Assembly: GCF_028368975.1 (NCBI RefSeq)
Contig: NZ_JAQNDM010000002.1
Location: forward strand, 4,520,425-4,584,424
Direction of reading: 5' to 3'
Source of the DNA: Stigmatella ashevillena
GTDB lineage: Bacteria > Myxococcota > Myxococcia > Myxococcales > Myxococcaceae
Length of the DNA: 64,000 nt
Numbering within the stretch: position 1 is the first letter of the stretch; the number at the start of each line of letters is the position of its first letter. Below, piece after piece: positions 1-64,000 of the stretch. The position numbers and the translations under genes were made by a program. The notes under the pieces were generated by a model. That model did no database searches. It worked only from the letters and a program-made list of their open reading frames with translations, and was not told the origin of the DNA.

Positions 1-1
1 G

Positions 2-745
2 GCGGCGGATTTGCGCTACGTCTTCCTCAACCTGATCCTCAATGCCCGGGATGCCATGCCCCAGGGGGGAACGGTGTACCTGCGCGGCACCGCCAGTGCC
101 ACGCGGGTGGTCATCACGGTGGAGGACGAGGGCACGGGCATCCCCAAGGACCACCTGGACAGCATCTTCATGCCCTTCTTCACCACCAAGGGGGCCAAAG
201 GCACCGGCCTGGGCTTGTCCATGGCCTATGGCGTCGTCTCGCGTTCCGGGGGAGCCATCACCGCGGCCAACCGGCCCAAGGGCGGTGCGGTCTTCACCCT
301 CACCTTCCCCGTCCAGAACACCGCGCTGGCGGCCCCGGAGCCCCACGTCCGGACGGCCTCCTCCTTGCGCACCCTGAGGGGACGCGTGCTCGTCATCGAC
401 GATGAGGCCTCCAGCCGCGAGACGCTCATGATCGCCCTTGAGTCCCTCGGGCTCACCGTGGAAGGGGTGGCCAGCGGGACCGCGGCCCTCAAGCTGCTGC
501 GCAAGGGCCTCCTGTGGGACGCCGTGCTCTGCAACCATGGCATGCCCGCCCTGAAGGGGGAGACGGTGGCCCAGCGGCTGAACAAGCTCGCCCCCCAGCT
601 TCCCCTCTTTCTCCTCACCAGCAGCCCCATCGAAGACGCCGCGCAGGCCGCGATGCCCAGCAACGTGCGGGGCCTGCTCGCCAAGCCGCTGGCACTGGCC
701 CACCTCTGGGAAGTCCTGGATCGTGTTCTTCCCCGGAAGAAGTAA
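2..745 (+). CDS. Hybrid sensor histidine kinase, C-terminal part (partial)
   Basis: The reading frame is open from the window edge, so the N-terminal sensor and dimerisation domains lie outside. Visible are the HATPase_c part (N-box NLILNARDAMPQGG, G1 DEGTGIP, G2 GTGLGLSMAYG) and then a receiver-like domain from about residue 125. The receiver keeps the acidic pair (IDDE), the Thr/Ser (LTSS) and the Lys (AKPL), but the phosphoacceptor position reads CNHGMP, with Asn (AAC at 533-535) where Asp is expected. It is therefore probably a pseudo-receiver that cannot be phosphorylated in the usual way. The next gene is convergent and ends 23 bp away. Confidence 0.9.
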   Translation, partial: AADLRYVFLNLILNARDAMPQGGTVYLRGTASATRVVITVEDEGTGIPKDHLDSIFMPFFTTKGAKGTGLGLSMAYGVVSRSGGAITAANRPKGGAVFTLTFPVQNTALAAPEPHVRTASSLRTLRGRVLVIDDEASSRETLMIALESLGLTVEGVASGTAALKLLRKGLLWDAVLCNHGMPALKGETVAQRLNKLAPQLPLFLLTSSPIEDAAQAAMPSNVRGLLAKPLALAHLWEVLDRVLPRKK

Positions 746-768
746 GGCCTCTTCAGGCAGCCCCCCGC

Positions 769-1833
769 TCAGTTCGACTGCTGCTCCTGAGAATCCGCAG
801 CCGCGGGCAGGGAGGCCTCCTGGGGAAGGAGGCTCCCGCTCATGACCACCTGCCGGATGAGCAGGGCCTGGTGTTCGACCTCCCGGGCTCGCGCTTCGTA
901 GCGCAGGGCCGAGTGGGCGTGGTTCCGGTCCCGGGCGTGTCTGGCCATGCGCCGGGCCAGCGCCGCGTTCTCCTCCAAGCTCCGGACCGCGGCCCACAGC
1001 GCCCCATCCAGGGCCCGGTGCTGCCCGGAAACGAGCGCTTTGTCCGTGAAGGCGTGGCCCACCCGGCAGCCGAAGCGCAGCTGGCCCTGCTCGTCCTGCT
1101 CGAAGAGCACGCCCCCACAGTCCGGGCAGGAGAAGTGCGAAGGATGGCCCTCGGCCGGGGGCGTGTTGACGGCTTTTGGATCCCCCTTCAGCTTGCCCAC
1201 CTCCCGCTTGAGGTCCAGGGAAGAACGCGCCTTGGGCACCTTGGCCACCTTGGGCACCAGACTCCGGGCCAGCCGGCGCAACAGCGCTCCCATCCCCGCG
1301 AGCGGCACGCAGTGATCCACCTTCAGATGCTCCAGCGCGCTGCGAGGCATGTCCGGGCAGTAGGCGTCCTTGGGATCCTGCACTACCGTCAACCCGCCTT
1401 GCATTTGAATGGCCAGCAACCCGGCGGTGCCACAGTCCATGGCCCCGGTGAGCACCACCCCCACCACGCGCGGGCCATAGGCGAGCGCCGCCGAACGGAA
1501 GAGCGGATCCACCGCGGGCCGGTGGTTGTTCTCCCGGGGTCCCTTCACCACGCGCACCAGGCCCTCCTCCACCAGCAGATGCCGGTCATTGGGTGCGACG
1601 TAGATACGGCCACTCGTCAACCGCTCCCCGTCCCTCGGATGGACAGCAGGCAAGGAGCCAGCCCGGGAGAGCAAGTCCGGCAGGACGCTGCGATGGCCGG
1701 CGGAGATGTGCAGGACGATGCAGACCGCCGCAGGGAAGTCCCTGGGAAGCTGTTCCACCAAGGCCATGAGCGCTTCGACGCCCCCCATCGAGGCACCGAT
1801 GACGATGAGATCGTGCTTGTCACGTCGAGCCAT
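769..1833 (-). CDS. CheB-type protein-glutamate methylesterase with C-terminal zinc-ribbon-like extension
   Basis: A 354-aa protein with a CheB catalytic domain but no receiver domain. The catalytic triad residues can be placed: Ser15 in GASMGG, His42 in LHISAG and Asp133 in TGAMDCG. CheB enzymes hydrolyse methyl-glutamate esters or deamidate glutamine on chemoreceptors. After the catalytic domain there is a linker and then a Cys-rich segment near residues 235-265 (CPDCGG, later CRVGH), which looks like a metal-binding knuckle, and an alpha-helical tail. The start is supported by a GGAGGGG Shine-Dalgarno sequence just upstream. No CheR or chemoreceptor gene is adjacent, so it is an orphan. 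Without a receiver its regulation cannot be the classical CheA route. Confidence 0.88.
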   Translation of the reverse strand: MARRDKHDLIVIGASMGGVEALMALVEQLPRDFPAAVCIVLHISAGHRSVLPDLLSRAGSLPAVHPRDGERLTSGRIYVAPNDRHLLVEEGLVRVVKGPRENNHRPAVDPLFRSAALAYGPRVVGVVLTGAMDCGTAGLLAIQMQGGLTVVQDPKDAYCPDMPRSALEHLKVDHCVPLAGMGALLRRLARSLVPKVAKVPKARSSLDLKREVGKLKGDPKAVNTPPAEGHPSHFSCPDCGGVLFEQDEQGQLRFGCRVGHAFTDKALVSGQHRALDGALWAAVRSLEENAALARRMARHARDRNHAHSALRYEARAREVEHQALLIRQVVMSGSLLPQEASLPAAADSQEQQSN

Positions 1834-2184
1834 GCAATGGGCCCCTCCAGAGGGCGCCCTCGAAACTTGGGGATTCCCCCGACGTTATGGGCGTCCTTTT
1901 CCAGCAGGGTGCTGCTTGCTCGCTTGCAAGCTCTCCTGGATTTCAGGAGCTTCTTTTCCGCCATCGTCTTCGGGTTCAACGCGATTAACGAAAAGTTACC
2001 GTATCAACGGTTACACGGTTATCACGGGGAGTGTTGCTTGCATCCCGGCCTCGGCGGCTTCTTGTGCCCCCCCCCTTCAACATGGTCGGTCAGACAGGCC
2101 ATACTCTCGATGTTGCGTCAGCGCCCTGGTCTCACGGAGAGATGAGGGTGGGCTGACCTCAACCCTGCCCCTTGGGGGAATGAC
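1834..2184. promoter_or_regulatory. Divergent intergenic region (351 bp)
   Basis: This non-coding gap separates the leftward CheB-like gene from the rightward response regulator and should hold both promoters. It is more AT-rich than its surroundings around 1970-2035. There it contains tandem-like copies of CGGTTA (near 2007-2030: ACGGTTACACGGTTATC) and a nearby GTTACCG in the opposite sense, which could be a regulator site. No convincing -35/-10 pair can be assigned by eye. An in-frame ORF crosses it only as an antisense shadow. Confidence 0.4.
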
Positions 2185-2607
2185 ATGTCGGAAACCAAGA
2201 TCCGAATCCTCGTCGTGGACGACGATCAGGATCAGCTCGTGCTGGCCGAGCGCACGCTCTCGGCATACGGCTTTGATGTTCGCACGCACCGCTCATCGTT
2301 GGGCGTGTCCAACCTGGTGCGCTCCGCCGCGCCGGACCTGGTGCTGCTGGACGTGAACATCCCCGCGCTGAGCGGGGACAAGGTGCTGTCGTTGGCGCGC
2401 GCGCAGGCGCCGCTGGGCACCAAGTTCATCCTGTACTCGGCCTCGGATGAGTCCAAGTTGCGCTCCCTGGCGCTGTCCTCGGGAGCCGACGGCTACATCT
2501 CGAAGAGTGTCCAGGGCGCGGACCTGGCCAAGAAGCTGACGGACCTCTACAAGCGGGGCCGCACGGCGGCACCCGCGGGCACCGCGCCTCACGCCCTCAA
2601 CAAATAG
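2185..2607 (+). CDS. Single-domain response regulator (CheY-like)
   Basis: A 140-aa protein that is essentially one receiver domain. Acidic residues sit in VVDDD (11-15), the phosphoacceptor is Asp56 (LLDVNIP), Ser85 is in LYSAS and Lys107 in YISKS. There is no output domain, so it probably acts by protein-protein contact, as CheY or a phosphorelay shuttle does. A Ser-Lys-Ser after the beta-5 strand replaces the usual Lys-Pro. The start ATG is preceded by GGGGGAA at good spacing. It is flanked by an orphan CheB-like gene upstream and convergent to a UbiB-family gene downstream. Its partner kinase cannot be named from the sequence. Confidence 0.92.
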   Translation: MSETKIRILVVDDDQDQLVLAERTLSAYGFDVRTHRSSLGVSNLVRSAAPDLVLLDVNIPALSGDKVLSLARAQAPLGTKFILYSASDESKLRSLALSSGADGYISKSVQGADLAKKLTDLYKRGRTAAPAGTAPHALNK

Positions 2608-2637
2608 GCGCGCCACGGCGGATGCCGGGCGCTCCGC

Positions 2638-3942
2638 TCAGGCCAGCAGGTCGGCGACTTCCATGTAGACGGCGCGGAAGTCGCCCTTGGCGCTGATGAG
2701 CTTCAGGTTGTGCATCAACCCGCCGGTGGAGCGGAAGAACATCACCCCTTCGGCGGGCGGGCGGATCTTCAGGAAGCGGCCCGCGTTCTGGGTGAAGTGC
2801 CGCCGCATGTCCCGGTTGATCTCACACGCCCCGAAGTCATACGCCTCCGAGCGCATGGGCCGGCCGACGATGGCCAGCAGCTCGCGGATGAGCGCCTCGG
2901 CCTCCTCCTCGGGCAGCTCCACGGTGAAGCCCACCTCGCGGCTCAGGCCCAGCACGTCCATGGGCTCCCGCTTCATGGCCTGGAGGAACATGAGGCGGTT
3001 GGCGTCCACGAAGCGCTCCGAGAAGCTCTTGATGGAGCCGAAATCCAGAAGCCCCAGGCGCCCATCCTTCATCACCATGAAGTTGCCCGGGTGCGGATCC
3101 GCGTGGATTTCGCCCGCGAAGAAGAACGGGCCGTAGATGGCGCGGATGAGCTGGCGCGCCACGCGGAAGCGCTCCTCGGCGGAGGGCTCCGTCACCACCC
3201 AGTCCTTGAGCGTCTGGCCCTCCAGCAGCTCCAGCGTCAGCACGCGCCCGGAGGTGTGCGACTCAATCACCTCGGGCACCTTGAGATCCGGCAGCCGCTC
3301 CACGCCGCGCACGAAGTTCTGGCAGAGCCGGGCCTCGCGCCGGTAGTCCAGCTCCAGGAGCATCTCCTCGCGCAGCTCCTGGAAGTAGGCCGTGCCGTCG
3401 ATCCGCTTGGCGGCCTTGGAGACGGTCTTCACCACCAAGCCCAGGTTGTCCAAGTCCCCCTGGAGCGACTCGCCCACCCCGGGGTACTGCACCTTCACCA
3501 CCACCGGGCGGCCATCCTCCAGCACGGCCCGGTGCACCTGCCCCAGGGAGGCCGCGGCCAACGGCTCCCGGTCGAACTGGCGGAAGAGGGCCTCGGGGGC
3601 GGCGCCCAGCTCGTCCTGAATCACCCGGGCCACCGTCTCGTAGCCCATGGCGGGGGCCTGGTTCTGCAACCGGGCCAGCACCTGCCGCACCTCGGGCGTC
3701 ATCAGGTCCGGGTCCATGGAGACCGCCTGGCCGAACTTCATCGCCGCGCCCTTCAGGTCTCCCAGGGTGGCGACAAGCTTCTCGGCCATGCCCTTGCTGA
3801 GCAGCTCCTGCTCCTGGCCGGCCACGCGGCGGGCGCCGCTCTTGAGCACCTCGGCGCCCAGCTGCGCGGAGAGCCCCGCGAGCTTGCGCAACCGGTTGAA
3901 GCGGCCTTGAGGCGGGAGCGTGTCGTCGGAGTCGGAAGCCAT
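2638..3942 (-). CDS. ABC1/UbiB/AarF-family atypical kinase
   Basis: A 434-aa member of the UbiB/ABC1 family of atypical protein-kinase-like ATPases. The family signature KxGQ is present at residues 69-72 (MKFGQAVSMD), followed by AAASLGQVHRA, the ATP-site Lys150 in VVVKVQYPG, HADPHPGN, and LLDFGS. Family members support ubiquinone biosynthesis or lipid homeostasis; many myxobacteria have several, and the substrate here is unknown. No C-terminal membrane helix is obvious. It lies 92 bp downstream of a Ser/Thr kinase on the same strand and may be transcribed with it. Confidence 0.9.
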   Translation of the reverse strand: MASDSDDTLPPQGRFNRLRKLAGLSAQLGAEVLKSGARRVAGQEQELLSKGMAEKLVATLGDLKGAAMKFGQAVSMDPDLMTPEVRQVLARLQNQAPAMGYETVARVIQDELGAAPEALFRQFDREPLAAASLGQVHRAVLEDGRPVVVKVQYPGVGESLQGDLDNLGLVVKTVSKAAKRIDGTAYFQELREEMLLELDYRREARLCQNFVRGVERLPDLKVPEVIESHTSGRVLTLELLEGQTLKDWVVTEPSAEERFRVARQLIRAIYGPFFFAGEIHADPHPGNFMVMKDGRLGLLDFGSIKSFSERFVDANRLMFLQAMKREPMDVLGLSREVGFTVELPEEEAEALIRELLAIVGRPMRSEAYDFGACEINRDMRRHFTQNAGRFLKIRPPAEGVMFFRSTGGLMHNLKLISAKGDFRAVYMEVADLLA

Positions 3943-4034
3943 GGGAATCCAAGTCTTTTAACGGGGAGGCCCCCCTTCCACGCAAGCCACGCGCCTGCAT
4001 TGCGCGCAGCCGGCCACCTGCCCAGGAGCCTGGC

Positions 4035-5849
<1,815 letters not shown>

Positions 5850-6130
5850 GGCCACGCCCTGTCTCGGCTCACGAATGAGCGTGGGACACTGAGCCCGATC
5901 CGGGTGCGGTGTCGCGCAGGAGCAATGGAGCGCAGGGACTTGCACAAGGCCGCCAGGAGACCACGAGGAATTGCCCCAGGCTTTCACCCTCCCCGCCCGG
6001 GTCATCATTCCCTATGCGACAATCGTGCCTTGCCTTCATGCCTTGCCCCGGCACTCCCGCGCGCGCGGGCGCCCCTTCCCGCCCATGGCGGACCGCGCGG
6101 GTAGAAACTCCAGTCCCCTGTGGGAAGGTT

Positions 6131-8653
6131 TTACACCTCCTGCGCGCCCGCTCGGGCCCGGCCCAACAACGCGGAGACGGCCGCCGTCAGCTCGCCGGAG
6201 GCCACCGGCTTGCACAGGTGCATCTGGAAGCCCTCCTCCAGGATGCGGCTCTGCGCCTCCGTGCGCGTGTCGCCACACAGCGCCAGGGCGGGGATGCGGC
6301 CACGCACCTCGTGGTTGCGCATCAGCGCGAAGCCGTCTTCTCCTGGCAACAGAACGTCGCTCACCAGCACGTCGGGACGGTGCCGCGCGAGCGCCGCCAG
6401 CGCCTCGGCCAGCGAGGCCACCACCTGCACCTCGGCGCCCGCGCTGCGCAGGAAGCTCTCCACGGACTCCCGGGCCTCGACCGGATTGCCCAGGAAGAGC
6501 ACCTTCACCCCGCTCAGCGGGGGGACTTCCAACGGCGGGGGGACTTCCAAGGCCTGCTCTCCTGCCTGCTGGGCATCCAGGCCGGCATGCAGTGGCAGCA
6601 GCACCGTGAAGGTGGCGCCCGTGCCCGGCCCATCGCTGCGCACCTCCACCGTGCCGCCATGCAGCTCCACCATGGTGCGCACGATGGCCAACCCCAGCCC
6701 CAGCCCCCCATGGCCGCGCCCGGTGTTGCCCTGCCGGAAGCGCTCGAAGACGTGCGGCAGGAAGCCGGGCTCGATGCCCTTGCCGGTGTCGCTCACCGTG
6801 AGCGCCACGAACGCGCCGTCGCGGCGCGCCTCCAGCCGCACGCGCCCGCCCCGGTCGGTGAACTTGAGGGCATTGGTGAGCAGGTTCCACAGCACTTGCT
6901 GAAGGCGCGTGGGGTCCGCCAGCACGCTCTCGGAGACTTCGCCCGGCTCCGCCTGGAGCACCACCCCGCGCGCCTCCGCCGTTGGACGCACGCTCTCCAG
7001 CGCGGCTTCCACCACCTCCCGCAGCGGCACCTCGCGCAAATCCAGCGTCAACTTGCCTGCGGCGATGCGCGACACATCCAGCAAGTCCTCCACGAGCTGG
7101 CGCTGCAAGCGCGCATTGCGCTCGATGGTCTCCATGCCGCGCCGCCGCCCCGCCTCGTCCAGGTCATCGCGCCGCAGCAGCATCTGCGTCCAGCCCAGGA
7201 TGGACGTCAGCGGCGTGCGCAGCTCGTGCGAGAGCGTGGCGAGGAACTCGTCCTTGAGGCGGTTGGCCTCCTGGGCCTCCTGCTGGGCGCGCTGGGCGTC
7301 GCGGTAGAGCAGCGCGTTGTCCATGGCCATCGCGGCGCGCCGGCCCAGCTCCTCGGCCAGCGCCACGTCCCGCCGGTCATAACGATGGCGCGCCCCGCTG
7401 ATGCCGAAGGTGAGCGCGCCGAAGTTGCGCTCGCGCGCACGGATGGGCACGCAGATGCGGGACTGGTGCCCCACCTCCCGGAGCAGCTCCAGGTGCGCCT
7501 CGTCCGTGGCCATGCGGCGCAGCATCGGCTCGGGCAGCTCGGACAGCAGCTCCGGCTGGCCCGTGAGCAGCACGCGCGCCACGCCCGAGAGGTCATCCTC
7601 GCGGGCCGGGTAGCGCTGGTGCAACTCCAGCACCCGCTCGGCCTTGCCAGGCTCCGCGTGCGCCACCGCCACGCGGGTGAGCCCCGCCAGGGACGCGCCT
7701 CGGTCGAACACATCCACCGTGCACCAATCGGCGAAGCGGGGCACCACCAACTGGGCCAGCCGCGCGAGCGTGGCGTGGTAGTCCAGCGAGGAGGAGAGCA
7801 TCACGCTGGCGTGCGACAGGAGCTGGGAGATCTGCTGCGTGCGGTGCTCATCGTCGATGTCCGTCGCCGTGCAGAGAAAACCGCTCCAGGCCTCCGCGCT
7901 CGCGGGCAGCGGCGTCACCTTGAGGTGGTGCCAGCGGTACGACTCCGGGCGCCCCATGCGGTGCTGCCCATCCCAGGGCCTACCGAAGCGCAGCGCCTCG
8001 CGGATGCCCGCGAGCACCGCCTCGCGCTCGCCCGGATGCACCGACTCCACCAAGGAGTGGGTCTCGGGCCCCGCGCCGTTGCCGCCCAGCAGCGCCGTCC
8101 AGGCCGCGTTGCACCAGGCCTGCGTCCCATCGGGCCGCGCCGCCCACACCGCCTGCGGCATGGCGGTGAGCAGCGCCCGCGCATGCGCCTCGCCCTGGCG
8201 CAGCAGCGCCTCGCGCTCCTGCTCCCGGAGCCGCACCTCGCGCAGCTTCAGCGCCTCGTTGCGCCGGTGCAGGTCCACGAAGACGGCCACCTTGGCCCGC
8301 AGCACCTCGGGCTCGAAAGGCTTGAGCAGGTAGTCCACCGCCCCTTGCGCATAGCCCCGCAGCAGGTGCTGGTCCTCGCGCTGCAACGCGGTGAGGAACA
8401 GCAGGGGAATGTGGCGCGTGCGCTCCTGGGCCTTGATGAGATGTGCGGTCTGGTAGCCATCCAGGTCCGGCATCCGCACATCCAGCAGGATGACGGCGAA
8501 GTCCTCTTCCTCGAGCCGCCGCAGCGCCTCGCGGCCGGACGTGGCCTTCACCAGCCTCTGGCCCAGGGGCTCCAGCGCGGCGCCCAGCACCACCAGGTTT
8601 TGAAGGTGGTCATCGACCAAGAGAATGCTGGCGACGGGTGGCTCTTCGCTCAT
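6131..8653 (-). CDS. Hybrid histidine kinase (REC-PAS-GAF-HisKA-HATPase-REC)
   Basis: An 840-aa soluble kinase. The N-terminal receiver (8-125) has VDD, Asp58 in LLDVRMP and Lys in LLKPFEP, so it is complete. Then come a PAS-like region (about 150-265), a GAF domain (about 285-440), HisKA with [10 protein letters not shown], HATPase_c with N-box NLLTNALKF, G1 DTGKGI and G2 GGLGLGLAIV, and a C-terminal receiver from about residue 722. That last receiver keeps the Asp (SDVLLPG) and Lys (LCKPV), but the acidic pair is replaced by FLGN and the Thr by Cys, so it probably binds Mg poorly. The N-terminal receiver closely resembles that of the REC-PAS protein at 9868-10791. GGGAGTG precedes the start. 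Confidence 0.93.
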   Translation of the reverse strand: MSEEPPVASILLVDDHLQNLVVLGAALEPLGQRLVKATSGREALRRLEEEDFAVILLDVRMPDLDGYQTAHLIKAQERTRHIPLLFLTALQREDQHLLRGYAQGAVDYLLKPFEPEVLRAKVAVFVDLHRRNEALKLREVRLREQEREALLRQGEAHARALLTAMPQAVWAARPDGTQAWCNAAWTALLGGNGAGPETHSLVESVHPGEREAVLAGIREALRFGRPWDGQHRMGRPESYRWHHLKVTPLPASAEAWSGFLCTATDIDDEHRTQQISQLLSHASVMLSSSLDYHATLARLAQLVVPRFADWCTVDVFDRGASLAGLTRVAVAHAEPGKAERVLELHQRYPAREDDLSGVARVLLTGQPELLSELPEPMLRRMATDEAHLELLREVGHQSRICVPIRARERNFGALTFGISGARHRYDRRDVALAEELGRRAAMAMDNALLYRDAQRAQQEAQEANRLKDEFLATLSHELRTPLTSILGWTQMLLRRDDLDEAGRRRGMETIERNARLQRQLVEDLLDVSRIAAGKLTLDLREVPLREVVEAALESVRPTAEARGVVLQAEPGEVSESVLADPTRLQQVLWNLLTNALKFTDRGGRVRLEARRDGAFVALTVSDTGKGIEPGFLPHVFERFRQGNTGRGHGGLGLGLAIVRTMVELHGGTVEVRSDGPGTGATFTVLLPLHAGLDAQQAGEQALEVPPPLEVPPLSGVKVLFLGNPVEARESVESFLRSAGAEVQVVASLAEALAALARHRPDVLVSDVLLPGEDGFALMRNHEVRGRIPALALCGDTRTEAQSRILEEGFQMHLCKPVASGELTAAVSALLGRARAGAQEV

Positions 8654-8819
8654 GAGCAGTCACTCCCACCGGCGGGCGCACAGCCGCGGCACAATGGTGA
8701 TTGATTTCAAGCGCGGCAACTGGCTCCCCGCAGACCCCTTTTTGCCTGCTTCCCCGGAAGGACAGAGGGCGGGCAGCCAAGCAAAGGTATTCCTGTGTAG
8801 GCTGAGCTGCGCTGGAGAC

Positions 8820-9095
8820 TCAGGATACCTTCCCACGACCCACCCGGTTCTTGTCCCAAATGGCATAGAGGATGAGGAGAAAGGAGATGAGCCGCAGGAC
8901 GTAGACGAAGTGGCGCCGCTCATCGTCCACCTCCAGCAAGGCCAGGGCGAGCCAGTTGAAGCCCATGCCCAGGAAGGCCAGCGCGAAGAAGGCAAAGAGG
9001 CGATCCCTCGAAGCCCTCCAGAAGCGCACGAAGAACAGGGCGCACGCCAGGCACCCCATGACCAAGGCTCCGTTCAGCATTGCCTTGAGCACCAC
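8820..9095 (-). CDS. Small membrane protein, DUF5985-like
   Basis: A 91-aa hydrophobic protein with about three predicted membrane helices (residues about 5-22, 32-52 and 66-82) separated by short charged loops such as RFWRASRDR. It resembles the myxobacterial DUF5985-type small membrane proteins, function unknown. It lies 12 bp downstream of a second protein of similar size and topology, which itself overlaps a winged-helix gene, so the three are almost certainly cotranscribed. The pair may form a small membrane complex regulated by, or anchoring, neighbouring signalling proteins; this is inference from context only. Confidence 0.75.
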   Translation of the reverse strand: MVLKAMLNGALVMGCLACALFFVRFWRASRDRLFAFFALAFLGMGFNWLALALLEVDDERRHFVYVLRLISFLLILYAIWDKNRVGRGKVS

Positions 9096-9107
9096 CGCTC
9101 CCCCTCG

Positions 9108-9365
9108 CTAGGCCGAATCCCAGATGAGCCCGTAGAGCAACGTGCCAATCCCCACCAAGGCGCTGGCACTGCGCCACACCGCCAGATCCCTGCCCGGAAA
9201 GAGCACCAGATCCACGAAGAGGATCACGTTGCTCACCGCCAGGGCCACGAAGCACAGCCCGCTCCACAACAGCAGCCGGGCCCTCGTGCGGCGGTACCCG
9301 CGCAGCAGCAGCACCGTGCACGCCAGGCTCGTCAGGCCACAGAGGATGTAGACCGCCTCAACCAT
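9108..9365 (-). CDS. Small membrane protein, DUF5985-like
   Basis: An 85-aa protein starting at MVEAVYIL; a second in-frame ATG lies three codons upstream at 9374. Three hydrophobic helices are visible, with the conserved-looking stretches LLRGYRRTRARLLLWSG and LLYGLIWDS at the C-terminus. The chosen ATG overlaps the TGA of the winged-helix gene by 8 bp, which indicates translational coupling. It forms a pair with the similar membrane gene 12 bp downstream. The biochemical function is unknown. Confidence 0.75.
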   Translation of the reverse strand: MVEAVYILCGLTSLACTVLLLRGYRRTRARLLLWSGLCFVALAVSNVILFVDLVLFPGRDLAVWRSASALVGIGTLLYGLIWDSA

Positions 9366-9762
9366 CGCCCTCATCCTTGTCCCGTTTCAACCGGAACGCA
9401 TCCGCGAAACCCCGGACCCGGTCGAGCGGCTTGGAGAAGATGAACGAAATGACACTCACCCGCCGCAGGCTGTAGGTGGCCTGCAGCTCGGCGATGTCCT
9501 GCGCATCCTCGGCGCTGACGGGGTGGTAACGGTAGGTGGGCGGGCTGGTGCCAAACTCCATCAGCAGCCGGCGCGCCGACAGGTCCTTCAGCCGGGCGAC
9601 GGCCGAGGCCTCGGTAATGCGCAGCTCCAAGCTCACGGCCTTCGCATTCCACTCCCGGCTGGTATGAGCCCGCAGCAGCAGCAGGATCTCCAGCTTCTCG
9701 ATGGAGTCGATGTGCGTCGCGATGAAGCGTTGGACGCGCGGTGGGATAGCGGCATCACTCAC
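9358..9762 (-). CDS. Winged-helix-like hypothetical protein
   Basis: A 134-aa soluble protein. Residues about 15-85 have the pattern of a winged helix-turn-helix (helices around IEKLEILLLLRAH, AKAVSLELRI and ASAVARLKDLSARRLL, then a beta-wing ending PPTYRYHP). The remainder (AQDIAELQATYSLRRVSVISFIFSKP) is a helix followed by a hydrophobic segment. This layout recurs in myxobacterial proteins encoded beside small DUF5985-type membrane proteins. It may be a regulator of its own operon or a DNA-binding anchor. Its stop overlaps the start of the downstream membrane gene. Confidence 0.72.
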   Translation of the reverse strand: MSDAAIPPRVQRFIATHIDSIEKLEILLLLRAHTSREWNAKAVSLELRITEASAVARLKDLSARRLLMEFGTSPPTYRYHPVSAEDAQDIAELQATYSLRRVSVISFIFSKPLDRVRGFADAFRLKRDKDEGDG

Positions 9763-9867
9763 ACGCCCACCTTGCTCACGATAGTTTGAAGGTCAACTAC
9801 TTTTCAGCGCTTTCGAGCGAACTTGTTCACGCCTGAGCGGCCCTCCTTCCCAAGTGGGGGGTGCGCG

Positions 9868-10791
9868 TCATTTGGTGAGGGTGGCCACATCGAACAAGGC
9901 CAGGAGCGCCGTCTCGGGCCGTCCGTGCATGGGCGGCAGGCGGGAGGAGTAGGCCAGGGCAGCGCCCTGCTGCTCGCCCAGCCGCCATTCCACGCGGACC
10001 CCGGCGAGCACCTCGCCCCGGACGGCCCGGGCGGCCGGCAGAGACTCCTCGGGGAGGGGGAGCCGATCTCCGCCGGTGAGCACGATGTCCGGGCGCAGCC
10101 GCCGGGCCTCCTCGTAGACGAGGCACCCCTCGGCGAGCCCCTGGGCGGCGCGGTTGGCGAACAAGGTACGCCCGGTGCCCGGCTCCAACAGCGCCAGGGG
10201 CGTGGGCAGCTCCGAGAGCAGCGCCTCCAGCCACCGCTGGTGGTGGCGTCCGGCCTCGAGCTCCTTGCGCAGCGCCTCCTCGCGCCCCCGGAGCCGCTCG
10301 GCCTCCAGGCGCTGGTGCAGCTCGGCCCGCTCGCGCTCGTGCTCCCGCTGCAGCGCGTCGCGCAGCGCCTCGGCCTGCCTGCGCACCAACTCCGTCTTGC
10401 GGAACAAGTCCACGAAGATGCTCACCTTGGAGCGCAGGATGTCCGGCTCAAAGGGCTTGAGGAGGTAGTCCACCGCGCCCACGGCGTAGGCGCGAAACTC
10501 GGGCACCTCGCCCTGGGACAGGGCGGTGAGAAAGACGATGGGGGTGTGGCGGCTCTTCTCGCGCTCGCGGATGAGCTGCGCCGTCTCGAAGCCATCCATC
10601 TCCGGCATCACCACATCCAAGAGGACGACGGCGAAATCCTGGTTCAGCAGGTGGCGCAGCGCCTCGCGCCCGCTCCGGGCCACGACGATCGGATGGCCCA
10701 GGGGAGCCAGGGTGGCCTCCAGCGCCATCACCCCCTCGGGCTGATCATCCACCACCAGGATGGGAACCTTCTCTCGGGACATCAAACTCAT
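9868..10791 (-). CDS. Response regulator with coiled-coil linker and PAS-like domain
   Basis: Start ATG at 10791 (MSLMSREKV) gives 307 aa; it overlaps the TGA of the upstream CheB-like gene in ATGA, so translation is coupled. Residues 10-130 form a complete receiver (VVDD, Asp59 in LLDVVMPEMDG, Thr89 and Lys112 in LLKPFEP). A charged coiled coil follows (about 130-190, rich in REHERERAEL), then a PAS-like domain (WLEALLSELPTPLALLEPG onward). There is no histidine kinase or DNA-binding output. It is the last of four coupled genes led by the poly-HAMP kinase and may be a phosphorelay target or the adaptor of that module. Confidence 0.9.
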   Translation of the reverse strand: MSLMSREKVPILVVDDQPEGVMALEATLAPLGHPIVVARSGREALRHLLNQDFAVVLLDVVMPEMDGFETAQLIREREKSRHTPIVFLTALSQGEVPEFRAYAVGAVDYLLKPFEPDILRSKVSIFVDLFRKTELVRRQAEALRDALQREHERERAELHQRLEAERLRGREEALRKELEAGRHHQRWLEALLSELPTPLALLEPGTGRTLFANRAAQGLAEGCLVYEEARRLRPDIVLTGGDRLPLPEESLPAARAVRGEVLAGVRVEWRLGEQQGAALAYSSRLPPMHGRPETALLALFDVATLTK

Positions 10792-11330
10792 GGCAGTACC
10801 TTCATCCGGGTTCCGGAAACGAGCCGCGCCAACCAATCCTTCACCCCGCCCAGCGGCACCCGCTCCACGCCATCGGTCTCTTCCTCCGCGTGAATCACCG
10901 CCGCGCAGCCCCCCTGCTCGCGCAGCGCGGCGAGCCCCGCCCACCCATCATCGTGCCCTCCAAAGAGCAGGCCCGCCACGCCGGGCCCATGCGCCTCGGA
11001 GGCCGACTCGAAGAGCGCATCGATGGAGGGCCGCTGGCCATGCTCGGCCGGCTCGCGAGAGAGGCAGACACAGCCGCCATCCACCAGCAGGTGGTACCCC
11101 GCGGGCGCCAGGTAGACCCGGCCGGGCAGCAGGGCCTGCTTGTCATCCGGCTCCACCACCGGCAACGGGCAGCGGTGCCCCAAGGGACCGGCGAGCACCT
11201 CGTGGCGGCCCCGGTGCACCACCAGCACCACCGGCACGGGCATCCGCGTGGGCAGCATGGAGAGCGCCGCCTGCACCTCCGCCAGCGCCTCGCGCGGCGC
11301 GCCCACCACCAGCAATCCCAGCGGACTCAT
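10788..11330 (-). CDS. CheB-like methylesterase domain protein lacking the catalytic serine
   Basis: A 180-aa protein that aligns by eye to a bare CheB catalytic domain: VVHRG corresponds to the His motif, LLPGRVYLAPAGYHLLV is the conserved middle, RPSIDALFESAS follows, and FGGHDDGWAGL matches the Asp motif. At the position of the nucleophile, where active enzymes read GxSxGG, it has VGAPREALAEV, so the Ser is replaced and the Gly-Gly is lost. It may bind methylated targets without hydrolysing them, or use another residue. It is coupled by ATGA overlaps to CheR upstream and REC-PAS downstream. Confidence 0.85.
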   Translation of the reverse strand: MSPLGLLVVGAPREALAEVQAALSMLPTRMPVPVVLVVHRGRHEVLAGPLGHRCPLPVVEPDDKQALLPGRVYLAPAGYHLLVDGGCVCLSREPAEHGQRPSIDALFESASEAHGPGVAGLLFGGHDDGWAGLAALREQGGCAAVIHAEEETDGVERVPLGGVKDWLARLVSGTRMKVLP

Positions 11331-12160
11331 GCCACCCTCCGGAACACGCGGCCCGAATCCTCTATCTCCTCATAGGCCGCGGCGTGGGGCGTGCTCGAGA
11401 TGGACTCCTTGCGCCCCAGGCACAGGAAGCCAAAGCGCGACAGGCTCTCGTAGAGGCGCTTGTGCACCCGATGGGAGAGCGCGCGGTTGTAGGCCAGCAG
11501 CGTGTCCCGGCACAGGACGACCTGGAACTCGTTGAAGGAGCCATCCGTCGCCAGGTTGTGCTGGGTGAAGAAGATGCCCTCGCGCAAGGGGCGCGCGAAC
11601 ACCGCCCAGTTCCCATCCCGCGTGTAGTAGTCCGACAGGGCGCGCCGGCCTCCCGCCTCCAGGTAGTGGCGAGCCTCCTCCTCCTCCGGCAGCGGCACCG
11701 CCCCGGTGCGCGCGTCCGCGAGCAGCCCCTCGCTGGAGTCCGAGGCATACAGCCGACAGCGCCCCCACAGCCCCTCCTCCATCAAGAGGATGGCCAAGGC
11801 GTACGTCTCCTCGCCCGAGCCACAGCCCGCGTGCCACACGCGCACGGAGGGCCAGGTGCGCAGCACCGGCACCACCCGCTCTCGGAAGGAACGGAAGAAG
11901 GCCGGGTCGGCGAAGAGGGGCCGGGGAGGGCCCGCAAGCGCCCGCAGCAAGCCCTCGAGCGCATCGGCGTCATGCAACACGCGCCCCTGGAGGGCGGAGA
12001 GGGTGTCCAGCCGCTCCTCGCGCAGGTAGCGCCGCAACTGCCGCAACAGCAACGGCCGGGCATGGTCGCGCAAGTCGAAACCGTAATGGCGCCACACGGC
12101 CTCCAGGAGCAGCTCCAGCTCGAGCTGCTCCAGTTCCGAGCCACGCTCCGGGGGGCTCAC
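11327..12160 (-). CDS. CheR-type methyltransferase
   Basis: A 277-aa protein with the CheR fold. The N-terminal helical domain (about 10-75) is followed by the SAM-binding domain with motif [18 protein letters not shown], an acidic residue in LYASDSSEG and the later [20 protein letters not shown] region. CheR transfers methyl groups from SAM to glutamates of chemoreceptors. No receptor gene lies nearby. Instead CheR is coupled by a 4-bp overlap (ATGA) at each end, to the giant poly-HAMP kinase and to a CheB-like protein, so these proteins likely work together. The usual C-terminal NWETF-binding features cannot be judged by eye. Confidence 0.9.
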
Positions 12161-15100
12161 CCGGGAATCTCCGGGCGCTGGGGACGGGCGGCGCCGCGCG
12201 GCACGTGCAACCAGACGCGCAGCAGGCTCAGCAGCTTCTCGATGTCCACCGGCTTGGTGATGTAGTCAGAAGCCCCGGCCTCCAGACACTTCTCCCGGTC
12301 CCCCTTCATCGCCTTGGCGGTGAGGGCGAGGATGGGCAGGTGGGCGAAGCGCTCCATGCCGCGGATGGCCCGCATGGCCTGATAGCCGTCCATCTCCGGC
12401 ATCATGACATCCATCAAGACGAGCTCCACCTCGGCATCCTTCTCCAGCAGGGCAATGCCCTCGGCGCCGCTCTCGGCGAACCCCACCTTCATGCCATAGC
12501 GCTCCAACACGGTGTTGAGGGCGAAGATGTTGCGCACATCATCGTCCACCACGAGCACCTTGCGGCCCACGAGCAGCGGATCCCTCTCCCGGGCCTTCTC
12601 CAGCATGCGGCGCTTGGGCTCGGAGAGTTGGGCGGTCGCGCGGTGGAGGAAGAGGCTCGTCTCCTCCAGGAGCCGCTCGGGGCTCTGGGCGTCCTTGACG
12701 ATGATGGCCTCGGCCAGGCGCCGCAGCTCCGTCTCCTGGGCGCGCGTCAACTCGCGCCCTGTGTAGACGATGGCGGGCGGGGTGGCGGGGCCGTGCTCGG
12801 CATGGAGTTGGCGCAGCAGGTCAGCGCCCGGCAGGTCCGGCAGCCCCAGGTCCATCACCATGCAGTCGAAGCGCCGCGCGGCGATGGCCTCTTGGGCCTG
12901 CGCGGCGGTGCTCACCGCCACCGTCTGCACATCCTCGCTGCCCAGCAACTCCGTGAGCGCCTGACGGTGCACATCGTCGTCCTCGACGATGAGGAGGCTG
13001 CGGGCCTTGCGGTCCACGAAGCTGCGCAGCTCGCGCAGGGCGAGCACCGCGGCCGCCGGGTCCGCGGAGGCGCGCAGGTGGCCCAGCGCCCCGAGGGTGA
13101 GCGAACGGTCGCGGTAGTCCTCGCCGGAGACCGTGTAGACCGGCAGGGCCCGGGTGGCGGCATCGTGCTTGAGCCGGTCGAGGACGACCCAGCCGGCCAT
13201 GTCCGGCAGGTCCAGGTCCACGGCGACGGCCACGGGCCGCGCGTTGCGCGCCATCTCCAGCGCGGACTCCGCCTCCGTGGAGACGAGCATCTTGAAGCCC
13301 ACCCCTTGGGCCGCCGCGCGCAACCGTGAGGCATGGTCCTGCATGTGCGTCACCGCGAGGAGCACCGCGTCGCCCGGGAGGATGGAGGCACTGTCATCCT
13401 CGATGTCGGGGAGGTGGAGGACCTCCACCTCCGAGGGGAGCGCCTCCACGGCGGGCGCTGGCAGCGCCTGGACGTTGGCGGCCACCCGCGCCAGGCTGGG
13501 GCCCGTCTCCGCGGGGCGCGGAGCCACGTACTTGAGCGGCAGGAAGAGGGTGAAGGTGCTGCCGCGCCCCACCTCGCTCTCCAGACGGATCTCGCCTCCG
13601 AGCAGCCGAGCAATCTCACGCGAGATGGACAGCCCCAGGCCGGTGCCCCCGTACTTGCGCGCGGTGGAGCCGTCGGCCTGCTGGAAGGCCTCGAAGATGA
13701 TCTGGTGCTTGTCCTTGGGGATGCCGATGCCCGTGTCCCGCACCACGAAGGCCACCACGGTGGGGGCGGTGCGGAGGATGGGGTGATCGGACGACCAGCC
13801 CCCGCGGGCGCGCTGGATGCCGAGGGTGACCTGACCGGACTCGGTGAACTTGAAGGCGTTGGACAGGAGGTTCTTGAGCACCTGCTGGAGGCGCTTGGCG
13901 TCCGTCTGCACTTCTCCCGGCAGCGAGCCCTCCAGGGAGATGTCGAACTGGAGCGTCTTCTTGTCGGCCACCTGCCGGAAGGTGCGCTCCACGAACTCGC
14001 GCAGATCGCCAAAGCGCAGCGGCCCCACGTCCACCGTCATGGTGCCGGACTCGATCTTCGACAGATCGAGGATGTCGTTGATGAGCTCCAACAGGTCCGA
14101 ACCGGAGGCATGAATGGTGCGGGCGAACTCCACCTGGCGGCCGGTGAGGTTGCCGTCGGTGTTCTCGCTGAGCGTCTGGCTGAGGATGAGCAGCGAGTTG
14201 AGCGGGGTGCGCAGCTCGTGGCTCATGTTGGCCAGGAACTCGCTCTTGTACTTGGAGGTGAGCGAGAGCTGCTCGGCCTTCTCTTCCAGGGCGCGCTTGG
14301 CCTGCTCGACTTCGAGGTTCTTGTGCTCCACCTCGTTCTTCTGCTCGGAGAGCAGCTTCGCCTTCTCCTGGAGCTCTTCGTTGGTGCGGCGCAGCTCCTC
14401 CTGCTGACGCTTGAGGAGTTCCTCGGACTGCTGGAGCGAGTTGGCCTGCTGCTCCAGGCGCTTGTTCGTCTCGGTGAGCTCTTCCTGCTGCTTGCGGAGC
14501 TCATCGGTGAGCGCCTGGGACTGCTTGAGCAGCGCCTCGGTGCGCATGTTCGCGGCGATGGTGTTGAGCACGATGCCGATGGACTCGGTGAGCTGCTCGA
14601 GGAAGCCCAGGTGCACGTCGCTGAACTTGTGGAAGCTGGCCAGCTCGATGACGGCCTTGATGTCGCCCTCGAAGAGCACTGGCAGGACGACGATGTTGCG
14701 GGGTACCTCATCCCCGAGACCGGAGGAGATGCGGATATAGGAGTCCGGAATGTCGGACAGGAGGATGGGCTCCTTCTCCAAGGCGCACTGGCCGACGAGC
14801 CCCTCTCCCAACTTGAAGGTGTTGGAGAGCCCCTTGCGCTCGCGGTAGGCGTAGGAGGCGAGCAGCTTGAGGACCTGGTCCTCCTCGATGCGCTCGGAGA
14901 TGTAGAAGACACCGTGCTGGGCATCCACGAGCGGCGCCAGCTCCGAGAGGATGACCTTGGAGACGGTGAGCAGGTCTCTCTGGCCCTGAAGGACGCGGGT
15001 GAACTTGGCGAGGTTGGTCTTGAGCCAATCCTGCTCGGTGTTCTTGCGCGTGGTGTCCTTGAGGTTGCGGATCATCTCATTGATGTTGTCCTTGAGGGCA

Positions 15101-18100
15101 GCCACTTCGCCCTGGGCGGACACGGTGATGAACCGGGTGAGGTCACCCTTGGTCACGGCGGTGGCGACCTCGGCGATGGCGCGCACCTGGGTGGTGAGGT
15201 TGGCGGCGAGCTGGTTCACGTTGTCGGTGAGGTCGCGCCAGATGCCAGCGGTGCCGGGCACACGGGCCTGACCGCCGAGCTTTCCTTCGATCCCCACCTC
15301 ACGGGCCACCGTGGTCACCTGGTCGGCGAACACCGCGAGCGTGTCGATCATCCCGTTGATGGTGTCGGCCAGCTCGGCGATTTCACCCTTGGCGTCCACG
15401 ACGAGCTTGCGCTTGAGGTCGCCGTTGGCCACGGAGGTCACCACCTTGGCGATGCCACGCACCTGGGTGGTGAGGTTGGTGGCCATGGAGTTCACGTTGT
15501 CCGTGAGGTCCTTCCACGTCCCGGCCACCCCCTTCACCACCGCCTGCCCGCCCAGCTTTCCTTCGGTACCCACCTCGCGCGCCACGCGTGTCACTTCCGA
15601 GGCGAACGACGACAACTGATCCACCATCGTGTTGATGGTGTTCTTCAGCTCAGCGATTTCGCCCTGCACATCCACGGTGATCTTCTTGGACAAGTCGCCA
15701 TTGGCCACGGCAGTGGTCACCTCGGCGATGTTGCGCACCTGGGACGTCAGATTGGAGGCCATGGAGTTCACGTTGTCCGTGAGGTCCTTCCACGTCCCGG
15801 CCACTCCTTTCACCACCGCCTGTCCGCCCAGCTTTCCTTCGGTACCCACTTCGCGCGCCACACGCGTCACTTCCGAGGCGAACGAGGACAGCTGATCCAC
15901 CATCGTGTTGATGGTGTTCTTCAGCTCCAGAATCTCTCCGCGCACGTCCACGGTGATCTTCTTGGACAAGTCACCATTGGCCACGGCGGTGGTCACCTCG
16001 GCGATGTTGCGCACCTGTGCGGTCAGGTTGCTGGCCATGGAGTTCACGTTGTCCGTGAGGTCCTTCCACGTGCCACCCACTCCCTTCACCACCGCCTGTC
16101 CGCCCAGCTTTCCTTCGGTACCCACTTCGCGCGCCACGCGTGTCACTTCCGAGGCGAACGACGACAGCTGATCCACCATCGTGTTGATGGTGTTCTTCAG
16201 CTCCAGAATCTCTCCGCGCACATCCACGGTGATCTTCTTGGACAAGTCGCCGCGGGCCACGGCGGTGGTCACCTCGGCGATGTTGCGCACCTGGGACGTC
16301 AGATTGGAGGCCATGGAGTTCACGTTGTCCGTGAGATCCTTCCACGTCCCACCGACACCACGAACGATGGCCTGCCCGCCCAGCTTTCCTTCGGTACCCA
16401 CTTCGCGCGCCACACGCGTCACTTCCGAGGCGAACGACGACAACTGATCCACCATCGTGTTGATGGTGTTCTTCAGCTCCAGAATCTCTCCGCGCACGTC
16501 CACGGTGATCTTCTTGGACAAGTCACCGTTGGCCACGGCGGTGGTCACCTCGGCGATGTTTCGCACCTGTGCGGTCAAGTTGGAGGCCATGGAGTTCACG
16601 TTGTCCGTGAGGTCCTTCCACGTGCCACCCACCCCCTTCACCACCGCCTGCCCACCCAGCTTTCCTTCGGTACCCACTTCGCGCGCCACGCGTGTCACTT
16701 CCGAGGCGAACGAGGACAACTGGTCCACCATCGTGTTGATGGTGTTCTTCAGCTCCAGGATCTCTCCGCGCACATCCACGGTGATCTTCTTGGACAAGTC
16801 ACCATTGGCCACGGCGGTGGTCACCTCGGCGATGTTGCGCACCTGTGCGGTCAAGTTGGAGGCCATGGAGTTCACGTTGTCCGTGAGGTCCTTCCACGTG
16901 CCACCCACTCCCTTCACCACCGCCTGTCCGCCCAGCTTTCCTTCGGTACCCACTTCGCGCGCCACGCGTGTCACTTCCGAGGCGAACGACGACAGCTGAT
17001 CCACCATCGTGTTGATGGTGTTCTTCAGCTCCAGGATCTCTCCGCGCACATCCACGGTGATCTTCTTGGACAAGTCACCATTGGCCACGGCGGTGGTCAC
17101 TTCGGCGATGTTGCGCACCTGCGCCGTCAGGTTGGAGGCCATGGAGTTCACGTTGTCCGTGAGGTCCTTCCACGTGCCACCCACTCCCTTCACCACCGCC
17201 TGTCCGCCCAGCTTTCCTTCGGTACCCACTTCGCGCGCCACGCGTGTCACTTCCGAGGCGAACGACGACAACTGATCCACCATCGTGTTGATGGTGTTCT
17301 TCAGCTCCAGAATCTCGCCCTGCACATCCACGGTGATCTTCTTGGACAAGTCGCCATTGGCCACGGCGGTGGTCACCTCGGCGATGTTGCGCACCTGCGC
17401 GGTCAGGTTGCTGGCCATGGAGTTCACGTTGTCCGTGAGGTCCTTCCACGTCCCGGCCACTCCCTTCACCACGGCCTGCCCACCCAGCTTTCCTTCGGTA
17501 CCCACTTCGCGCGCCACGCGTGTCACTTCCGAGGCGAACGACGACAACTGATCCACCATCGTGTTGATGGTGTTCTTCAACTCCAGAATCTCTCCGCGCA
17601 CATCCACGGTGATCTTCTGAGACAGATCTCCGTTGGCCACGGCGGTGGTCACTTCGGCGATGTTTCGCACCTGCGCCGTCAGGTTGGAGGCCATGGAGTT
17701 CACGTTGTCCGTGAGGTCCTTCCACGTCCCGCCCACGCCTTTCACCACCGCCTGTCCGCCCAGCTTTCCTTCGGTACCCACCTCGCGTGCCACGCGTGTC
17801 ACTTCCGAGGCGAACGAGGACAGCTGATCCACCATCGTGTTGATGGTGTTCTTCAGCTCCAGAATCTCTCCGCGCACATCCACGGTGATCTTCTTGGACA
17901 AGTCGCCGCGGGCCACGGCGGTGGTCACCTCGGCGATGTTGCGCACCTGGGACGTCAGGTTGGAGGCCATGGAGTTCACGTTGTCCGTGAGGTCCTTCCA
18001 CGTCCCGGCCACGCCCTTCACCTTGGCCTGTCCGCCCAGCTTTCCTTCAGTACCCACTTCGCGCGCCACGCGCGTCACTTCCGAGGCGAAGGAGCCCAAC

Positions 18101-18585
18101 TGCTCCACCATGCCGTTCACCAGGCGGGCGGTGCGCAGGAACTCACCCTTGAGGGGACGGCCATCCACCTCGAGCGCCATGGTCTGGGAAAGGTCACCCT
18201 TGGCCACGGCGCCGATGACGCGCCCCATCTCCGTGGTCGGCTGGATGAGGTCCGCCACCAGCATGTTCACGGACTCGACACAGTCGGCCCAGGAGCCGAC
18301 GGCGCTGGTCACGGTGGCTCGCTGGGTGATGCGGCCCTCCTTGCCGACCATGGTCCCGATGCGCTCGAACTCCTTGGCCATGCGCTCGTTGAGATCGATG
18401 ATGTCATTGAGCGTGTCGGCGACCTTGCCGGCGACCCCCACCGTGTCCACGGGCATCCGGACGGTGAAATCCCCCTTCTGGACGGCAGCGAGGACACGGA
18501 GAAGCTGACGGGTGTCGAGCGAGTCGGAGGCAGGCTCCACCACCTTCGCGGAGACCTTCCGAACCGGGTTCTTCTGGGTGCGCAT
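12157..18585 (-). CDS. Giant poly-HAMP hybrid histidine kinase, fungal group III (Nik1-like) architecture
   Basis: A 2142-aa soluble protein with no membrane helix. Two divergent HAMP-like segments (about 25-155) precede eleven 92-residue units (154-1165) of the type [16 protein letters not shown] ... WKDLTDNVN ... [11 protein letters not shown]. These repeats closely match those of fungal Nik1/Os-1 group III osmosensing kinases. Then follow a GAF domain, a long coiled coil, HisKA with the phosphorylatable His1456 ([10 protein letters not shown]), HATPase_c ([17 protein letters not shown]), and three receivers. Receiver 1 (about 1725-1840) lacks the acidic pair and Lys. Receiver 2 is complete (VEDD, MDLGLPD, VKDA). 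Receiver 3 is complete (VVDDD, Asp2059, TKPVD). AGGGGC precedes the ATG. Its stop overlaps the CheR start. Confidence 0.95.
15091..18126 (-). repeat. Eleven tandem 276-bp coding repeats (HAMP units)
   Basis: Within the poly-HAMP kinase gene the sequence repeats with an exact 276-bp period. The codons for NTINTM or its variants recur at 18126 (RLVNGM), 17850, 17574, 17298, 17022, 16746, 16470, 16194, 15918, 15642, 15366 (DTINGM) and 15090 (DNINEM). Units between about 15.6 and 17.9 kb are nearly identical in DNA as well as protein, with scattered differences such as TAQ/TSQ, ANG/ARG and VRGEI/VQGEI. The two ends are more diverged. This is typical of recent tandem duplication or gene conversion, and copy number could vary between strains. 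Confidence 0.95.
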
Positions 18586-18773
18586 TCATGCCCCTGGCTG
18601 GCCAGCACGGGAGAAAGCGCTCCTCCAAGTGTTGGCATGGGAATACTGAACGAGGCCGTTTTCTCACGGATCGGCCCCCCTCACGCCAGTCTGGGTCCCA
18701 CGCTCGGTTGGTGGGTAGGGAACAGTCCCTTCCTGCCGGTGTCATCCACTCAACACATGGCGGGCCAGCAGGA

Positions 18774-19601
18774 TCAATTCCTGATGCGCGGGGCAGGGGC
18801 GATGACGCGCACCGCCATCTGCTCGCTGCCCGCCACCAGGGTGCTCAGGACTTCGCGGTGAGAGGGCGTCAGCCGGGCCATGGCGCGCAGGGTGGCCACC
18901 AGCACCACGGCTTCCAGGGGGGACGGAACGGCCAGCCCCGAGGGGCCCGTCTTGAGGGGCAGGGGCAGCCGCGGTGCACGGTGGGCGGCGGCCAGCGCCT
19001 CCACGGCATAGAGGGGCCGGTGGTCCAGGGTGACAGCGATGGCGGGCAGCGCGGTGGCGGCCCGGCCCTTGCCCTGCCCTTGCAGGTCCATCAACACCTG
19101 GAGGGCGCCGGACTGCTCGTAGAGGGCAATCCCCTCCCCGCCCTCGTCACCGCCGCCGAAGACGCTGCCCTCGTAGGTGTGCGCGTGCGCTCCCGAGAGG
19201 GTGATGGAGAAGGGCTGGCTGTCATCCCAGTGCGTCCAGGGCTGGGCCTCCCAGAACTCGGTGGCGGCCTGAACGAAGAGCAGCGCCTTGTCTGCCCCGA
19301 GCGCGGCCACGCCCCGCTGCTCCCAGGCCATGAAGGTGGCGATGGCCGCCCGCGCCGTGAGGGCCTGCTCGGGGGGAGGCTCCACGCGGAGGCCCAGGCT
19401 CCGGGCAGTGTCCGCCAGGGCGGGCTCGCAGCACACCTCCGTGGCCTCCACCCCAAGGAGGAGGGCCTGTACTCCCACGGCGTCCTCCTGCTCGAAGACC
19501 GGGGAGGCGAACTCTCCGGATGCCGATACCCGCAGGTACACGTTGGTGCTTCCCTGAGCCTGGGAGAGGGGCACGGGGCCGAGCTTGAGCAGGTGAAACA
19601 T
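18774..19601 (-). CDS. Hypothetical protein, 275 aa
   Basis: I do not recognise this family. The protein has no signal peptide or membrane helix and starts MFHLLKLGPVPLSQ after a good GGAGG. It reads as an alpha/beta protein with conserved-looking Trp- and His-rich stretches (EFWEAQPWTHWDD, GAHAHTYEGSVFGGG) near residues 115-150, followed by a segment rich in Ala, Leu and Pro. It is transcribed in the same direction as the poly-HAMP kinase, with 188 bp between them, but I see no functional link. Codon use is the same as in neighbouring genes. Confidence 0.6.
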   Translation of the reverse strand: MFHLLKLGPVPLSQAQGSTNVYLRVSASGEFASPVFEQEDAVGVQALLLGVEATEVCCEPALADTARSLGLRVEPPPEQALTARAAIATFMAWEQRGVAALGADKALLFVQAATEFWEAQPWTHWDDSQPFSITLSGAHAHTYEGSVFGGGDEGGEGIALYEQSGALQVLMDLQGQGKGRAATALPAIAVTLDHRPLYAVEALAAAHRAPRLPLPLKTGPSGLAVPSPLEAVVLVATLRAMARLTPSHREVLSTLVAGSEQMAVRVIAPAPRIRN

Positions 19602-19819
19602 GGTGCCTCCGGGCTATCGCGTCCCGAGCCGTCTGGCGAGTATTACCCGCCTCGGCTTTCCCCCGAAGCAGCCCACGGGGCTGCCGAGCATTCGTTAGGG
19701 TGCATCCGAGTTGCCTACAACGGAAGAGGCATGGGCAGGTGCTCCGACTGGAGGCCAGTGAGCGACGCGTCCTAGGGGGGAGGGGCCGACGTGGGAGCTC
19801 TCCAAAGAAGGGGTGACAC

Positions 19820-21277
19820 ATGCTGCCGTGGAGGATGCTCTGGAAGGCTGAAGCCCTGTTCCTCGTGTTGCTGGTGGGGTGCGCAGGCACCCCTCGGGTC
19901 CCCTTCGTGGAGGACACCAGCCAGGGCAAAGCCGTCGTCTACATTCCCCGCACGGCGGACCTGCAACCGGTGGAACTGAAGGAAGCGGAGTTCCAGCAGG
20001 CCGTGAGTCGCCTCGCGCGCGAGGTGCGACTGACAGGCACGCCGCGCCAGACGGCGGAGAAGGCGTTTCAGATGGACCCGCAGAGCGGCCATTACCTCTA
20101 CCTTCAGCGGGATAAGAAGCTGGTGCCCGCAGGGGACGAGCCCTGGGACGGCACATTGACGAAAGAGGACTTGGCGCTGGCGGAACGCTATCGGCTCTGG
20201 TGCCAGAGCGCCTATCACTCCTACGGCGACTGTCTCGGGGGCGCGCTGGTGGCAGGGCGCTACCTGGACATGCAAGGCCGTTACGTCTGGGCGCTGGCGA
20301 TGAGCAAGAGCCCGGTGCTGGACGAGCTGAAGAAGGCGCTCGGAGCGATGGTGGAATTTCGCGCGCTCATCAGCGCGGCCCTGTGGACGTTGGGTTCCAT
20401 GCTGCTGATCCTGCTCCTCAATCCCGTGGCTCCGGCGCTGGTGGCGGCATTGGGCGTCGGGATGCTCCTGTATGTGGGCTATGACACGCTCCGCAACCTC
20501 GTGACGGGCTGGGGCGAGCTGACGGAGGCGGCGAAGGTCGCCACCACCTTCGAGGAGCTCCGCGAGGCGGGCGAGAGGTTCGGGAAGATCATCGGGCAAG
20601 AGTCCGCGCGCGCGTTCGCCCTGCTGCTGGTGGCGGCCATTGGCGCGACGGCGCAACGGTTCGCGGCGAAGGTGCCGACGCTGCCGGGCTCGGCGCAGGT
20701 GGCCATGCAGGCCGAGGGTCAGGCAGGAATCTGGCTGCCCGCGCTGGGGACGGTGGAGGAGATCGCGGTCAGTGCCGAGGGTGTCAGCATCACGCTGCCC
20801 GCAAACGCGGTGGCCATGGCGGCAAGACCCAGTCGCGGCAACGGCCCCTGCATCGAGACGCACCACATCGCCACCATCTGCAACGACAAGTCCACCGCAC
20901 GCGGGGGCATGTGGTCGCCGAGATTCCGGGAGATCTTCGCCAAAGCCGGAATGGCGCTGGATGATCCGGCGAACAAGATGCCCCTCGCGGGGCATTACGG
21001 GCCCCACCCCGAGCGATATCATCGAATCGTCCTCAATGAACTGCGCGACGCAACAGCGACCTGTCGCAGCGTCGTGGTGTGCCGAGAGAGACTGACGCGG
21101 GCCCTCAAACGACTGGCGGATCAGATCGCCACACCGGGAACAGAACGTCACCCGGCAGTAACCACGCTAAATGGAACCCATGCAGAGGCGCTTTTTCGAG
21201 CTATCCGACCACGTAGAACTCCCGCACCGCTGGGCTCTGGCGATGCCCAGGGACAGTCAGGGGCTCAAGGTGGATGA
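19820..21277 (+). CDS. SitA-like polymorphic toxin lipoprotein with C-terminal AHH nuclease domain
   Basis: A 485-aa lipoprotein: signal peptide with lipobox LLVGC (Cys21), an extracellular/periplasmic region, a long hydrophobic hairpin near 180-220 (LGSMLLILLLNPVAPAL...), and a C-terminal domain with ETHHIATICND (His348-His349) and later HYGPHPERYHR, matching AHH/HNH-type nuclease toxins. In myxobacteria such lipoproteins (SitA5/SitA6 type) are delivered to siblings by TraA/TraB outer-membrane exchange and kill recipients lacking the cognate immunity protein. The immunity gene overlaps the 3' end by 107 bp in another frame, and the last 30 or so residues look unstructured, so the stop may have been lost by a small frameshift. 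RBS GAAGGGG. Confidence 0.85.
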   Translation: MLPWRMLWKAEALFLVLLVGCAGTPRVPFVEDTSQGKAVVYIPRTADLQPVELKEAEFQQAVSRLAREVRLTGTPRQTAEKAFQMDPQSGHYLYLQRDKKLVPAGDEPWDGTLTKEDLALAERYRLWCQSAYHSYGDCLGGALVAGRYLDMQGRYVWALAMSKSPVLDELKKALGAMVEFRALISAALWTLGSMLLILLLNPVAPALVAALGVGMLLYVGYDTLRNLVTGWGELTEAAKVATTFEELREAGERFGKIIGQESARAFALLLVAAIGATAQRFAAKVPTLPGSAQVAMQAEGQAGIWLPALGTVEEIAVSAEGVSITLPANAVAMAARPSRGNGPCIETHHIATICNDKSTARGGMWSPRFREIFAKAGMALDDPANKMPLAGHYGPHPERYHRIVLNELRDATATCRSVVVCRERLTRALKRLADQIATPGTERHPAVTTLNGTHAEALFRAIRPRRTPAPLGSGDAQGQSGAQGG

Positions 21278-21743
21278 CGACCAGTTCATGCGCGGAACGC
21301 CCGTCCACATCAAGGAACAGTTGAGCATTCCCGTCGAGATCTCGGGGACGTCGCTGGACTTCACGGAGGCGGGCATCATGATCCCGGTGGTCCATGTTCG
21401 GATCGCATCCCTGTTCGCGGAGCTGGCCCCAAATGATGTGCAACTGCTCCCCGTGGAGGTGGAGGGTCAACCGGATCAGTACCTCATCCTCGTTGCCACG
21501 CGCCTCATCCGCTGTATCAACGAGACAGCGTCTCGGATCCAGCTCTGGACTCATGAAGACGGGCTCCCAGACATGGTCGGTCGTTATGCCTCCGTGCGTG
21601 ACATGCGCATCGACAAAGCCAAGGTGGGAAGCGCCCAGGTGTTCCGGTGCGAGGGATGGACAGGCCCACTGATTGTCTCCGGGGAGATCAAGGACGCATT
21701 GGAGCGCATGGGGGCCACAGGCACAAGGTTCGAGGAGGTCTAA
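21171..21743 (+). CDS. Imm11-family (DUF1629) immunity protein
   Basis: A 190-aa cytoplasmic protein with the layout of Imm11/DUF1629 immunity proteins: RRFFELSDHVELPHRWAL at the N-terminus, a beta-rich centre, and the C-terminal pattern PLIVSGEIKDALERMGATGTRFEEV. A second ATG at 21180 is equally plausible as start. It begins inside the 3' end of the toxin gene, so the two are cotranscribed and probably translationally coupled, as expected for a toxin and its antidote. Presumably it binds and neutralises the AHH nuclease of the upstream lipoprotein; this pairing is inferred from order, not shown by sequence. Confidence 0.85.
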   Translation: MEPMQRRFFELSDHVELPHRWALAMPRDSQGLKVDDDQFMRGTPVHIKEQLSIPVEISGTSLDFTEAGIMIPVVHVRIASLFAELAPNDVQLLPVEVEGQPDQYLILVATRLIRCINETASRIQLWTHEDGLPDMVGRYASVRDMRIDKAKVGSAQVFRCEGWTGPLIVSGEIKDALERMGATGTRFEEV

Positions 21744-21816
21744 ACTCTGGGCACTGAGGGTAGCGCCCGATTTGGGCGCGCGATGGTTTTCCACCACCAC
21801 GGTGGAGGGGAGCTTC

Positions 21817-23160
21817 ATGGAAACCTTGGTTCGCATCGCGGAGGGCCTCGGCCGCTTCTCGGCACGCTTCGTGCCCAGTGCCTTCGCCATCGCGGTGTTG
21901 CTCAGCCTGCTGACCATGGGAATGGCCATGGGGTGGGCGAGGGCCGCGCCCGAGGCGGTGCTGGGCGGTTGGGGCAGCGGTTTCTGGGAACTGCTCACCT
22001 TCTCCATGCAGATGGCGCTGGTGATGTTCACCGGCTACCTGCTGGCGCTCACCGCGCCGGTGCGCAAGGGGCTGGAATGGCTGGCCGGGCTCGCCAAGGG
22101 ACCGCGCGGCGCGGTGGCGCTGATGGCGTTCGTCTCCATGGCGCTGGCGTACCTCAACTGGGGCCTGTCCCTGGTGGCAAGCGCCATGCTGGTGCGCTTC
22201 GTGGTGCGGAGGCGGCCGGAGGTGGACTACCGGCTGCTGGTGGCGTGCGCCTACTTCGGGCTGGGGGCCACCTGGCACTCGGGGCTGTCCGCCTCGGCGC
22301 CGCTGCTCGTCGCCACGCCGGGACACTTCCTGGAAAAACAGCTCGGGGTGCTGTCCATCGACCGGACGCTCTTCTCACCCTTCAACCTGGGCCTCACGGT
22401 GGCGGTGGTGGCGGGGCTGACGCTGCTGGCGTGGGCGCTGCACCCGAAGCCTGAAAACACGGTGCGCGTGGACCCGGCCGTGCTGGAAAAGCTGGGAGAC
22501 TTCGTGCCGCCAGAGCGCCCGGCGGACCGGAGCCTCGCGGTGTGGCTGGACCACACGCGGTGGCTCAACCTCGTGTTCGGGGTGCTGGGGCTGTTGTGGT
22601 TCGCGAGGCACCTGGCGCTCAATGGCGGCTGGAGGGCCCTGAACCTCAACGTGGTGAACTTCCTGTTCCTGGTGCTGGCGGTGCTACTGCACGGGACACC
22701 CGCGCGGCTGATCAAGGCGAGCGAGGAGGCCGGAGGCGTGCTGCACGGCATCGTCCTCCAGTTCCCGCTGTACGCGGGCATCTATGGCATCTTCAAGACG
22801 ACGGGGCTGACGGATCAGATTGGCGAGCTGTTCGTCTCGATGTCCACGAAGGAGACATTCCCCGCCGTCGTCTACCTTTACAGCGGGGTGGTGAACTACT
22901 TCGTCCCCTCGGGAGGCTCGAAGTGGGCCATCGAGGCGCCGTATCTGTTGAACGCGGCAGGAACGCTGGGCGTGGCACCCGAGAAAGTGGTGCTGGCCTA
23001 TGCGTGGGGAGACATGGCCACGGACCTCATCCAGCCGTTCTGGGCACTGCCCCTGCTGACGGTGGCCCGGCTGGAGTTCAAAGACATCCTCGGGTTCCTC
23101 CTGCTGGCGTTCCTGCTCTATTTGCCTTTTGTCACCGCGGCCTTCTTCCTCTTCGGGTGA
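21817..23160 (+). CDS. atoE: AtoE-type short-chain fatty acid transporter
   Basis: Start ATG 21817 with a strong GGTGGAGGGGAG upstream gives 447 aa; the longer frame upstream overlaps the immunity gene and is not real. The protein has about ten or more membrane helices and the AtoE/TIGR00366 features, including the region YSGVVNYFVPSGGSKWAIEAP and the later GDMATDLIQPFWALPLL. The family imports short-chain fatty acids such as acetoacetate or butyrate. It stands alone here; no acyl-CoA enzymes are adjacent. Confidence 0.88.
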   Translation: METLVRIAEGLGRFSARFVPSAFAIAVLLSLLTMGMAMGWARAAPEAVLGGWGSGFWELLTFSMQMALVMFTGYLLALTAPVRKGLEWLAGLAKGPRGAVALMAFVSMALAYLNWGLSLVASAMLVRFVVRRRPEVDYRLLVACAYFGLGATWHSGLSASAPLLVATPGHFLEKQLGVLSIDRTLFSPFNLGLTVAVVAGLTLLAWALHPKPENTVRVDPAVLEKLGDFVPPERPADRSLAVWLDHTRWLNLVFGVLGLLWFARHLALNGGWRALNLNVVNFLFLVLAVLLHGTPARLIKASEEAGGVLHGIVLQFPLYAGIYGIFKTTGLTDQIGELFVSMSTKETFPAVVYLYSGVVNYFVPSGGSKWAIEAPYLLNAAGTLGVAPEKVVLAYAWGDMATDLIQPFWALPLLTVARLEFKDILGFLLLAFLLYLPFVTAAFFLFG

Positions 23161-23166
23161 GCCCGC

Positions 23167-23189
23167 GGGGCGTCCTGCTCAGACGCCCC
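23167..23189. terminator. Hairpin between convergent genes
   Basis: A perfect 8-bp stem, GGGGCGTC pairing with GACGCCCC across a 7-base loop, sits in the 42-bp space between the AtoE gene and the convergent lipoprotein gene. There is no T-tract on either side. It is probably a bidirectional transcription stop or barrier, inferred from position. Confidence 0.45.
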
Positions 23190-23202
23190 ACAGGCCTCTC
23201 CG

Positions 23203-25017
23203 CTACCAGGGGCAGTCGACGACCTCGACGGTGCGCGTGACGGGCGTGGCGCTGTTTCCGCCACTGTCGGTCAGCGTGTAGGTCACCGTATAGGTGCCCT
23301 CCCCCCAGCCATTCACCTCGCCCGTGTGCCACACCTGGGCCGCGAGGTTGCCGTAGCAGGCATCCTTCGCCTCCACACCGGGGTCCACCCACTGGCTGCC
23401 GCACGTGTGCGTGGACACGGCCGGGCCCTTGAGCGTCAGCGTCGGGGGCGTCTGATCCTCCACCACCACGGTCCGGATGGCATGGGCGGAGCCCGTGGAA
23501 TCCCAGGCCGCGTACGAGACGGAGTAGGTACCCTCCGCGCCCGTGTTCGGGCCCGAGCCGAAGGAGTCACTGCCCGAGTTGTACGCCGTCACGGACAGCG
23601 GGGACCCGCAGCTGGTGAACGCCTGGGCGCCCGGGTCCACATACGGCCCCGAGCCGCACTCCAAGGTCAGCGTCGCCGCGCCGTTGAGGCTCACGGCCGG
23701 CTGCCCCGCGGTGCATGCCTCTACCTGCACGTCCGAGACGAGGCGCACCTGGATGCGGGAATAGCTCGTTGATGGCCCGTACTGCTTGTAAGCCACCGCC
23801 TTCTCGGCCGTTCCCAGGGAGGCGAACGCGGGCCGCTCCGTGCTCGGGGTGGTCGCCAGCGTGTGCTCCGCGTCAGGCGTCACCACCCCATCGGGGAGTA
23901 CCCGGGTGCTGACGAGCTGGGCAACCCCGTTGCGCGTGGCATGGTAGGTGACGCGGAAGCTCTGCGCGTCGGCACTCACGACGGCCGGCGAGGTGGCGCC
24001 CTCGCCCACGAGGAAGCTCGTGTCGCCGAACGGCTGTCCTTTCACCTGTGACAACCTCACCCGCCGGGCCTTCACGATGCCACCGGCCTCGTTCCAGACC
24101 ACGAGGAAGGTGTTGCCATCGTAAGCATAGGCAATCGCCGGGTTGCTGCCCCCCGACTCCGCCACGGTGAAGGTCAGAATCGCCAGGGGGACAGTCCCGG
24201 AGAACCAGCCCACGACGATCTTCCCCTGAGAACCCTCGGCCCAGACCCCCAGGGAGTCGCTCCCCGAGCCCGCGGCCAACTGAGGGTTGAAGACATTCGA
24301 AGTCACCAGGAAGCTCGAGGGGGTCAGGAGCTGGCCAGCGGGGCTCACATAGGCCCCATAGAGCCCCCAGTTCGGGTAGACCAGGGTCTCCCAGAGGACC
24401 AGGTAGTTTGTGCCATTGAAGACCACCGTGGGGCGGCGGGTATCGTCGGAATTGGCGATGGTGCTGATGAAAATGGGGTTGCTGTCGACCACCGCTCCAT
24501 CCGACGCCCTCACCCGCTTCCCGTAGATGTCCTCTCTGTAGGAGTAGTTGCTGGGCACGCGCTTGCTGTAGACCACCAGGAAGTGGGTTCCATCGAAGGT
24601 GACCGCGGGCTCCTTCACGCTTCCAAGGGGAATGGGCTGCGCGTCGATGTTGAGGGGGGCAGCATCCAGCACCACTCCGTCGGAGGCCCGCACCCGCGCC
24701 GCGACGAGTTGGCTGGTGGAGCCGATGTATTCATTCCACACCACGAGGTAGACGCCATTGCCAGCCGCCAGGACGGGCGTCACCTGGTCCTGCGTGGCGA
24801 AGGGGTGGATCGGCGGAACGCTGATCTCCGCAGAGGTGGTGAGAGCGCTGGACGCCACCGTTCCATGGGACGGCAGGGGAGCGGCGCTCGAATCACTGGC
24901 AGGGACCGAGTCGACGGGAGGGGTAGGGCCGCAAGCCGAGAGTGTGCCCAACAAGGCACATAACGCGACGGTGCACGACAGCCGGGGGGTGTTGACGAGA
25001 GGGGGGATGGTTTTCAT
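23203..25017 (-). CDS. Secreted lipoprotein with propeller-like repeats and two DUF5011 Ig-like domains
   Basis: A 604-aa protein with a lipoprotein signal (LGTLSACG). From about residue 75 to 425 it contains irregular 50-60-residue repeats with the recurring core G-x-x-FLVVW/Y (VYLVVWNEY, THFLVVYSKR, TNYLVLWETL, NTFLVVWNEA), suggesting a beta-propeller. The C-terminus has two tandem domains, each starting with a Cys and a PYVDPG/QWVDPG motif and ending in GTYSVSY or GTYTVTY, typical of DUF5011 cadherin-like folds. It is likely surface exposed or secreted, role unknown. The stop lies 42 bp from the convergent transporter gene. Confidence 0.85.
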   Translation of the reverse strand: MKTIPPLVNTPRLSCTVALCALLGTLSACGPTPPVDSVPASDSSAAPLPSHGTVASSALTTSAEISVPPIHPFATQDQVTPVLAAGNGVYLVVWNEYIGSTSQLVAARVRASDGVVLDAAPLNIDAQPIPLGSVKEPAVTFDGTHFLVVYSKRVPSNYSYREDIYGKRVRASDGAVVDSNPIFISTIANSDDTRRPTVVFNGTNYLVLWETLVYPNWGLYGAYVSPAGQLLTPSSFLVTSNVFNPQLAAGSGSDSLGVWAEGSQGKIVVGWFSGTVPLAILTFTVAESGGSNPAIAYAYDGNTFLVVWNEAGGIVKARRVRLSQVKGQPFGDTSFLVGEGATSPAVVSADAQSFRVTYHATRNGVAQLVSTRVLPDGVVTPDAEHTLATTPSTERPAFASLGTAEKAVAYKQYGPSTSYSRIQVRLVSDVQVEACTAGQPAVSLNGAATLTLECGSGPYVDPGAQAFTSCGSPLSVTAYNSGSDSFGSGPNTGAEGTYSVSYAAWDSTGSAHAIRTVVVEDQTPPTLTLKGPAVSTHTCGSQWVDPGVEAKDACYGNLAAQVWHTGEVNGWGEGTYTVTYTLTDSGGNSATPVTRTVEVVDCPW

Positions 25018-25136
25018 TGCCGTCCTGGGGGATTCGCTCGCCAGACACGAGCGAAGGGCATCTGCTGCCCCGGTTAAATTATGACGTCATTGTTCTTGAG
25101 AGTCATTAGCAGAATGAGCAGCACCTCCGCTGGGCC

Positions 25137-26003
25137 TCACGGGCGCGCCGCGAGGCGCTTCTTGCGCCGCTTCCGGGCAGGGGGCTCGAACACGGTGAGG
25201 CGCTCCCGCCACGTCTGAATATCTTCCCCGTGCGTGCCCCCGTAGTGGCCCCGTTGGTAGTTCTCCAGACAGCGGGCCAGGTTGCGGTGCTCGCTGGCGC
25301 CCCGGCTCTCGCCCTCGAGCGCGCGGACCTCATCTCCATGGCTGAGATGAACGATGCGGCCATGCCGCCGCTGCTTCAGGCCCAGCGCCAATTGCAAACG
25401 CACCAGCAAATCCAGATCCTCCCAACCCCAGCCAAAGAGATCCGAGTTCATCCCATTCACCGCTTCGAAATGCTTGCGGCGCAGCAACACCATGCCCGGA
25501 CCACCATGGCTGCCGTCGCGCAGGTTCAGGCAGTGGGTGTCCACGAAGGCGGTGCGGCCCTTCGTGTCCACGAAGCTCATGGCGTAGGACAGCTCGTGCA
25601 GGTACGTGCTCCGCTCGGGTGCGGGCCGCTCGGATTCGAAGACGGGCTCCACCGTCAGGAAGTGCTTCGTGCCCAGCTTCTTCAAGGACTCGCCCAGGAA
25701 GTCCCCCCTCAGCACCACGTCCGCATCGAGAAAGAAGAGGCGGTCGGACCGGGCCATCGCCGCCCCGATGTTGAGGGCCAGGGACTTGTTGAACGCGGTG
25801 CCCGGCAGCTCCACCCCGCGCAGGCCGGGAAAGCGCCGGGCACTCAGCAGCCTCCGGAACGTCTTCGGAGCGCCCCCACAGCTCACCACCAGCACCTCAT
25901 AGGCGTTCGCGACGAAGACGCGGCGGTTGCGCTGGAGCGTGACGCCCAGCTCGGGCCGATCTCTCCAGGGGATGATGATGGACAGGGGGGGACGGGCAAG
26001 CAT
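25137..26003 (-). CDS. Glycosyltransferase (GT-A, galactosyltransferase-like)
   Basis: I choose the second Met (MLARPPLSIIIPW) as start, 288 aa; an ATG six codons upstream is possible. The N-terminus SIIIPWRDRPELG is a GT2-type nucleotide-sugar fold. The DxD-like motif is FFLDADVV and the acceptor region GWGWEDLDLLVRL resembles the C-terminal domain of galactosyltransferases. A Lys/Arg-rich tail (PPARKRRKKRLAARP) ends the protein. It probably adds a sugar to a polysaccharide or glycolipid; donor and acceptor are not evident. No other polysaccharide gene is adjacent. Confidence 0.85.
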   Translation of the reverse strand: MLARPPLSIIIPWRDRPELGVTLQRNRRVFVANAYEVLVVSCGGAPKTFRRLLSARRFPGLRGVELPGTAFNKSLALNIGAAMARSDRLFFLDADVVLRGDFLGESLKKLGTKHFLTVEPVFESERPAPERSTYLHELSYAMSFVDTKGRTAFVDTHCLNLRDGSHGGPGMVLLRRKHFEAVNGMNSDLFGWGWEDLDLLVRLQLALGLKQRRHGRIVHLSHGDEVRALEGESRGASEHRNLARCLENYQRGHYGGTHGEDIQTWRERLTVFEPPARKRRKKRLAARP

Positions 26004-26121
26004 CCGCGGGGACCAAGTCACGGGGTCCCCGCCCCGTCAATCGCCGCACAGGGGGGGGAGTTCCGGTCCGCGCGCGTGTGGGATATGAGCCAGCCCCTCA
26101 CCCTCAAAGGGATGGATTCTC

Positions 26122-26640
26122 ATGAAGAAGATGCTGACCCGGAGCGTGGTGTGTGCGGCGCTGGCCCTGTCCTCTGGCGCCCTGGCCCAGGATGCGGAGC
26201 CCGCCGCGGCGCCCGAGACCGCCCCCGTGAACAAGCCGAGCGCCGAGGCCGTGAAGGACACCTGGAACTACTTCTACAAGGGCAAGGACCAGGGCCCCGT
26301 CCTCGTCGAGGCCAAGATCTGCACCGAGGTGGCCAAGGACGGCCCCAACAAGTTCGACTGCATCACCGAGGTGGACCCCGCGGTGGGCGTGAAGGCCAAC
26401 GCCACGGGCCTGATGCTGTGGCAGTCCTACCTCGTCCCCCAGGGCGCCGTCGTCGAGGACATCATGGTCCAGACCAAGCAGGGCACCACCGTGCGGGAGA
26501 CCAAGGACGTGAAGCTCAAGGGCGAGGGCTGGCGCACCCGCCAGTGGACCGGCCTGCGGCTCAACAAACCCGGAAGTTGGACAATCGCCATTCTCCGGGG
26601 AGATCAAGTCCTCCAGGAGATCCAGGTCAAAGTGAATTAA
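26122..26640 (+). CDS. Secreted hypothetical protein, 172 aa
   Basis: An N-terminal signal peptide (MKKMLTRSVVCAALALSSGALAQ) with a likely cleavage after ALA, then an Ala/Pro-rich linker and a compact beta-rich domain with two Cys (KICTEV, FDCITEV). Short repeats of the Lys-Gly type and the ending WTIAILRGDQVLQEIQVKV suggest an immunoglobulin-like or OMP-chaperone-like fold, but I do not recognise the family. It is preceded by 118 bp, divergent from the glycosyltransferase gene. It is probably periplasmic. Confidence 0.72.
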   Translation: MKKMLTRSVVCAALALSSGALAQDAEPAAAPETAPVNKPSAEAVKDTWNYFYKGKDQGPVLVEAKICTEVAKDGPNKFDCITEVDPAVGVKANATGLMLWQSYLVPQGAVVEDIMVQTKQGTTVRETKDVKLKGEGWRTRQWTGLRLNKPGSWTIAILRGDQVLQEIQVKVN

Positions 26641-26706
26641 ACCACGCTCCCCGGACTCAGGCGTTCTCCTGAGCACGCCTGCCTGCCCTGAGGGACGCTT
26701 CCCCTG

Positions 26707-26732
26707 GGGCGAAACCGTTCTTTTTTTCGCCC
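26707..26732. terminator. Candidate hairpin after the secreted 172-aa protein gene
   Basis: GGGCGAAA pairs with TTTCGCCC around a T-rich loop, about 65 bp after the stop. A second smaller hairpin (CTCAGG/CCTGAG, 26656-26673) precedes it. The run of seven T lies in the loop and 3' arm rather than after the stem, so termination is only a possibility. Confidence 0.3.
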
Positions 26733-26919
26733 TGCCATACGGAAAACTTTGCAGGTTCAGCAAACCTCAAGCCCCTCCCGGAAGGCCGGCTTTGCGCCCC
26801 TCTTCCGAGCGGAGTCCGCGCCCCGGTGAGGGTGGCAATCGCCTTGCAATGAAGCCCTTCGCACGGTTCGAAGGGCAGGGGCTGTTGGGCGGGCAGGCGG
26901 GGTGGGCAGGGGTTCGGGG

Positions 26920-28302
26920 ATGGTGGGTCGGGTTCGGGGATGGGGCGGGGTGTTCGCGGCAGGGTGGCTCCTCGCGGGATGCGAGAAACCGCCCCCTATC
27001 GCGGCGGAGGGGGGAACGGGTCTCGAGGAAGCACGGGCCGTTGCCGGTGAGGGCATGGGGGCCATGGCAGGTTCGCGGGCGCTGGCGCTGGGGGTCAGCC
27101 AGGCGCTCCGGGCCGCGGTGGCACCCGATGGGGACGTCCTCCTGGTGGCGGACTACGAGAGGCCGGTGAGCCTGGGCGGGAAGCCCCTGCCCTTCGAACG
27201 TGGAGTTTCAGGGCCTCATGTGCTTGTGGCGCGCCTCTCCGCGGAGGGAGCGCTGCGCTGGGCACAGGGGTGGGTTCCCACCGGAGCCGGCGCCGTGCGC
27301 GCCCAGGTGGGCGCCGTGGCCGTGGAGCCGGATGGGAGCCTCGTGCTGGCAGGCACCTCCGCGGGCTTCCAGCTGGGCCAGAACTGGCTGTCCGAGGGCC
27401 CCTTCCTGGTGCGGCTGTCCCCCGAGGGACTTCTCCAGTGGGCGCGCACCTTCCCAGGCGAAGGCCCCTTCACGGTGGCGGCGCTGGCGGTGGAGCCCTC
27501 TTCCGGAGACGTGGTGATGACGGGGGACTTCGGCGGCCAGAGGGACTTCGGCGGCGGCCGCCATGGCGTGCCCGTGGACCGGTTCGGCGCCTTCGTGGCG
27601 CGCTTCACCGCGGCGGGACAGCCCGGCTGGAGCCGCGTGCTGGGGGGCTCCCAGGGGGATGTCTCCGCCCGGGCCGTGGCAGTGGACAGCACCGGGGACG
27701 TGGTGGTGGCGGGGAGTTACTCGGGCGCGGTGAGCCTGGGCGGCGCCACGTTCGCCACCGTCCTGCCCCGAACCCCCTATGTTCTCAAACTGTCCGCCGA
27801 GGGCACCCACCTGTGGAGCCACGATGTGCCGGGCGCCGAGGGCACGGCCCAGGCGGTGGCCGTGGGGTCCGATCGCGTCTTCGTGGCCGGCACCTACACC
27901 GGCCGCTTCTTCTTCCAGGACGGCACTTTCCAGTCTGACTGGCAGGATGGATTCCTGGTGGCGTACGGCGCGGAAGGCCAGTCGCGCTGGGCGCGCTCCT
28001 TTGCCGCCTCGGCCACGGCGCTGGCCACCGATGGCGCGGGCCAGGTGCTGGTGGCAGGCGAGCACGACGGCGGCAGCGACTGGGGGCCCGGCGGGGGGGC
28101 GGGGCTCTACGTCAGCAAGCTGCTGCCCGAGGATGGCACGTCTGTCTGGTCTCGCGGCTTCACGGGGAAGGGAGAGCCCCGGGCCAGCACCCTTGGAATT
28201 GACGCAACCGGCCATGCGGTGGTGGCCGGCAGCCTGGTCCAAGCACGGGGGGCCCAGCAACTGCCTTCCCGGGAGGGCTTCCTCGTGCGGCTGCGGCCCT
28301 GA
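26920..28302 (+). CDS. Secreted lipoprotein with beta-propeller repeats
   Basis: Start chosen at ATG 26920 (a GTG six codons upstream also fits), 460 aa. The signal peptide ends in LLAGC, a clear lipobox. The mature part is built of about 50-residue repeats with cores such as GDVLLVADYERPVSLGG, GSLVLAGTSAGFQLG, GDVVMTGDFGGQRDFGG and GDVVVAGSYSGAVSLGG: seven or so blades of an SBBP/NHL-like propeller. Similar proteins are numerous in myxobacteria and are exported to the surface; the function is unknown. Confidence 0.82.
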   Translation: MVGRVRGWGGVFAAGWLLAGCEKPPPIAAEGGTGLEEARAVAGEGMGAMAGSRALALGVSQALRAAVAPDGDVLLVADYERPVSLGGKPLPFERGVSGPHVLVARLSAEGALRWAQGWVPTGAGAVRAQVGAVAVEPDGSLVLAGTSAGFQLGQNWLSEGPFLVRLSPEGLLQWARTFPGEGPFTVAALAVEPSSGDVVMTGDFGGQRDFGGGRHGVPVDRFGAFVARFTAAGQPGWSRVLGGSQGDVSARAVAVDSTGDVVVAGSYSGAVSLGGATFATVLPRTPYVLKLSAEGTHLWSHDVPGAEGTAQAVAVGSDRVFVAGTYTGRFFFQDGTFQSDWQDGFLVAYGAEGQSRWARSFAASATALATDGAGQVLVAGEHDGGSDWGPGGGAGLYVSKLLPEDGTSVWSRGFTGKGEPRASTLGIDATGHAVVAGSLVQARGAQQLPSREGFLVRLRP

Positions 28303-28504
28303 GTCCCCTTCCGCGGACTGCTGCACAGGCGACGTTCGTGGAATTCGACTTCTCTACCGTGCCCGTGCTAATCGGCCGCGGCCTTCTGGTTTGTGCTGCG
28401 GCCAGAAGGGCGAGGCTGCGCTGAAGCGTCGGCGTGCGGTGCTCCCGCTCGCAGGCGGCCAACCCCTCGATTCTCCCCCGAGTCTCTTGAGGAGTTGCAT
28501 ACCC

Positions 28505-31018
28505 ATGACACCCACCGTTTCACGGATGGACGCCCTCCGAAAAGGCGTCACCGGCACGGCCGCCAGGGTCCTCGGACTGCTGGCAGTGCTGGCCAGCGGT
28601 ACCGCCCTCGCGAGCGAGGCGGACCTGATTCTGCCGGACTTTCATTCTCAGTCGTTCCTCGGCGGCGCGCTCAATGGCTACCAGTTGCTCCTCGGGGGCG
28701 TGGTGGTCTGCGTGCTGGGCCTCGGCTTCGGCTTCCTCCAGTACGGCCAGCTCAAGAACCTGCCCGTGCACAAGTCGATGCTCGAGATCTCCGAGCTCAT
28801 CTACGAGACGTGCAAGACGTACCTCATCACCCAGGGCAAGTTCATCCTCGGCCTGTGGGTGCTGCTGCTGGTGGTGATGGTCGGCTACTTCGGCTTCCTC
28901 CAGCACATGCTGAGCGAGGCACCGGCCAAGCTGTTCGCCATCCTCATCTTCAGCCTCATCGGCATCGCGGGCAGCTACGGCGTGGCGTGGTTCGGCATCC
29001 GCGTGAACACCTTCGCCAACAGCCGCACCGCCTTCGCCAGCTTGCGCGGCAAGCCCTACCCCACCTACGCGATTCCCCTCCAGGCCGGTATGTCCATCGG
29101 CATGGTGCTCATCAGCACCGAGCTGCTGCTGATGCTCATCATCCTGCTGGCGGTTCCCTCTGACTTCGCGGGCCCGTGCTTCATCGGCTTCGCCATCGGC
29201 GAGTCGCTGGGCGCCTCCGTGCTGCGCATCGCGGGCGGTATCTTCACGAAGATCGCCGACATCGGCTCGGACCTGATGAAGATCGTCTTCAAGATCAAGG
29301 AAGACGACGCGCGCAACCCGGGCGTCATCGCCGACTGCACGGGCGACAACGCGGGCGACAGCGTGGGCCCCTCGGCCGACGGCTTCGAGACCTACGGCGT
29401 GACGGGCGTGGCGCTCATCACCTTCATCCTGCTGGCGGTGCCGCCTGCGTTCCAGGTGCAGCTGCTGGTGTGGATCTTCGTGATGCGCATCGTGATGGTG
29501 GTGGCCAGCCTCCTGTCCTACTTCGTCAACGAGGTCATCCAGGGCGGCAAGTACAAGAACGCCGACAAGATGAACTTCGAGCACCCGCTGACGTTCCTGG
29601 TGTGGCTGACCTCGTTCGTGTCCGTGGCGCTCACCTTCGTGGTCAGCTACCTGCTCATCCCGGACCTGGCCGGTGACGGCAGCCTGTGGTGGAAGCTGTC
29701 GGCCATCATCACCTGCGGGACGTTGGCGGGCGCCATCATCCCGGAGGCCATCAAGGCGTTCACCTCCACCGAGAGCCGCCATGTGCGCGAGGTGGTGACG
29801 GCCAGCCGCGAGGGCGGCGCGAGCCTCAACGTCATCTCCGGCATCGTGGCCGGTAACTTCTCCGCCTACTGGATGGGCATCATCATCGCGGGCCTCATGG
29901 GCATCGCGTACTGGGTGAGCATCGACGTGCCCAGCACGCTGATGCTGGCCCCGGCGGTGTTCGCCTTCGGCCTGGTGGCGTTCGGCTTCCTGGGCATGGG
30001 CCCGGTCACCATCGCGGTGGACTCGTACGGCCCGGTGACGGACAACGCGCAGAGCGTGTACGAGCTGTCGCTCATCGAGAACGTGCCCAACGTGAAGGCG
30101 GAGGTCGCCAAGGACTTCGGCTTCACGCCGGACTTCGAGAAGGGCAAGGAGTACCTGGAGGAGAACGACGGCGCGGGCAACACGTTCAAGGCCACGGCGA
30201 AGCCGGTGCTCATCGGGACGGCCGTCGTGGGCGCCACGACGATGATCTTCTCCATCATCGTGCTGCTGGTGGGCACGGAGACCGTCAACGGCGTGCTGTC
30301 GCTGAAGAACGAAGGCCTGGGCAACCTGTCACTGCTGCACGCGCCCTTCCTGCTGGGCCTGGTGACGGGCGGCGCGGTCATCTACTGGTTCTCGGGCGCC
30401 TCCATGCAGGCGGTGTCCACGGGCGCCTACCGCGCGGTGGAGTTCATCAAGGCGAACATCAAGCTGGAAGGCGTGGAGAAGGCGAGCGTCGAGGACTCGA
30501 AGCGCGTAGTGGAGATCTGCACCCAGTACGCGCAGAAGGGCATGCTCAACATCTTCCTGGGCGTCTTCTTCAGCACCCTGGCGTTCGCGTGCGCCGAGCC
30601 GTTCTTCTTCATCGGCTACCTCATCAGCATCGCCATCTTCGGCCTGTACCAGGCGGTGTTCATGGCGAACGCGGGTGGCGCGTGGGACAACGCGAAGAAG
30701 CTGGTGGAGACGGAGCTGCGCGCCAAGGGCACGGACCTGCACGCGGCCACGGTGGTCGGTGACACGGTGGGCGATCCGTTCAAGGACACCTCGTCCGTGG
30801 CGCTCAACCCGGTCATCAAGTTCACCACGCTCTTCGGCCTCCTGGCGGTGGAGCTGGCGGTGGAGCTGAACAAGTCCGGCAACGGCAAGCTGACCAGCGT
30901 GCTGGCGGTGGTGTTCTTCCTCCTGTCGCTCGTGTTCGTGTACCGGTCGTTCTACGGCATGCGCATCGAGAGCCCGGTGGGCAGCGAGAGCGCCAAGAGC
31001 CACGCGAAGGCGGCCTAG
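28505..31018 (+). CDS. hppA: Membrane-bound proton-translocating pyrophosphatase
   Basis: Start ATG 28505 has GAGGAG 10 bases upstream; the open frame continues far upstream only by chance. The 837-aa protein has about 16 membrane helices and the H+-PPase signatures: the pyrophosphate site DIGSDLMK followed by EDDARNPGVIADCTGDNAGD, the segment GPVTDNAQS, and the C-terminal NAGGAWDNAKK and GDTVGDPFKDTS. It hydrolyses pyrophosphate and pumps protons. The motif GNTFKA has Lys at the position that separates K+-independent (Lys) from K+-dependent (Ala) enzymes. The N-terminus carries a signal-like segment (LGLLAVLASGTALAS), and the protein is longer than typical bacterial forms of about 700 aa. 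Confidence 0.95.
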   Translation: MTPTVSRMDALRKGVTGTAARVLGLLAVLASGTALASEADLILPDFHSQSFLGGALNGYQLLLGGVVVCVLGLGFGFLQYGQLKNLPVHKSMLEISELIYETCKTYLITQGKFILGLWVLLLVVMVGYFGFLQHMLSEAPAKLFAILIFSLIGIAGSYGVAWFGIRVNTFANSRTAFASLRGKPYPTYAIPLQAGMSIGMVLISTELLLMLIILLAVPSDFAGPCFIGFAIGESLGASVLRIAGGIFTKIADIGSDLMKIVFKIKEDDARNPGVIADCTGDNAGDSVGPSADGFETYGVTGVALITFILLAVPPAFQVQLLVWIFVMRIVMVVASLLSYFVNEVIQGGKYKNADKMNFEHPLTFLVWLTSFVSVALTFVVSYLLIPDLAGDGSLWWKLSAIITCGTLAGAIIPEAIKAFTSTESRHVREVVTASREGGASLNVISGIVAGNFSAYWMGIIIAGLMGIAYWVSIDVPSTLMLAPAVFAFGLVAFGFLGMGPVTIAVDSYGPVTDNAQSVYELSLIENVPNVKAEVAKDFGFTPDFEKGKEYLEENDGAGNTFKATAKPVLIGTAVVGATTMIFSIIVLLVGTETVNGVLSLKNEGLGNLSLLHAPFLLGLVTGGAVIYWFSGASMQAVSTGAYRAVEFIKANIKLEGVEKASVEDSKRVVEICTQYAQKGMLNIFLGVFFSTLAFACAEPFFFIGYLISIAIFGLYQAVFMANAGGAWDNAKKLVETELRAKGTDLHAATVVGDTVGDPFKDTSSVALNPVIKFTTLFGLLAVELAVELNKSGNGKLTSVLAVVFFLLSLVFVYRSFYGMRIESPVGSESAKSHAKAA

Positions 31019-31049
31019 TCCCGGCGCCAGCAGTCAGGCTTCATGCGAG

Positions 31050-31087
31050 CGGCAGGGTACCTCCGGGTGCCCTGCCGTTTTCGCTTT
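31050..31087 (+). terminator. Rho-independent terminator of the pyrophosphatase gene
   Basis: Stem CGGCAGGG/CCCTGCCG with a 12-base loop that can extend the pairing, followed directly by TTTTCGCTTTC. It lies 32 bp after the hppA stop codon. Confidence 0.75.
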
Positions 31088-31109
31088 CTGGGAGCCTCTG
31101 CCAGGGCCG

Positions 31110-31430
31110 CTACCGCTCCGCGCGGAAGGCAGGCGGATCAATACGGGTGGCACGGCACTCAGGACAGGCCCCCGGGCGGGTGAGGCGCTTGCGGTCACGG
31201 AAGACGAAGCCGCAGGCCACGCACTCGGCGGGCAACACCTCCAGCCGCCCCCCGGTGGCCTGGAGGGACTTCTGCAGGTGGACGAGGTGCTCGGCCACGT
31301 CCTTCTCGGGAATGCCCACGGCCGCGGACAGCTCGCGCGCGGTGAGGCCCGCCTCGGGCGCGGCCACGAGCGCGGCCTCGAGGGCGGCACGCACCGTGGT
31401 GCCCCGGGCTTGAGGACCCTGCTCGCTCAT
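31110..31430 (-). CDS. Winged-helix regulator fused to a zinc ribbon
   Basis: Start ATG 31430 overlaps the TGA of the upstream gene (ATGA), 106 aa. An N-terminal helix-turn-helix (LTARELSAAVGIPEKDVAEHLVHLQKSL) is followed by a four-Cys zinc ribbon (CVACGFVFRDRKRLTRPGACPEC). This matches predicted transcriptional regulators with an HTH fused to a Zn ribbon. Its target is unknown. The larger upstream-extended frame is a shadow of the membrane protein gene. Confidence 0.85.
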   Translation of the reverse strand: MSEQGPQARGTTVRAALEAALVAAPEAGLTARELSAAVGIPEKDVAEHLVHLQKSLQATGGRLEVLPAECVACGFVFRDRKRLTRPGACPECRATRIDPPAFRAER

Positions 31431-31972
31431 CCGCCCACCGGCCCCAGGTCCGTCATCCGCTCGCGGCCCAGGTGCATGCCACTGGTGCAGCGGTAGTCCG
31501 TCAGCAACGAGGCCACCAGCAGGGCCGCCCCCGCCACCACCTGCACCGCGGCGACGGCGGGCGCTCGGCGGGCGTAGCCCCCCACGAAAGGGGCGGCGAT
31601 GGCGGCCAGGCCCCAACCGTAATCGGCCAGTTCGTGCAATTCGATGGGCACCAGCCGCGAGAGGCTCAGCCGGGTGTCCGTGAGCAGGCTCACGCCCGCG
31701 AGCCCCAGCCCCAGGGCCACGCCTGCCCGCCGGGCAGACGGCTCCTCGGAGAAGGCGCCGGCCGTGGCGATGCCCAGGCCCACGGCGTAGTCCAGGAGGG
31801 AGTGGGCGCCCTGCGGGACCCAGCGGCGCAAGGGCAGGTCCCCGGGAAGGGGGTGGGCGGGAATACCCGCGGCCGCACTGCGATCCAGCATGTGGTGCAG
31901 GGAACCAGGAACGGTCTGCGAGAGGCTTCCTCGCATGAGCGGGGAGCGTTCTTCCTGGGTGGGATCGGCCAT
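31427..31972 (-). CDS. Membrane protein, hypothetical (SPW-like)
   Basis: Start ATG 31972 has a strong GGAGGAG upstream; 181 aa. After a 50-residue soluble N-terminus there are four hydrophobic segments (AVGLGIATAGAFS, AGVALGLGLAGVSLL, LAAIAAPFVGGYA, AAVQVVAGAALLVASLL) with charged loops and the motif IELHELADYGWG. It looks like a small integral membrane protein of the kind that controls or is controlled by the coupled HTH/zinc-ribbon gene. The family assignment is tentative. Confidence 0.7.
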   Translation of the reverse strand: MADPTQEERSPLMRGSLSQTVPGSLHHMLDRSAAAGIPAHPLPGDLPLRRWVPQGAHSLLDYAVGLGIATAGAFSEEPSARRAGVALGLGLAGVSLLTDTRLSLSRLVPIELHELADYGWGLAAIAAPFVGGYARRAPAVAAVQVVAGAALLVASLLTDYRCTSGMHLGRERMTDLGPVGG

Positions 31973-32175
31973 GTGGAACTCCTCCGGAAGGTTCCCTTCC
32001 AAGCTAGTCATGGCCGGCCCCGGAGAGGATGGGACGCGGGATGTTCTTCCCTGGCCAAAACGTTGTTCGAATTGTCCACCGGGCGATAGCCCGAGGGGGA
32101 TGTCATACCCGGGCCCACTCGACTTTCCGTATTCCCCGGGCTAAGTCGATGGTGCCCGGTTTTGGGTAGAAGAAG

Positions 32176-32191
32176 GGCGGCGCAAGCCGCC
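32176..32191 (+). promoter_or_regulatory. GNRA-loop hairpin in the 5' leader of the cold-shock gene
   Basis: GGCGGC-GCAA-GCCGCC, a perfect 6-bp stem with a GCAA tetraloop, lies 22 bp before the cold-shock ATG, just upstream of an A-rich stretch that includes the Shine-Dalgarno (AAAGG). Cold-shock mRNAs often have structured leaders that control translation by temperature; a role here is inference. Confidence 0.45.
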
Positions 32192-32213
32192 TCGCAACGA
32201 AAGAAAAAGGTTC

Positions 32214-32417
32214 ATGGCAACTGGTACTGTGAAGTGGTTCAACGATGCGAAGGGTTTCGGATTCCTCACGCAGGACGGAGGGGGCGAAGACGTGTTCTGC
32301 CACCACTCCGCCATCAACATGGATGGCTTCCGCACCCTGGCCGAGGGCCAGAAGGTCTCCTTCGAGGTGACGCGCGGCCCCAAGGGACTCCAGGCGCAGA
32401 ACGTTCGCGCCGCCTGA
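32214..32417 (+). CDS. Cold-shock domain protein (CspA family)
   Basis: A 67-aa single cold-shock domain. RNP1 is KGFGFL and RNP2 reads DVFCHH in place of the usual VFVHF. It begins [11 protein letters not shown], matching the family, and has the normal length. It binds single-stranded RNA or DNA and acts as an RNA chaperone. It is a monocistronic gene with a structured leader and a strong terminator directly downstream. Confidence 0.95.
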
Positions 32418-32442
32418 GTCGGAAGTTCTGGTGAAGTGCCGG

Positions 32443-32479
32443 AGCCCGGCCTCCTCAAGGAGGCCGGGCTTCCGTCTTT
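32443..32479 (+). terminator. Rho-independent terminator after the cold-shock gene
   Basis: A perfect 12-bp stem, AGCCCGGCCTCC and its complement, with loop TCAA, followed by TCCGTCTTTCT. It lies 25 bp after the stop and 10 bp before the convergent sigma-regulator gene, so it may serve both directions. Confidence 0.8.
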
Positions 32480-32488
32480 CTGAAGCCC

Positions 32489-33457
32489 TCAGGAGAAGCT
32501 TTCCACGGCCTCCGTCTCGCTGTCGTACACCTCGAACACCGTGATGAGCTGGGTGATCGTCAGAATGTCTTGGACCTTGGGCGGCAGGTTGAGCAGCTTG
32601 AGCTTCCCACCTTGGTTATTGACCCGGGTGTACGCGCTGACCAGCTCTCCGATCCCCGAGGAATCGACGGTGGTCACGCCCGACATGTCGAGCAGGAGCT
32701 TCTTCGCGCCCCGCGCCAGGCTCTCCTGAACAGCCTCGCGCAGCGCAATATCGCCTACTCCAATGGTGATCTTTCCTTCGGGATTGAGGATCTCGACGCC
32801 CTGCACACTGCGAGAAGTGACTTTCATTTCGGCTCTGCTCCTGGGTGGGGGTGAACTTCCAGCATCCATCTGACAGGTGAGCGCTTTGCTCATGAGCACC
32901 TCATGCCCACCGTCCTCGCCTCTTGAGAAGACGACCTGATCCATAAATTTTCTCATCAAGAAAAGCCCGCGGCCGCTGGCCTTCATCCGGTTCTCCGGCT
33001 GAAGCGGATCAGCGGTCTGCTCTGGATCGAATCCCCTCCCATCGTCTCGGATGCGCACGGTCAACCGTGTACCTCGGAGGTCCAAGACGACCCGGACGCG
33101 CTTGCGCGCATCGAACCGGTTGCCGTGCTTGAAAGCGTTGGCGGCCGCCTCGCGCACAGCCATCCCGACGGGGAACGCGTCACCGTCCGCGCCCACACTC
33201 TCGCAGAGGCGCTCCGCGACGCTTTGGGCAAAGTCCAAGCCTTCCAGGCGATGGGAAAGTGTCAGTTCGATGGAGGCATCATTCTGTCCCGCACGCGGTG
33301 GCGCCACACAGAACAGCCGGGAAGCGGGCGTTCCGCGCAAGGATGTCAGAAAGCAGAACGGGCCCTCCTCCCTTAAAGGGATGGACAGCCCGATGCGCCG
33401 CTCAAACGCGGACTCACTTTGTCTGCGTTTTTTGCTTGCGACCTGAAACGAGGACAA
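32489..33457 (-). CDS. Anti-sigma factor kinase (RsbW-like) fused to STAS anti-sigma antagonist (RsbV-like)
   Basis: A continuous frame encodes a GHKL ATPase (N-box MAVREAAANAFKHGN, G1 DDGRGFDP, G2 GRGLFLMRKF) and, after a Pro-rich linker (SSPPPRSRAE), a STAS domain with the phosphorylatable motif VDSSGIGEL. In other bacteria the kinase binds a sigma factor and phosphorylates the STAS protein in trans; here substrate and kinase are in one chain. A Met at the STAS start (near 32827) with AGGAGC upstream could allow internal initiation and a free STAS protein. The N-terminus is uncertain: the TTG at 33457 has no good RBS and a GTG at 33307 may be the real start. The divergent Rrf2 gene begins 14 bp away. 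Confidence 0.82.
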   Translation of the reverse strand: MSSFQVASKKRRQSESAFERRIGLSIPLREEGPFCFLTSLRGTPASRLFCVAPPRAGQNDASIELTLSHRLEGLDFAQSVAERLCESVGADGDAFPVGMAVREAAANAFKHGNRFDARKRVRVVLDLRGTRLTVRIRDDGRGFDPEQTADPLQPENRMKASGRGLFLMRKFMDQVVFSRGEDGGHEVLMSKALTCQMDAGSSPPPRSRAEMKVTSRSVQGVEILNPEGKITIGVGDIALREAVQESLARGAKKLLLDMSGVTTVDSSGIGELVSAYTRVNNQGGKLKLLNLPPKVQDILTITQLITVFEVYDSETEAVESFS

Positions 33458-33471
33458 ATAGAGTCCGTGTT

Positions 33472-34014
33472 ATGGCTCACCTGACCACGAGCGTCGAATA
33501 CGGCATCCACTGCCTCATCTGGCTGGTGGACGCGAACGACACCCCGCTGAGCAGCCGTGACCTGGCCGAGTTACAGGGGGTCTCGCCCACCTTTCTCGCC
33601 AAGATCTTCCCCAAGTTGGAGAAGGCGGGGATCGTCGCCGCGAGCGAGGGGGTGCGCGGCGGGTACCGGCTCGCCAAGGCACCGGAGGACATCAGCTTCC
33701 TGGAGATCGTCGATGCCATCGAAGGCGACAAGCCGCTCTTCGACTGTCAGCAGATCCGCGGCCGGTGCGCCGTGTTCGGGGGCACCGCACCCGCCTGGTC
33801 CCTGGCGGGCGTCTGTGCGGTTCATGCCGTGATGCTGCGCGCGGAGAAGTCGATGCGCGAAACGTTGGCCAAGGAATCGCTCGCCGGCGTCGCGAAGACT
33901 TTCCGCCGCAAATCGCCTCCTGAATTTTCAAACGACATCCAGAATTGGGTCGGAGATCGGGTCAAGGCCCGTGCCTCCCCTCGGAAACCGCGAGCGCCCA
34001 AGAAGTCCTCCTGA
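33472..34014 (+). CDS. Rrf2-family transcriptional regulator
   Basis: A 180-aa protein starting MAHLTTSVEYGIHCL. The winged-helix region shows LSSRDLAELQGVSPTFLAKIFPKLEKAGIV and the wing GVRGGYRLAK, characteristic of Rrf2. Three Cys (DCQQIRGRC and GVC, roughly residues 85-115) are spaced as in members that bind an Fe-S cluster, although the second gap is longer than in IscR. A basic, Pro/Lys-rich tail extends the C-terminus (RASPRKPRAPKKSS). It is followed after 130 bp by an NDH-2-like flavoprotein gene, a plausible target, so it may sense redox or nitrosative stress. Confidence 0.88.
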   Translation: MAHLTTSVEYGIHCLIWLVDANDTPLSSRDLAELQGVSPTFLAKIFPKLEKAGIVAASEGVRGGYRLAKAPEDISFLEIVDAIEGDKPLFDCQQIRGRCAVFGGTAPAWSLAGVCAVHAVMLRAEKSMRETLAKESLAGVAKTFRRKSPPEFSNDIQNWVGDRVKARASPRKPRAPKKSS

Positions 34015-34144
34015 GCGACCAGCGCCTTCCGCTCCTCGAACCCCTGAATTTTCTCTCGGCTTCCGCCGGACGGCCGAGAACCCCGCTGTGCATCCGCATG
34101 GCGGAAGAATGACCTGCGTCCGTCACCCCAAAGAAAGCAAGACA

Positions 34145-35353
34145 ATGACCCAGAAGATTGTCGTCGCCGGCTCGGGCTTCGCTGGCATGTGGGCGGCCAT
34201 TGCCGCCGCACGCGCCGTGTCCCTGGCAGGCAAGCAGAACGAGGTGGAGATCACCATCGTGTCACCGGCGCCCCAACTCCACATCCGCCCGCGCCTGTAT
34301 GAAACGGTGTTCGAGGAGATGGCGCCGGACATCGCACCGCTGCTCGAGGCGGTCGGCGTTCGCCACCTTGCCGGCACGGTCGAAGCCATTCATGCGCGCT
34401 CGCATGAGGTCGAAGTGCTCGGCACGGGCGGTGAACGCACGACACTGCCCTATGACCGCTTCGTGCTGGCCACCGGCAGCCGCCTGTTCCTGCCGAACGT
34501 GCCTGGACTCAAGGAGCACGCCTTCAACGTCGACCAACTGTCGAGCGCGATCGCGCTCGATGCGCACCTGAAGGCGCTCGCCAGCAAGCCGGAGACGGCC
34601 GCCCGGAACACGGTCGTGGTCGCAGGGGGTGGCTTTACCGGCATCGAGACAGTGACCGAGATGCCGCAGCGGCTGCGCGCCATCTTCGGCCAGGACGCGA
34701 AGATCCGTGTCGTGGTGGTGGAACAGGCGCCTGTCATCGGCCCCGATCTCGGGCCGGTGCCGCGCCCCGTCATTGAAGAGGCCTTGGCCGAGTGCGGCGT
34801 GGAGGTGCGCACCTCCACGGGAGCCGCGGCGATCGACGCGGCGGGTGTCACTCTGTCCACCGGCGAGCGGATCGAAACCCAGACGGTGGTCTGGACCGCC
34901 GGGGCGAGAGCCAACCCGCTCGCCGCACAGATTGAAGGTGAGCATGATCGCTTTGGCCGCGTCCATGCCGACCCGTATTTGCGCGCCAAGAGCGCCAAGG
35001 ACATCTTCGTCACCGGAGATGTGGCGCTGGCCGCGACCGACGGTGAAGGCAATGTGGCGTCGATGTCCTGCCAGCACGCGATGGTCCTCGGTCGCGTCGC
35101 CGGCCACAACGCCGCCGCTGAGCTGGTCGGTTTGCCGGTCCACCCGTACAGCCAGCCGAAGTACGTCACGTGCCTGGATCTCGGCCCTTGGGGCGCGATC
35201 TTCACCGAGGGATGGGACCGGCAGGTCAGGCTGACACGTCATCAGGGGAAGGCGGTCAAGCGCGAGATCAACACCAAGTGGATCTACCCGCCTCAGGCGG
35301 ATCGGGACGCCGCCTTCGCGCTCGCCAATCCGGCCCACGTGATTGTCGCCTGA
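34145..35353 (+). CDS. NAD(P)H dehydrogenase (NDH-2-like FAD-dependent oxidoreductase)
   Basis: A 402-aa two-dinucleotide-binding flavoprotein. The FAD motif is VVAGSGFAGMWAA at residues 6-18, the NADH motif VVVAGGGFTGIETVTEM lies near 158-174, and the C-terminal FAD site is IFVTGDVALA. This pattern fits type II NADH dehydrogenases and related pyridine nucleotide-disulfide enzymes that oxidise NADH without pumping protons. There is no C-terminal amphipathic membrane tail as strong as in classical Ndh. Codon use is a little different from its neighbours, and with the Rrf2 gene it may be a mobile regulator-enzyme pair. Confidence 0.85.
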   Translation: MTQKIVVAGSGFAGMWAAIAAARAVSLAGKQNEVEITIVSPAPQLHIRPRLYETVFEEMAPDIAPLLEAVGVRHLAGTVEAIHARSHEVEVLGTGGERTTLPYDRFVLATGSRLFLPNVPGLKEHAFNVDQLSSAIALDAHLKALASKPETAARNTVVVAGGGFTGIETVTEMPQRLRAIFGQDAKIRVVVVEQAPVIGPDLGPVPRPVIEEALAECGVEVRTSTGAAAIDAAGVTLSTGERIETQTVVWTAGARANPLAAQIEGEHDRFGRVHADPYLRAKSAKDIFVTGDVALAATDGEGNVASMSCQHAMVLGRVAGHNAAAELVGLPVHPYSQPKYVTCLDLGPWGAIFTEGWDRQVRLTRHQGKAVKREINTKWIYPPQADRDAAFALANPAHVIVA

Positions 35354-35386
35354 CGCGAACCTGAAGGGGGCATCCCCTCGGATCTC

Positions 35387-36037
35387 CTACGTGGAGCCCA
35401 TGGGCTGAAGGGGCCTCAAAAGCCCCGCCCCCTCCAGCAGGGCATGGACGCGCCCCGCCAAGGCCACATGCTCTGGATTGGAAACGGTGAACCGCTCGGG
35501 GGTCAGGACGACAAGGGTCCCCTTGTCCTCCACCGCCTCAACCCTCACGGGCTCGGGCAGTGGAGGTACCCGTCCTCGTGAGGAAGAGAAGTACATGATC
35601 CATCCAACGAACGTGCCTGGACGGGGGGGATCGACGCCTTGGGGACTGTATGCATCGGATGTAGCAGTTGCCCACTCAGGCTCCCACGCCAGCGCCGAGG
35701 CGCGCACGACTTCGGTCAAAAGAGCTGCACTCCGCAAGAGCTCTACATTGGGACCCTGCTTGGGCGGCTTGAGCAAACAAACAGAGGTTGTTAGCGGCGA
35801 AGAGGAGCCACAAGCCACATTGACGACGGTTGTTTCATCTGGCTTATCACCTGCCCATAACCAGAAGTGGAATCCATCCCCGATTCGATTCCTTTTTCGA
35901 CCGAACATCTTCAGAAACGCGGCGGCATCCGTGTCGACGCGCAGCTTGCGCGCCGCCTCGAAGGAGTTTGCTGTTTCGTGCCATCGATTCCAGTCTTTGT
36001 TGCAACTGCCCAACATACCGAAAAAGCGCACCCGCAT
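35387..36037 (-). pseudogene. Imm52-family immunity gene, 5'-truncated second copy
   Basis: The 216-residue frame aligns with the complete Imm52 gene at 37591-38310 from about RLLGQYEPVWERW onward (here GMLGSCNKDWNRW). The first 30 or so residues, including the YYIGSYW motif, are missing and replaced by MRVRF. The last 80 residues are almost identical between the two copies (PLPEPVRVEAVEDKGTLVV...), whereas the middle has diverged (about two residues in three conserved), so gene conversion at the 3' end is likely. No toxin gene is beside it. It may still be expressed from a short leader but is probably non-functional or an orphan immunity gene. Confidence 0.75.
35395..35615. repeat. Direct repeat, copy A (shared with 37602-37822)
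   Basis: About 220 bp covering the 3' ends of the two Imm52 genes are roughly 90% identical in DNA and lie in the same orientation. The Ser/Thr kinase gene lies between the copies, so recombination between them could delete or duplicate the kinase plus one Imm52 gene. Confidence 0.8.
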
Positions 36038-36191
36038 AGATAAGTCTCTCTCATCGGCTGCCTATTCCTTATAAACCTGGGAGTTCAGGGATGTTCTCGA
36101 CACCGGTTTATCGGCCCCCTTGAAGAAACCCCCAGGGTCCAGCTCATCATCGATGAACTTCGCGTAGATTTCGCGTGTGGAAACACACTGG

Positions 36192-37556
36192 ATGAATCCT
36201 CCGCCGGAGCCTTCCCGACTTCCTCCTGGCACCGAAGTGGGCTCCTGGCGCGTGCTGGAACTCACTGGCCATGGCACCTATGGCGTCGTCTACCGCGTCG
36301 AGCCTCTCGGGCACATCCGTGCTCAGCCTCTGGCACTGAAGCTGGCCCTCCATCGGGCCGATCCCCGCTTCGAGCGTGAAGCCGAACTGCTCTCCCGCCT
36401 CTCACACCCCAACGTGCCCGGCCTCCTCGGTCAGGGACTCTGGGCTCACCCCTCGGGGCCCTTCCCCTTCCTCGTCATGGAATGGGCCCAGGGCATTCCC
36501 CTCTACACCTGGGCCCTCGAACACAGCCCCACTTCCCGGCAAGTCCTAGGCGTGCTGGCCCAGGTGGCTCGCGCCCTGGCGGCCCTCCATGCCGTGGGCG
36601 GCGTGCACCGGGACGTTAAAGGCGACAACATCCTCGTTCGCGCCACGGACTCCCACGCCACGCTGATGGACTTCGGCGCGGGCAGCTTCCACGGCGCACG
36701 GCCCCTCACCGAGGAGCGGCTTCCCCCAGGCACTCCTCCTTACCGCAGCCCGGAGGCCCTGGAGTTCCGATGGCGCTTCTGGTTCCAGCACGGCATGCAT
36801 TACTCCCCCGCTCCAGCGGACGACGTGTATGCGCTGGGCGTCACCGCCTACCGCCTTCTCACCGGCACCTATCCCCGCAGCCACCCCAAGCAGCTACCCG
36901 CCGAAGCCTTGGCCTCCTTCAGTCCCGAGTTGGCCAAGCTGCTCCGGCGGATGCTCTCCCGGAATCCCTCGGCCCGGGGCCTCATGGACGAGATGGCTGG
37001 GGCGCTCCAAGACGCAGCCGACAGAGCGGGCCCAGCAGCGGATCGTCCCATCCTCCGCCGTCCCCAACCCCCCGTCCCGGCCAAGCGCCGGGCCTCACCC
37101 ACGCGCTCCTCCAACTCGCGCAAAACGTGGGTGGGTGTAGCGGCTGGCCTGAGTGCCTCGCTCGCCCTGCATGCAGGGTGGGCTATATGGCGTCACGCCC
37201 AGGAACACCCCACGACAGGCTGGGCCTGGCCATCCTCTGCGCCTGAGGGTGAGGACACCGGAAGCACCGGGCTTGCGAAGGATGCTCTCCTGGGCAGCTC
37301 CCTTCCTCATCCGTCCGAGCCCTCCTGGGAACGGATCACTCTCGAGTTTCCGAAGAGACCCCTTCCCAGCCAAGCTCGGCCCCCCTGCAAAAAGCGCGAA
37401 GCGGAACTCAACGGAGGGTGCTGGATTCGCCCGGCAGATGCGACGCCTCCCTGTGGAGACCGGTATTACGAATGGAAGGGCCTCTGTTACTTCCCGGTCC
37501 TCGCGCCCTCTCTTCCCGCGACCTCGGCGCCCCCCTCGAAGCACCTCGCGGAGTAA
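36192..37556 (+). CDS. Membrane-anchored Ser/Thr protein kinase
   Basis: Start ATG 36192 (MNPPPEPSRLPPGTEV), 454 aa; a GTG five codons upstream is also in frame. The kinase domain (about 15-270) shows GHGTYGVVY, Lys in LALKLAL, GVHRDVKGDN, MDFGAGS and GTPPYRSPE, so it should be active. A single membrane helix (VGVAAGLSASLALHAGWAIW, about 320-340) precedes a Pro-rich extracytoplasmic tail with four Cys (PPCKKREAELNGGCW, TPPCGDRYYEWKGLCY). This C-terminal Cys module is common in myxobacterial kinases beside DUF2381 or Sit genes. It sits between two Imm52 genes. A decayed copy lies at 39356-39542. Confidence 0.9.
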   Translation: MNPPPEPSRLPPGTEVGSWRVLELTGHGTYGVVYRVEPLGHIRAQPLALKLALHRADPRFEREAELLSRLSHPNVPGLLGQGLWAHPSGPFPFLVMEWAQGIPLYTWALEHSPTSRQVLGVLAQVARALAALHAVGGVHRDVKGDNILVRATDSHATLMDFGAGSFHGARPLTEERLPPGTPPYRSPEALEFRWRFWFQHGMHYSPAPADDVYALGVTAYRLLTGTYPRSHPKQLPAEALASFSPELAKLLRRMLSRNPSARGLMDEMAGALQDAADRAGPAADRPILRRPQPPVPAKRRASPTRSSNSRKTWVGVAAGLSASLALHAGWAIWRHAQEHPTTGWAWPSSAPEGEDTGSTGLAKDALLGSSLPHPSEPSWERITLEFPKRPLPSQARPPCKKREAELNGGCWIRPADATPPCGDRYYEWKGLCYFPVLAPSLPATSAPPSKHLAE

Positions 37557-37590
37557 GAGAGCTGTCTCCTTCAGTGGCTTCTCGCACCTC

Positions 37591-38310
37591 CTACTTGGAA
37601 TGCATGGGCTGAAGGGGCCTCAAAAGCCCCGCCCCTTCCAGCAGGGCATGGACGCGCCCCGCCAGAGCCACATGCTCCGAATTGGAGACGGTGAACCGCT
37701 CAGGGGTCAGCACCACGAGCGTCCCCTTGTCCTCCACCGCCTCAACCCTCACGGGCTCGGGCAGCGGAGGCACCCGGCCTCTCTCACGCGAGAAATACGT
37801 GACCCATCCGGTGAATGTGCCTGGCTTGGGACGCTGCCATACCGCGTCCCTGTGGTTCTCGGATGTCGCGACTCCCCACTCTGGGGCCCAGGCCAGCGCC
37901 ATGGCCCGTAGGGCACCTGTCATGACAGACACCGAGAGCACCCGATCTGCAACAGCCCCCTCGGATGGCGGCTTGAGCACACAAACTGAATTCACAAAAG
38001 GGGTAGAGCTTCCGCAAGCCGCGCTGACGGAAGTTGTTTCAACTGGATGGTCACCCGCCCACAGCCAAAAGTTGAATCCATCCCCCACCCGGTTTTTCTT
38101 GCGCCCGAAGAGCTTTTCAAAAGCTGCTGCCTCAGGCTGAAGCGGAAGCTTCCGGGCCTCCTCGAAGGAATCAGCCGTTTCGTACCAGCGCTCCCATACC
38201 GGCTCATATTGGCCCAACAGGCGAAGGAGCGTTTCCGCACGTTCAGCGCACTCCGTGGAGGTCTCACGCCGGGCGAGCCAGTAGGAACCAATATAGTAGG
38301 CATCCACCAT
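37591..38310 (-). CDS. Imm52-family immunity protein
   Basis: Start taken at ATG 38310 (MVDAYYIGSYWLARRE), 239 aa, the usual N-terminus of Imm52 proteins; an ATG at 38319 and a GTG at 38328 are alternatives, and the GTG overlaps the toxin TGA. The family neutralises Tox-REase-5 type nuclease toxins in Myxococcota. Visible family pattern: ECAERAETLL, WERWYETADSFEEARK and LWAGDHPVE. The toxin gene directly upstream is broken, so this immunity gene appears intact but no longer has a working partner. It is convergent with the kinase gene, 34 bp away. Confidence 0.85.
   Translation of the reverse strand: MVDAYYIGSYWLARRETSTECAERAETLLRLLGQYEPVWERWYETADSFEEARKLPLQPEAAAFEKLFGRKKNRVGDGFNFWLWAGDHPVETTSVSAACGSSTPFVNSVCVLKPPSEGAVADRVLSVSVMTGALRAMALAWAPEWGVATSENHRDAVWQRPKPGTFTGWVTYFSRERGRVPPLPEPVRVEAVEDKGTLVVLTPERFTVSNSEHVALAGRVHALLEGAGLLRPLQPMHSK
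37602..37822. repeat. Direct repeat, copy B (shared with 35395-35615)
   Basis: Second copy of the 220-bp near-identical segment at the 3' end of the complete Imm52 gene. Differences are mostly single bases, with a small cluster near the left end of the copy. Confidence 0.8.
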
Positions 38311-38324
38311 GGTGCTCATCTCTC

Positions 38325-39326
38325 TCACGGTACCGGTGAGACGTAGACTACCCCGATATCAAAACCATTGTTCGTGAGCAGCTTGCCAAGTGCGTCGGCG
38401 AAGCACTTTTCCGCAACAACCCACCGGATCGGCGTTCCCTGAGCAGCAATCAACTGGCGCTGAGCCTGCTGCATCAGTCCATCATCTCCAGTGAAGAAGC
38501 GCTTCGGATTCAAATTCTTGTCAAAGAAGGTCTCCTATCCAGGCCCCTTGGCATCCAGCAAGACCCCATCCTGATAGCCATCAAAGTCCGCTTTCTCTCC
38601 CCCTCCCCTGACCCGATACGCCGAACCCTCCGGAGCCCCCGTCACCTGCGCCTGATACTTCCGGGCACTTGGGGACATGCTCTCGTTCACCTGCACCCAC
38701 GTCCCGGGACCTCCGGAAGAAGCTCCTCCCGAGCCCGTGGCGGCCATGGCCACAGCCGTGGGCGCCAACGTGAGCGCAAGCTGGCCCTCCACCACCGCCA
38801 CTGCCCCTACCTGCTCCACCGCTGACAGTCTCAGCCCTACCTGCGTCGCTGCCAATGCCGCTGCTTCCGAGAACCTCGGCAGCAGTGGCATCCGTGCCGC
38901 CAGCCACGTGGCCGTCCCGCCCGTTCCACGACTCACCCCCACCGTCACTGCCAGGATGAAAACCCGCGCGCCCTGGGTGCCAAGAGTTTGGCCAAAACGC
39001 TGCCCCGCTCTCTCCAGTTCCTCCACAGTGGCCGCCCTGTCCGTGGCCGTCTTGGTGAACACCGGCTCGGGGGCTGCCGCCAACGCCACCCATGACACCA
39101 GTCCTGTGACAGCCACGGCATAGAAGAGCTGCGGGGTGAGCGTCTCCTTCACCGCTTCAGCGATGCTCCTCTTGAGCGGCCGAAGCGACAGGCCCAGCGC
39201 CACCATCAGCCTGTCCCCTGCCTTCCACCTTCCCACATCCTCCAGGGCTGACAGGCAATCGTGAGGGGGCTCAGCAGCCTCGCAGACGCCCCCATAGCTC
39301 TTGCGCAGCAGGACACCACGGCGTGT
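38325..39326 (-). pseudogene. Sit-like toxin with Tox-REase-5 domain, broken by an in-frame TAG and 5' truncation
   Basis: The frame reads from about 39326 (preceded by TAG) through a SitA-like region (DCLSAL, AGDRLMVALGLSLRPLK, then two hydrophobic helices LFYAVAVTGLVSWVAL and RVFILAVTVGVSRG) to the nuclease motif EKADFDGYQDGVLLDAKGPG. At 38535-38537 a TAG replaces what is usually Tyr, and the same frame then continues ETFFDKNLNPKRFFTG... to a TGA at 38325. There is no frameshift, only the nonsense codon. The signal peptide and lipobox expected at the 5' end are absent, since the upstream DNA is a relic of a kinase gene on the other strand. It is almost certainly inactive. Confidence 0.85.
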
Positions 39327-39355
39327 CTACCTCATTCCCAGCATGGGAGGTACGC

Positions 39356-39542
39356 ACTGGCACCGAGGTGGGCTCCCAGCCTTCGGGGCCAGCCGCGGAT
39401 CGCCCCCTCCTCCGCCGTCCCTCACCGCCACCTGTCCCCGCCAAGCGCCTGGCTTCCCCCTCACGTTCCTCCGGCTCGCGCAGAACATGAGAGGCCCCTT
39501 CCCGGCCAAGCTCGGCCCCCCTGCAAGCACCTCGCGGAGTGA
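39356..39542 (+). pseudogene. Relic of a second Ser/Thr kinase gene copy
   Basis: Three short segments match the kinase gene at 36192-37556 in order. CTGGCACCGAGGTGGGCTCC (39356-39375) matches the N-terminal LPPGTEVGSW codons. 39385-39490 matches the region before the membrane helix (ATCCTCCGCCGTCCC). 39491-39542 matches the Pro-rich tail and stop (GCACCTCGCGGAGTGA, encoding KHLAE). Two deletions have removed the kinase domain and the membrane/Cys region. It shows that the kinase-immunity unit was once duplicated on both sides of the toxin gene. Confidence 0.75.
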
Positions 39543-39989
39543 GGGGCCCCGCGAAGTGTCATCTCCACGACGGTGAAACCGTTCACAGTCGCATGCTCCA
39601 CAGTGGTGACAGGTGAGAGCCGACACGTCTCGGGGTTCTCCGAGTCTTCCTGTTCACACCCCGGTCAGACACACCCAACGGCTGTCGTCCTCGTCTGGTA
39701 CGAAAGGCTTGTAGCCCTTTCGTGCCTGAGCCAGGCCTTCTGCCGAGATGCCCGTGTCCGAGCCCATCTCACCTCTGCATGCTCTCGACAGGCCCTCGCC
39801 GCAGCAGTTCGTCACGGCAGGCGCCGCGGCACCGTCACAGGCCTACACGGCCCCGTCTGAGCGTTATCGATTTATCAATTTTCAGGACGAGGGGCCCGTC
39901 CGTTTCAAGTGTCTGATGCCGTACAGACACAAAGAGAACAATTCCGTCTCATTGGAGTACACTCCCATCTCACCTAGGGGGGAACGGTG
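39543..39989. promoter_or_regulatory. Non-coding region upstream of the multi-domain kinase (447 bp)
   Basis: No convincing gene is seen; the short ORFs here have no recognisable content. It contains an imperfect hairpin at 39700-39723 (ACGAAAGGC-TTGTA-GCC-C-TTTCGT, one bulge), a small palindrome ACGGTGAAACCGT near 39570, and an AT-richer stretch at 39860-39965 that probably holds the promoter of the next gene. It may also include decayed sequence from the neighbouring toxin locus. Confidence 0.4.
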
Positions 39990-42944
39990 ATGGGCTTCGC
40001 GGCACTCATCTCGGATGTGACACCGGTGAGAAACGCGCCAGGGCGGCTTCAGTGGATCATGGATGCCTCGCGTGCCTTGCTGGAAACCCGCCTGGAGTCT
40101 CAGGCCCTCTTTCGCGCCCTGGTGCGGAGCACCGTGGGGTCCTTCGCGGATCTGTCCACCGTCTTTCTCCTCGAAGAGGGAGGCGCCACGCTCGTGCTCG
40201 GCGCCGCCCAGCATGTGGATCCCTCGCTCACCGAAGCGCTCCAGGTGCGCTCCGCCCCCATCCGTCTGAGGGCGGGTGAAGGCCTTCCCGGCCGAGTGCT
40301 CCAGACGGGCAAGGCCGTGCTGGAGTCCTCCTTCGTCCAGGGCGCTCCCAGCCTTCCCGCCGAGCTTCACGCCCTCCTTGAGCGGCACCCGCCGCTGAAC
40401 TTCCTCGCTGTCCCCCTGCGCGTCTCGGGGGCCGTGCTGGGCGTGCTGGCCGTGGGGCGGGAAGCGCCCCTGACGGAGGAGGATTTGAACGCCTTCCAGG
40501 AGTTGGCGGACCGGACCGCGCTCCGCCTCCAGGACGCTCGCCTGCTTGAGGCAGCACAGGACTCTCGCAAGAAGGCCGAGGTGCGCACCGAGCGCCTGTA
40601 CGTCCAACGGGAGCTGCCCAAGCTGCACACCCGCATCCTGGAGAGCATGGCGGAAGGGGTCAGCGTCACGGACGAGCAGGGCTTCCTGCGCTATGCCAAC
40701 CCTGCCCTCGAGCAGTTGCTCGGGTACGGGCCCGGAGGGCTGCTCGGCAAGCACCTGTCCACCCTGAACAACTCCCTGCCGGAAGAGGCCGCCCAGCAGT
40801 CCGTGGCCGTGACAGAGGCCTTGAAGGCCCAGGGCGAGTGGGTGGGCGAGTGGTCCAACCTGCGCAAGGACGGCACCTGCTTCATGACGCGGGTGCGCAT
40901 CACCGCGCTGGAGCTGGGCGGCGCGCGCCACTGGGTGAGCGTCCATCAAGACGTGACGGCGCAGGTGCGGACCATCCACAAGGTGGAGGCGCTGGCGCTC
41001 GAGCTTCGCCAGGGCGAGGAGCGCTACCGCTCCCTGGTGGAGGCGACGTCGGAGATTGTCTGGAACACGCCGCCTTCAGGCCAGTTCACCACCAAGCAGG
41101 CAGGCTGGAGCGCCTTCACGGGCCAGCGCTTCGAGGAGCTGCGGGGGTGGGGCTGGCTGGATGCCGTCCACCCGGAGGACCGGGTCCAGTCCCACCATGC
41201 CTGGGACGAGGCGGTGCTCAGCCGCACCACCTACCAGGTGGAGCACCGCGTGCGCCGTCATGACGGCGTATACCGGTACATGCAAGGGCGTGCCGTGCCC
41301 GTGAAGAACGAGGACGGCACCGTCCGGGAGTGGATCGGCATCCACCGGGACATCACGCCCCGCATCGAGGTGGAGCAGGCCCTGCGGCAGAGCGCCGAGC
41401 GCGAGCGTCAGGCCCGGGCGCTCGTGGACTCGCTGGTGGCCGCCAGCCCCGTGAGCTTCGCCCTGCTCGACACCCAGCTGCGCTACCTCAAGGTCAACCC
41501 CGCGCTGGCCCGCATCAACGGCGTCTCCGAGGAGGAGCACCTGGGCCGCACGGTGCGCGAGGTGCTGCCCCAGGTCTGGGACCAGGTGGAGCCCCCCCTG
41601 CGCCAAGTGTTGGAGACGGGCGAGCCCCTCATCAACCAGGAGGGGGGCACGGAGTCTCCGTCCCACCCAGGCGTCCTGCGTCACTACCTTTCCAGCTACT
41701 TTCCCGTGAAGGGCTCGGACGGGGAGGTGGCGGGCGTGGGCACCACCTTCATCGAAGTGACGGATCAGGTGAAGGCCCGCCGCCAGGTGGCCCTCCTGGC
41801 CGAGGCGGGACAGCGGCTGTTCGCGTCCCTGGATGAGAAGGAGACCCTGGAGCAGGTGGCCCAGTTGATGGTGGAGACCGTCGCGGAAGGCTGCCTGGTG
41901 GACCTGCTCGATGCAGAGGGCCGACTGGAGCAGGCCGTGGCCATCCATCGGAATCCGGGCGCCTCCTCACCCTCGTGGGAGCCGTTCCGCCCCTGGGAGC
42001 TGAGCGTGCCGCTGGAGCGGCGGCAAGAGGCCCTGGGCGCGGACCGTCCCCTCGTCTTCCGGGAGGACCGCTCGGTCTGCATCCTCCCGTTGCGCGTCCG
42101 GGGCCGGGCCCTGGGCACCATCTCCATCGTCACCCCTCCGCCCAGCCGCAGCTTCCACCTGGATGAGGTGAGGCTGCTGGAGGAGCTGGCGTCGCGCGCC
42201 GCCGTGGCGATCGACCATGCCCGGCTGCACACCGCGCTCCAGAAGGCGATCCTCGTCCGGGACGAGTTCCTGTCCGTCGCCAGCCACGAGTTGAAGACGC
42301 CGCTGACGCCCCTGAGCCTCAAGCTCCAGGTGCTCGCCCGGGAAGTGGCGCAGCAGCCCGAGACGGCCTTCACGCGGCGCGTCCAGGGCTACATCGACAC
42401 GGGGCGCAAGCAGATCAGCAAGCTGACGGAGCTCATCGGGGACCTCCTGGACGTGTCCCGCATCGGCGCGGGCCGGCTCCAACTGGAGCGGCAGGACGTC
42501 GACTTGGGCGCGCTCGCCCGCGAAGTGGCGTCCCGGTTCGAGCCCGCGGCGGCCCAGGCCGGCTCGGCGCTCTCGGTGCGCGTGGAGCACCTGTGCCTGG
42601 GCTCGTGGGACTCGGCGCGCATCGAGCAGATCCTCACCAACCTCCTGGACAACGCGCTGAAGTATGGCTTTGGCCGCCCCGTCTCCCTGCACGTGCGCGC
42701 CGAGGCGAAGCAGGCGGTGGTGACGGTGATGGACCACGGCATTGGCATCGAGCCGGCGCACCTGTCGCGCATCTTCGAGCGGTTCGAGCGCGCCGTGTCC
42801 GAGCGCCACTACGGGGGCCTGGGGCTGGGCCTCTACATCACCCGGGAGCTCGTCCAGGCCCACGGCGGCAGCATCCGGGTCGAGAGCGAGCCCAACGTCA
42901 GGACCCTCTTCACGGTGGAGCTGCCGCTGGCCCAGGCGGACTGA
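39990..42944 (+). CDS. Sensor histidine kinase with GAF and three PAS domains
   Basis: Start ATG 39990 (a GTG directly before it is in frame) with TAGGGGGGAA upstream; 984 aa and soluble. Domains: GAF (about 25-180), PAS (about 205-325; FLRYANPALEQLLGYG), PAS (about 345-470; ending EWIGIHRDIT), PAS (about 480-600), GAF (about 610-760), HisKA with ASHELKTPLTPLSLK, and HATPase_c (NLLDNALKYG, DHGIGIE, GGLGLGLYITREL). No receiver is present, so it needs a separate response regulator. The signal is probably a ligand or redox cue through PAS/GAF. It abuts the convergent purL gene with no intergenic base. Confidence 0.93.
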   Translation: MGFAALISDVTPVRNAPGRLQWIMDASRALLETRLESQALFRALVRSTVGSFADLSTVFLLEEGGATLVLGAAQHVDPSLTEALQVRSAPIRLRAGEGLPGRVLQTGKAVLESSFVQGAPSLPAELHALLERHPPLNFLAVPLRVSGAVLGVLAVGREAPLTEEDLNAFQELADRTALRLQDARLLEAAQDSRKKAEVRTERLYVQRELPKLHTRILESMAEGVSVTDEQGFLRYANPALEQLLGYGPGGLLGKHLSTLNNSLPEEAAQQSVAVTEALKAQGEWVGEWSNLRKDGTCFMTRVRITALELGGARHWVSVHQDVTAQVRTIHKVEALALELRQGEERYRSLVEATSEIVWNTPPSGQFTTKQAGWSAFTGQRFEELRGWGWLDAVHPEDRVQSHHAWDEAVLSRTTYQVEHRVRRHDGVYRYMQGRAVPVKNEDGTVREWIGIHRDITPRIEVEQALRQSAERERQARALVDSLVAASPVSFALLDTQLRYLKVNPALARINGVSEEEHLGRTVREVLPQVWDQVEPPLRQVLETGEPLINQEGGTESPSHPGVLRHYLSSYFPVKGSDGEVAGVGTTFIEVTDQVKARRQVALLAEAGQRLFASLDEKETLEQVAQLMVETVAEGCLVDLLDAEGRLEQAVAIHRNPGASSPSWEPFRPWELSVPLERRQEALGADRPLVFREDRSVCILPLRVRGRALGTISIVTPPPSRSFHLDEVRLLEELASRAAVAIDHARLHTALQKAILVRDEFLSVASHELKTPLTPLSLKLQVLAREVAQQPETAFTRRVQGYIDTGRKQISKLTELIGDLLDVSRIGAGRLQLERQDVDLGALAREVASRFEPAAAQAGSALSVRVEHLCLGSWDSARIEQILTNLLDNALKYGFGRPVSLHVRAEAKQAVVTVMDHGIGIEPAHLSRIFERFERAVSERHYGGLGLGLYITRELVQAHGGSIRVESEPNVRTLFTVELPLAQAD

Positions 42945-45900
42945 TCAGCCGAGCGCCACCCGGGCGTTGCGGAAGAAGCGCATCCACGGCCCGTCCTCGC
43001 CCCACTCGCGCGGCCGCCACGAGTGCTGCACGGAGCGGTGGACGCGCTCCGGGTGTGGCATCATCAGGGTGAAGCGCCCCTCGCGCGTCGTCAGTCCGCA
43101 GATGCCGAAGGGCGAGCCGTTCGGGTTGGCCGGGTACCGCTCCGTCACCTGGCCCCGGTTGTCCACGAAGCGCGCCGTCACCAGCCCCATCCCGTTCACC
43201 CGCACCGCCTCCTCCTCGCTCGCGAACTCCGCCCGCCCCTCGCCGTGAGACGAGGCGATGAGCATCCGGCTGCCCGCCATGCCCTGGAAGAACAGCGAAG
43301 GGCTCCGCGCCACCTCCACCTGCACCAGCCGCGCCTCGAACTGCTCCGAGGTGTTGCGCACGAAGCGGGGGAAGTGCTCGGCGCCGGGGATGAGCTCCTT
43401 GAGCTGCGCCATCATCTGGCAGCCATTGCAGATGCCCAGGCCAAAGCTGTCGGGGCGCGAGAAGAAGGCCGCGAACTCGTCGCGCGCCCGGTGGTTGAAG
43501 AGGATGGACTTCGCCCACCCTCCCCCGGCCCCCAGCACGTCGCCGTAGGAGAAGCCGCCGCACGCCAGCACGCCCTTGAAGTCTTTCAGGGAGACGCGCC
43601 CAGCGAGCAGATCGCTCATGTGCACGTCCACCGCGCTGAAGCCGGCGCGCGTGAAGGCCGCCGCCATCTCCGATTGGCTGTTCACGCCTTGCTCGCGCAG
43701 CACCGCCACCCGAGGCCTCGAGCCCTTGGCGATGAACGGCGCCGCCACGTCCTCGGAAGGGTCGAACGTGAGCTGCGGCGAGAGCCCGGGGTCTTCCGCA
43801 TCGCACTTCGCGGCGAACTCCTCGTCCGCGCAGCGCGGGTTGTCGCGCAGCCGCTGCAGCTCATAGCTGACGCGGGACCAGGTCTCCCGCAGCGCCATCG
43901 TGGGCACCGAGAGCAGCGTCTGGGTTCCGTGGCGCAGGCTCACCTCCTGCTCCGTCCGGGGCCGCCCCAACTCGTGGCAGTGCGCACCCAGCCCGTGCTG
44001 GGCCAGCACGCCGCGCACCCGCGCCACCTCCTCGGCGCGCACTTGCACCACCGCGCCCAGCTCCTCGTTGAACAGGGCCGCGGCCGCATCCGCCCCCAGC
44101 CCCGCCACGTCCACGTCCAGCCCGCAGTGGCCCGCGAAGGCCATCTCGCACAGCGCCGCCAGCAGGCCCCCGTCCGAGCGGTCGTGGTAGGCCAGGAGGT
44201 GCCCCGCCGCGCTCAGCTCCTGCACCGCCGCGAAGAAGCCCCGCAGGACCGCCGGGTCCTCCACGTCCGGGCACTCGTGCCCCACCTGCCGGTAGACGTG
44301 CGCCAGCACCGAGCCGCCCAGCCGCTGCTTGCCGCCCGATAGATCGATGAAGAGCAGCCGCGTGTCCTCGCCCAGCGCCTGGAGCTGCGGCGTCAGGGAC
44401 AGGCGCACATCCACCACCGGCGCGAACGCCGAGACGATGAGGGACACCGGGGCTGTCACCGCCTTGCGGTGCCCCTCCTCCTCCCACACCGTGCGCATGG
44501 ACAGGGAGTCCTTGCCCACGGGAATGGTGAGCCCCAACGCCGGGCACAACTCCAAGCCCACCGCCCGCACCGCCGCGAAGAGGTTCGCGTCCTCTCCTGG
44601 GCTTCCCGCAGCCGCCATCCAGTTGGCCGACAGCTTCACCTCGGAGAGCCGGGCGATGCGCGCGGCGGCGATGTTGGTGAGGGCCTCTCCCACCGCCATG
44701 CGCGCCGAGGCCGCCGCGTTGATGAGCGCCAGCGGCGTCCGCTCGCCCATGGCCATGGCCTCGCCCGTGTGGCTGGTGAGCGTGGTGAGCGTCACCGCGC
44801 AGTCGGCCACCGGCACCTGCCAGGGCCCCACCATCTGGTCGCGGCTCGTGTGGCCCGACACCGTCCGGTCCCCGATGGTGATGAGGAAGGACTTGTCCGC
44901 CACCGTCGGGTGGCCCAGCACCCGCGCCACCATGTCCCCCAGCTCCGCCCCCTCCAAGTTCAACGGCGCGAGGGCAAGCGGGCGCGACGTCACGTCCCGG
45001 TGCATGCGCGGCGGCTTGCCGAACAGCACGTCCATTGGCAAGTCGATGGGGGCCGCGCCCAGCAGTCGGTCCCCCAGCTTCAGCACCTGATCGGCCGTGG
45101 CCTCGCCCAGCACCGAGTAGGGCGCGCGCTCCCGCTCACACAGCGCCACGAAGCGGGTCAGGTTCTCCGGCGCCACGGCGAGCACGTAGCGCTCCTGCGC
45201 CTCGTTGCACCAGATCTCCACCGGAGACATGCCTGGCTCGGCGTTGGGCACCTCCCGCAGCTCGAAGCGTCCGCCCAGGCCATTGTCGTGGACCAGCTCC
45301 GGCACCGCGTTGGACAGGCCGCCCGCCCCCACATCGTGGATGGAGCGGATGGGGTTCTGCTCGCCCAGCGCCCAGCAGCGATCAATCACCTCCTGGCACC
45401 GCCGCTCCATCTCCGCGTTGTCCCGCTGCACCGAGGCGAAGTCGAGGTCCGCCGCGCTCGCGCCCTGCGCCATCGAGGACGCGGCCCCACCGCCCAGGCC
45501 GATGAGCATCGCCGGCCCACCCAGCACGATGATCTTGTCTCCCGGCTGGAGCTGGCCCTTGCGCACGTGCCCGGCGCGGATGTTGCCCAGGCCGCCGGCG
45601 ATCATGATGGGCTTGTGGTAGCCGCGCACCTCCACCCCCTCGGGCGTGGACACCTGCGCCTCGAAGCTGCGGAAGTAGCCGCTCAGGTTCGGACGGCCAA
45701 ACTCGTTGTTGAAGGCCGCCCCCCCGATGGGCCCCTCCAGCATGATGTCCAGCGCCGAGGCGATGCGGGCGGGCCGGCCATAGGCCTGCTCCCAGGGCTG
45801 CTCCCGCCCGGGGATGAGCAGGTGCGAGACGGTGAAGCCCGTGAGCCCCGCTTTGGGCTTCGCGCCCCGCCCGGTGGCCCCCTCGTCGCGGATCTCCCCA

Positions 45901-46859
45901 CCCGCGCCGGTGGCCGCGCCCGGGTACGGCGAGATGGCCGTCGGGTGGTTGTGCGTCTCCACCTTCATCAAAATGTGCGTGGGCTCGCGCACGAAGCCCC
46001 ACTCGCCAGTGGTAGCATCCGGAAAGAAGCGCTCGGCCTCGAATCCCTCGATGACCGACGCGTTGTCCTTGTAGGCCGACAGCACGCCCTCGCTGTGCGC
46101 GGCGTGGGTGTTCTTGATGGCCTGGAACAGCGACCCCTCCTGGGGCACGCCGTCCACCGTCCAGCTCGCGTTGAAGATCTTGTGCCGGCAGTGCTCGCTG
46201 TTGGCCTGCGCGAACATCATCAGTTCGGTGTCCGTGGGGTTGCGCCCCAACTGCCCGAAGCACTCACACAGGTAGTCGATCTCATCCTCGGCCAGGGCCA
46301 GCCCCAGCTCGCGGTTGGCCGTCACCAACGCCGCCCGGCCGCCCCCGAGGAGGTCCACCGAGGTGAGCGGGCGGGGCTCCTGGGCGGTGAACAGCTGGGA
46401 CGCCTGCTCCATGCGCCCCATCACCCCCTGGGTCATCCGATCGTGCAGCAGCGGCTTGAGCCGCTCGAGGTCCGCGTCCTCCAGGGGCAGCCCGTCCTCG
46501 CCCGCCACGAAGAAGACCGTCCCGCGCTCCATGCGCCGCACCTGGGCCAGGCCACAGTTGTGGGCGATGTCCGTGGCCTTGGACGACCAAGGCGAGACGG
46601 TGCCGGGCCGGGGAAGGATGAGCAGGCGGCTGCCCAGCCAGTCCCCGCGGGGAATGCTCGGGCCGTACTCCAGGAGTTGGAGCAGGGTGGTGAACGCCTT
46701 GGCCGACAGGCTGCCGTCCACGTCCACGAAGTGCATGAACTCCGCGTAGACGGAGGTGACCTCGGAGACCTGCTCGCGACACTGGGCGAGCAGCTTGTCC
46801 CGGCGGAACAGAGAGAGGGCGGGGGCACCACGCAGCGTGAGCAGGTTCATGAGGGACAT
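42945..46859 (-). CDS. purL: Phosphoribosylformylglycinamidine synthase (FGAM synthase, large single-chain form)
   Basis: Start ATG 46859 gives 1304 aa, close to the proteobacterial single-chain enzyme of about 1295; ATG 46850 is an alternative. It converts FGAR, glutamine and ATP to FGAM, step four of purine biosynthesis. The N-terminal FGAM synthase fold shows [11 protein letters not shown] and the conserved [11 protein letters not shown]. The C-terminal glutaminase has the catalytic Cys in GICNGCQMM and a His/Glu pair in PHPERVHRS. It is a lone housekeeping gene here. Confidence 0.97.
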
Positions 46860-46980
46860 GGTGGGAAGGAGGACCGGGGAAAACGGACGAAGCGTGCTTA
46901 TCACCGAGCCTGCGGGCCAGTCCTGAAGAGTTCGCACCGGTCCGCCTGTCTCCCGGACAGGCAACCCGGGGCCCTGAGCC

Positions 46981-47020
46981 CTGAAACACAACGGGCGGCC
47001 CCCCTGAAGGAGCCGCCCGT
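46981..47020 (-). terminator. Terminator of the metalloprotease gene
   Basis: ACGGGCGGC pairs with GCCGCCCGT (46991-46999 and 47012-47020), with additional inner CCT/AGG pairing. Read on the minus strand it is followed by TTGTGTTTCAG. It lies 26 bp after the metalloprotease stop. Confidence 0.65.
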
Positions 47021-47046
47021 GGCACGTCCCTCTGGGGGAAGAGCGC

Positions 47047-47859
47047 TTACGGATACAGGGCGCGAGCGCCGGTCTTGTCGGAGCTGGTCAGCACGAGGTC
47101 GCCCGTCTGGGTGCCCTTGCACTGGGGGTAGTGCATGACCGAGCTGGAGTCATAGTTGGTCAGCCCGCGCCAGTTCGCATCCTCGTAGCAGCCGGTGCTG
47201 CTCAGCCGGGTGTGCTCGTGACGGAAGCCGAGCGTGTGGCCCAGCTCGTGGCGCAGCACGCCCGTGAGCGTCCACACGCCCATGTTGCCGAAGGCGGTGC
47301 TGTCGATGAGCACGTTGCGGCTGGAGCGGCCGGAGTTGGGGAAGAAGGCGCGCGCCGTGTAACCGGCACCGGAGACCTGACGCACGTCGAACACGACGTT
47401 GGCGTTGCTGGCCGTGCAGTTGCCATCCTGGCCGCTGGAGTGCACGAAGTTGACGCGGGCGGTGGCCTCCCACGCGGCGGCGGCGTTCGCCATGGCCGTC
47501 ACGACGGTGTTGTACCGGGTGCCGAAGGACGACTGGCTGACGCAGTAGGTGATGTTCGCCGCCTGGGTGGTGTTCCACTTGATGTCGGTGGTGCCCGTGC
47601 GATAGACGGCCAGGCCTCCCGTGGAGGTGCCGAGGTCGCCCTGGGCGAAGCCGTCGTAGAACTCGCGCAGCTCGGTCTCGGAACCCAGCGCGATGTCACC
47701 ATCGACGATGAAAGCACCCTCGGGATCCTGATGCGCGCTCGCGCGGAACTCCTCCCAGGAGGGAAGGACCTGCGCGGGGGCCTCCACGGCCTCGGGACCA
47801 CACGCGGAACCCAACAGCGCAACGCCAGCCAGCACGGCAACAGAACGGAACTTCGACAT
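47047..47859 (-). CDS. Metzincin-type zinc metalloprotease lipoprotein
   Basis: Start ATG 47859 ([10 protein letters not shown]) with GAGG upstream, 270 aa; the longer frame upstream has no family sequence. A lipoprotein signal ends LLGSACG. The catalytic motif is [13 protein letters not shown] (HExxHxxGxxH) followed by the Met-turn region SVMHYP, defining a metzincin. Cys pairs (NCTAS, TGCYED, QCKG) suggest disulfides. Myxobacteria secrete many such proteases in predation; a lipid anchor would keep this one on the outer membrane. The prodomain is short. Confidence 0.88.
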
Positions 47860-48205
47860 GGGGGATGACCTCGTGACTTCAGGGAACACGCCGGGACGGT
47901 CGGGGGACTGACCCCGTCCGGCGCGGGAGGCGTGCATAGCAAGGGCCGAGCCAAATCCTAAACGTGGGAAAAACCAGGATATGAGAATCGGAGTCGCATA
48001 AAACTGGAGCAGCCATGCTCCACTGCTTTCCCTCGATGGTCCTGTTCCCAGGGCTTCTGGAAGGAAAATAAGTCCAAAATTCAACACCTTAGGCCTTCTG
48101 AAGGCGCTGTCCGAAAAGAGGACACGGGGGGTGTCCCTTTTGAGGCCACCTCTGGTGTTTGAAGCCACCCCTGGTGCGGGCCAACCCGGAGCCTGCGTCC
48201 TGGCT
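47860..48205. promoter_or_regulatory. Intergenic region upstream of the metalloprotease (346 bp)
   Basis: No gene is seen. The stretch at about 47950-48090 is markedly AT-richer than the rest of the window (AAACGTGGGAAAAACC, GGATATGAGAATCGG, GGAAAATAAG), consistent with a promoter on the minus strand. Near 48142-48176 two copies of a GCCACCTCTGGTG/GCCACCCCTGGTG element lie about 20 bp apart. Confidence 0.4.
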
Positions 48206-48895
48206 TCACGGGGGCTTGGGAGGGTGCTCCACGGCGGTGCACAAGGGGCAGGAGGGGGCAGCGTGCGGCGCCTCCCGGCGGTGCACGCCGAGCAGGGCCC
48301 GGGACACCTCGGCCAGCTCGCGGCGCACCTCGCGGCGGGCCCCCTTCACCCGGGCAATGCGCATATCGTCATAGGCCGTCGTCTGGTGGCGCAGCCAGGC
48401 GATGACGGCGGCCTCGGCCCTGCGCTCCAGGGGAATGCGCTCCGTGCGCGCCACGGTGCCACTGCCGACGGGAATCGCATGGGCCGTCACCGCCACGGCC
48501 AGCCGCTTGGCCAGCGCGGTGAAGGTGGGGGCGAAGCCGAGAAAGCGCAGCACGGCATTGGCGAACTCCACCTCATATTCGGCCTGCTCGCGCTCGCGGC
48601 GGGCCACATCCGAGGCGCGGCGCTTCGCATAGGCGGGGGTGGCGCGCTCGGCCTCCAGCCCGGCGCGGGCGGCCTGGATGTGGGCCTCCGGCGCCCACAC
48701 GCCCCGCGAGAACAGCTTGCGGCCCACCTTCTCCACCACCGTCCAACTGGGGCCGGCAGCCTTCACCCGTCGGGTGAGCCCCGCATCCCCGGGCGGCAGC
48801 AAGGCCCAGCCCGCGGGGGGCGTCAGGAGGGTGCCATCGGGGGCGCGCACGCGGCGCGGGTCCGGGGTGGGAGCAACCGTGAGGGAGTCAGGCAT
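48206..48895 (-). CDS. DUF2293 domain protein
   Basis: A 229-aa soluble protein. Its C-terminal part AYDDMRIARVKGARREVRRELAEVSRALL matches the DUF2293 conserved core, preceded by RIPLERRAEAAVIAWLRHQTT. The N-terminal half is a charged helix-rich extension (RREREQAEYEVEF). The tail holds CPLC. The function is unknown; DUF2293 proteins may bind nucleic acid, judging by the basic core. The start is 163 bp from the divergent RNase Z gene. Confidence 0.8.
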   Translation of the reverse strand: MPDSLTVAPTPDPRRVRAPDGTLLTPPAGWALLPPGDAGLTRRVKAAGPSWTVVEKVGRKLFSRGVWAPEAHIQAARAGLEAERATPAYAKRRASDVARREREQAEYEVEFANAVLRFLGFAPTFTALAKRLAVAVTAHAIPVGSGTVARTERIPLERRAEAAVIAWLRHQTTAYDDMRIARVKGARREVRRELAEVSRALLGVHRREAPHAAPSCPLCTAVEHPPKPP

Positions 48896-49058
48896 GGGAC
48901 AGGGCGCGGCTGCATAGCGTACCGGCCGTCAGCAAGGGAAGCGCGCTCCCGTCCAAGCCTGCTAAATGGCCCCCAGCGTGTGCGCCCGTGGTGCCCTCCC
49001 CTGCCCGGGAGGCCGGGACGCGGGCGCGGGAGACTCTCGTTCCGTGGGAAGTGCCGGC

Positions 49059-49982
49059 ATGTCCCTCCTCAAGCTCACCTTTCTTGGCACCTCGGCCGCG
49101 CAGCCCACCCTGCACCGCAACCTCTCGGGGCTCACGGTGAAAGCGGACGCGGATCTGCTGCTGTTCGACTGCGGTGAGGGCACCCAGCGGCAAATGGTGC
49201 GCTTTGGCACCGGCTTCACCGTAGAGGCCGCCTTCTTCACGCATTTCCACGCGGACCACTACCTGGGCATCATCGGCTTTCTGCGAACGCTGGGGATGAT
49301 GGGCCGCGAGCACCCCATCCAGCTCTATGGCCCGCCCCCGGCGCGGCGGCTGCTGCACCAGGCGGTGCACCTGGGGGTGGACACGCTGTCCTTCCCGGTG
49401 GAGATCCACGAGCTGAAGGATGGAGACCGCGTCCGCCGCGGGGGCTACACGGTGCAGGCAGTGGGGGTGGACCACCGCATCAACGCCCTGGGGTACGTGC
49501 TGGAGGAGGACACCCGGCCCGGGCGCTTCCACCTGGAGAAGGCGCGTTCGCTGGGCGTGCCCGAGGGCCCCCACTTCGGCAAGCTCCAGCGGGGCGAAGC
49601 GGTCACGCTGGAGAACGGCACCACGGTGCGGCCCGAGGACGTGCTGGGCGCCTCCCGGCCCGGCCGGAAGCTGGTCATCTCCGGCGACACGCGGCCCTGT
49701 GCCTCCCTGGCGCAGGCGGCGAAGGACGCGGACCTGCTGGTGCATGAATCCACCTTCAGCGACGACGAGCAGGAGCGGGCCGTGGAGACGCGGCACTCCA
49801 CGGCGCGCGAGGCGGCGCGGTTGGCACGCGACGCGGGCGCCCGGCGCCTCATCCTCACGCACCTGTCCAGCCGGCACGACACGGATCCCTCGAAGCTGCT
49901 GGGCCAGGCCCGCGAGGAGTACACGGGGCCGGTGGAAGTGGCCCACGACGGACTCACCGTGGAGCTGCCGCTCCGGGACTGA
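49059..49982 (+). CDS. rnz: Ribonuclease Z (tRNA 3' endonuclease)
   Basis: Start ATG 49059 gives 307 aa, the usual bacterial length; the upstream extension is not conserved. The metallo-beta-lactamase fold has LTFLGTSAAQPT at the start, the zinc motif HFHADHYLGI, GDTRPC (the Asp of motif III) and ILTHLSSRH near the end. It removes 3' trailers from tRNA precursors. Its 3' end overlaps the convergent alpha/beta hydrolase gene by 29 bp. Confidence 0.95.
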   Translation: MSLLKLTFLGTSAAQPTLHRNLSGLTVKADADLLLFDCGEGTQRQMVRFGTGFTVEAAFFTHFHADHYLGIIGFLRTLGMMGREHPIQLYGPPPARRLLHQAVHLGVDTLSFPVEIHELKDGDRVRRGGYTVQAVGVDHRINALGYVLEEDTRPGRFHLEKARSLGVPEGPHFGKLQRGEAVTLENGTTVRPEDVLGASRPGRKLVISGDTRPCASLAQAAKDADLLVHESTFSDDEQERAVETRHSTAREAARLARDAGARRLILTHLSSRHDTDPSKLLGQAREEYTGPVEVAHDGLTVELPLRD

Positions 49983-50847
49983 CGGTCAGGTGCTCCAGGA
50001 TGAGGGCCGCCACCTGTTCGGGGGCCTCCAGGGGGGCGAAGTGCCCCACCCCGGGCAGGTAGCGGACTTCGGGCGGATGCTCGAACCAGGGCTCCAGCCC
50101 CTGGGTAAGCTCGATTCCCAGGGCGGCGTCCTCCTTTCCCCAGATGAGCCGGAAGGGAGCACGAATGCGGGGCGAGCGCCGCGGGCCCCGCTGGAGCAGC
50201 AAACCACGCAGGGCATGCCGGTAGTACGCCAGCGCCGCGCTCACGGCCTCCGGGCGCGAGAAGTTCTCCGCATAACGCGCCAGGCGCTCCTCGGGAACGC
50301 GTGCTGGGTTCACCAGGGCGCGGCGGATGAGCCGGGCCACGGCGGCACCCCCATTCTTGGAGAGCCTCCGCTCTGGCAGCCAGGGCAGCTGGAAGTACAA
50401 CATGTACGAGGAGCGCAGGAGCTGGGCCGGGTTCCGCAGGTTCCGGACCATCACCTCCATATGGGGCGCGTTGACGGCCACCAGCCGATCCACGGTTTGG
50501 GGGTGCCAGGCGGCCAGGTGGAAGGCGATGGCGCCTCCCCAGTCATGCCCCACCACGTGCGCGGCCCGGTCTGGCTGGAGGTAGCGGGCCAACTGCTGGA
50601 TGTCCCGCGCCAGCGTGTCGATGTCATACCCGGACTTTGGCCGGTCCGTGCCCCCATAGCCCCGCAGGTCCGGCGCCACGGCCCGGAAACCCGCTTCGCC
50701 GAGCACAGGCAGCACCTCGCGCCAGCTCTCCGATGACTCGGGGAAGCCGTGCAGCAGCAACACGAGCGGCCCGTTCGAGGGACCAGCCTGGAGGGCCTGC
50801 ATGCGCAGCGAGGGCAGCGGCAAGGACAGCGTGGAGAGAGAACTCAT
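49954..50847 (-). CDS. Alpha/beta hydrolase, epoxide-hydrolase-like
   Basis: A 297-aa enzyme. The oxyanion motif is HGFPESSESWRE, the nucleophile elbow GHDWGG carries Asp, as in epoxide hydrolases and haloalkane dehalogenases rather than the Ser of esterases, and the catalytic His is in PGVGHFAPLEAP. The catalytic acid is probably in LIWGKEDAALG. Tyr residues in the cap (ALAYYRHAL, LYFQLP) fit epoxide ring opening. The substrate is unknown. The 3' end overlaps RNase Z. Confidence 0.85.
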   Translation of the reverse strand: MSSLSTLSLPLPSLRMQALQAGPSNGPLVLLLHGFPESSESWREVLPVLGEAGFRAVAPDLRGYGGTDRPKSGYDIDTLARDIQQLARYLQPDRAAHVVGHDWGGAIAFHLAAWHPQTVDRLVAVNAPHMEVMVRNLRNPAQLLRSSYMLYFQLPWLPERRLSKNGGAAVARLIRRALVNPARVPEERLARYAENFSRPEAVSAALAYYRHALRGLLLQRGPRRSPRIRAPFRLIWGKEDAALGIELTQGLEPWFEHPPEVRYLPGVGHFAPLEAPEQVAALILEHLTVSPGAAAPR

Positions 50848-50975
50848 GGGACGGAGACCCTAACCGGGCGCACCCCTGGAAAAAGGGCTTCGCAGGCCCA
50901 GACGTCCTGCGTCATACAAGACACCGCTTCTCGAATGTCCTCGCCCCACCTCTAGGACCATGATGGACACCGGCC

Positions 50976-51749
50976 ATGTTCCCCATCAGTGACGACAACC
51001 CGACCCTGCGCACCCCGGTGATGACCTATGGGCTGCTGGGCCTCATCGTGGCGGCCTGGGCGCTGGTGCAGGGGGCGGGCTTCAACACCGTGGCCCTCGC
51101 CGCGAGCGTGTGCAACTGGGGCATGGTGCCCGGCGAGCTGACCGGCCGGGCGCAGCTGGGCTTCGCGGTGCCGCTGGGCGATGGGCTCGCGTGCGTCGTG
51201 GATGCCGAGCCGCTCAATTGGCTCACCCCGCTCACCTCCATGTTCCTGCATGGGAGCTGGGGCCACATCATCGGCAACTGCCTCTTCTTCTGGGTGTTCG
51301 GCAACAACGTCGAGGACAGCATGGGGCGGGCCCGCTTCCTGGTGTTCTACCTGGTGTGCGGGCTGGTGGCCGCCGGCGCGCACGTGATGATCGATCCGGG
51401 CTCGCCGGTGCCCACCGTGGGGGCCTCGGGCGCGATCTCCGGGGTGCTCGGCGCGTACCTGGTGCTCTATCCCCGCGTGCGGGTGAAGCTGCTCGTGCCC
51501 CTCTTCATCTTCCTCACCTTCGTCTCACTGCCGGCCTGGGTGGTGCTCATCTACTGGTTCGTCCTCCAGGTCATCACCGGGCTGCCCCAGCTCATGACGC
51601 TCCGGCCGGAAGTGTCCGGGGGCGTGGCCGTGTGGGCCCATATCGGCGGCTTCGTGGCCGGCATGGTGCTGATCAAACTGTTCGAGAACCGGAACTACAC
51701 CTACCGGCGCACCTCGTGGCGCCACCGGCTGCACCCGGACCACCCGTAG
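50976..51749 (+). CDS. Rhomboid-family intramembrane serine protease
   Basis: A 257-aa protein with six or so membrane helices. The catalytic Ser lies in VGASGAISGVLGAYL and the His in WAHIGGFVAGM; the conserved HGSWGHIIGNCLFFWVFG region, with its L1 loop, is present. Rhomboids cleave membrane proteins within the bilayer; the substrate is unknown. The N-terminus TLRTPVMTYGLLG is typical of bacterial forms that also carry an extended first loop. The start is 128 bp from the divergent hydrolase gene. Confidence 0.92.
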   Translation: MFPISDDNPTLRTPVMTYGLLGLIVAAWALVQGAGFNTVALAASVCNWGMVPGELTGRAQLGFAVPLGDGLACVVDAEPLNWLTPLTSMFLHGSWGHIIGNCLFFWVFGNNVEDSMGRARFLVFYLVCGLVAAGAHVMIDPGSPVPTVGASGAISGVLGAYLVLYPRVRVKLLVPLFIFLTFVSLPAWVVLIYWFVLQVITGLPQLMTLRPEVSGGVAVWAHIGGFVAGMVLIKLFENRNYTYRRTSWRHRLHPDHP

Positions 51750-51830
51750 AGAGTCCCACCAACGCCATGGCCAGCGCCGGGCAGGTGCGCCACAGTGCCG
51801 CGCCCGCGCCCCGGCGTCCGGGGCGGGACC

Positions 51831-53534
51831 ATGGCAGGTGTCTCGATGCAAGGTGTCCGGTATTCCCTCACGGCGGTGCTCTTCGTGGCAGGCGTGGCCG
51901 GCTGTGCCCGACGCGCCGTGGAGCCTTCCTCCTCGGCTTCCCCGGTGACGGTGTATGTCGCCCAGCAGGTGCGGACGCTCGACCCGGAGCGTCCCCGGGC
52001 CGAAGCCCTCGCCATCCGGGGCGGCAAGGTGCTGGCGGTGGGAAGCCGGCAGGAAGTGCTCGCCGCCGCGGGCGGTGACGCGCGCGTCGTGGACCTCGGC
52101 GGGGCCACGGTGGTGCCGGGCCTCACCGATGCGCACGGACACCTCGCGGCGCTCGGGCGGGGGCTCGCCACGGTGCGGCTCCTAGAGACCCGCTCGCGCG
52201 CGGAGGTGCTGGAGCGCCTGGCCGCGGCTCCGGCCTCCGCCTACCAGGGAGACTGGCTCATCGGCGGCGGGTGGGACCAGAACGACTGGCCAGAGAAGGC
52301 CTTCCCGGACCGGGCGGAGCTGGACGCGCGCTGGCCTTCCACGCCCGTGTCCCTGGGCCGCGTGGATGGCCATGCGCTGTGGGTGAACGGCGAAGCGCTG
52401 CGGCGCGCGGGCATCACCCGGGACACGAAGGATCCGGAAGGTGGACGCATCCTGCGCGGCCCCGGGGGAGAGCCCACCGGCGTGCTCGTGGACAACGCGA
52501 TGGACCTCGTCTCCGCCGTGATTCCGCCACCCACGGACAAGCAGTTCGAAGCCCAGCTGGCGGCGGCCCTCGCCCGCTGTGCCCAAGGAGGCATGACGGG
52601 CGTCCATGACGCGGGCATGGACTTGCGCACCTTCCGCCTGCTCCAGCGCTGGGACGCCGCGGGACGGCTGCCCCTGCGCATCTACGCAATGGCGGACGGA
52701 CAGGGCGCCGATCAGGAGGCCTACCTGGCCCAGGGAACCTTCCAGGGAGACCGGCTGACGATGCGCGCGGTGAAGCTCTCCGCGGATGGGGCCTTGGGCA
52801 GCCGGGGTGCGGCGCTGCATGCGCCTTACAGCGACGAGGCGGGCCACCGAGGCCTGCTGCTGCTCACCCCGGAGCAGTACGAGGCGCGGGTGCGCGCCTT
52901 CACCGCGCGCGGCTTCCAGGTGGCCACCCATGCCATCGGTGACCGGGCCAACACGCTCGTGCTCGACACCCTCTTGAAGGTGGTGGGCCCCGAGGGAGTG
53001 CGGGCCGGCAGGCACCGCGTGGAGCACGCGCAGGTGATGCGCCTGGAGGACATCCAGACGCTGGGAGCCCACGGCTTCATCGCCAGCGTGCAGCCCACCC
53101 ATGCCACCAGCGACATGCCCTGGGCGGAGACGCGCGTGGGCCCCGAGCGCATCCAGGGCGCCTACGCGTGGCAGCGGCTCAAGGCGGCGGGGGCCACCTT
53201 GGCGCTGGGCAGTGACTTCCCGGTGGAGCGGCCGGACATGCTGGCGGGGCTCTACGCCGCGCGCACCCGGCAGGACGCCGAGGGGCACCCCCCAGGCGGA
53301 TGGTTTCCGGCGCAGCGCCTCAGCGGGGAAGAGGCGCTGGAAGGCTTCACCCTGGGCGCGGCCTTCGCCGCGTTCGCCGAAGCGTCCCGGGGGCCCCTGA
53401 AGCCCGGCATGGACGCGGACTTTGTCGCGCTCTCCGTGGACCCGGTGGACGCCCCCGCCCAGGAGCTCCTCACGGCCCAGGTCCGTCTCACGGTGGTGGC
53501 GGGGACCGAGGTGTACCCGGCCCCTGGCCACTGA
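51831..53534 (+). CDS. Amidohydrolase (YtcJ-like) lipoprotein
   Basis: Start at ATG 51831 (ATG 51846 also possible), 567 aa. A lipoprotein signal ends VAGVAGC. The TIM-barrel amidohydrolase has the metal motif [10 protein letters not shown], conserved [16 protein letters not shown] and the final metal ligand in [13 protein letters not shown]. This is the amidohydrolase 3 / YtcJ group, hydrolysing C-N bonds of unknown substrates, here anchored on the cell envelope. It is convergent with the PEGA-like gene, 18 bp apart. Confidence 0.87.
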
Positions 53535-53552
53535 CCCGCGGGCCTGGGGGCC

Positions 53553-54248
53553 TCACTTCTTCCCGCTGGGGGCCTTGGTCGCCTTCCGCATCGACGCGAA
53601 CAGCTTGATCATCGTGTCCGACCGGCAGAACGTGGTGTGCTTCACCCGCTCATACCCGCGCTTGAAGAGCTCCACGCGGATGGGCTTTCCCGGCAGGCAA
53701 TCGAGCGTGAGCGAGACAGGGGTTCCCCCCTGATCGCTCCCGTCCACCTCGACAGCGACGCCTCCGGGCTGGGAGTAGATCACCAGGACCGAAGCCCCAT
53801 CGAAGGAAGACGTCTGCTCGGTGACCGTTCCGTCCATCCCCTCGGCGGGGGCAGGGGCATCGAACGTGGGGGTGATGACCTTGAGGTTCTGTTGTACCGG
53901 CGGTGCCGCCTCGGGAGGCGGCACCCCGAACGTCCCCTTTACCCCGGGCAGGACGAACAGCACCGAGGCCATCAAGCCAAAGGCGGCGGACGCCATGCGC
54001 AGCGTCGCGGCCACCTTCCCGCGCCCCGCCTCCGTCGAGGACAGGAGCGTGCCCCCCGTGCCCCCCCTTCCCGCCGACGCGTCCGGGGAGCCCGGATGGT
54101 CAGCGCCCGAGGGCGCATTCCAGGAGGCCGCGGTGGTGCGTGACTGGACGTGCTCCATCTCCTGGTCACGCCGCATGACCGAGGGCTCCCCATCACCGGA
54201 GCTCTGGGTGGGCAACGAAGGGGTCTTCGGCGGTCGCGCGTTGCTCAC
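53553..54248 (-). CDS. PEGA-like domain protein with one membrane segment
   Basis: Start GTG 54248 is supported by GGGGAGAGGA; 231 aa. An acidic, low-complexity N-terminal cytoplasmic part (about 1-80) is followed by one hydrophobic helix (MASAAFGLMASVLFVLPGV) and a C-terminal PEGA-like beta domain (QPGGVAVEVDGSDQGGTPVSLTLDCLPGKPIRVELFKRGY), as in surface or envelope tether proteins. It begins 24 bp after the GspE-type ATPase stop, so they are cotranscribed. It may link the secretion/pilus ATPase complex to the periplasm; this is inferred from context. Confidence 0.72.
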   Translation of the reverse strand: MSNARPPKTPSLPTQSSGDGEPSVMRRDQEMEHVQSRTTAASWNAPSGADHPGSPDASAGRGGTGGTLLSSTEAGRGKVAATLRMASAAFGLMASVLFVLPGVKGTFGVPPPEAAPPVQQNLKVITPTFDAPAPAEGMDGTVTEQTSSFDGASVLVIYSQPGGVAVEVDGSDQGGTPVSLTLDCLPGKPIRVELFKRGYERVKHTTFCRSDTMIKLFASMRKATKAPSGKK

Positions 54249-54272
54249 AAGTCCTCTCCCCACATCTCAGGC

Positions 54273-55799
54273 TCAACCACCGACCACCCGGAAGACTTCA
54301 CGCAGGGTGGTGGCCCCCGCCCGGGCCCGCTCCACCCCTGCCGCCAGCAGTGGCACCATGCCTTCGCTCGTGGCGATGTCTTGGAGCCGGGGAGAGGGAA
54401 GCTTCTCATTGATGCCATCCCGGAGGGCCGGGCTGACGGTCAGCATTTCATAGATGGCGGTGCGGCCCAGGTACCCGCTGCCGCCACAGCGCTCGCAGCC
54501 CACGGGGCCGTAGAACGTGCCACTGGCGATGCCCGCCGCGTCCAACCGGGCCACCTCCTCGGGACTGATGGGCGAGGGGGTGCGGCAGTGCGGGCACAGC
54601 GCGCGCACCAGCCGCTGGGAGAGGGTGGCCACCGTGGCGGAGGCCAGCAGGAAGGGCTCGACCCCCATCTCGATGAGCCGGTTGAAGACACCCGCCGCCG
54701 AGTTGGCGTGAATGGTGGTGAGGATGAGGTGGCCGCTCAAGCCTGCCTGAATAGCGGTGCGCGCCGTCTCCGGGTCTCGAATCTCTCCCACCATGATGAC
54801 GTTCGGGTCCTGGCGCAGCACCGAGCGCAGCCCCTGAGCGAAGGTGAAGCCCTGCTCGGAGTTCACCTGCGTCTGGGCGAACAGGGGCACGTCGAACTCG
54901 ACGGGATCCTCGATGGAGGCGATGCGGGTGAGCGCACCCCGAGACTCCTTGATGTAGCCGAGCGAGGCATACAGCGACGTCGTCTTACCGCTGCCGGTGG
55001 CGCCCGCCACGAAGATGACGCCCTGGGGCAGCCCCAGGAGTTCCCGGTACTTCTCGTGCAGGGCGGTGGGGAAGCCCAGCGCGGTGAGCTGGGGCAGCCG
55101 CACCCCGCTGCGGGCGATGCGCAGAGCCACCGCCTCGCCGTGGTTGGTGGGCAGGATGGAGATGCGGATGTCCGCGGGCCCCTCCTGGGTGGAGAACGGA
55201 AAGTGGCCGTCCTGGGGCTTGTCGAGCTTGTACAGGGTGAGCTTGCCCAGGACCTTGATGCGATTGATGAGGCGCGGGTGCACCTCGCGGGGAATGGTCA
55301 GCACCTCCTCCAACACCCCGTGGACACGAAAGGCAATGCGGGTGCCCGCCTCCAGGGGATGGATGTGGACGTCACTGGCGCCCAGGCGGATGGCCCCATC
55401 CATCAGCGTGTCCATGAAGAGGATGATGTCCGGCTCGGGCCGCGAGGCCACGCCCCGCAGGTACTGCCCCAACTCCACGAGCATCTCGCGCACGGCGATG
55501 GCCACGTCCTCGTTGACCACCTCCAACGGAGACAAGGAGGGGCGCTTGGCCAGGGGGGGCGGCGCGCGGGAGCTCAGCTTCGAAGCGGCGGAAGCGCCCA
55601 GTCCCAGCACCACCGCCAGCCCTGCGCTCATGAAAAACAAGGGGGTGGCGGCGGCACTCAGGTAGAGCCGCCCCAGCTGTACCGCGGCCTCTAGGTTCGG
55701 CGGCAGGTGCTGGGAGAGCCCCCAGGCCCCACCGGCCACCAGGACCAATCCCGCCAAAGTCCACAGGATGCGGGCCGCCTTGCTCATCAACGCAGTCAT
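54273..55799 (-). CDS. Membrane-anchored GspE/PilB-type ATPase
   Basis: Start ATG 55799 (MTALMSK), 508 aa. Two membrane helices near the N-terminus (ILWTLAGLVLVAGGAW and LYLSAAATPLFFMSAGLAVVLG) replace the usual N-terminal domain of secretion ATPases. The ATPase core has Walker A GATGSGKTTS, Walker B VIMVGEIRD, Asp and His boxes, and the four-Cys zinc motif CPHC...CERCGG of GspE/PilB. It should drive a type II secretion or type IV pilus-like machine, but no pseudopilin, GspF or secretin gene is present here. The anchors are unusual for this family. Confidence 0.9.
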   Translation of the reverse strand: MTALMSKAARILWTLAGLVLVAGGAWGLSQHLPPNLEAAVQLGRLYLSAAATPLFFMSAGLAVVLGLGASAASKLSSRAPPPLAKRPSLSPLEVVNEDVAIAVREMLVELGQYLRGVASRPEPDIILFMDTLMDGAIRLGASDVHIHPLEAGTRIAFRVHGVLEEVLTIPREVHPRLINRIKVLGKLTLYKLDKPQDGHFPFSTQEGPADIRISILPTNHGEAVALRIARSGVRLPQLTALGFPTALHEKYRELLGLPQGVIFVAGATGSGKTTSLYASLGYIKESRGALTRIASIEDPVEFDVPLFAQTQVNSEQGFTFAQGLRSVLRQDPNVIMVGEIRDPETARTAIQAGLSGHLILTTIHANSAAGVFNRLIEMGVEPFLLASATVATLSQRLVRALCPHCRTPSPISPEEVARLDAAGIASGTFYGPVGCERCGGSGYLGRTAIYEMLTVSPALRDGINEKLPSPRLQDIATSEGMVPLLAAGVERARAGATTLREVFRVVGG

Positions 55800-55964
55800 G
55801 GATGGGTCAAACCCTACCACACCGCCCTCTTCGCGGGAGGTTCCCGCAAGGTCCGGGTGTCCACGAAGACGCCAAAGGAGGAAGCGGGGCATCGCTCCCC
55901 AGGGAAATCGCCATCGGATGCGCGGTTTGGGACTACGGTGCTGGGTGCAGCGAGTCCAGGTACG

Positions 55965-56086
55965 CTAGTGGACTGTCCGCGAAGTTTTTCGACATAGTCG
56001 CTGAGGACCGATGCCCGGAGATCGCTCGATGGACAGTATCGAGTAGCCCACGACTATGTCGAAGAACTTGTAAGACACTCCACTAG
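55965..56086. mobile_element. 122-bp MITE-like element with 36-bp imperfect terminal inverted repeats
   Basis: The left arm (55965-56000) and the right arm (56051-56086, read as complement) share CTAGTGGA-TGTC, AAGTT-TTCGACATAGTCG with seven or so mismatches. Both ends are CTAG, consistent with insertion at a CTAG site and a TA duplication, as for IS630/Tc1-mariner elements and their non-autonomous derivatives. The 50-bp centre has no ORF, so it is not a full IS. The right arm contains the stop codon and the last codons of the DUSAM gene. Transposition would need an enzyme in trans. Confidence 0.75.
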
Positions 56087-56839
56087 GTTCTCCTCGGCGG
56101 CGCGGCGGTATCTCGGGACGACCTCCACGGCCAGCCAGTCGCGGAGCTGCTGGCGAGCCCCTTCGAAATCCCCAGCATCCCGGAGTTCCGTCATCCGGTA
56201 CATGGCGCTCTTGAGCCGGTCTGAGGCCTCACGGAGGCGCCCCATGATCTGTCCGAGAAGCGCCCCGGCACTCTCAGGACTGGCGAGCGCCGGTTCCGTC
56301 TCGTCCTCGCTCATGCCCACGTCAGCGGCGGACCGTCGAAGGAAGGCGCGCATCCCCTCGTTGAGTTCCAGTGGGTGCCCTTGCCAGACGCGGTGCAGAA
56401 GGATCGGAAGCTGCGACCGATCACGTAGCGTTGGGTCAATCTGCCCGCTGGCCTCAATCGACTTGAGCCGCATCAGCGCGTGAAGAGAGTCTGCCGCACG
56501 TTGGCGGTAAAGCGGTACGACCTCAACTGAGAGCACACCCTCCATTTCCCTGCACGCGCCATCCACGTCCCCAGCATCCCGGAGGTCTGAGGCTTTGACT
56601 TGAGCCTCAAAGAGCCGCTTGGAGCCCTCCTTGAAGCGCCTGCTGATCTCTTGAAGCAGAGTCGTGGCGGTGGGAACGCTCCGAAGGGCTTCGTCTGCGT
56701 CACCGGGAGAGAGCGCTACCTGCTCAGCGGAACGTCGCAAGAGTGCACGTACCTCGTCCGACAGTACGAGCGGTTCCCCATCCTCTAAAACACGGGCCTC
56801 CAGCTCGTCGATCAGCTCTGAATCGAACTTGTCCGTCAT
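56054..56839 (-). CDS. Tandem DUSAM-domain protein with an element-derived C-terminus
   Basis: Start ATG 56839 with AGGAGG upstream, 261 aa. Two DUSAM domains lie in tandem, each with the family pattern of an acidic start (LEDGEPLVLSDEVRALLRRSA and GHPLELNEGMRAFLRRSA), a helix ending in LRDAGD-DGA/EGA, and EVVPLYRQ/EVVPRYRR. DUSAM proteins are known almost only from Stigmatella and Myxococcus relatives; the function is unknown. The final residues LVECLTSSST and the stop fall inside the right arm of the MITE-like element, so the C-terminus is probably changed from the ancestral one. Confidence 0.85.
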   Translation of the reverse strand: MTDKFDSELIDELEARVLEDGEPLVLSDEVRALLRRSAEQVALSPGDADEALRSVPTATTLLQEISRRFKEGSKRLFEAQVKASDLRDAGDVDGACREMEGVLSVEVVPLYRQRAADSLHALMRLKSIEASGQIDPTLRDRSQLPILLHRVWQGHPLELNEGMRAFLRRSAADVGMSEDETEPALASPESAGALLGQIMGRLREASDRLKSAMYRMTELRDAGDFEGARQQLRDWLAVEVVPRYRRAAEENLVECLTSSST

Positions 56840-57000
56840 GAGGACGATCCTCCTAATTGTTGGCCGAGAAGCATCGGTCCTCCGGCCACTTTCCCCGCCG
56901 ACCTTCGCAGAACCGGAGACAGTCCACATAGTTCCACGTTCCGACCCGGCCGTCCCTGAGGTTGTGCGCCTGCTGCCCACCCTGCTAGGTTAGGTGGGCC

Positions 57001-57921
57001 ATGCGCGACATCCTGCCTTCTCGGTCTGTTCTGCCTCTTGTCCTCGTGGCTTCCGTGGCCCTGGCAAAGGATCCCGATGTAGTCGAGAGGATCATCAATC
57101 TATCGGAGCACCCAGCAGTGACCGCGAATAAGATCTACGTCGCCGGTCGTGTGGCTACTGTGCTGCGCTTTGAGAAGGAAGTTGATCTAGAGCAGACACG
57201 AATGCTCGGCTGGAAAGGGTGGTTTGAGCCCCTTCTGGTAGGAGGCACGAAGGTAGTCCTGGAACCACTCCGGGACATCGAGCCTGGGGACCGCTTCATG
57301 CTCCTCGTCACGCTGAGGGACAGCACCGAGGTCCCCTTTGTTGTCACGTCGGAACAGCAACCGCTCGACGGCAGGCGGGTGGCGGACCAACAGGTAACCG
57401 TGATTCGCAGTCTCGAGTCGGCGAGCGCTGTGCAGGCTTCCCTTTACGAATCCCTTAAGAGAGAGCGGGACCTTCGGGAGAAGGTCGAGCGCCACGAGCA
57501 GGAGGACTCCGTTGATCACGCACTCGCGGCGATCCTCGCGAAAGACGCTCCCCAGCAGACGCCTTTCCGTGAGTGGCGCAAGTGGCGCCTACAGGAAGGG
57601 GATGTTGAATTCGTCGTCCGCCTCTTCAAGAGCAAGGGGAAAGCAGCGGTCGTCTTCAAGATTACGAACCGCGAGAACCAGCCCTGGAAAATGAAGATGG
57701 CGCGTCTCTACACGGTATCCGGCTGGAAGGACAAACCGTTTGCAGTGCGCACAGACCGTGAAGCCATCACCCCAGGTACAACCGGCTACGTCGCCATCGT
57801 TGCTGACAAGAGCGCCTTTCAAGAGGGCGCGGAGCAAAAGGACCTCCTTCTTGAGATCTACCGGGACGACGGATACCGGCAGTTGTTCGTTGTGCTGGAT
57901 CCGGCCCTCGCCCGTGACTAA
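57001..57921 (+). CDS. DUF2381 family secreted protein
   Basis: A 306-aa protein with a signal peptide (LPLVLVASVALAKDP). The following sequence fits the myxobacterial DUF2381 paralogous family: IYVAGRVATVLRFEKEVD, RDIEPGDRFMLLVTL, EVPFVVTSE, then a coiled segment (ESLKRERDLREKVERHE) and a C-terminal beta domain (VVFKITNREN...). The function is unknown; members often stand beside Ser/Thr kinase genes, but here the neighbours are a divergent DUSAM gene and two small lipoproteins. RBS GGTGGG. Base composition is a little lower in GC than in adjacent genes. Confidence 0.85.
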   Translation: MRDILPSRSVLPLVLVASVALAKDPDVVERIINLSEHPAVTANKIYVAGRVATVLRFEKEVDLEQTRMLGWKGWFEPLLVGGTKVVLEPLRDIEPGDRFMLLVTLRDSTEVPFVVTSEQQPLDGRRVADQQVTVIRSLESASAVQASLYESLKRERDLREKVERHEQEDSVDHALAAILAKDAPQQTPFREWRKWRLQEGDVEFVVRLFKSKGKAAVVFKITNRENQPWKMKMARLYTVSGWKDKPFAVRTDREAITPGTTGYVAIVADKSAFQEGAEQKDLLLEIYRDDGYRQLFVVLDPALARD

Positions 57922-57932
57922 GAGCGCCGGTC

Positions 57933-58424
57933 ATGCCTTCGACGACCACACCCCTTTTTCTTTCGACCCTCTTACTCGCCATGTCTGTGAGTTGCCAAAC
58001 AACCGGCGGAGTGTCCCTTCGTCCAGACGGAAGCCCAGGGCCGGAAGAATGCTCCGAGGAGGCTCTCAAGACGATGCGGATTCTCCGGATGCGTGTGGGT
58101 GACTCTGCGGACGTGCAACTTGACGCGAACCAGATCGACGCGAAGCCGATCACGCTCTATGACGGCCCTGTCGAGAGCCTTTTGGAGGGAACTCTCGGTA
58201 CTCTGGAAGCGAATACCCGTCTTTACGGGAAGGTGTGGACAAGTGGTCCGCAGGTTGTCGTCCGGTGGCATCAGGCTCATCCAGTAGATGGGGACCCGGT
58301 TCCCATCTGCGCAGTGGCTCGCTTTGGAGGTAACGAGCTTAGAAAGCGGCCGGACTCGAAGCCCGGAACCGCCGTCCTCGGCTACTCCGGTGCCTCGGCC
58401 TTTGTCGTCAATTCGTTCCGGTAA
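57933..58424 (+). CDS. Small lipoprotein, hypothetical
   Basis: A 163-aa protein 11 bp downstream of the DUF2381 gene, thus in the same operon. A signal peptide ends LLAMSVSC, a lipobox-like site. The mature part is beta-rich with two further Cys (EECSEEALK, VPICAVARFGG). The pattern of a small Cys-containing lipoprotein following DUF2381 recurs in myxobacteria. No known function. Confidence 0.72.
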   Translation: MPSTTTPLFLSTLLLAMSVSCQTTGGVSLRPDGSPGPEECSEEALKTMRILRMRVGDSADVQLDANQIDAKPITLYDGPVESLLEGTLGTLEANTRLYGKVWTSGPQVVVRWHQAHPVDGDPVPICAVARFGGNELRKRPDSKPGTAVLGYSGASAFVVNSFR

Positions 58425-58494
58425 GAGCCCCTCCCGGTCTGCCGTGCTCCGTGTAGATGGAATTGTATTCATTGCATCTGGATAGGAGAGGAAT

Positions 58495-58947
58495 ATGCAG
58501 GGTCTTCGGCACTTCGTGAAGGCCAGTGGGTCCAGATGGGTGGGCATCGGCTGTGTCGCTCTGATGACCGGTTGCGCGCGTTTTGGGTCCTACAAGATCA
58601 ACAAGGCCGAGAGAGCACCACTCAAGGAGGCCGAGAAGATCGTATTCCCGAATTCATACGAGAGTGGCATTCACTTGGATGGTCCCTCGATGGCTGCGCT
58701 TGAAGTGGCCAGGAATGAGTTCATGCCGCCAGGCGTCACCGCGACGGCTCGTGACGAGAAGCTGGCGAGCTGTCTTGCTCGCCGGGATACATATGATGTC
58801 ACGGTGTTGAAGGTGAGGGATGATCTCTATTTTGTCAGCTTCCTTCCCAAGTTTTCCAGATGTGGCATTGATCTGGAGACTCCCATCATGGATGCGGGGG
58901 CTACATATGCGATCGACGGAAGTGGCCGGATTCTCAGCGAACTATGA
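58495..58947 (+). CDS. Small lipoprotein, hypothetical
   Basis: A 150-aa protein with RBS GGAGAGGA and a lipobox CVALMTGC (Cys27). The mature region has two more Cys (KLASCLARRD, FSRCGIDLE) and the ending YAIDGSGRILSEL. It is 70 bp after the preceding lipoprotein and probably belongs to the DUF2381 operon. Not recognised further. Confidence 0.72.
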   Translation: MQGLRHFVKASGSRWVGIGCVALMTGCARFGSYKINKAERAPLKEAEKIVFPNSYESGIHLDGPSMAALEVARNEFMPPGVTATARDEKLASCLARRDTYDVTVLKVRDDLYFVSFLPKFSRCGIDLETPIMDAGATYAIDGSGRILSEL

Positions 58948-59069
58948 ATGCGAGTTATCGAGGCTTTGTCCCGGTGAGCCGCCTCCGGTTGGATCCGCGC
59001 CGAGGTCAGCCAGTACCCAGGCAACAAAGTCGCGGAATCCCCCGCGTTGATGCAGGGATTGACGCGTCT

Positions 59070-59100
59070 CGCCTTGAACGAGGCGTAACAAATCCGTTAC
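59070..59100. promoter_or_regulatory. Two overlapping inverted repeats upstream of the Cys-rich lipoprotein gene
   Basis: CGCCT-TGAACG-AGGCG (59070-59085) is followed directly by the palindrome GTAAC-AAATCC-GTTAC (59085-59100). Their position 60-90 bp before the next start suggests an operator or leader structure. No factor can be named. Confidence 0.3.
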
Positions 59101-59161
59101 ATGTGACATCTCGCGCTTTCTGGGAACCCACGAAGGCGCCAGGGCCGGAGGGTCTCGTCAC

Positions 59162-60073
59162 ATGAGGAAGTTTCTGGGAGCTGTCGCAGCAGGATTGTTG
59201 TTCGCGTGTGGGAGCCCGAGTGGCTCGTCTGGCACTCCGGAGGCACCCGGCGCGGCGCTGCCGACAGAAGGGTTGTCGCTCGGGGTCGCGGAGGCACTCA
59301 CCCAAGGAACCTTCACCGGGGGCGGCAGCGAGGTGGTGTTCTCGTCGCGGCAGGTGGAGCCGGGCGTGTACCGCATCGAGCTGCGCTTCAACGGCAAGAT
59401 GCTCCGGGCGCTCCTGGACGGAGAGAACGGTGTCTCCACCCTGGATGGCTTCGCCGAGGCGACCGGACAGGACATGCAGTGGCAGGAGAAAGACCGCCCG
59501 GTGCTGGCCGCGCTGTCGGCCGCGCTGAACGCGGAGCTGCCCTCGGGGGATGCGGCCACACCCGAGGCCAAATATCTGCGGCGCGCGGTCAGCCTCTGGG
59601 TGCAGCACCCAGACACGGTGGCAATGCAGCGCACGGTGATGGGAGAGCAGGGGCGCGGCTACACCATGCTGTGCAGCTATGCGAAGTGCAACGGCAAGAA
59701 CACCGGTAGCTGCGGAAGCTCCTACAACTGGTACGCCTACGCCAAGCATGACTGCTCGAAGGGTGGCTTCGATGCGGCGATCAACCAGCAGCTCGCCCAG
59801 TTGGGAGACCACGGCACCTGCAACGGGGATGAGTTCTACATGAGCAATGGCGCGTGGGTGTGCGGCGAGCCGGACCACTGGTCCCGGCCGAAGGTGATGG
59901 GCAATTGCTTCGGCCGCTGCGGCGGCGACTGTGGCGGCGACACGCAATACACGCTGGATGCCACCAACCACGACGGCTGCGTGCGCAACGGGCACGTGCT
60001 GATCAGTGGGTACTGCGATGATCAGTTCATCTCGGCCTCCGACGATGAGCTGTTCGCGCCCAACTGCTACTGA
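59162..60073 (+). CDS. Cysteine-rich secreted lipoprotein with HDxC motif
   Basis: A 303-aa protein with GGAGGG upstream and a lipobox GLLFACG. The N-terminal 150 residues are a soluble beta/alpha domain. The C-terminal 120 residues contain 13 Cys in a pattern with NWYAYAKHDCSKGG, CGGDCGGDTQYTLDATNHDGCVRNGH and GYCDDQF. NHDGC resembles the catalytic HDxC of secreted phospholipase A2-like domains, but the calcium loop is not clear, so this is only a hint. It is likely surface-exposed. The next gene begins 5 bp after its stop. Confidence 0.75.
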   Translation: MRKFLGAVAAGLLFACGSPSGSSGTPEAPGAALPTEGLSLGVAEALTQGTFTGGGSEVVFSSRQVEPGVYRIELRFNGKMLRALLDGENGVSTLDGFAEATGQDMQWQEKDRPVLAALSAALNAELPSGDAATPEAKYLRRAVSLWVQHPDTVAMQRTVMGEQGRGYTMLCSYAKCNGKNTGSCGSSYNWYAYAKHDCSKGGFDAAINQQLAQLGDHGTCNGDEFYMSNGAWVCGEPDHWSRPKVMGNCFGRCGGDCGGDTQYTLDATNHDGCVRNGHVLISGYCDDQFISASDDELFAPNCY

Positions 60074-60078
60074 GCAGC

Positions 60079-60678
60079 ATGTCGGAAATCCCTCCGAAAG
60101 AAGGCAGTCCCAAGCGGGCCCAGGCCTGGAGACTCGCGGTGCCCCTCATCGGTGCCGCGGTGCTCCTCGCATTCGCTCTCGGCGCCCTGCGAGGGCCCCT
60201 TCACCAGGAGCGCCCCGTGAACGAGGGGCCCTCCTCCTCACCAGCGCACCCCACCTCCGAAGCCCCGAGGGCTCAAGCCGCAAGACAGCCGCCACGAACG
60301 CCCGCGGCTTCCACCGCGCCGCAGGCTGCGGCAGAGCATGAATCCCTCCACGCCACGGTGGTGCCGGTGGGCCCGGAGGACGAGATTCCCTCAGCGGAAT
60401 CCCCCAACCCACTGCCCCAGGTGAATGATCCGATCGAGCCGGAGAAGCCCCAGACGGCCCGGTGGCGGCTGGGAAAGACCGAGCGCATCACGGAGCTTCT
60501 CGACCGGGACGTGCGGCGGCTGGAACTCGAACGGGATGCAGCGGTCGCCCGAGGAGACGCGGCCGAGCGCCAGCGGCTGGACATCCTCATCCGCCGGGAA
60601 CAGTCCCGGCTGACCCACCTCCGGGAGGACCTCGTGAAGCTGGCGGCCCAGGCAGCGGTCGAACCTCCCGAGCCATGA
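60079..60678 (+). CDS. Membrane-anchored hypothetical protein with coiled coil
   Basis: A 199-aa protein: short cytoplasmic N-terminus, one membrane helix (LAVPLIGAAVLLAFALGAL, about 19-38), a Pro/Ala-rich linker of 70 residues and a C-terminal charged coiled coil (LDRDVRRLELERDAAVARGDAAERQRLDILIRREQSRL). The bitopic layout suggests an envelope spacer. It is 5 bp after the Cys-rich lipoprotein gene and 7 bp before the protease gene, hence one operon. No known family. Confidence 0.7.
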   Translation: MSEIPPKEGSPKRAQAWRLAVPLIGAAVLLAFALGALRGPLHQERPVNEGPSSSPAHPTSEAPRAQAARQPPRTPAASTAPQAAAEHESLHATVVPVGPEDEIPSAESPNPLPQVNDPIEPEKPQTARWRLGKTERITELLDRDVRRLELERDAAVARGDAAERQRLDILIRREQSRLTHLREDLVKLAAQAAVEPPEP

Positions 60679-60685
60679 GGCCAGG

Positions 60686-61807
60686 ATGAGGGCTGTCCGC
60701 TTCAGCCTCCTGCTCGTTCTCGGAAGCACTGGCTGCACCCCGGCCGAAGCGCCGCCCTCCCTTCGGACCGTCCCGCAGCAGGTGGTGAACGGCACGGATG
60801 CCCCCGGAGACGAGGCCACGGTCGCGCTGGTGGCGCGGCGGACGCGGTGCACGGCAGAGCCCCTCACCCTGCTGTGCTCGGGAGCGCTCATCGCGCCGGA
60901 CGTGGTGCTCACGGCGGCGCACTGTCTGAATGTCTTCGGCACCGAAGGGCCGTATGAGGTCTTCCTCGGCCCGCAACTCCTGCCGGAACCCCAGGGCCGG
61001 TTCGTTCGGGTCACCCAGGCGGTGCGCCACCCGGGCTACGAACCCCAAAGCCACACCTTCGACGCGGCCCTGCTGCGGCTGGCCACCCCGGTAAGCACAG
61101 TCCCCTTCGCGCTCCCCACGCCCGGAACGCTTTCGCTCGCGGTTGGAACGGCAGTGCGTGCCGTGGGCTTTGGAGACACCCGGGAGGCTGACCGACCTCC
61201 GGGCCGTAGGCGCCAGGGAACCCTCGCCATCCAGGAGGTCAGCGCCAATGCCTTCCGGGCGGGCCCCTCCCCGGCCATGAGCTGCGTGGGAGACAGCGGA
61301 GGCCCCGTCCTGGTGAGCGATGGCGCGAGGGAGGTGCTCGCCGGCATCACAGTGAGCGGAGACATCGCCTGCCGCACGGAGGCCCTCCAGGTCCGAACCG
61401 AGGCCCTCTGGGAATCCTTCATCCAACCCTTCCTACGGGCGGCCCCCGAACCCAGCCGACCGACGCGGGCCCCCGAGGCCCTGTGTCAGGAGACCTGTGC
61501 CCAGGACGCGGACTGCCCTTCAGGGCTCACCTGCGTGTCACTCGATGGCACACCCGGCCACTGCCTCCTGCCCGCCCTTCAGGAGGGAAACTATGGCGAG
61601 GCGTGCACGGACGACGCCACGTGCGGGGTGAATGGGCTGTGCGCACGGCTCGAACCCGAGGGCGAGGCGGCATGCCGCTGCTTCACCCCCTGCGAGGCCC
61701 CACCGCCACCGGAGAAGACGGGCGGCTGTGCGAGCGTGCCCGGCCCCGCCCTGCTCGGATTGCTCGGCCTGCTCACCCTGCGGTGGCGCAAAGGGCTCAG
61801 AGGTTGA
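60686..61807 (+). CDS. Trypsin-like serine protease with Cys-rich region and MYXO-CTERM-like tail
   Basis: A 373-aa protein with a lipoprotein-type signal (LVLGSTGC). The S1 protease domain has the triad His in TAAHC, Asp in FDAALLRL and Ser in GDSGGP. Behind it lies a Cys-rich part with repeats CAQDADCPSGLTC and CTDDATCGVNGLC. The C-terminus GGCASVPGPALLGLLGLLTLRWRKGLRG has the Gly-Cys, membrane helix and basic end of a MYXO-CTERM sorting signal. It should be surface exposed and secreted. The 3' end overlaps the convergent gene by 11 bp. Confidence 0.88.
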   Translation: MRAVRFSLLLVLGSTGCTPAEAPPSLRTVPQQVVNGTDAPGDEATVALVARRTRCTAEPLTLLCSGALIAPDVVLTAAHCLNVFGTEGPYEVFLGPQLLPEPQGRFVRVTQAVRHPGYEPQSHTFDAALLRLATPVSTVPFALPTPGTLSLAVGTAVRAVGFGDTREADRPPGRRRQGTLAIQEVSANAFRAGPSPAMSCVGDSGGPVLVSDGAREVLAGITVSGDIACRTEALQVRTEALWESFIQPFLRAAPEPSRPTRAPEALCQETCAQDADCPSGLTCVSLDGTPGHCLLPALQEGNYGEACTDDATCGVNGLCARLEPEGEAACRCFTPCEAPPPPEKTGGCASVPGPALLGLLGLLTLRWRKGLRG

Positions 61808-64000
61808 AGCCCACGTTGCCGATGGAAATGCTCGGTCCGAAGATGAAGGACCACTTGCTGGAGGGCACCACCCGGTCCGTCGAGGGGTCTCCGTTCGTCC
61901 TCCGGACGATCTCCCCACGGAACTCACGGGCCACCCACGCCTGGGCCCCCACGGCGGCCCCCGGACCGATGGGAACGCGCAGGCCCAAGCCCGCGACCAC
62001 GGCCAACGTCTGGGGGAACTGGATGTCGCCCGACTGGGGCACGAGCCCCAGGCCCATCAGCCCGAACTCGATGCCCACCAAGCGCTCCTGTCCTTCATTG
62101 TTCAGCATGGCCAGACGCGAGAGCACGCCGAAGTTGATCGCCAGCTGACCGCTGGGCGCGGTGGCCCGGTAGAGGCCCGCAGGAATGGTGGCCATCGTGT
62201 AGAGCCGCAAGAAGCCGCCCTCGACGATGGCCGTCCACTGGGCAGAGGGCAGTCCCGGGCGATCCGTCGTGTTCAAGGCATAGCGCGACTCATCCGCCAC
62301 GTGAGAAACCTGGACGAGGATCCGGTCGTACTGCCCCAGGTTTCCTGAAACGGGAACGACGCGCTGCTCTCCCTGGGGACGCAGGATCATCCGCTGCTCG
62401 AGCGAGCTCTCCCCCCGTCCAGAACCATCGGCCTTGGTGACGTTGATGCGCAGGACCACCTCCTGGTTGCCCTGCTCAGGCGTCAGGCGCTCACGGTGCA
62501 CGATGACCCGGCAGGAGTTGCGCATCTTGTATTCGATTCGATGGGGCCGGCTCGGCGGAAGGGACTGGTCCTGGCCGTCCTTGTCCGCGCAGACGAACTC
62601 CACCATGTTCGCGATGTCCACGGGCACACTGGCCTCCCGCACCACGCGCTGGACGCGCTCGTTCACGGAGACCAGATCCATCGTGGCCAGCTCCGCCGGC
62701 AGGGTCGGCACCCGGTAGCCAAAGCGCAGCGACACGAAGCCGCCCGCGGTCGCATCGCCCTGAATCAAGGTGGTATTGCCGTCCACCGTGACCGAATAGA
62801 CCCCGTCCAAGGGGCGCAGCACGAAGCGCCCCACCCCACCGCTGCCCGCCACCTTCACCTCGGCGGGGCGGTTGGTGGGAATGAAGTCGATGGGCCCCGA
62901 ATCTTTCATCTCGAGCAGGGCGCGGGGCCCCGGCAGGGGCACGGTCTCCGCCGTCGTCGAGGCCACCACGGTCCCGTCGATCCGGGACGTCGTCGCGGTA
63001 ATGGTCACCTGCTGGCTGGAGGTCCCCCGGGTGCGCAACAGGCCATAGGTGCCTTCCGACGTCTTCACCACGCGCTCCACGCGGGCCCGCTCTCCGTTGA
63101 CCGTCCAGAGCAGGGATCTCGGTTCGAGCGAGCACGAGGGATCCAGCCGCAGAACGAGCGCCGAGTCATCGGCGTCCCGCAGCACCGTGCCCTCCACGGC
63201 GGCCAGCGGGCACGCCAGGACGGGCAGCGTCGCGGAGACGGACTGTTCGAGCGCATCGCCCCGGGCAAAGAAGACACGGGCCGCCAGACGCAGCCGCAAG
63301 CTCACGCTCACATCCACCCCGGCGACATGGCGGATGGCAATGGCGTTGTCGTTGACCTCGCAGCGCGAGAGCCCACAGTCCACCGAGGCCACCGCCTCGG
63401 GGTGGCTGACGGTCACGGCGCCCTCGGGGCCCTTGGACAGATCGATGCCACTCGACTGGATGAGCGCCTGGGTCAGGACGATGCGGCCCGGGCGGAGACG
63501 GAAGGTCTCGGGGTCCACCACGTTGCCGGACGCATCATAGGTCGTCACCTCGGGCCCGCGTTTGCCATAGGGGGGCACCCAGTAGAGTGCCGCATCCGTG
63601 GGCAGCCCCTGCCGCACGGGCACGGCACACTCGGAGGGCTTGTTGCCCGCGGTGGGGCTGAGGCAGAGGTCCTGCCCCTCCAGAGGGCCTGGAGCCTGTT
63701 CGGTCCGGGGAACTCCCGACCAGGCGATGATCACCCCTTGGAGGTTCGCACCCCGGAGATCGACGCGCCCATCATCCGGGAAGAACGTGGTGGCCGCGGC
63801 GTCGATGCGGGGAAAGGCACCGGTGGCAATCACCGTGACGGTGTCCTGGCTCGTGTTGCACAGGGCCTCATCGGGGGCCACCTTGAGTTCGATCGTCCGC
63901 GAGTTCTCGTCGGCCTTCGCGGGAGGACGGATGGACCGCCCATCGGACGACAACGTCCACCCCCCCCGCACCGGACCGCAGATGACCCCCCGGGCGACGG
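61797..64000 (-). CDS. Large envelope protein with OMP-like C-terminus, N-terminus outside the window (partial)
   Basis: The frame is open to the window edge with no stop, so the 5' end is missing; more than 730 residues are visible. The first part has tandem beta domains with Cys pairs (SVDCGLSRCEV, VLACPLAAVEG, DPSCSLEPRSLLW). The last 200 residues look like beta strands of an outer-membrane barrel (FGVLSRLAMLNN, LVGIEFGLMGLGLVP, AVVAGLGLRVPIG, AVGAQAWVAREF) ending with FGPSISIGNVGFNL, an aromatic-rich OMP-type terminus. The family is not recognised. Confidence 0.75.
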   Translation of the reverse strand, partial: VARGVICGPVRGGWTLSSDGRSIRPPAKADENSRTIELKVAPDEALCNTSQDTVTVIATGAFPRIDAAATTFFPDDGRVDLRGANLQGVIIAWSGVPRTEQAPGPLEGQDLCLSPTAGNKPSECAVPVRQGLPTDAALYWVPPYGKRGPEVTTYDASGNVVDPETFRLRPGRIVLTQALIQSSGIDLSKGPEGAVTVSHPEAVASVDCGLSRCEVNDNAIAIRHVAGVDVSVSLRLRLAARVFFARGDALEQSVSATLPVLACPLAAVEGTVLRDADDSALVLRLDPSCSLEPRSLLWTVNGERARVERVVKTSEGTYGLLRTRGTSSQQVTITATTSRIDGTVVASTTAETVPLPGPRALLEMKDSGPIDFIPTNRPAEVKVAGSGGVGRFVLRPLDGVYSVTVDGNTTLIQGDATAGGFVSLRFGYRVPTLPAELATMDLVSVNERVQRVVREASVPVDIANMVEFVCADKDGQDQSLPPSRPHRIEYKMRNSCRVIVHRERLTPEQGNQEVVLRINVTKADGSGRGESSLEQRMILRPQGEQRVVPVSGNLGQYDRILVQVSHVADESRYALNTTDRPGLPSAQWTAIVEGGFLRLYTMATIPAGLYRATAPSGQLAINFGVLSRLAMLNNEGQERLVGIEFGLMGLGLVPQSGDIQFPQTLAVVAGLGLRVPIGPGAAVGAQAWVAREFRGEIVRRTNGDPSTDRVVPSSKWSFIFGPSISIGNVGFNL

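Follow-up and report, generated by a model that had tools for sequence, protein, structure and literature searches.

Insertion of IS630-type elements takes place at TA, which is duplicated in the process, as described for ISY100 (PMC2170065). According to the citation given there, IS630 of Shigella sonnei preferentially targets the TA in 5'-CTAG-3' (Tenzen and Ohtsubo 1991, cited in PMC2170065), and on that account the CTAG preference is old knowledge. MITE sequences that are translated as part of host proteins have already been reviewed (PMC2229807), and the kind of event considered here is already described. The bacterial fusions in that review involve RPE of Rickettsia, ERIC, RU-2 of Yersinia and Correia. 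In Neisseria, MITE hairpins affect adjacent mRNAs (review PMC2229807). The present locus is a 122-bp element at the 3' end of a DUSAM gene of Stigmatella ashevillena, in a 64-kb window (the whole stretch of DNA analysed, 64,000 nucleotides). As in the RPE, ERIC, RU-2 and Correia fusions, the repeat is translated in frame; unlike them, it gives merely about ten residues and a stop codon. No publication on this particular element was found in the literature searched.

The inverted repeat and its presumed parent

The element consists of two 36-nt arms, 83% complementary, around a 50-nt centre, with CTAG on both ends (Table 1). It is short and contains no transposase gene. Within the window, matches to the 17-mer GTTTTTCGACATAGTCG with three or fewer mismatches are confined to the two arms (0.01 expected by shuffling), and the folded strand reaches -61.8 kcal/mol (z = -7.3). 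The ends also recur at many places in the organism's own genome (10.95 Mb, two contigs searched). On these three counts the inverted repeat is not a product of chance. An Rfam search of the region returned no match. The CTAG ends are best interpreted as the target site, whose TA was duplicated: their outermost C and G belong to that target CTAG, and the transposable part runs GTGG...CCAC between the two TA copies.

Table 1. Features of the locus and of a 278-bp family with the same ends (dot, no strand assigned).
Feature	Position	Strand	Basis or content
MITE insertion, IS630-type miniature element, 122 bp including CTAG ends	55965..56086	.	inverted repeat; full-length relatives
Left terminal inverted repeat, CTAGTGGACTGTCCGCGAAGTTTTTCGACATAGTCG	55965..56000	.	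variant also in other MITEs of the family
Right terminal inverted repeat	56051..56086	.	outer 22 nt identical to 13/14 IS ends
TA target-site duplication, left copy, inside CTAG	55966..55967	.	empty-site join; CTAG in seven IS copies
TA target-site duplication, right copy, inside CTAG	56084..56085	.	empty-site join; CTAG in seven IS copies
DUSAM domain protein gene, two DUSAM domains, present end	56054..56839	-	TIGR02267 E 3.7e-64; PF09543 E 1.3e-58
Donated C-terminal codons and stop, LVECLTSSST-stop	56054..56086	-	CTA GTG GAG TGT CTT ACA AGT TCT TCG ACA TAG
Displaced original DUSAM gene end (codons AYLDSLHPAP, stop TAG)	55933..55964	-	empty-site join; alignment with uninterrupted genes
Downstream codirectional type II/IV secretion ATPase gene, context	54273..55892	-	PF00437 E 1.2e-103
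278-bp MITE copies L131-L134	G013:C1 3072047-3072324, 6512087-6512364, 11596410-11596687, 12310823-12311100		

The same genome contains seven complete insertion sequences of 1212 bp, all seven with CTAG at both ends. This target is shared with the Shigella sonnei IS630, a different element, as cited above. Over its outer 22 nt, the MITE right end shows no difference from 13 of the 14 ends of these copies. The left arm matches the IS ends at 77-83% rather than 93-94%, and the direct parent may therefore be a sister IS. ORF A of the 1212-bp IS carries a helix-turn-helix (HTH_29), and ORF B carries a DDE_3 domain and exceeds the NCBIfam IS630 transposase cut-off; the presumed parent thus has the helix-turn-helix plus DDE_3 transposase of the IS630 family. 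In a transposase scan of named genomes, matches are found in Hyalangium versicolor, Archangium violaceum and a Myxococcaceae MAG. Derivation of the 50-nt centre from the IS interior was considered and rejected, as the matches are short and at chance level.

The transposase of the 1212-bp copies is split. For example, at L032:1320-1468 the ORF A and ORF B frames need a +1 (or -2) shift to be joined. In the four IS copies that the scan matched, the overlap of the two ORFs contains seven consecutive C, which suggests programmed slippage.

Two relatives of the MITE are full-length and include the centre. One is in the same genome (G000, C2:3924620-3924742; 123 bp, 80%) and the other is in the congener Hyalangium versicolor H56D21 (G006:C16:114669-114790; 122 bp, 84%). 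Weaker relatives of similar length (72-73%) occur in three further genomes (G020, G033 and G034). Family lengths fall at 119-123, 143-147, 174-192 and 272-279 bp and longer. In one region of the same genome, a 147-bp and a 123-bp MITE, distinct from each other but sharing these ends, are separated by about 1 kb (L031:1460-2743; G000:C2:3923459-3924742). A separate 278-bp family with the same ends is represented four times in a single genome from another genus (Table 1); one of these copies shortens an ORF by more than 260 codons.

The element shares with IS630-family MITEs, which are non-autonomous IS630/Tc1-mariner derivatives, the ends of a resident IS, a TA duplication in CTAG with a restorable empty site, the lack of a transposase and the presence of multiple copies that include the centre. 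Nothing essential differs; here the left arm is a divergent variant and the family lengths vary. The initial annotation had described imperfect 36-bp repeats with CTAG ends and a 50-bp centre, which agrees base for base with the arms given above. It had also proposed a MITE of IS630 parentage and named the absence of other copies as evidence against one. The proposal is borne out by the IS-matching ends, the empty-site join, the transposase domains and the seven 1212-bp IS copies, and the objection fails on the two full-length relatives.

The exchanged end of the DUSAM gene

The DUSAM gene presumably starts at the ATG of MTDKFDSELIDELEARV. Its ORF ends inside the right arm with LVECLTSSST and a stop codon, and the first of these donated codons, CTA, is shared with the target site. 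When the element and one TA are removed, the flanks read GAG AAC CTA GCG TAC CTG GAC TCG CTG CAC CCA GCA CCG TAG, that is, ENLAYLDSLHPAP followed by a stop. The rejoined 3' end is in frame and gives AAEENL-AYLDSLHPAP-stop, against AAEENL-VECLTSSST-stop at present. The ORF end and the empty-site join agree with the earlier statement that the last ten residues and the stop codon come from one arm. The original tail now lies downstream of the element and is untranslated.

The joined flanks end in AAEENLAYLDSLHPAP, the counterparts in G004 and G001 in AAEENLAYLDSLSPAP, and those elsewhere in ENLAGLDEPPPAP, each before a stop codon. Uninterrupted DUSAM genes end in AAEENLAYLDSLSPAP (L068 and L055) or AAEENLAGLDEPPPAP (L066 and L054), with the tails AYLDSLSPAP or AGLDEPPPAP, again before a stop. 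The empty-site DNA aligns with these genes without a break (L055, 93% over 100 nt; L068, 89% over 111 nt; L066, 86% over 116 nt); with the element in place, the alignment falls into two pieces that are split at it. Because the rejoined site aligns unbroken, the insertion is read as the exchange of one tail for another.

Across the gene, the closest relatives are in G005 (92% nucleotide identity, ending AGLDEPPPAP-stop) and G004 (90%, ending ASLDELPPAP-stop), and both are without the element. These relatives stand in other surroundings, and no syntenic, element-free copy of the DUSAM gene was found among the genomes compared. No relatives were confirmed when named genomes were scanned with the DUSAM protein. 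DUSAM genes are multicopy, and the comparison is therefore with paralogues or shuffled orthologues. Homologues without the insertion lack the inverted repeat and differ at the C-terminus. The initial annotation had named orthologues with the same C-terminus but no repeat as a refutation, and the homologues do not fit that description.

In the preferred reading, a non-autonomous IS630-type MITE, presumably moved in trans by the transposase of the 1212-bp IS or of a close sister, entered the TA of a CTAG that lay eleven codons upstream of the original DUSAM stop. The TA was duplicated on insertion. In the phase CTA G.., the terminal repeat reads LVECLTSSST-stop, with LAYLDSLHPAP (11 residues) lost and LVECLTSSST (10 residues) gained. 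Judged from sequence comparison, it is almost certain that the DUSAM tail was exchanged in this way. What can be read directly from the DNA is the inverted repeat, the agreement of its ends with those of the IS, the clean join at the empty site, the uninterrupted homologues and the other MITE copies; mobilisation in trans is what we infer from them.

The hairpin and the state of the gene

The hairpin had been suggested as a possible terminator. The fold is strong, but no T-run follows the hairpin on the gene's strand. On that minus strand the scan for terminators detected no candidate site, and on the plus strand one weak site; the suggestion is not supported. The MITE may instead have acquired a function in which its hairpin stabilises or attenuates a putative DUSAM-ATPase read-through transcript. 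A strong hairpin does lie within this possible co-transcript, and such functions are reported for some other bacterial MITEs, including those of Neisseria (PMC2229807). The relatives examined are without the insertion, however, and an acquired function is unlikely, with a role in the stability of the putative transcript a possible form of it.

The insertion might also have inactivated the DUSAM gene, which would now be a decaying pseudogene. The changed tail is compatible with this, and single copies of a multicopy gene may be dispensable. Against it, the gene keeps an intact reading frame with both domains matched, and the 90-92% nucleotide identity to the relatives across the gene shows no decay; inactivation is accordingly rather improbable. 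The profile match of the second DUSAM domain extends to position 114 of 116 and finishes eight residues short of the new stop codon. The earlier claim of a reshaped coding end is right in that 11 residues were replaced by 10, but the change is small and falls at the very edge of, or beyond, this domain. Since both domains are essentially whole, the effect on the protein is probably near neutral.

That the repeat is native to the interval between the DUSAM gene and its neighbour, as an immobile terminator or a hairpin for RNA processing, can practically be dismissed: its very stable fold and its place between two codirectional genes would suit such a role, but its ends are common to the IS and other MITEs at unrelated places, the gene's strand has no terminator-like site and the plus-strand site is weak, and uninterrupted homologues without the hairpin align across the join, which refutes this origin.

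Sibling copies at gene ends

Ends were paired in 54 loci of the organism's own and related genomes, and one copy with an arm indel was added by hand. About 39 paired copies result, of which about 27 have CTAG at both ends. Among those entered by a coding frame, seven coincide with the stop codon (NNC TAG); as their ends regenerate CTAG, the protein is unaltered. Two copies (L036 and L134) are in the same phase as the DUSAM case and truncate ORFs by some 265-300 codons, and three candidate frames are entered in the third phase. The coding frame was judged solely by open length and G+C at codon positions, so these stop-codon, truncation and phase counts are approximate.

In the window, base composition predicts about 192 CTAG sites and 13 are present, a strong depletion of roughly fifteen-fold. 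Three of ten CTAG sites scored there are at stop codons in coding phase. With this background, the stop-codon copies need no special explanation. Enrichment at stop codons was considered as a selected property and rejected, as there is no excess over the CTAG background, itself a small sample of 10 sites in the window.

The terminal repeat could in principle have been selected to be harmless, so that copies survive at gene 3' ends. CTAG targeting and an end that begins with G would regenerate TAG in one phase, and the conserved ACATAG would halt translation after ten residues in another. The availability of targets, together with purging, can account for the seven stop-codon copies among about 39, and such selection is highly improbable.

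No new class of system is opened by this 122-bp element. With the MITE insertion as the preferred reading, the locus is a clean, reconstructable case in which a mobile element alters the end of a protein without destroying it. The insertion explains a non-homologous C-terminus that would otherwise puzzle annotators. The sibling copies on TAG stops show why CTAG-targeting elements are tolerable beside genes in high-GC genomes.
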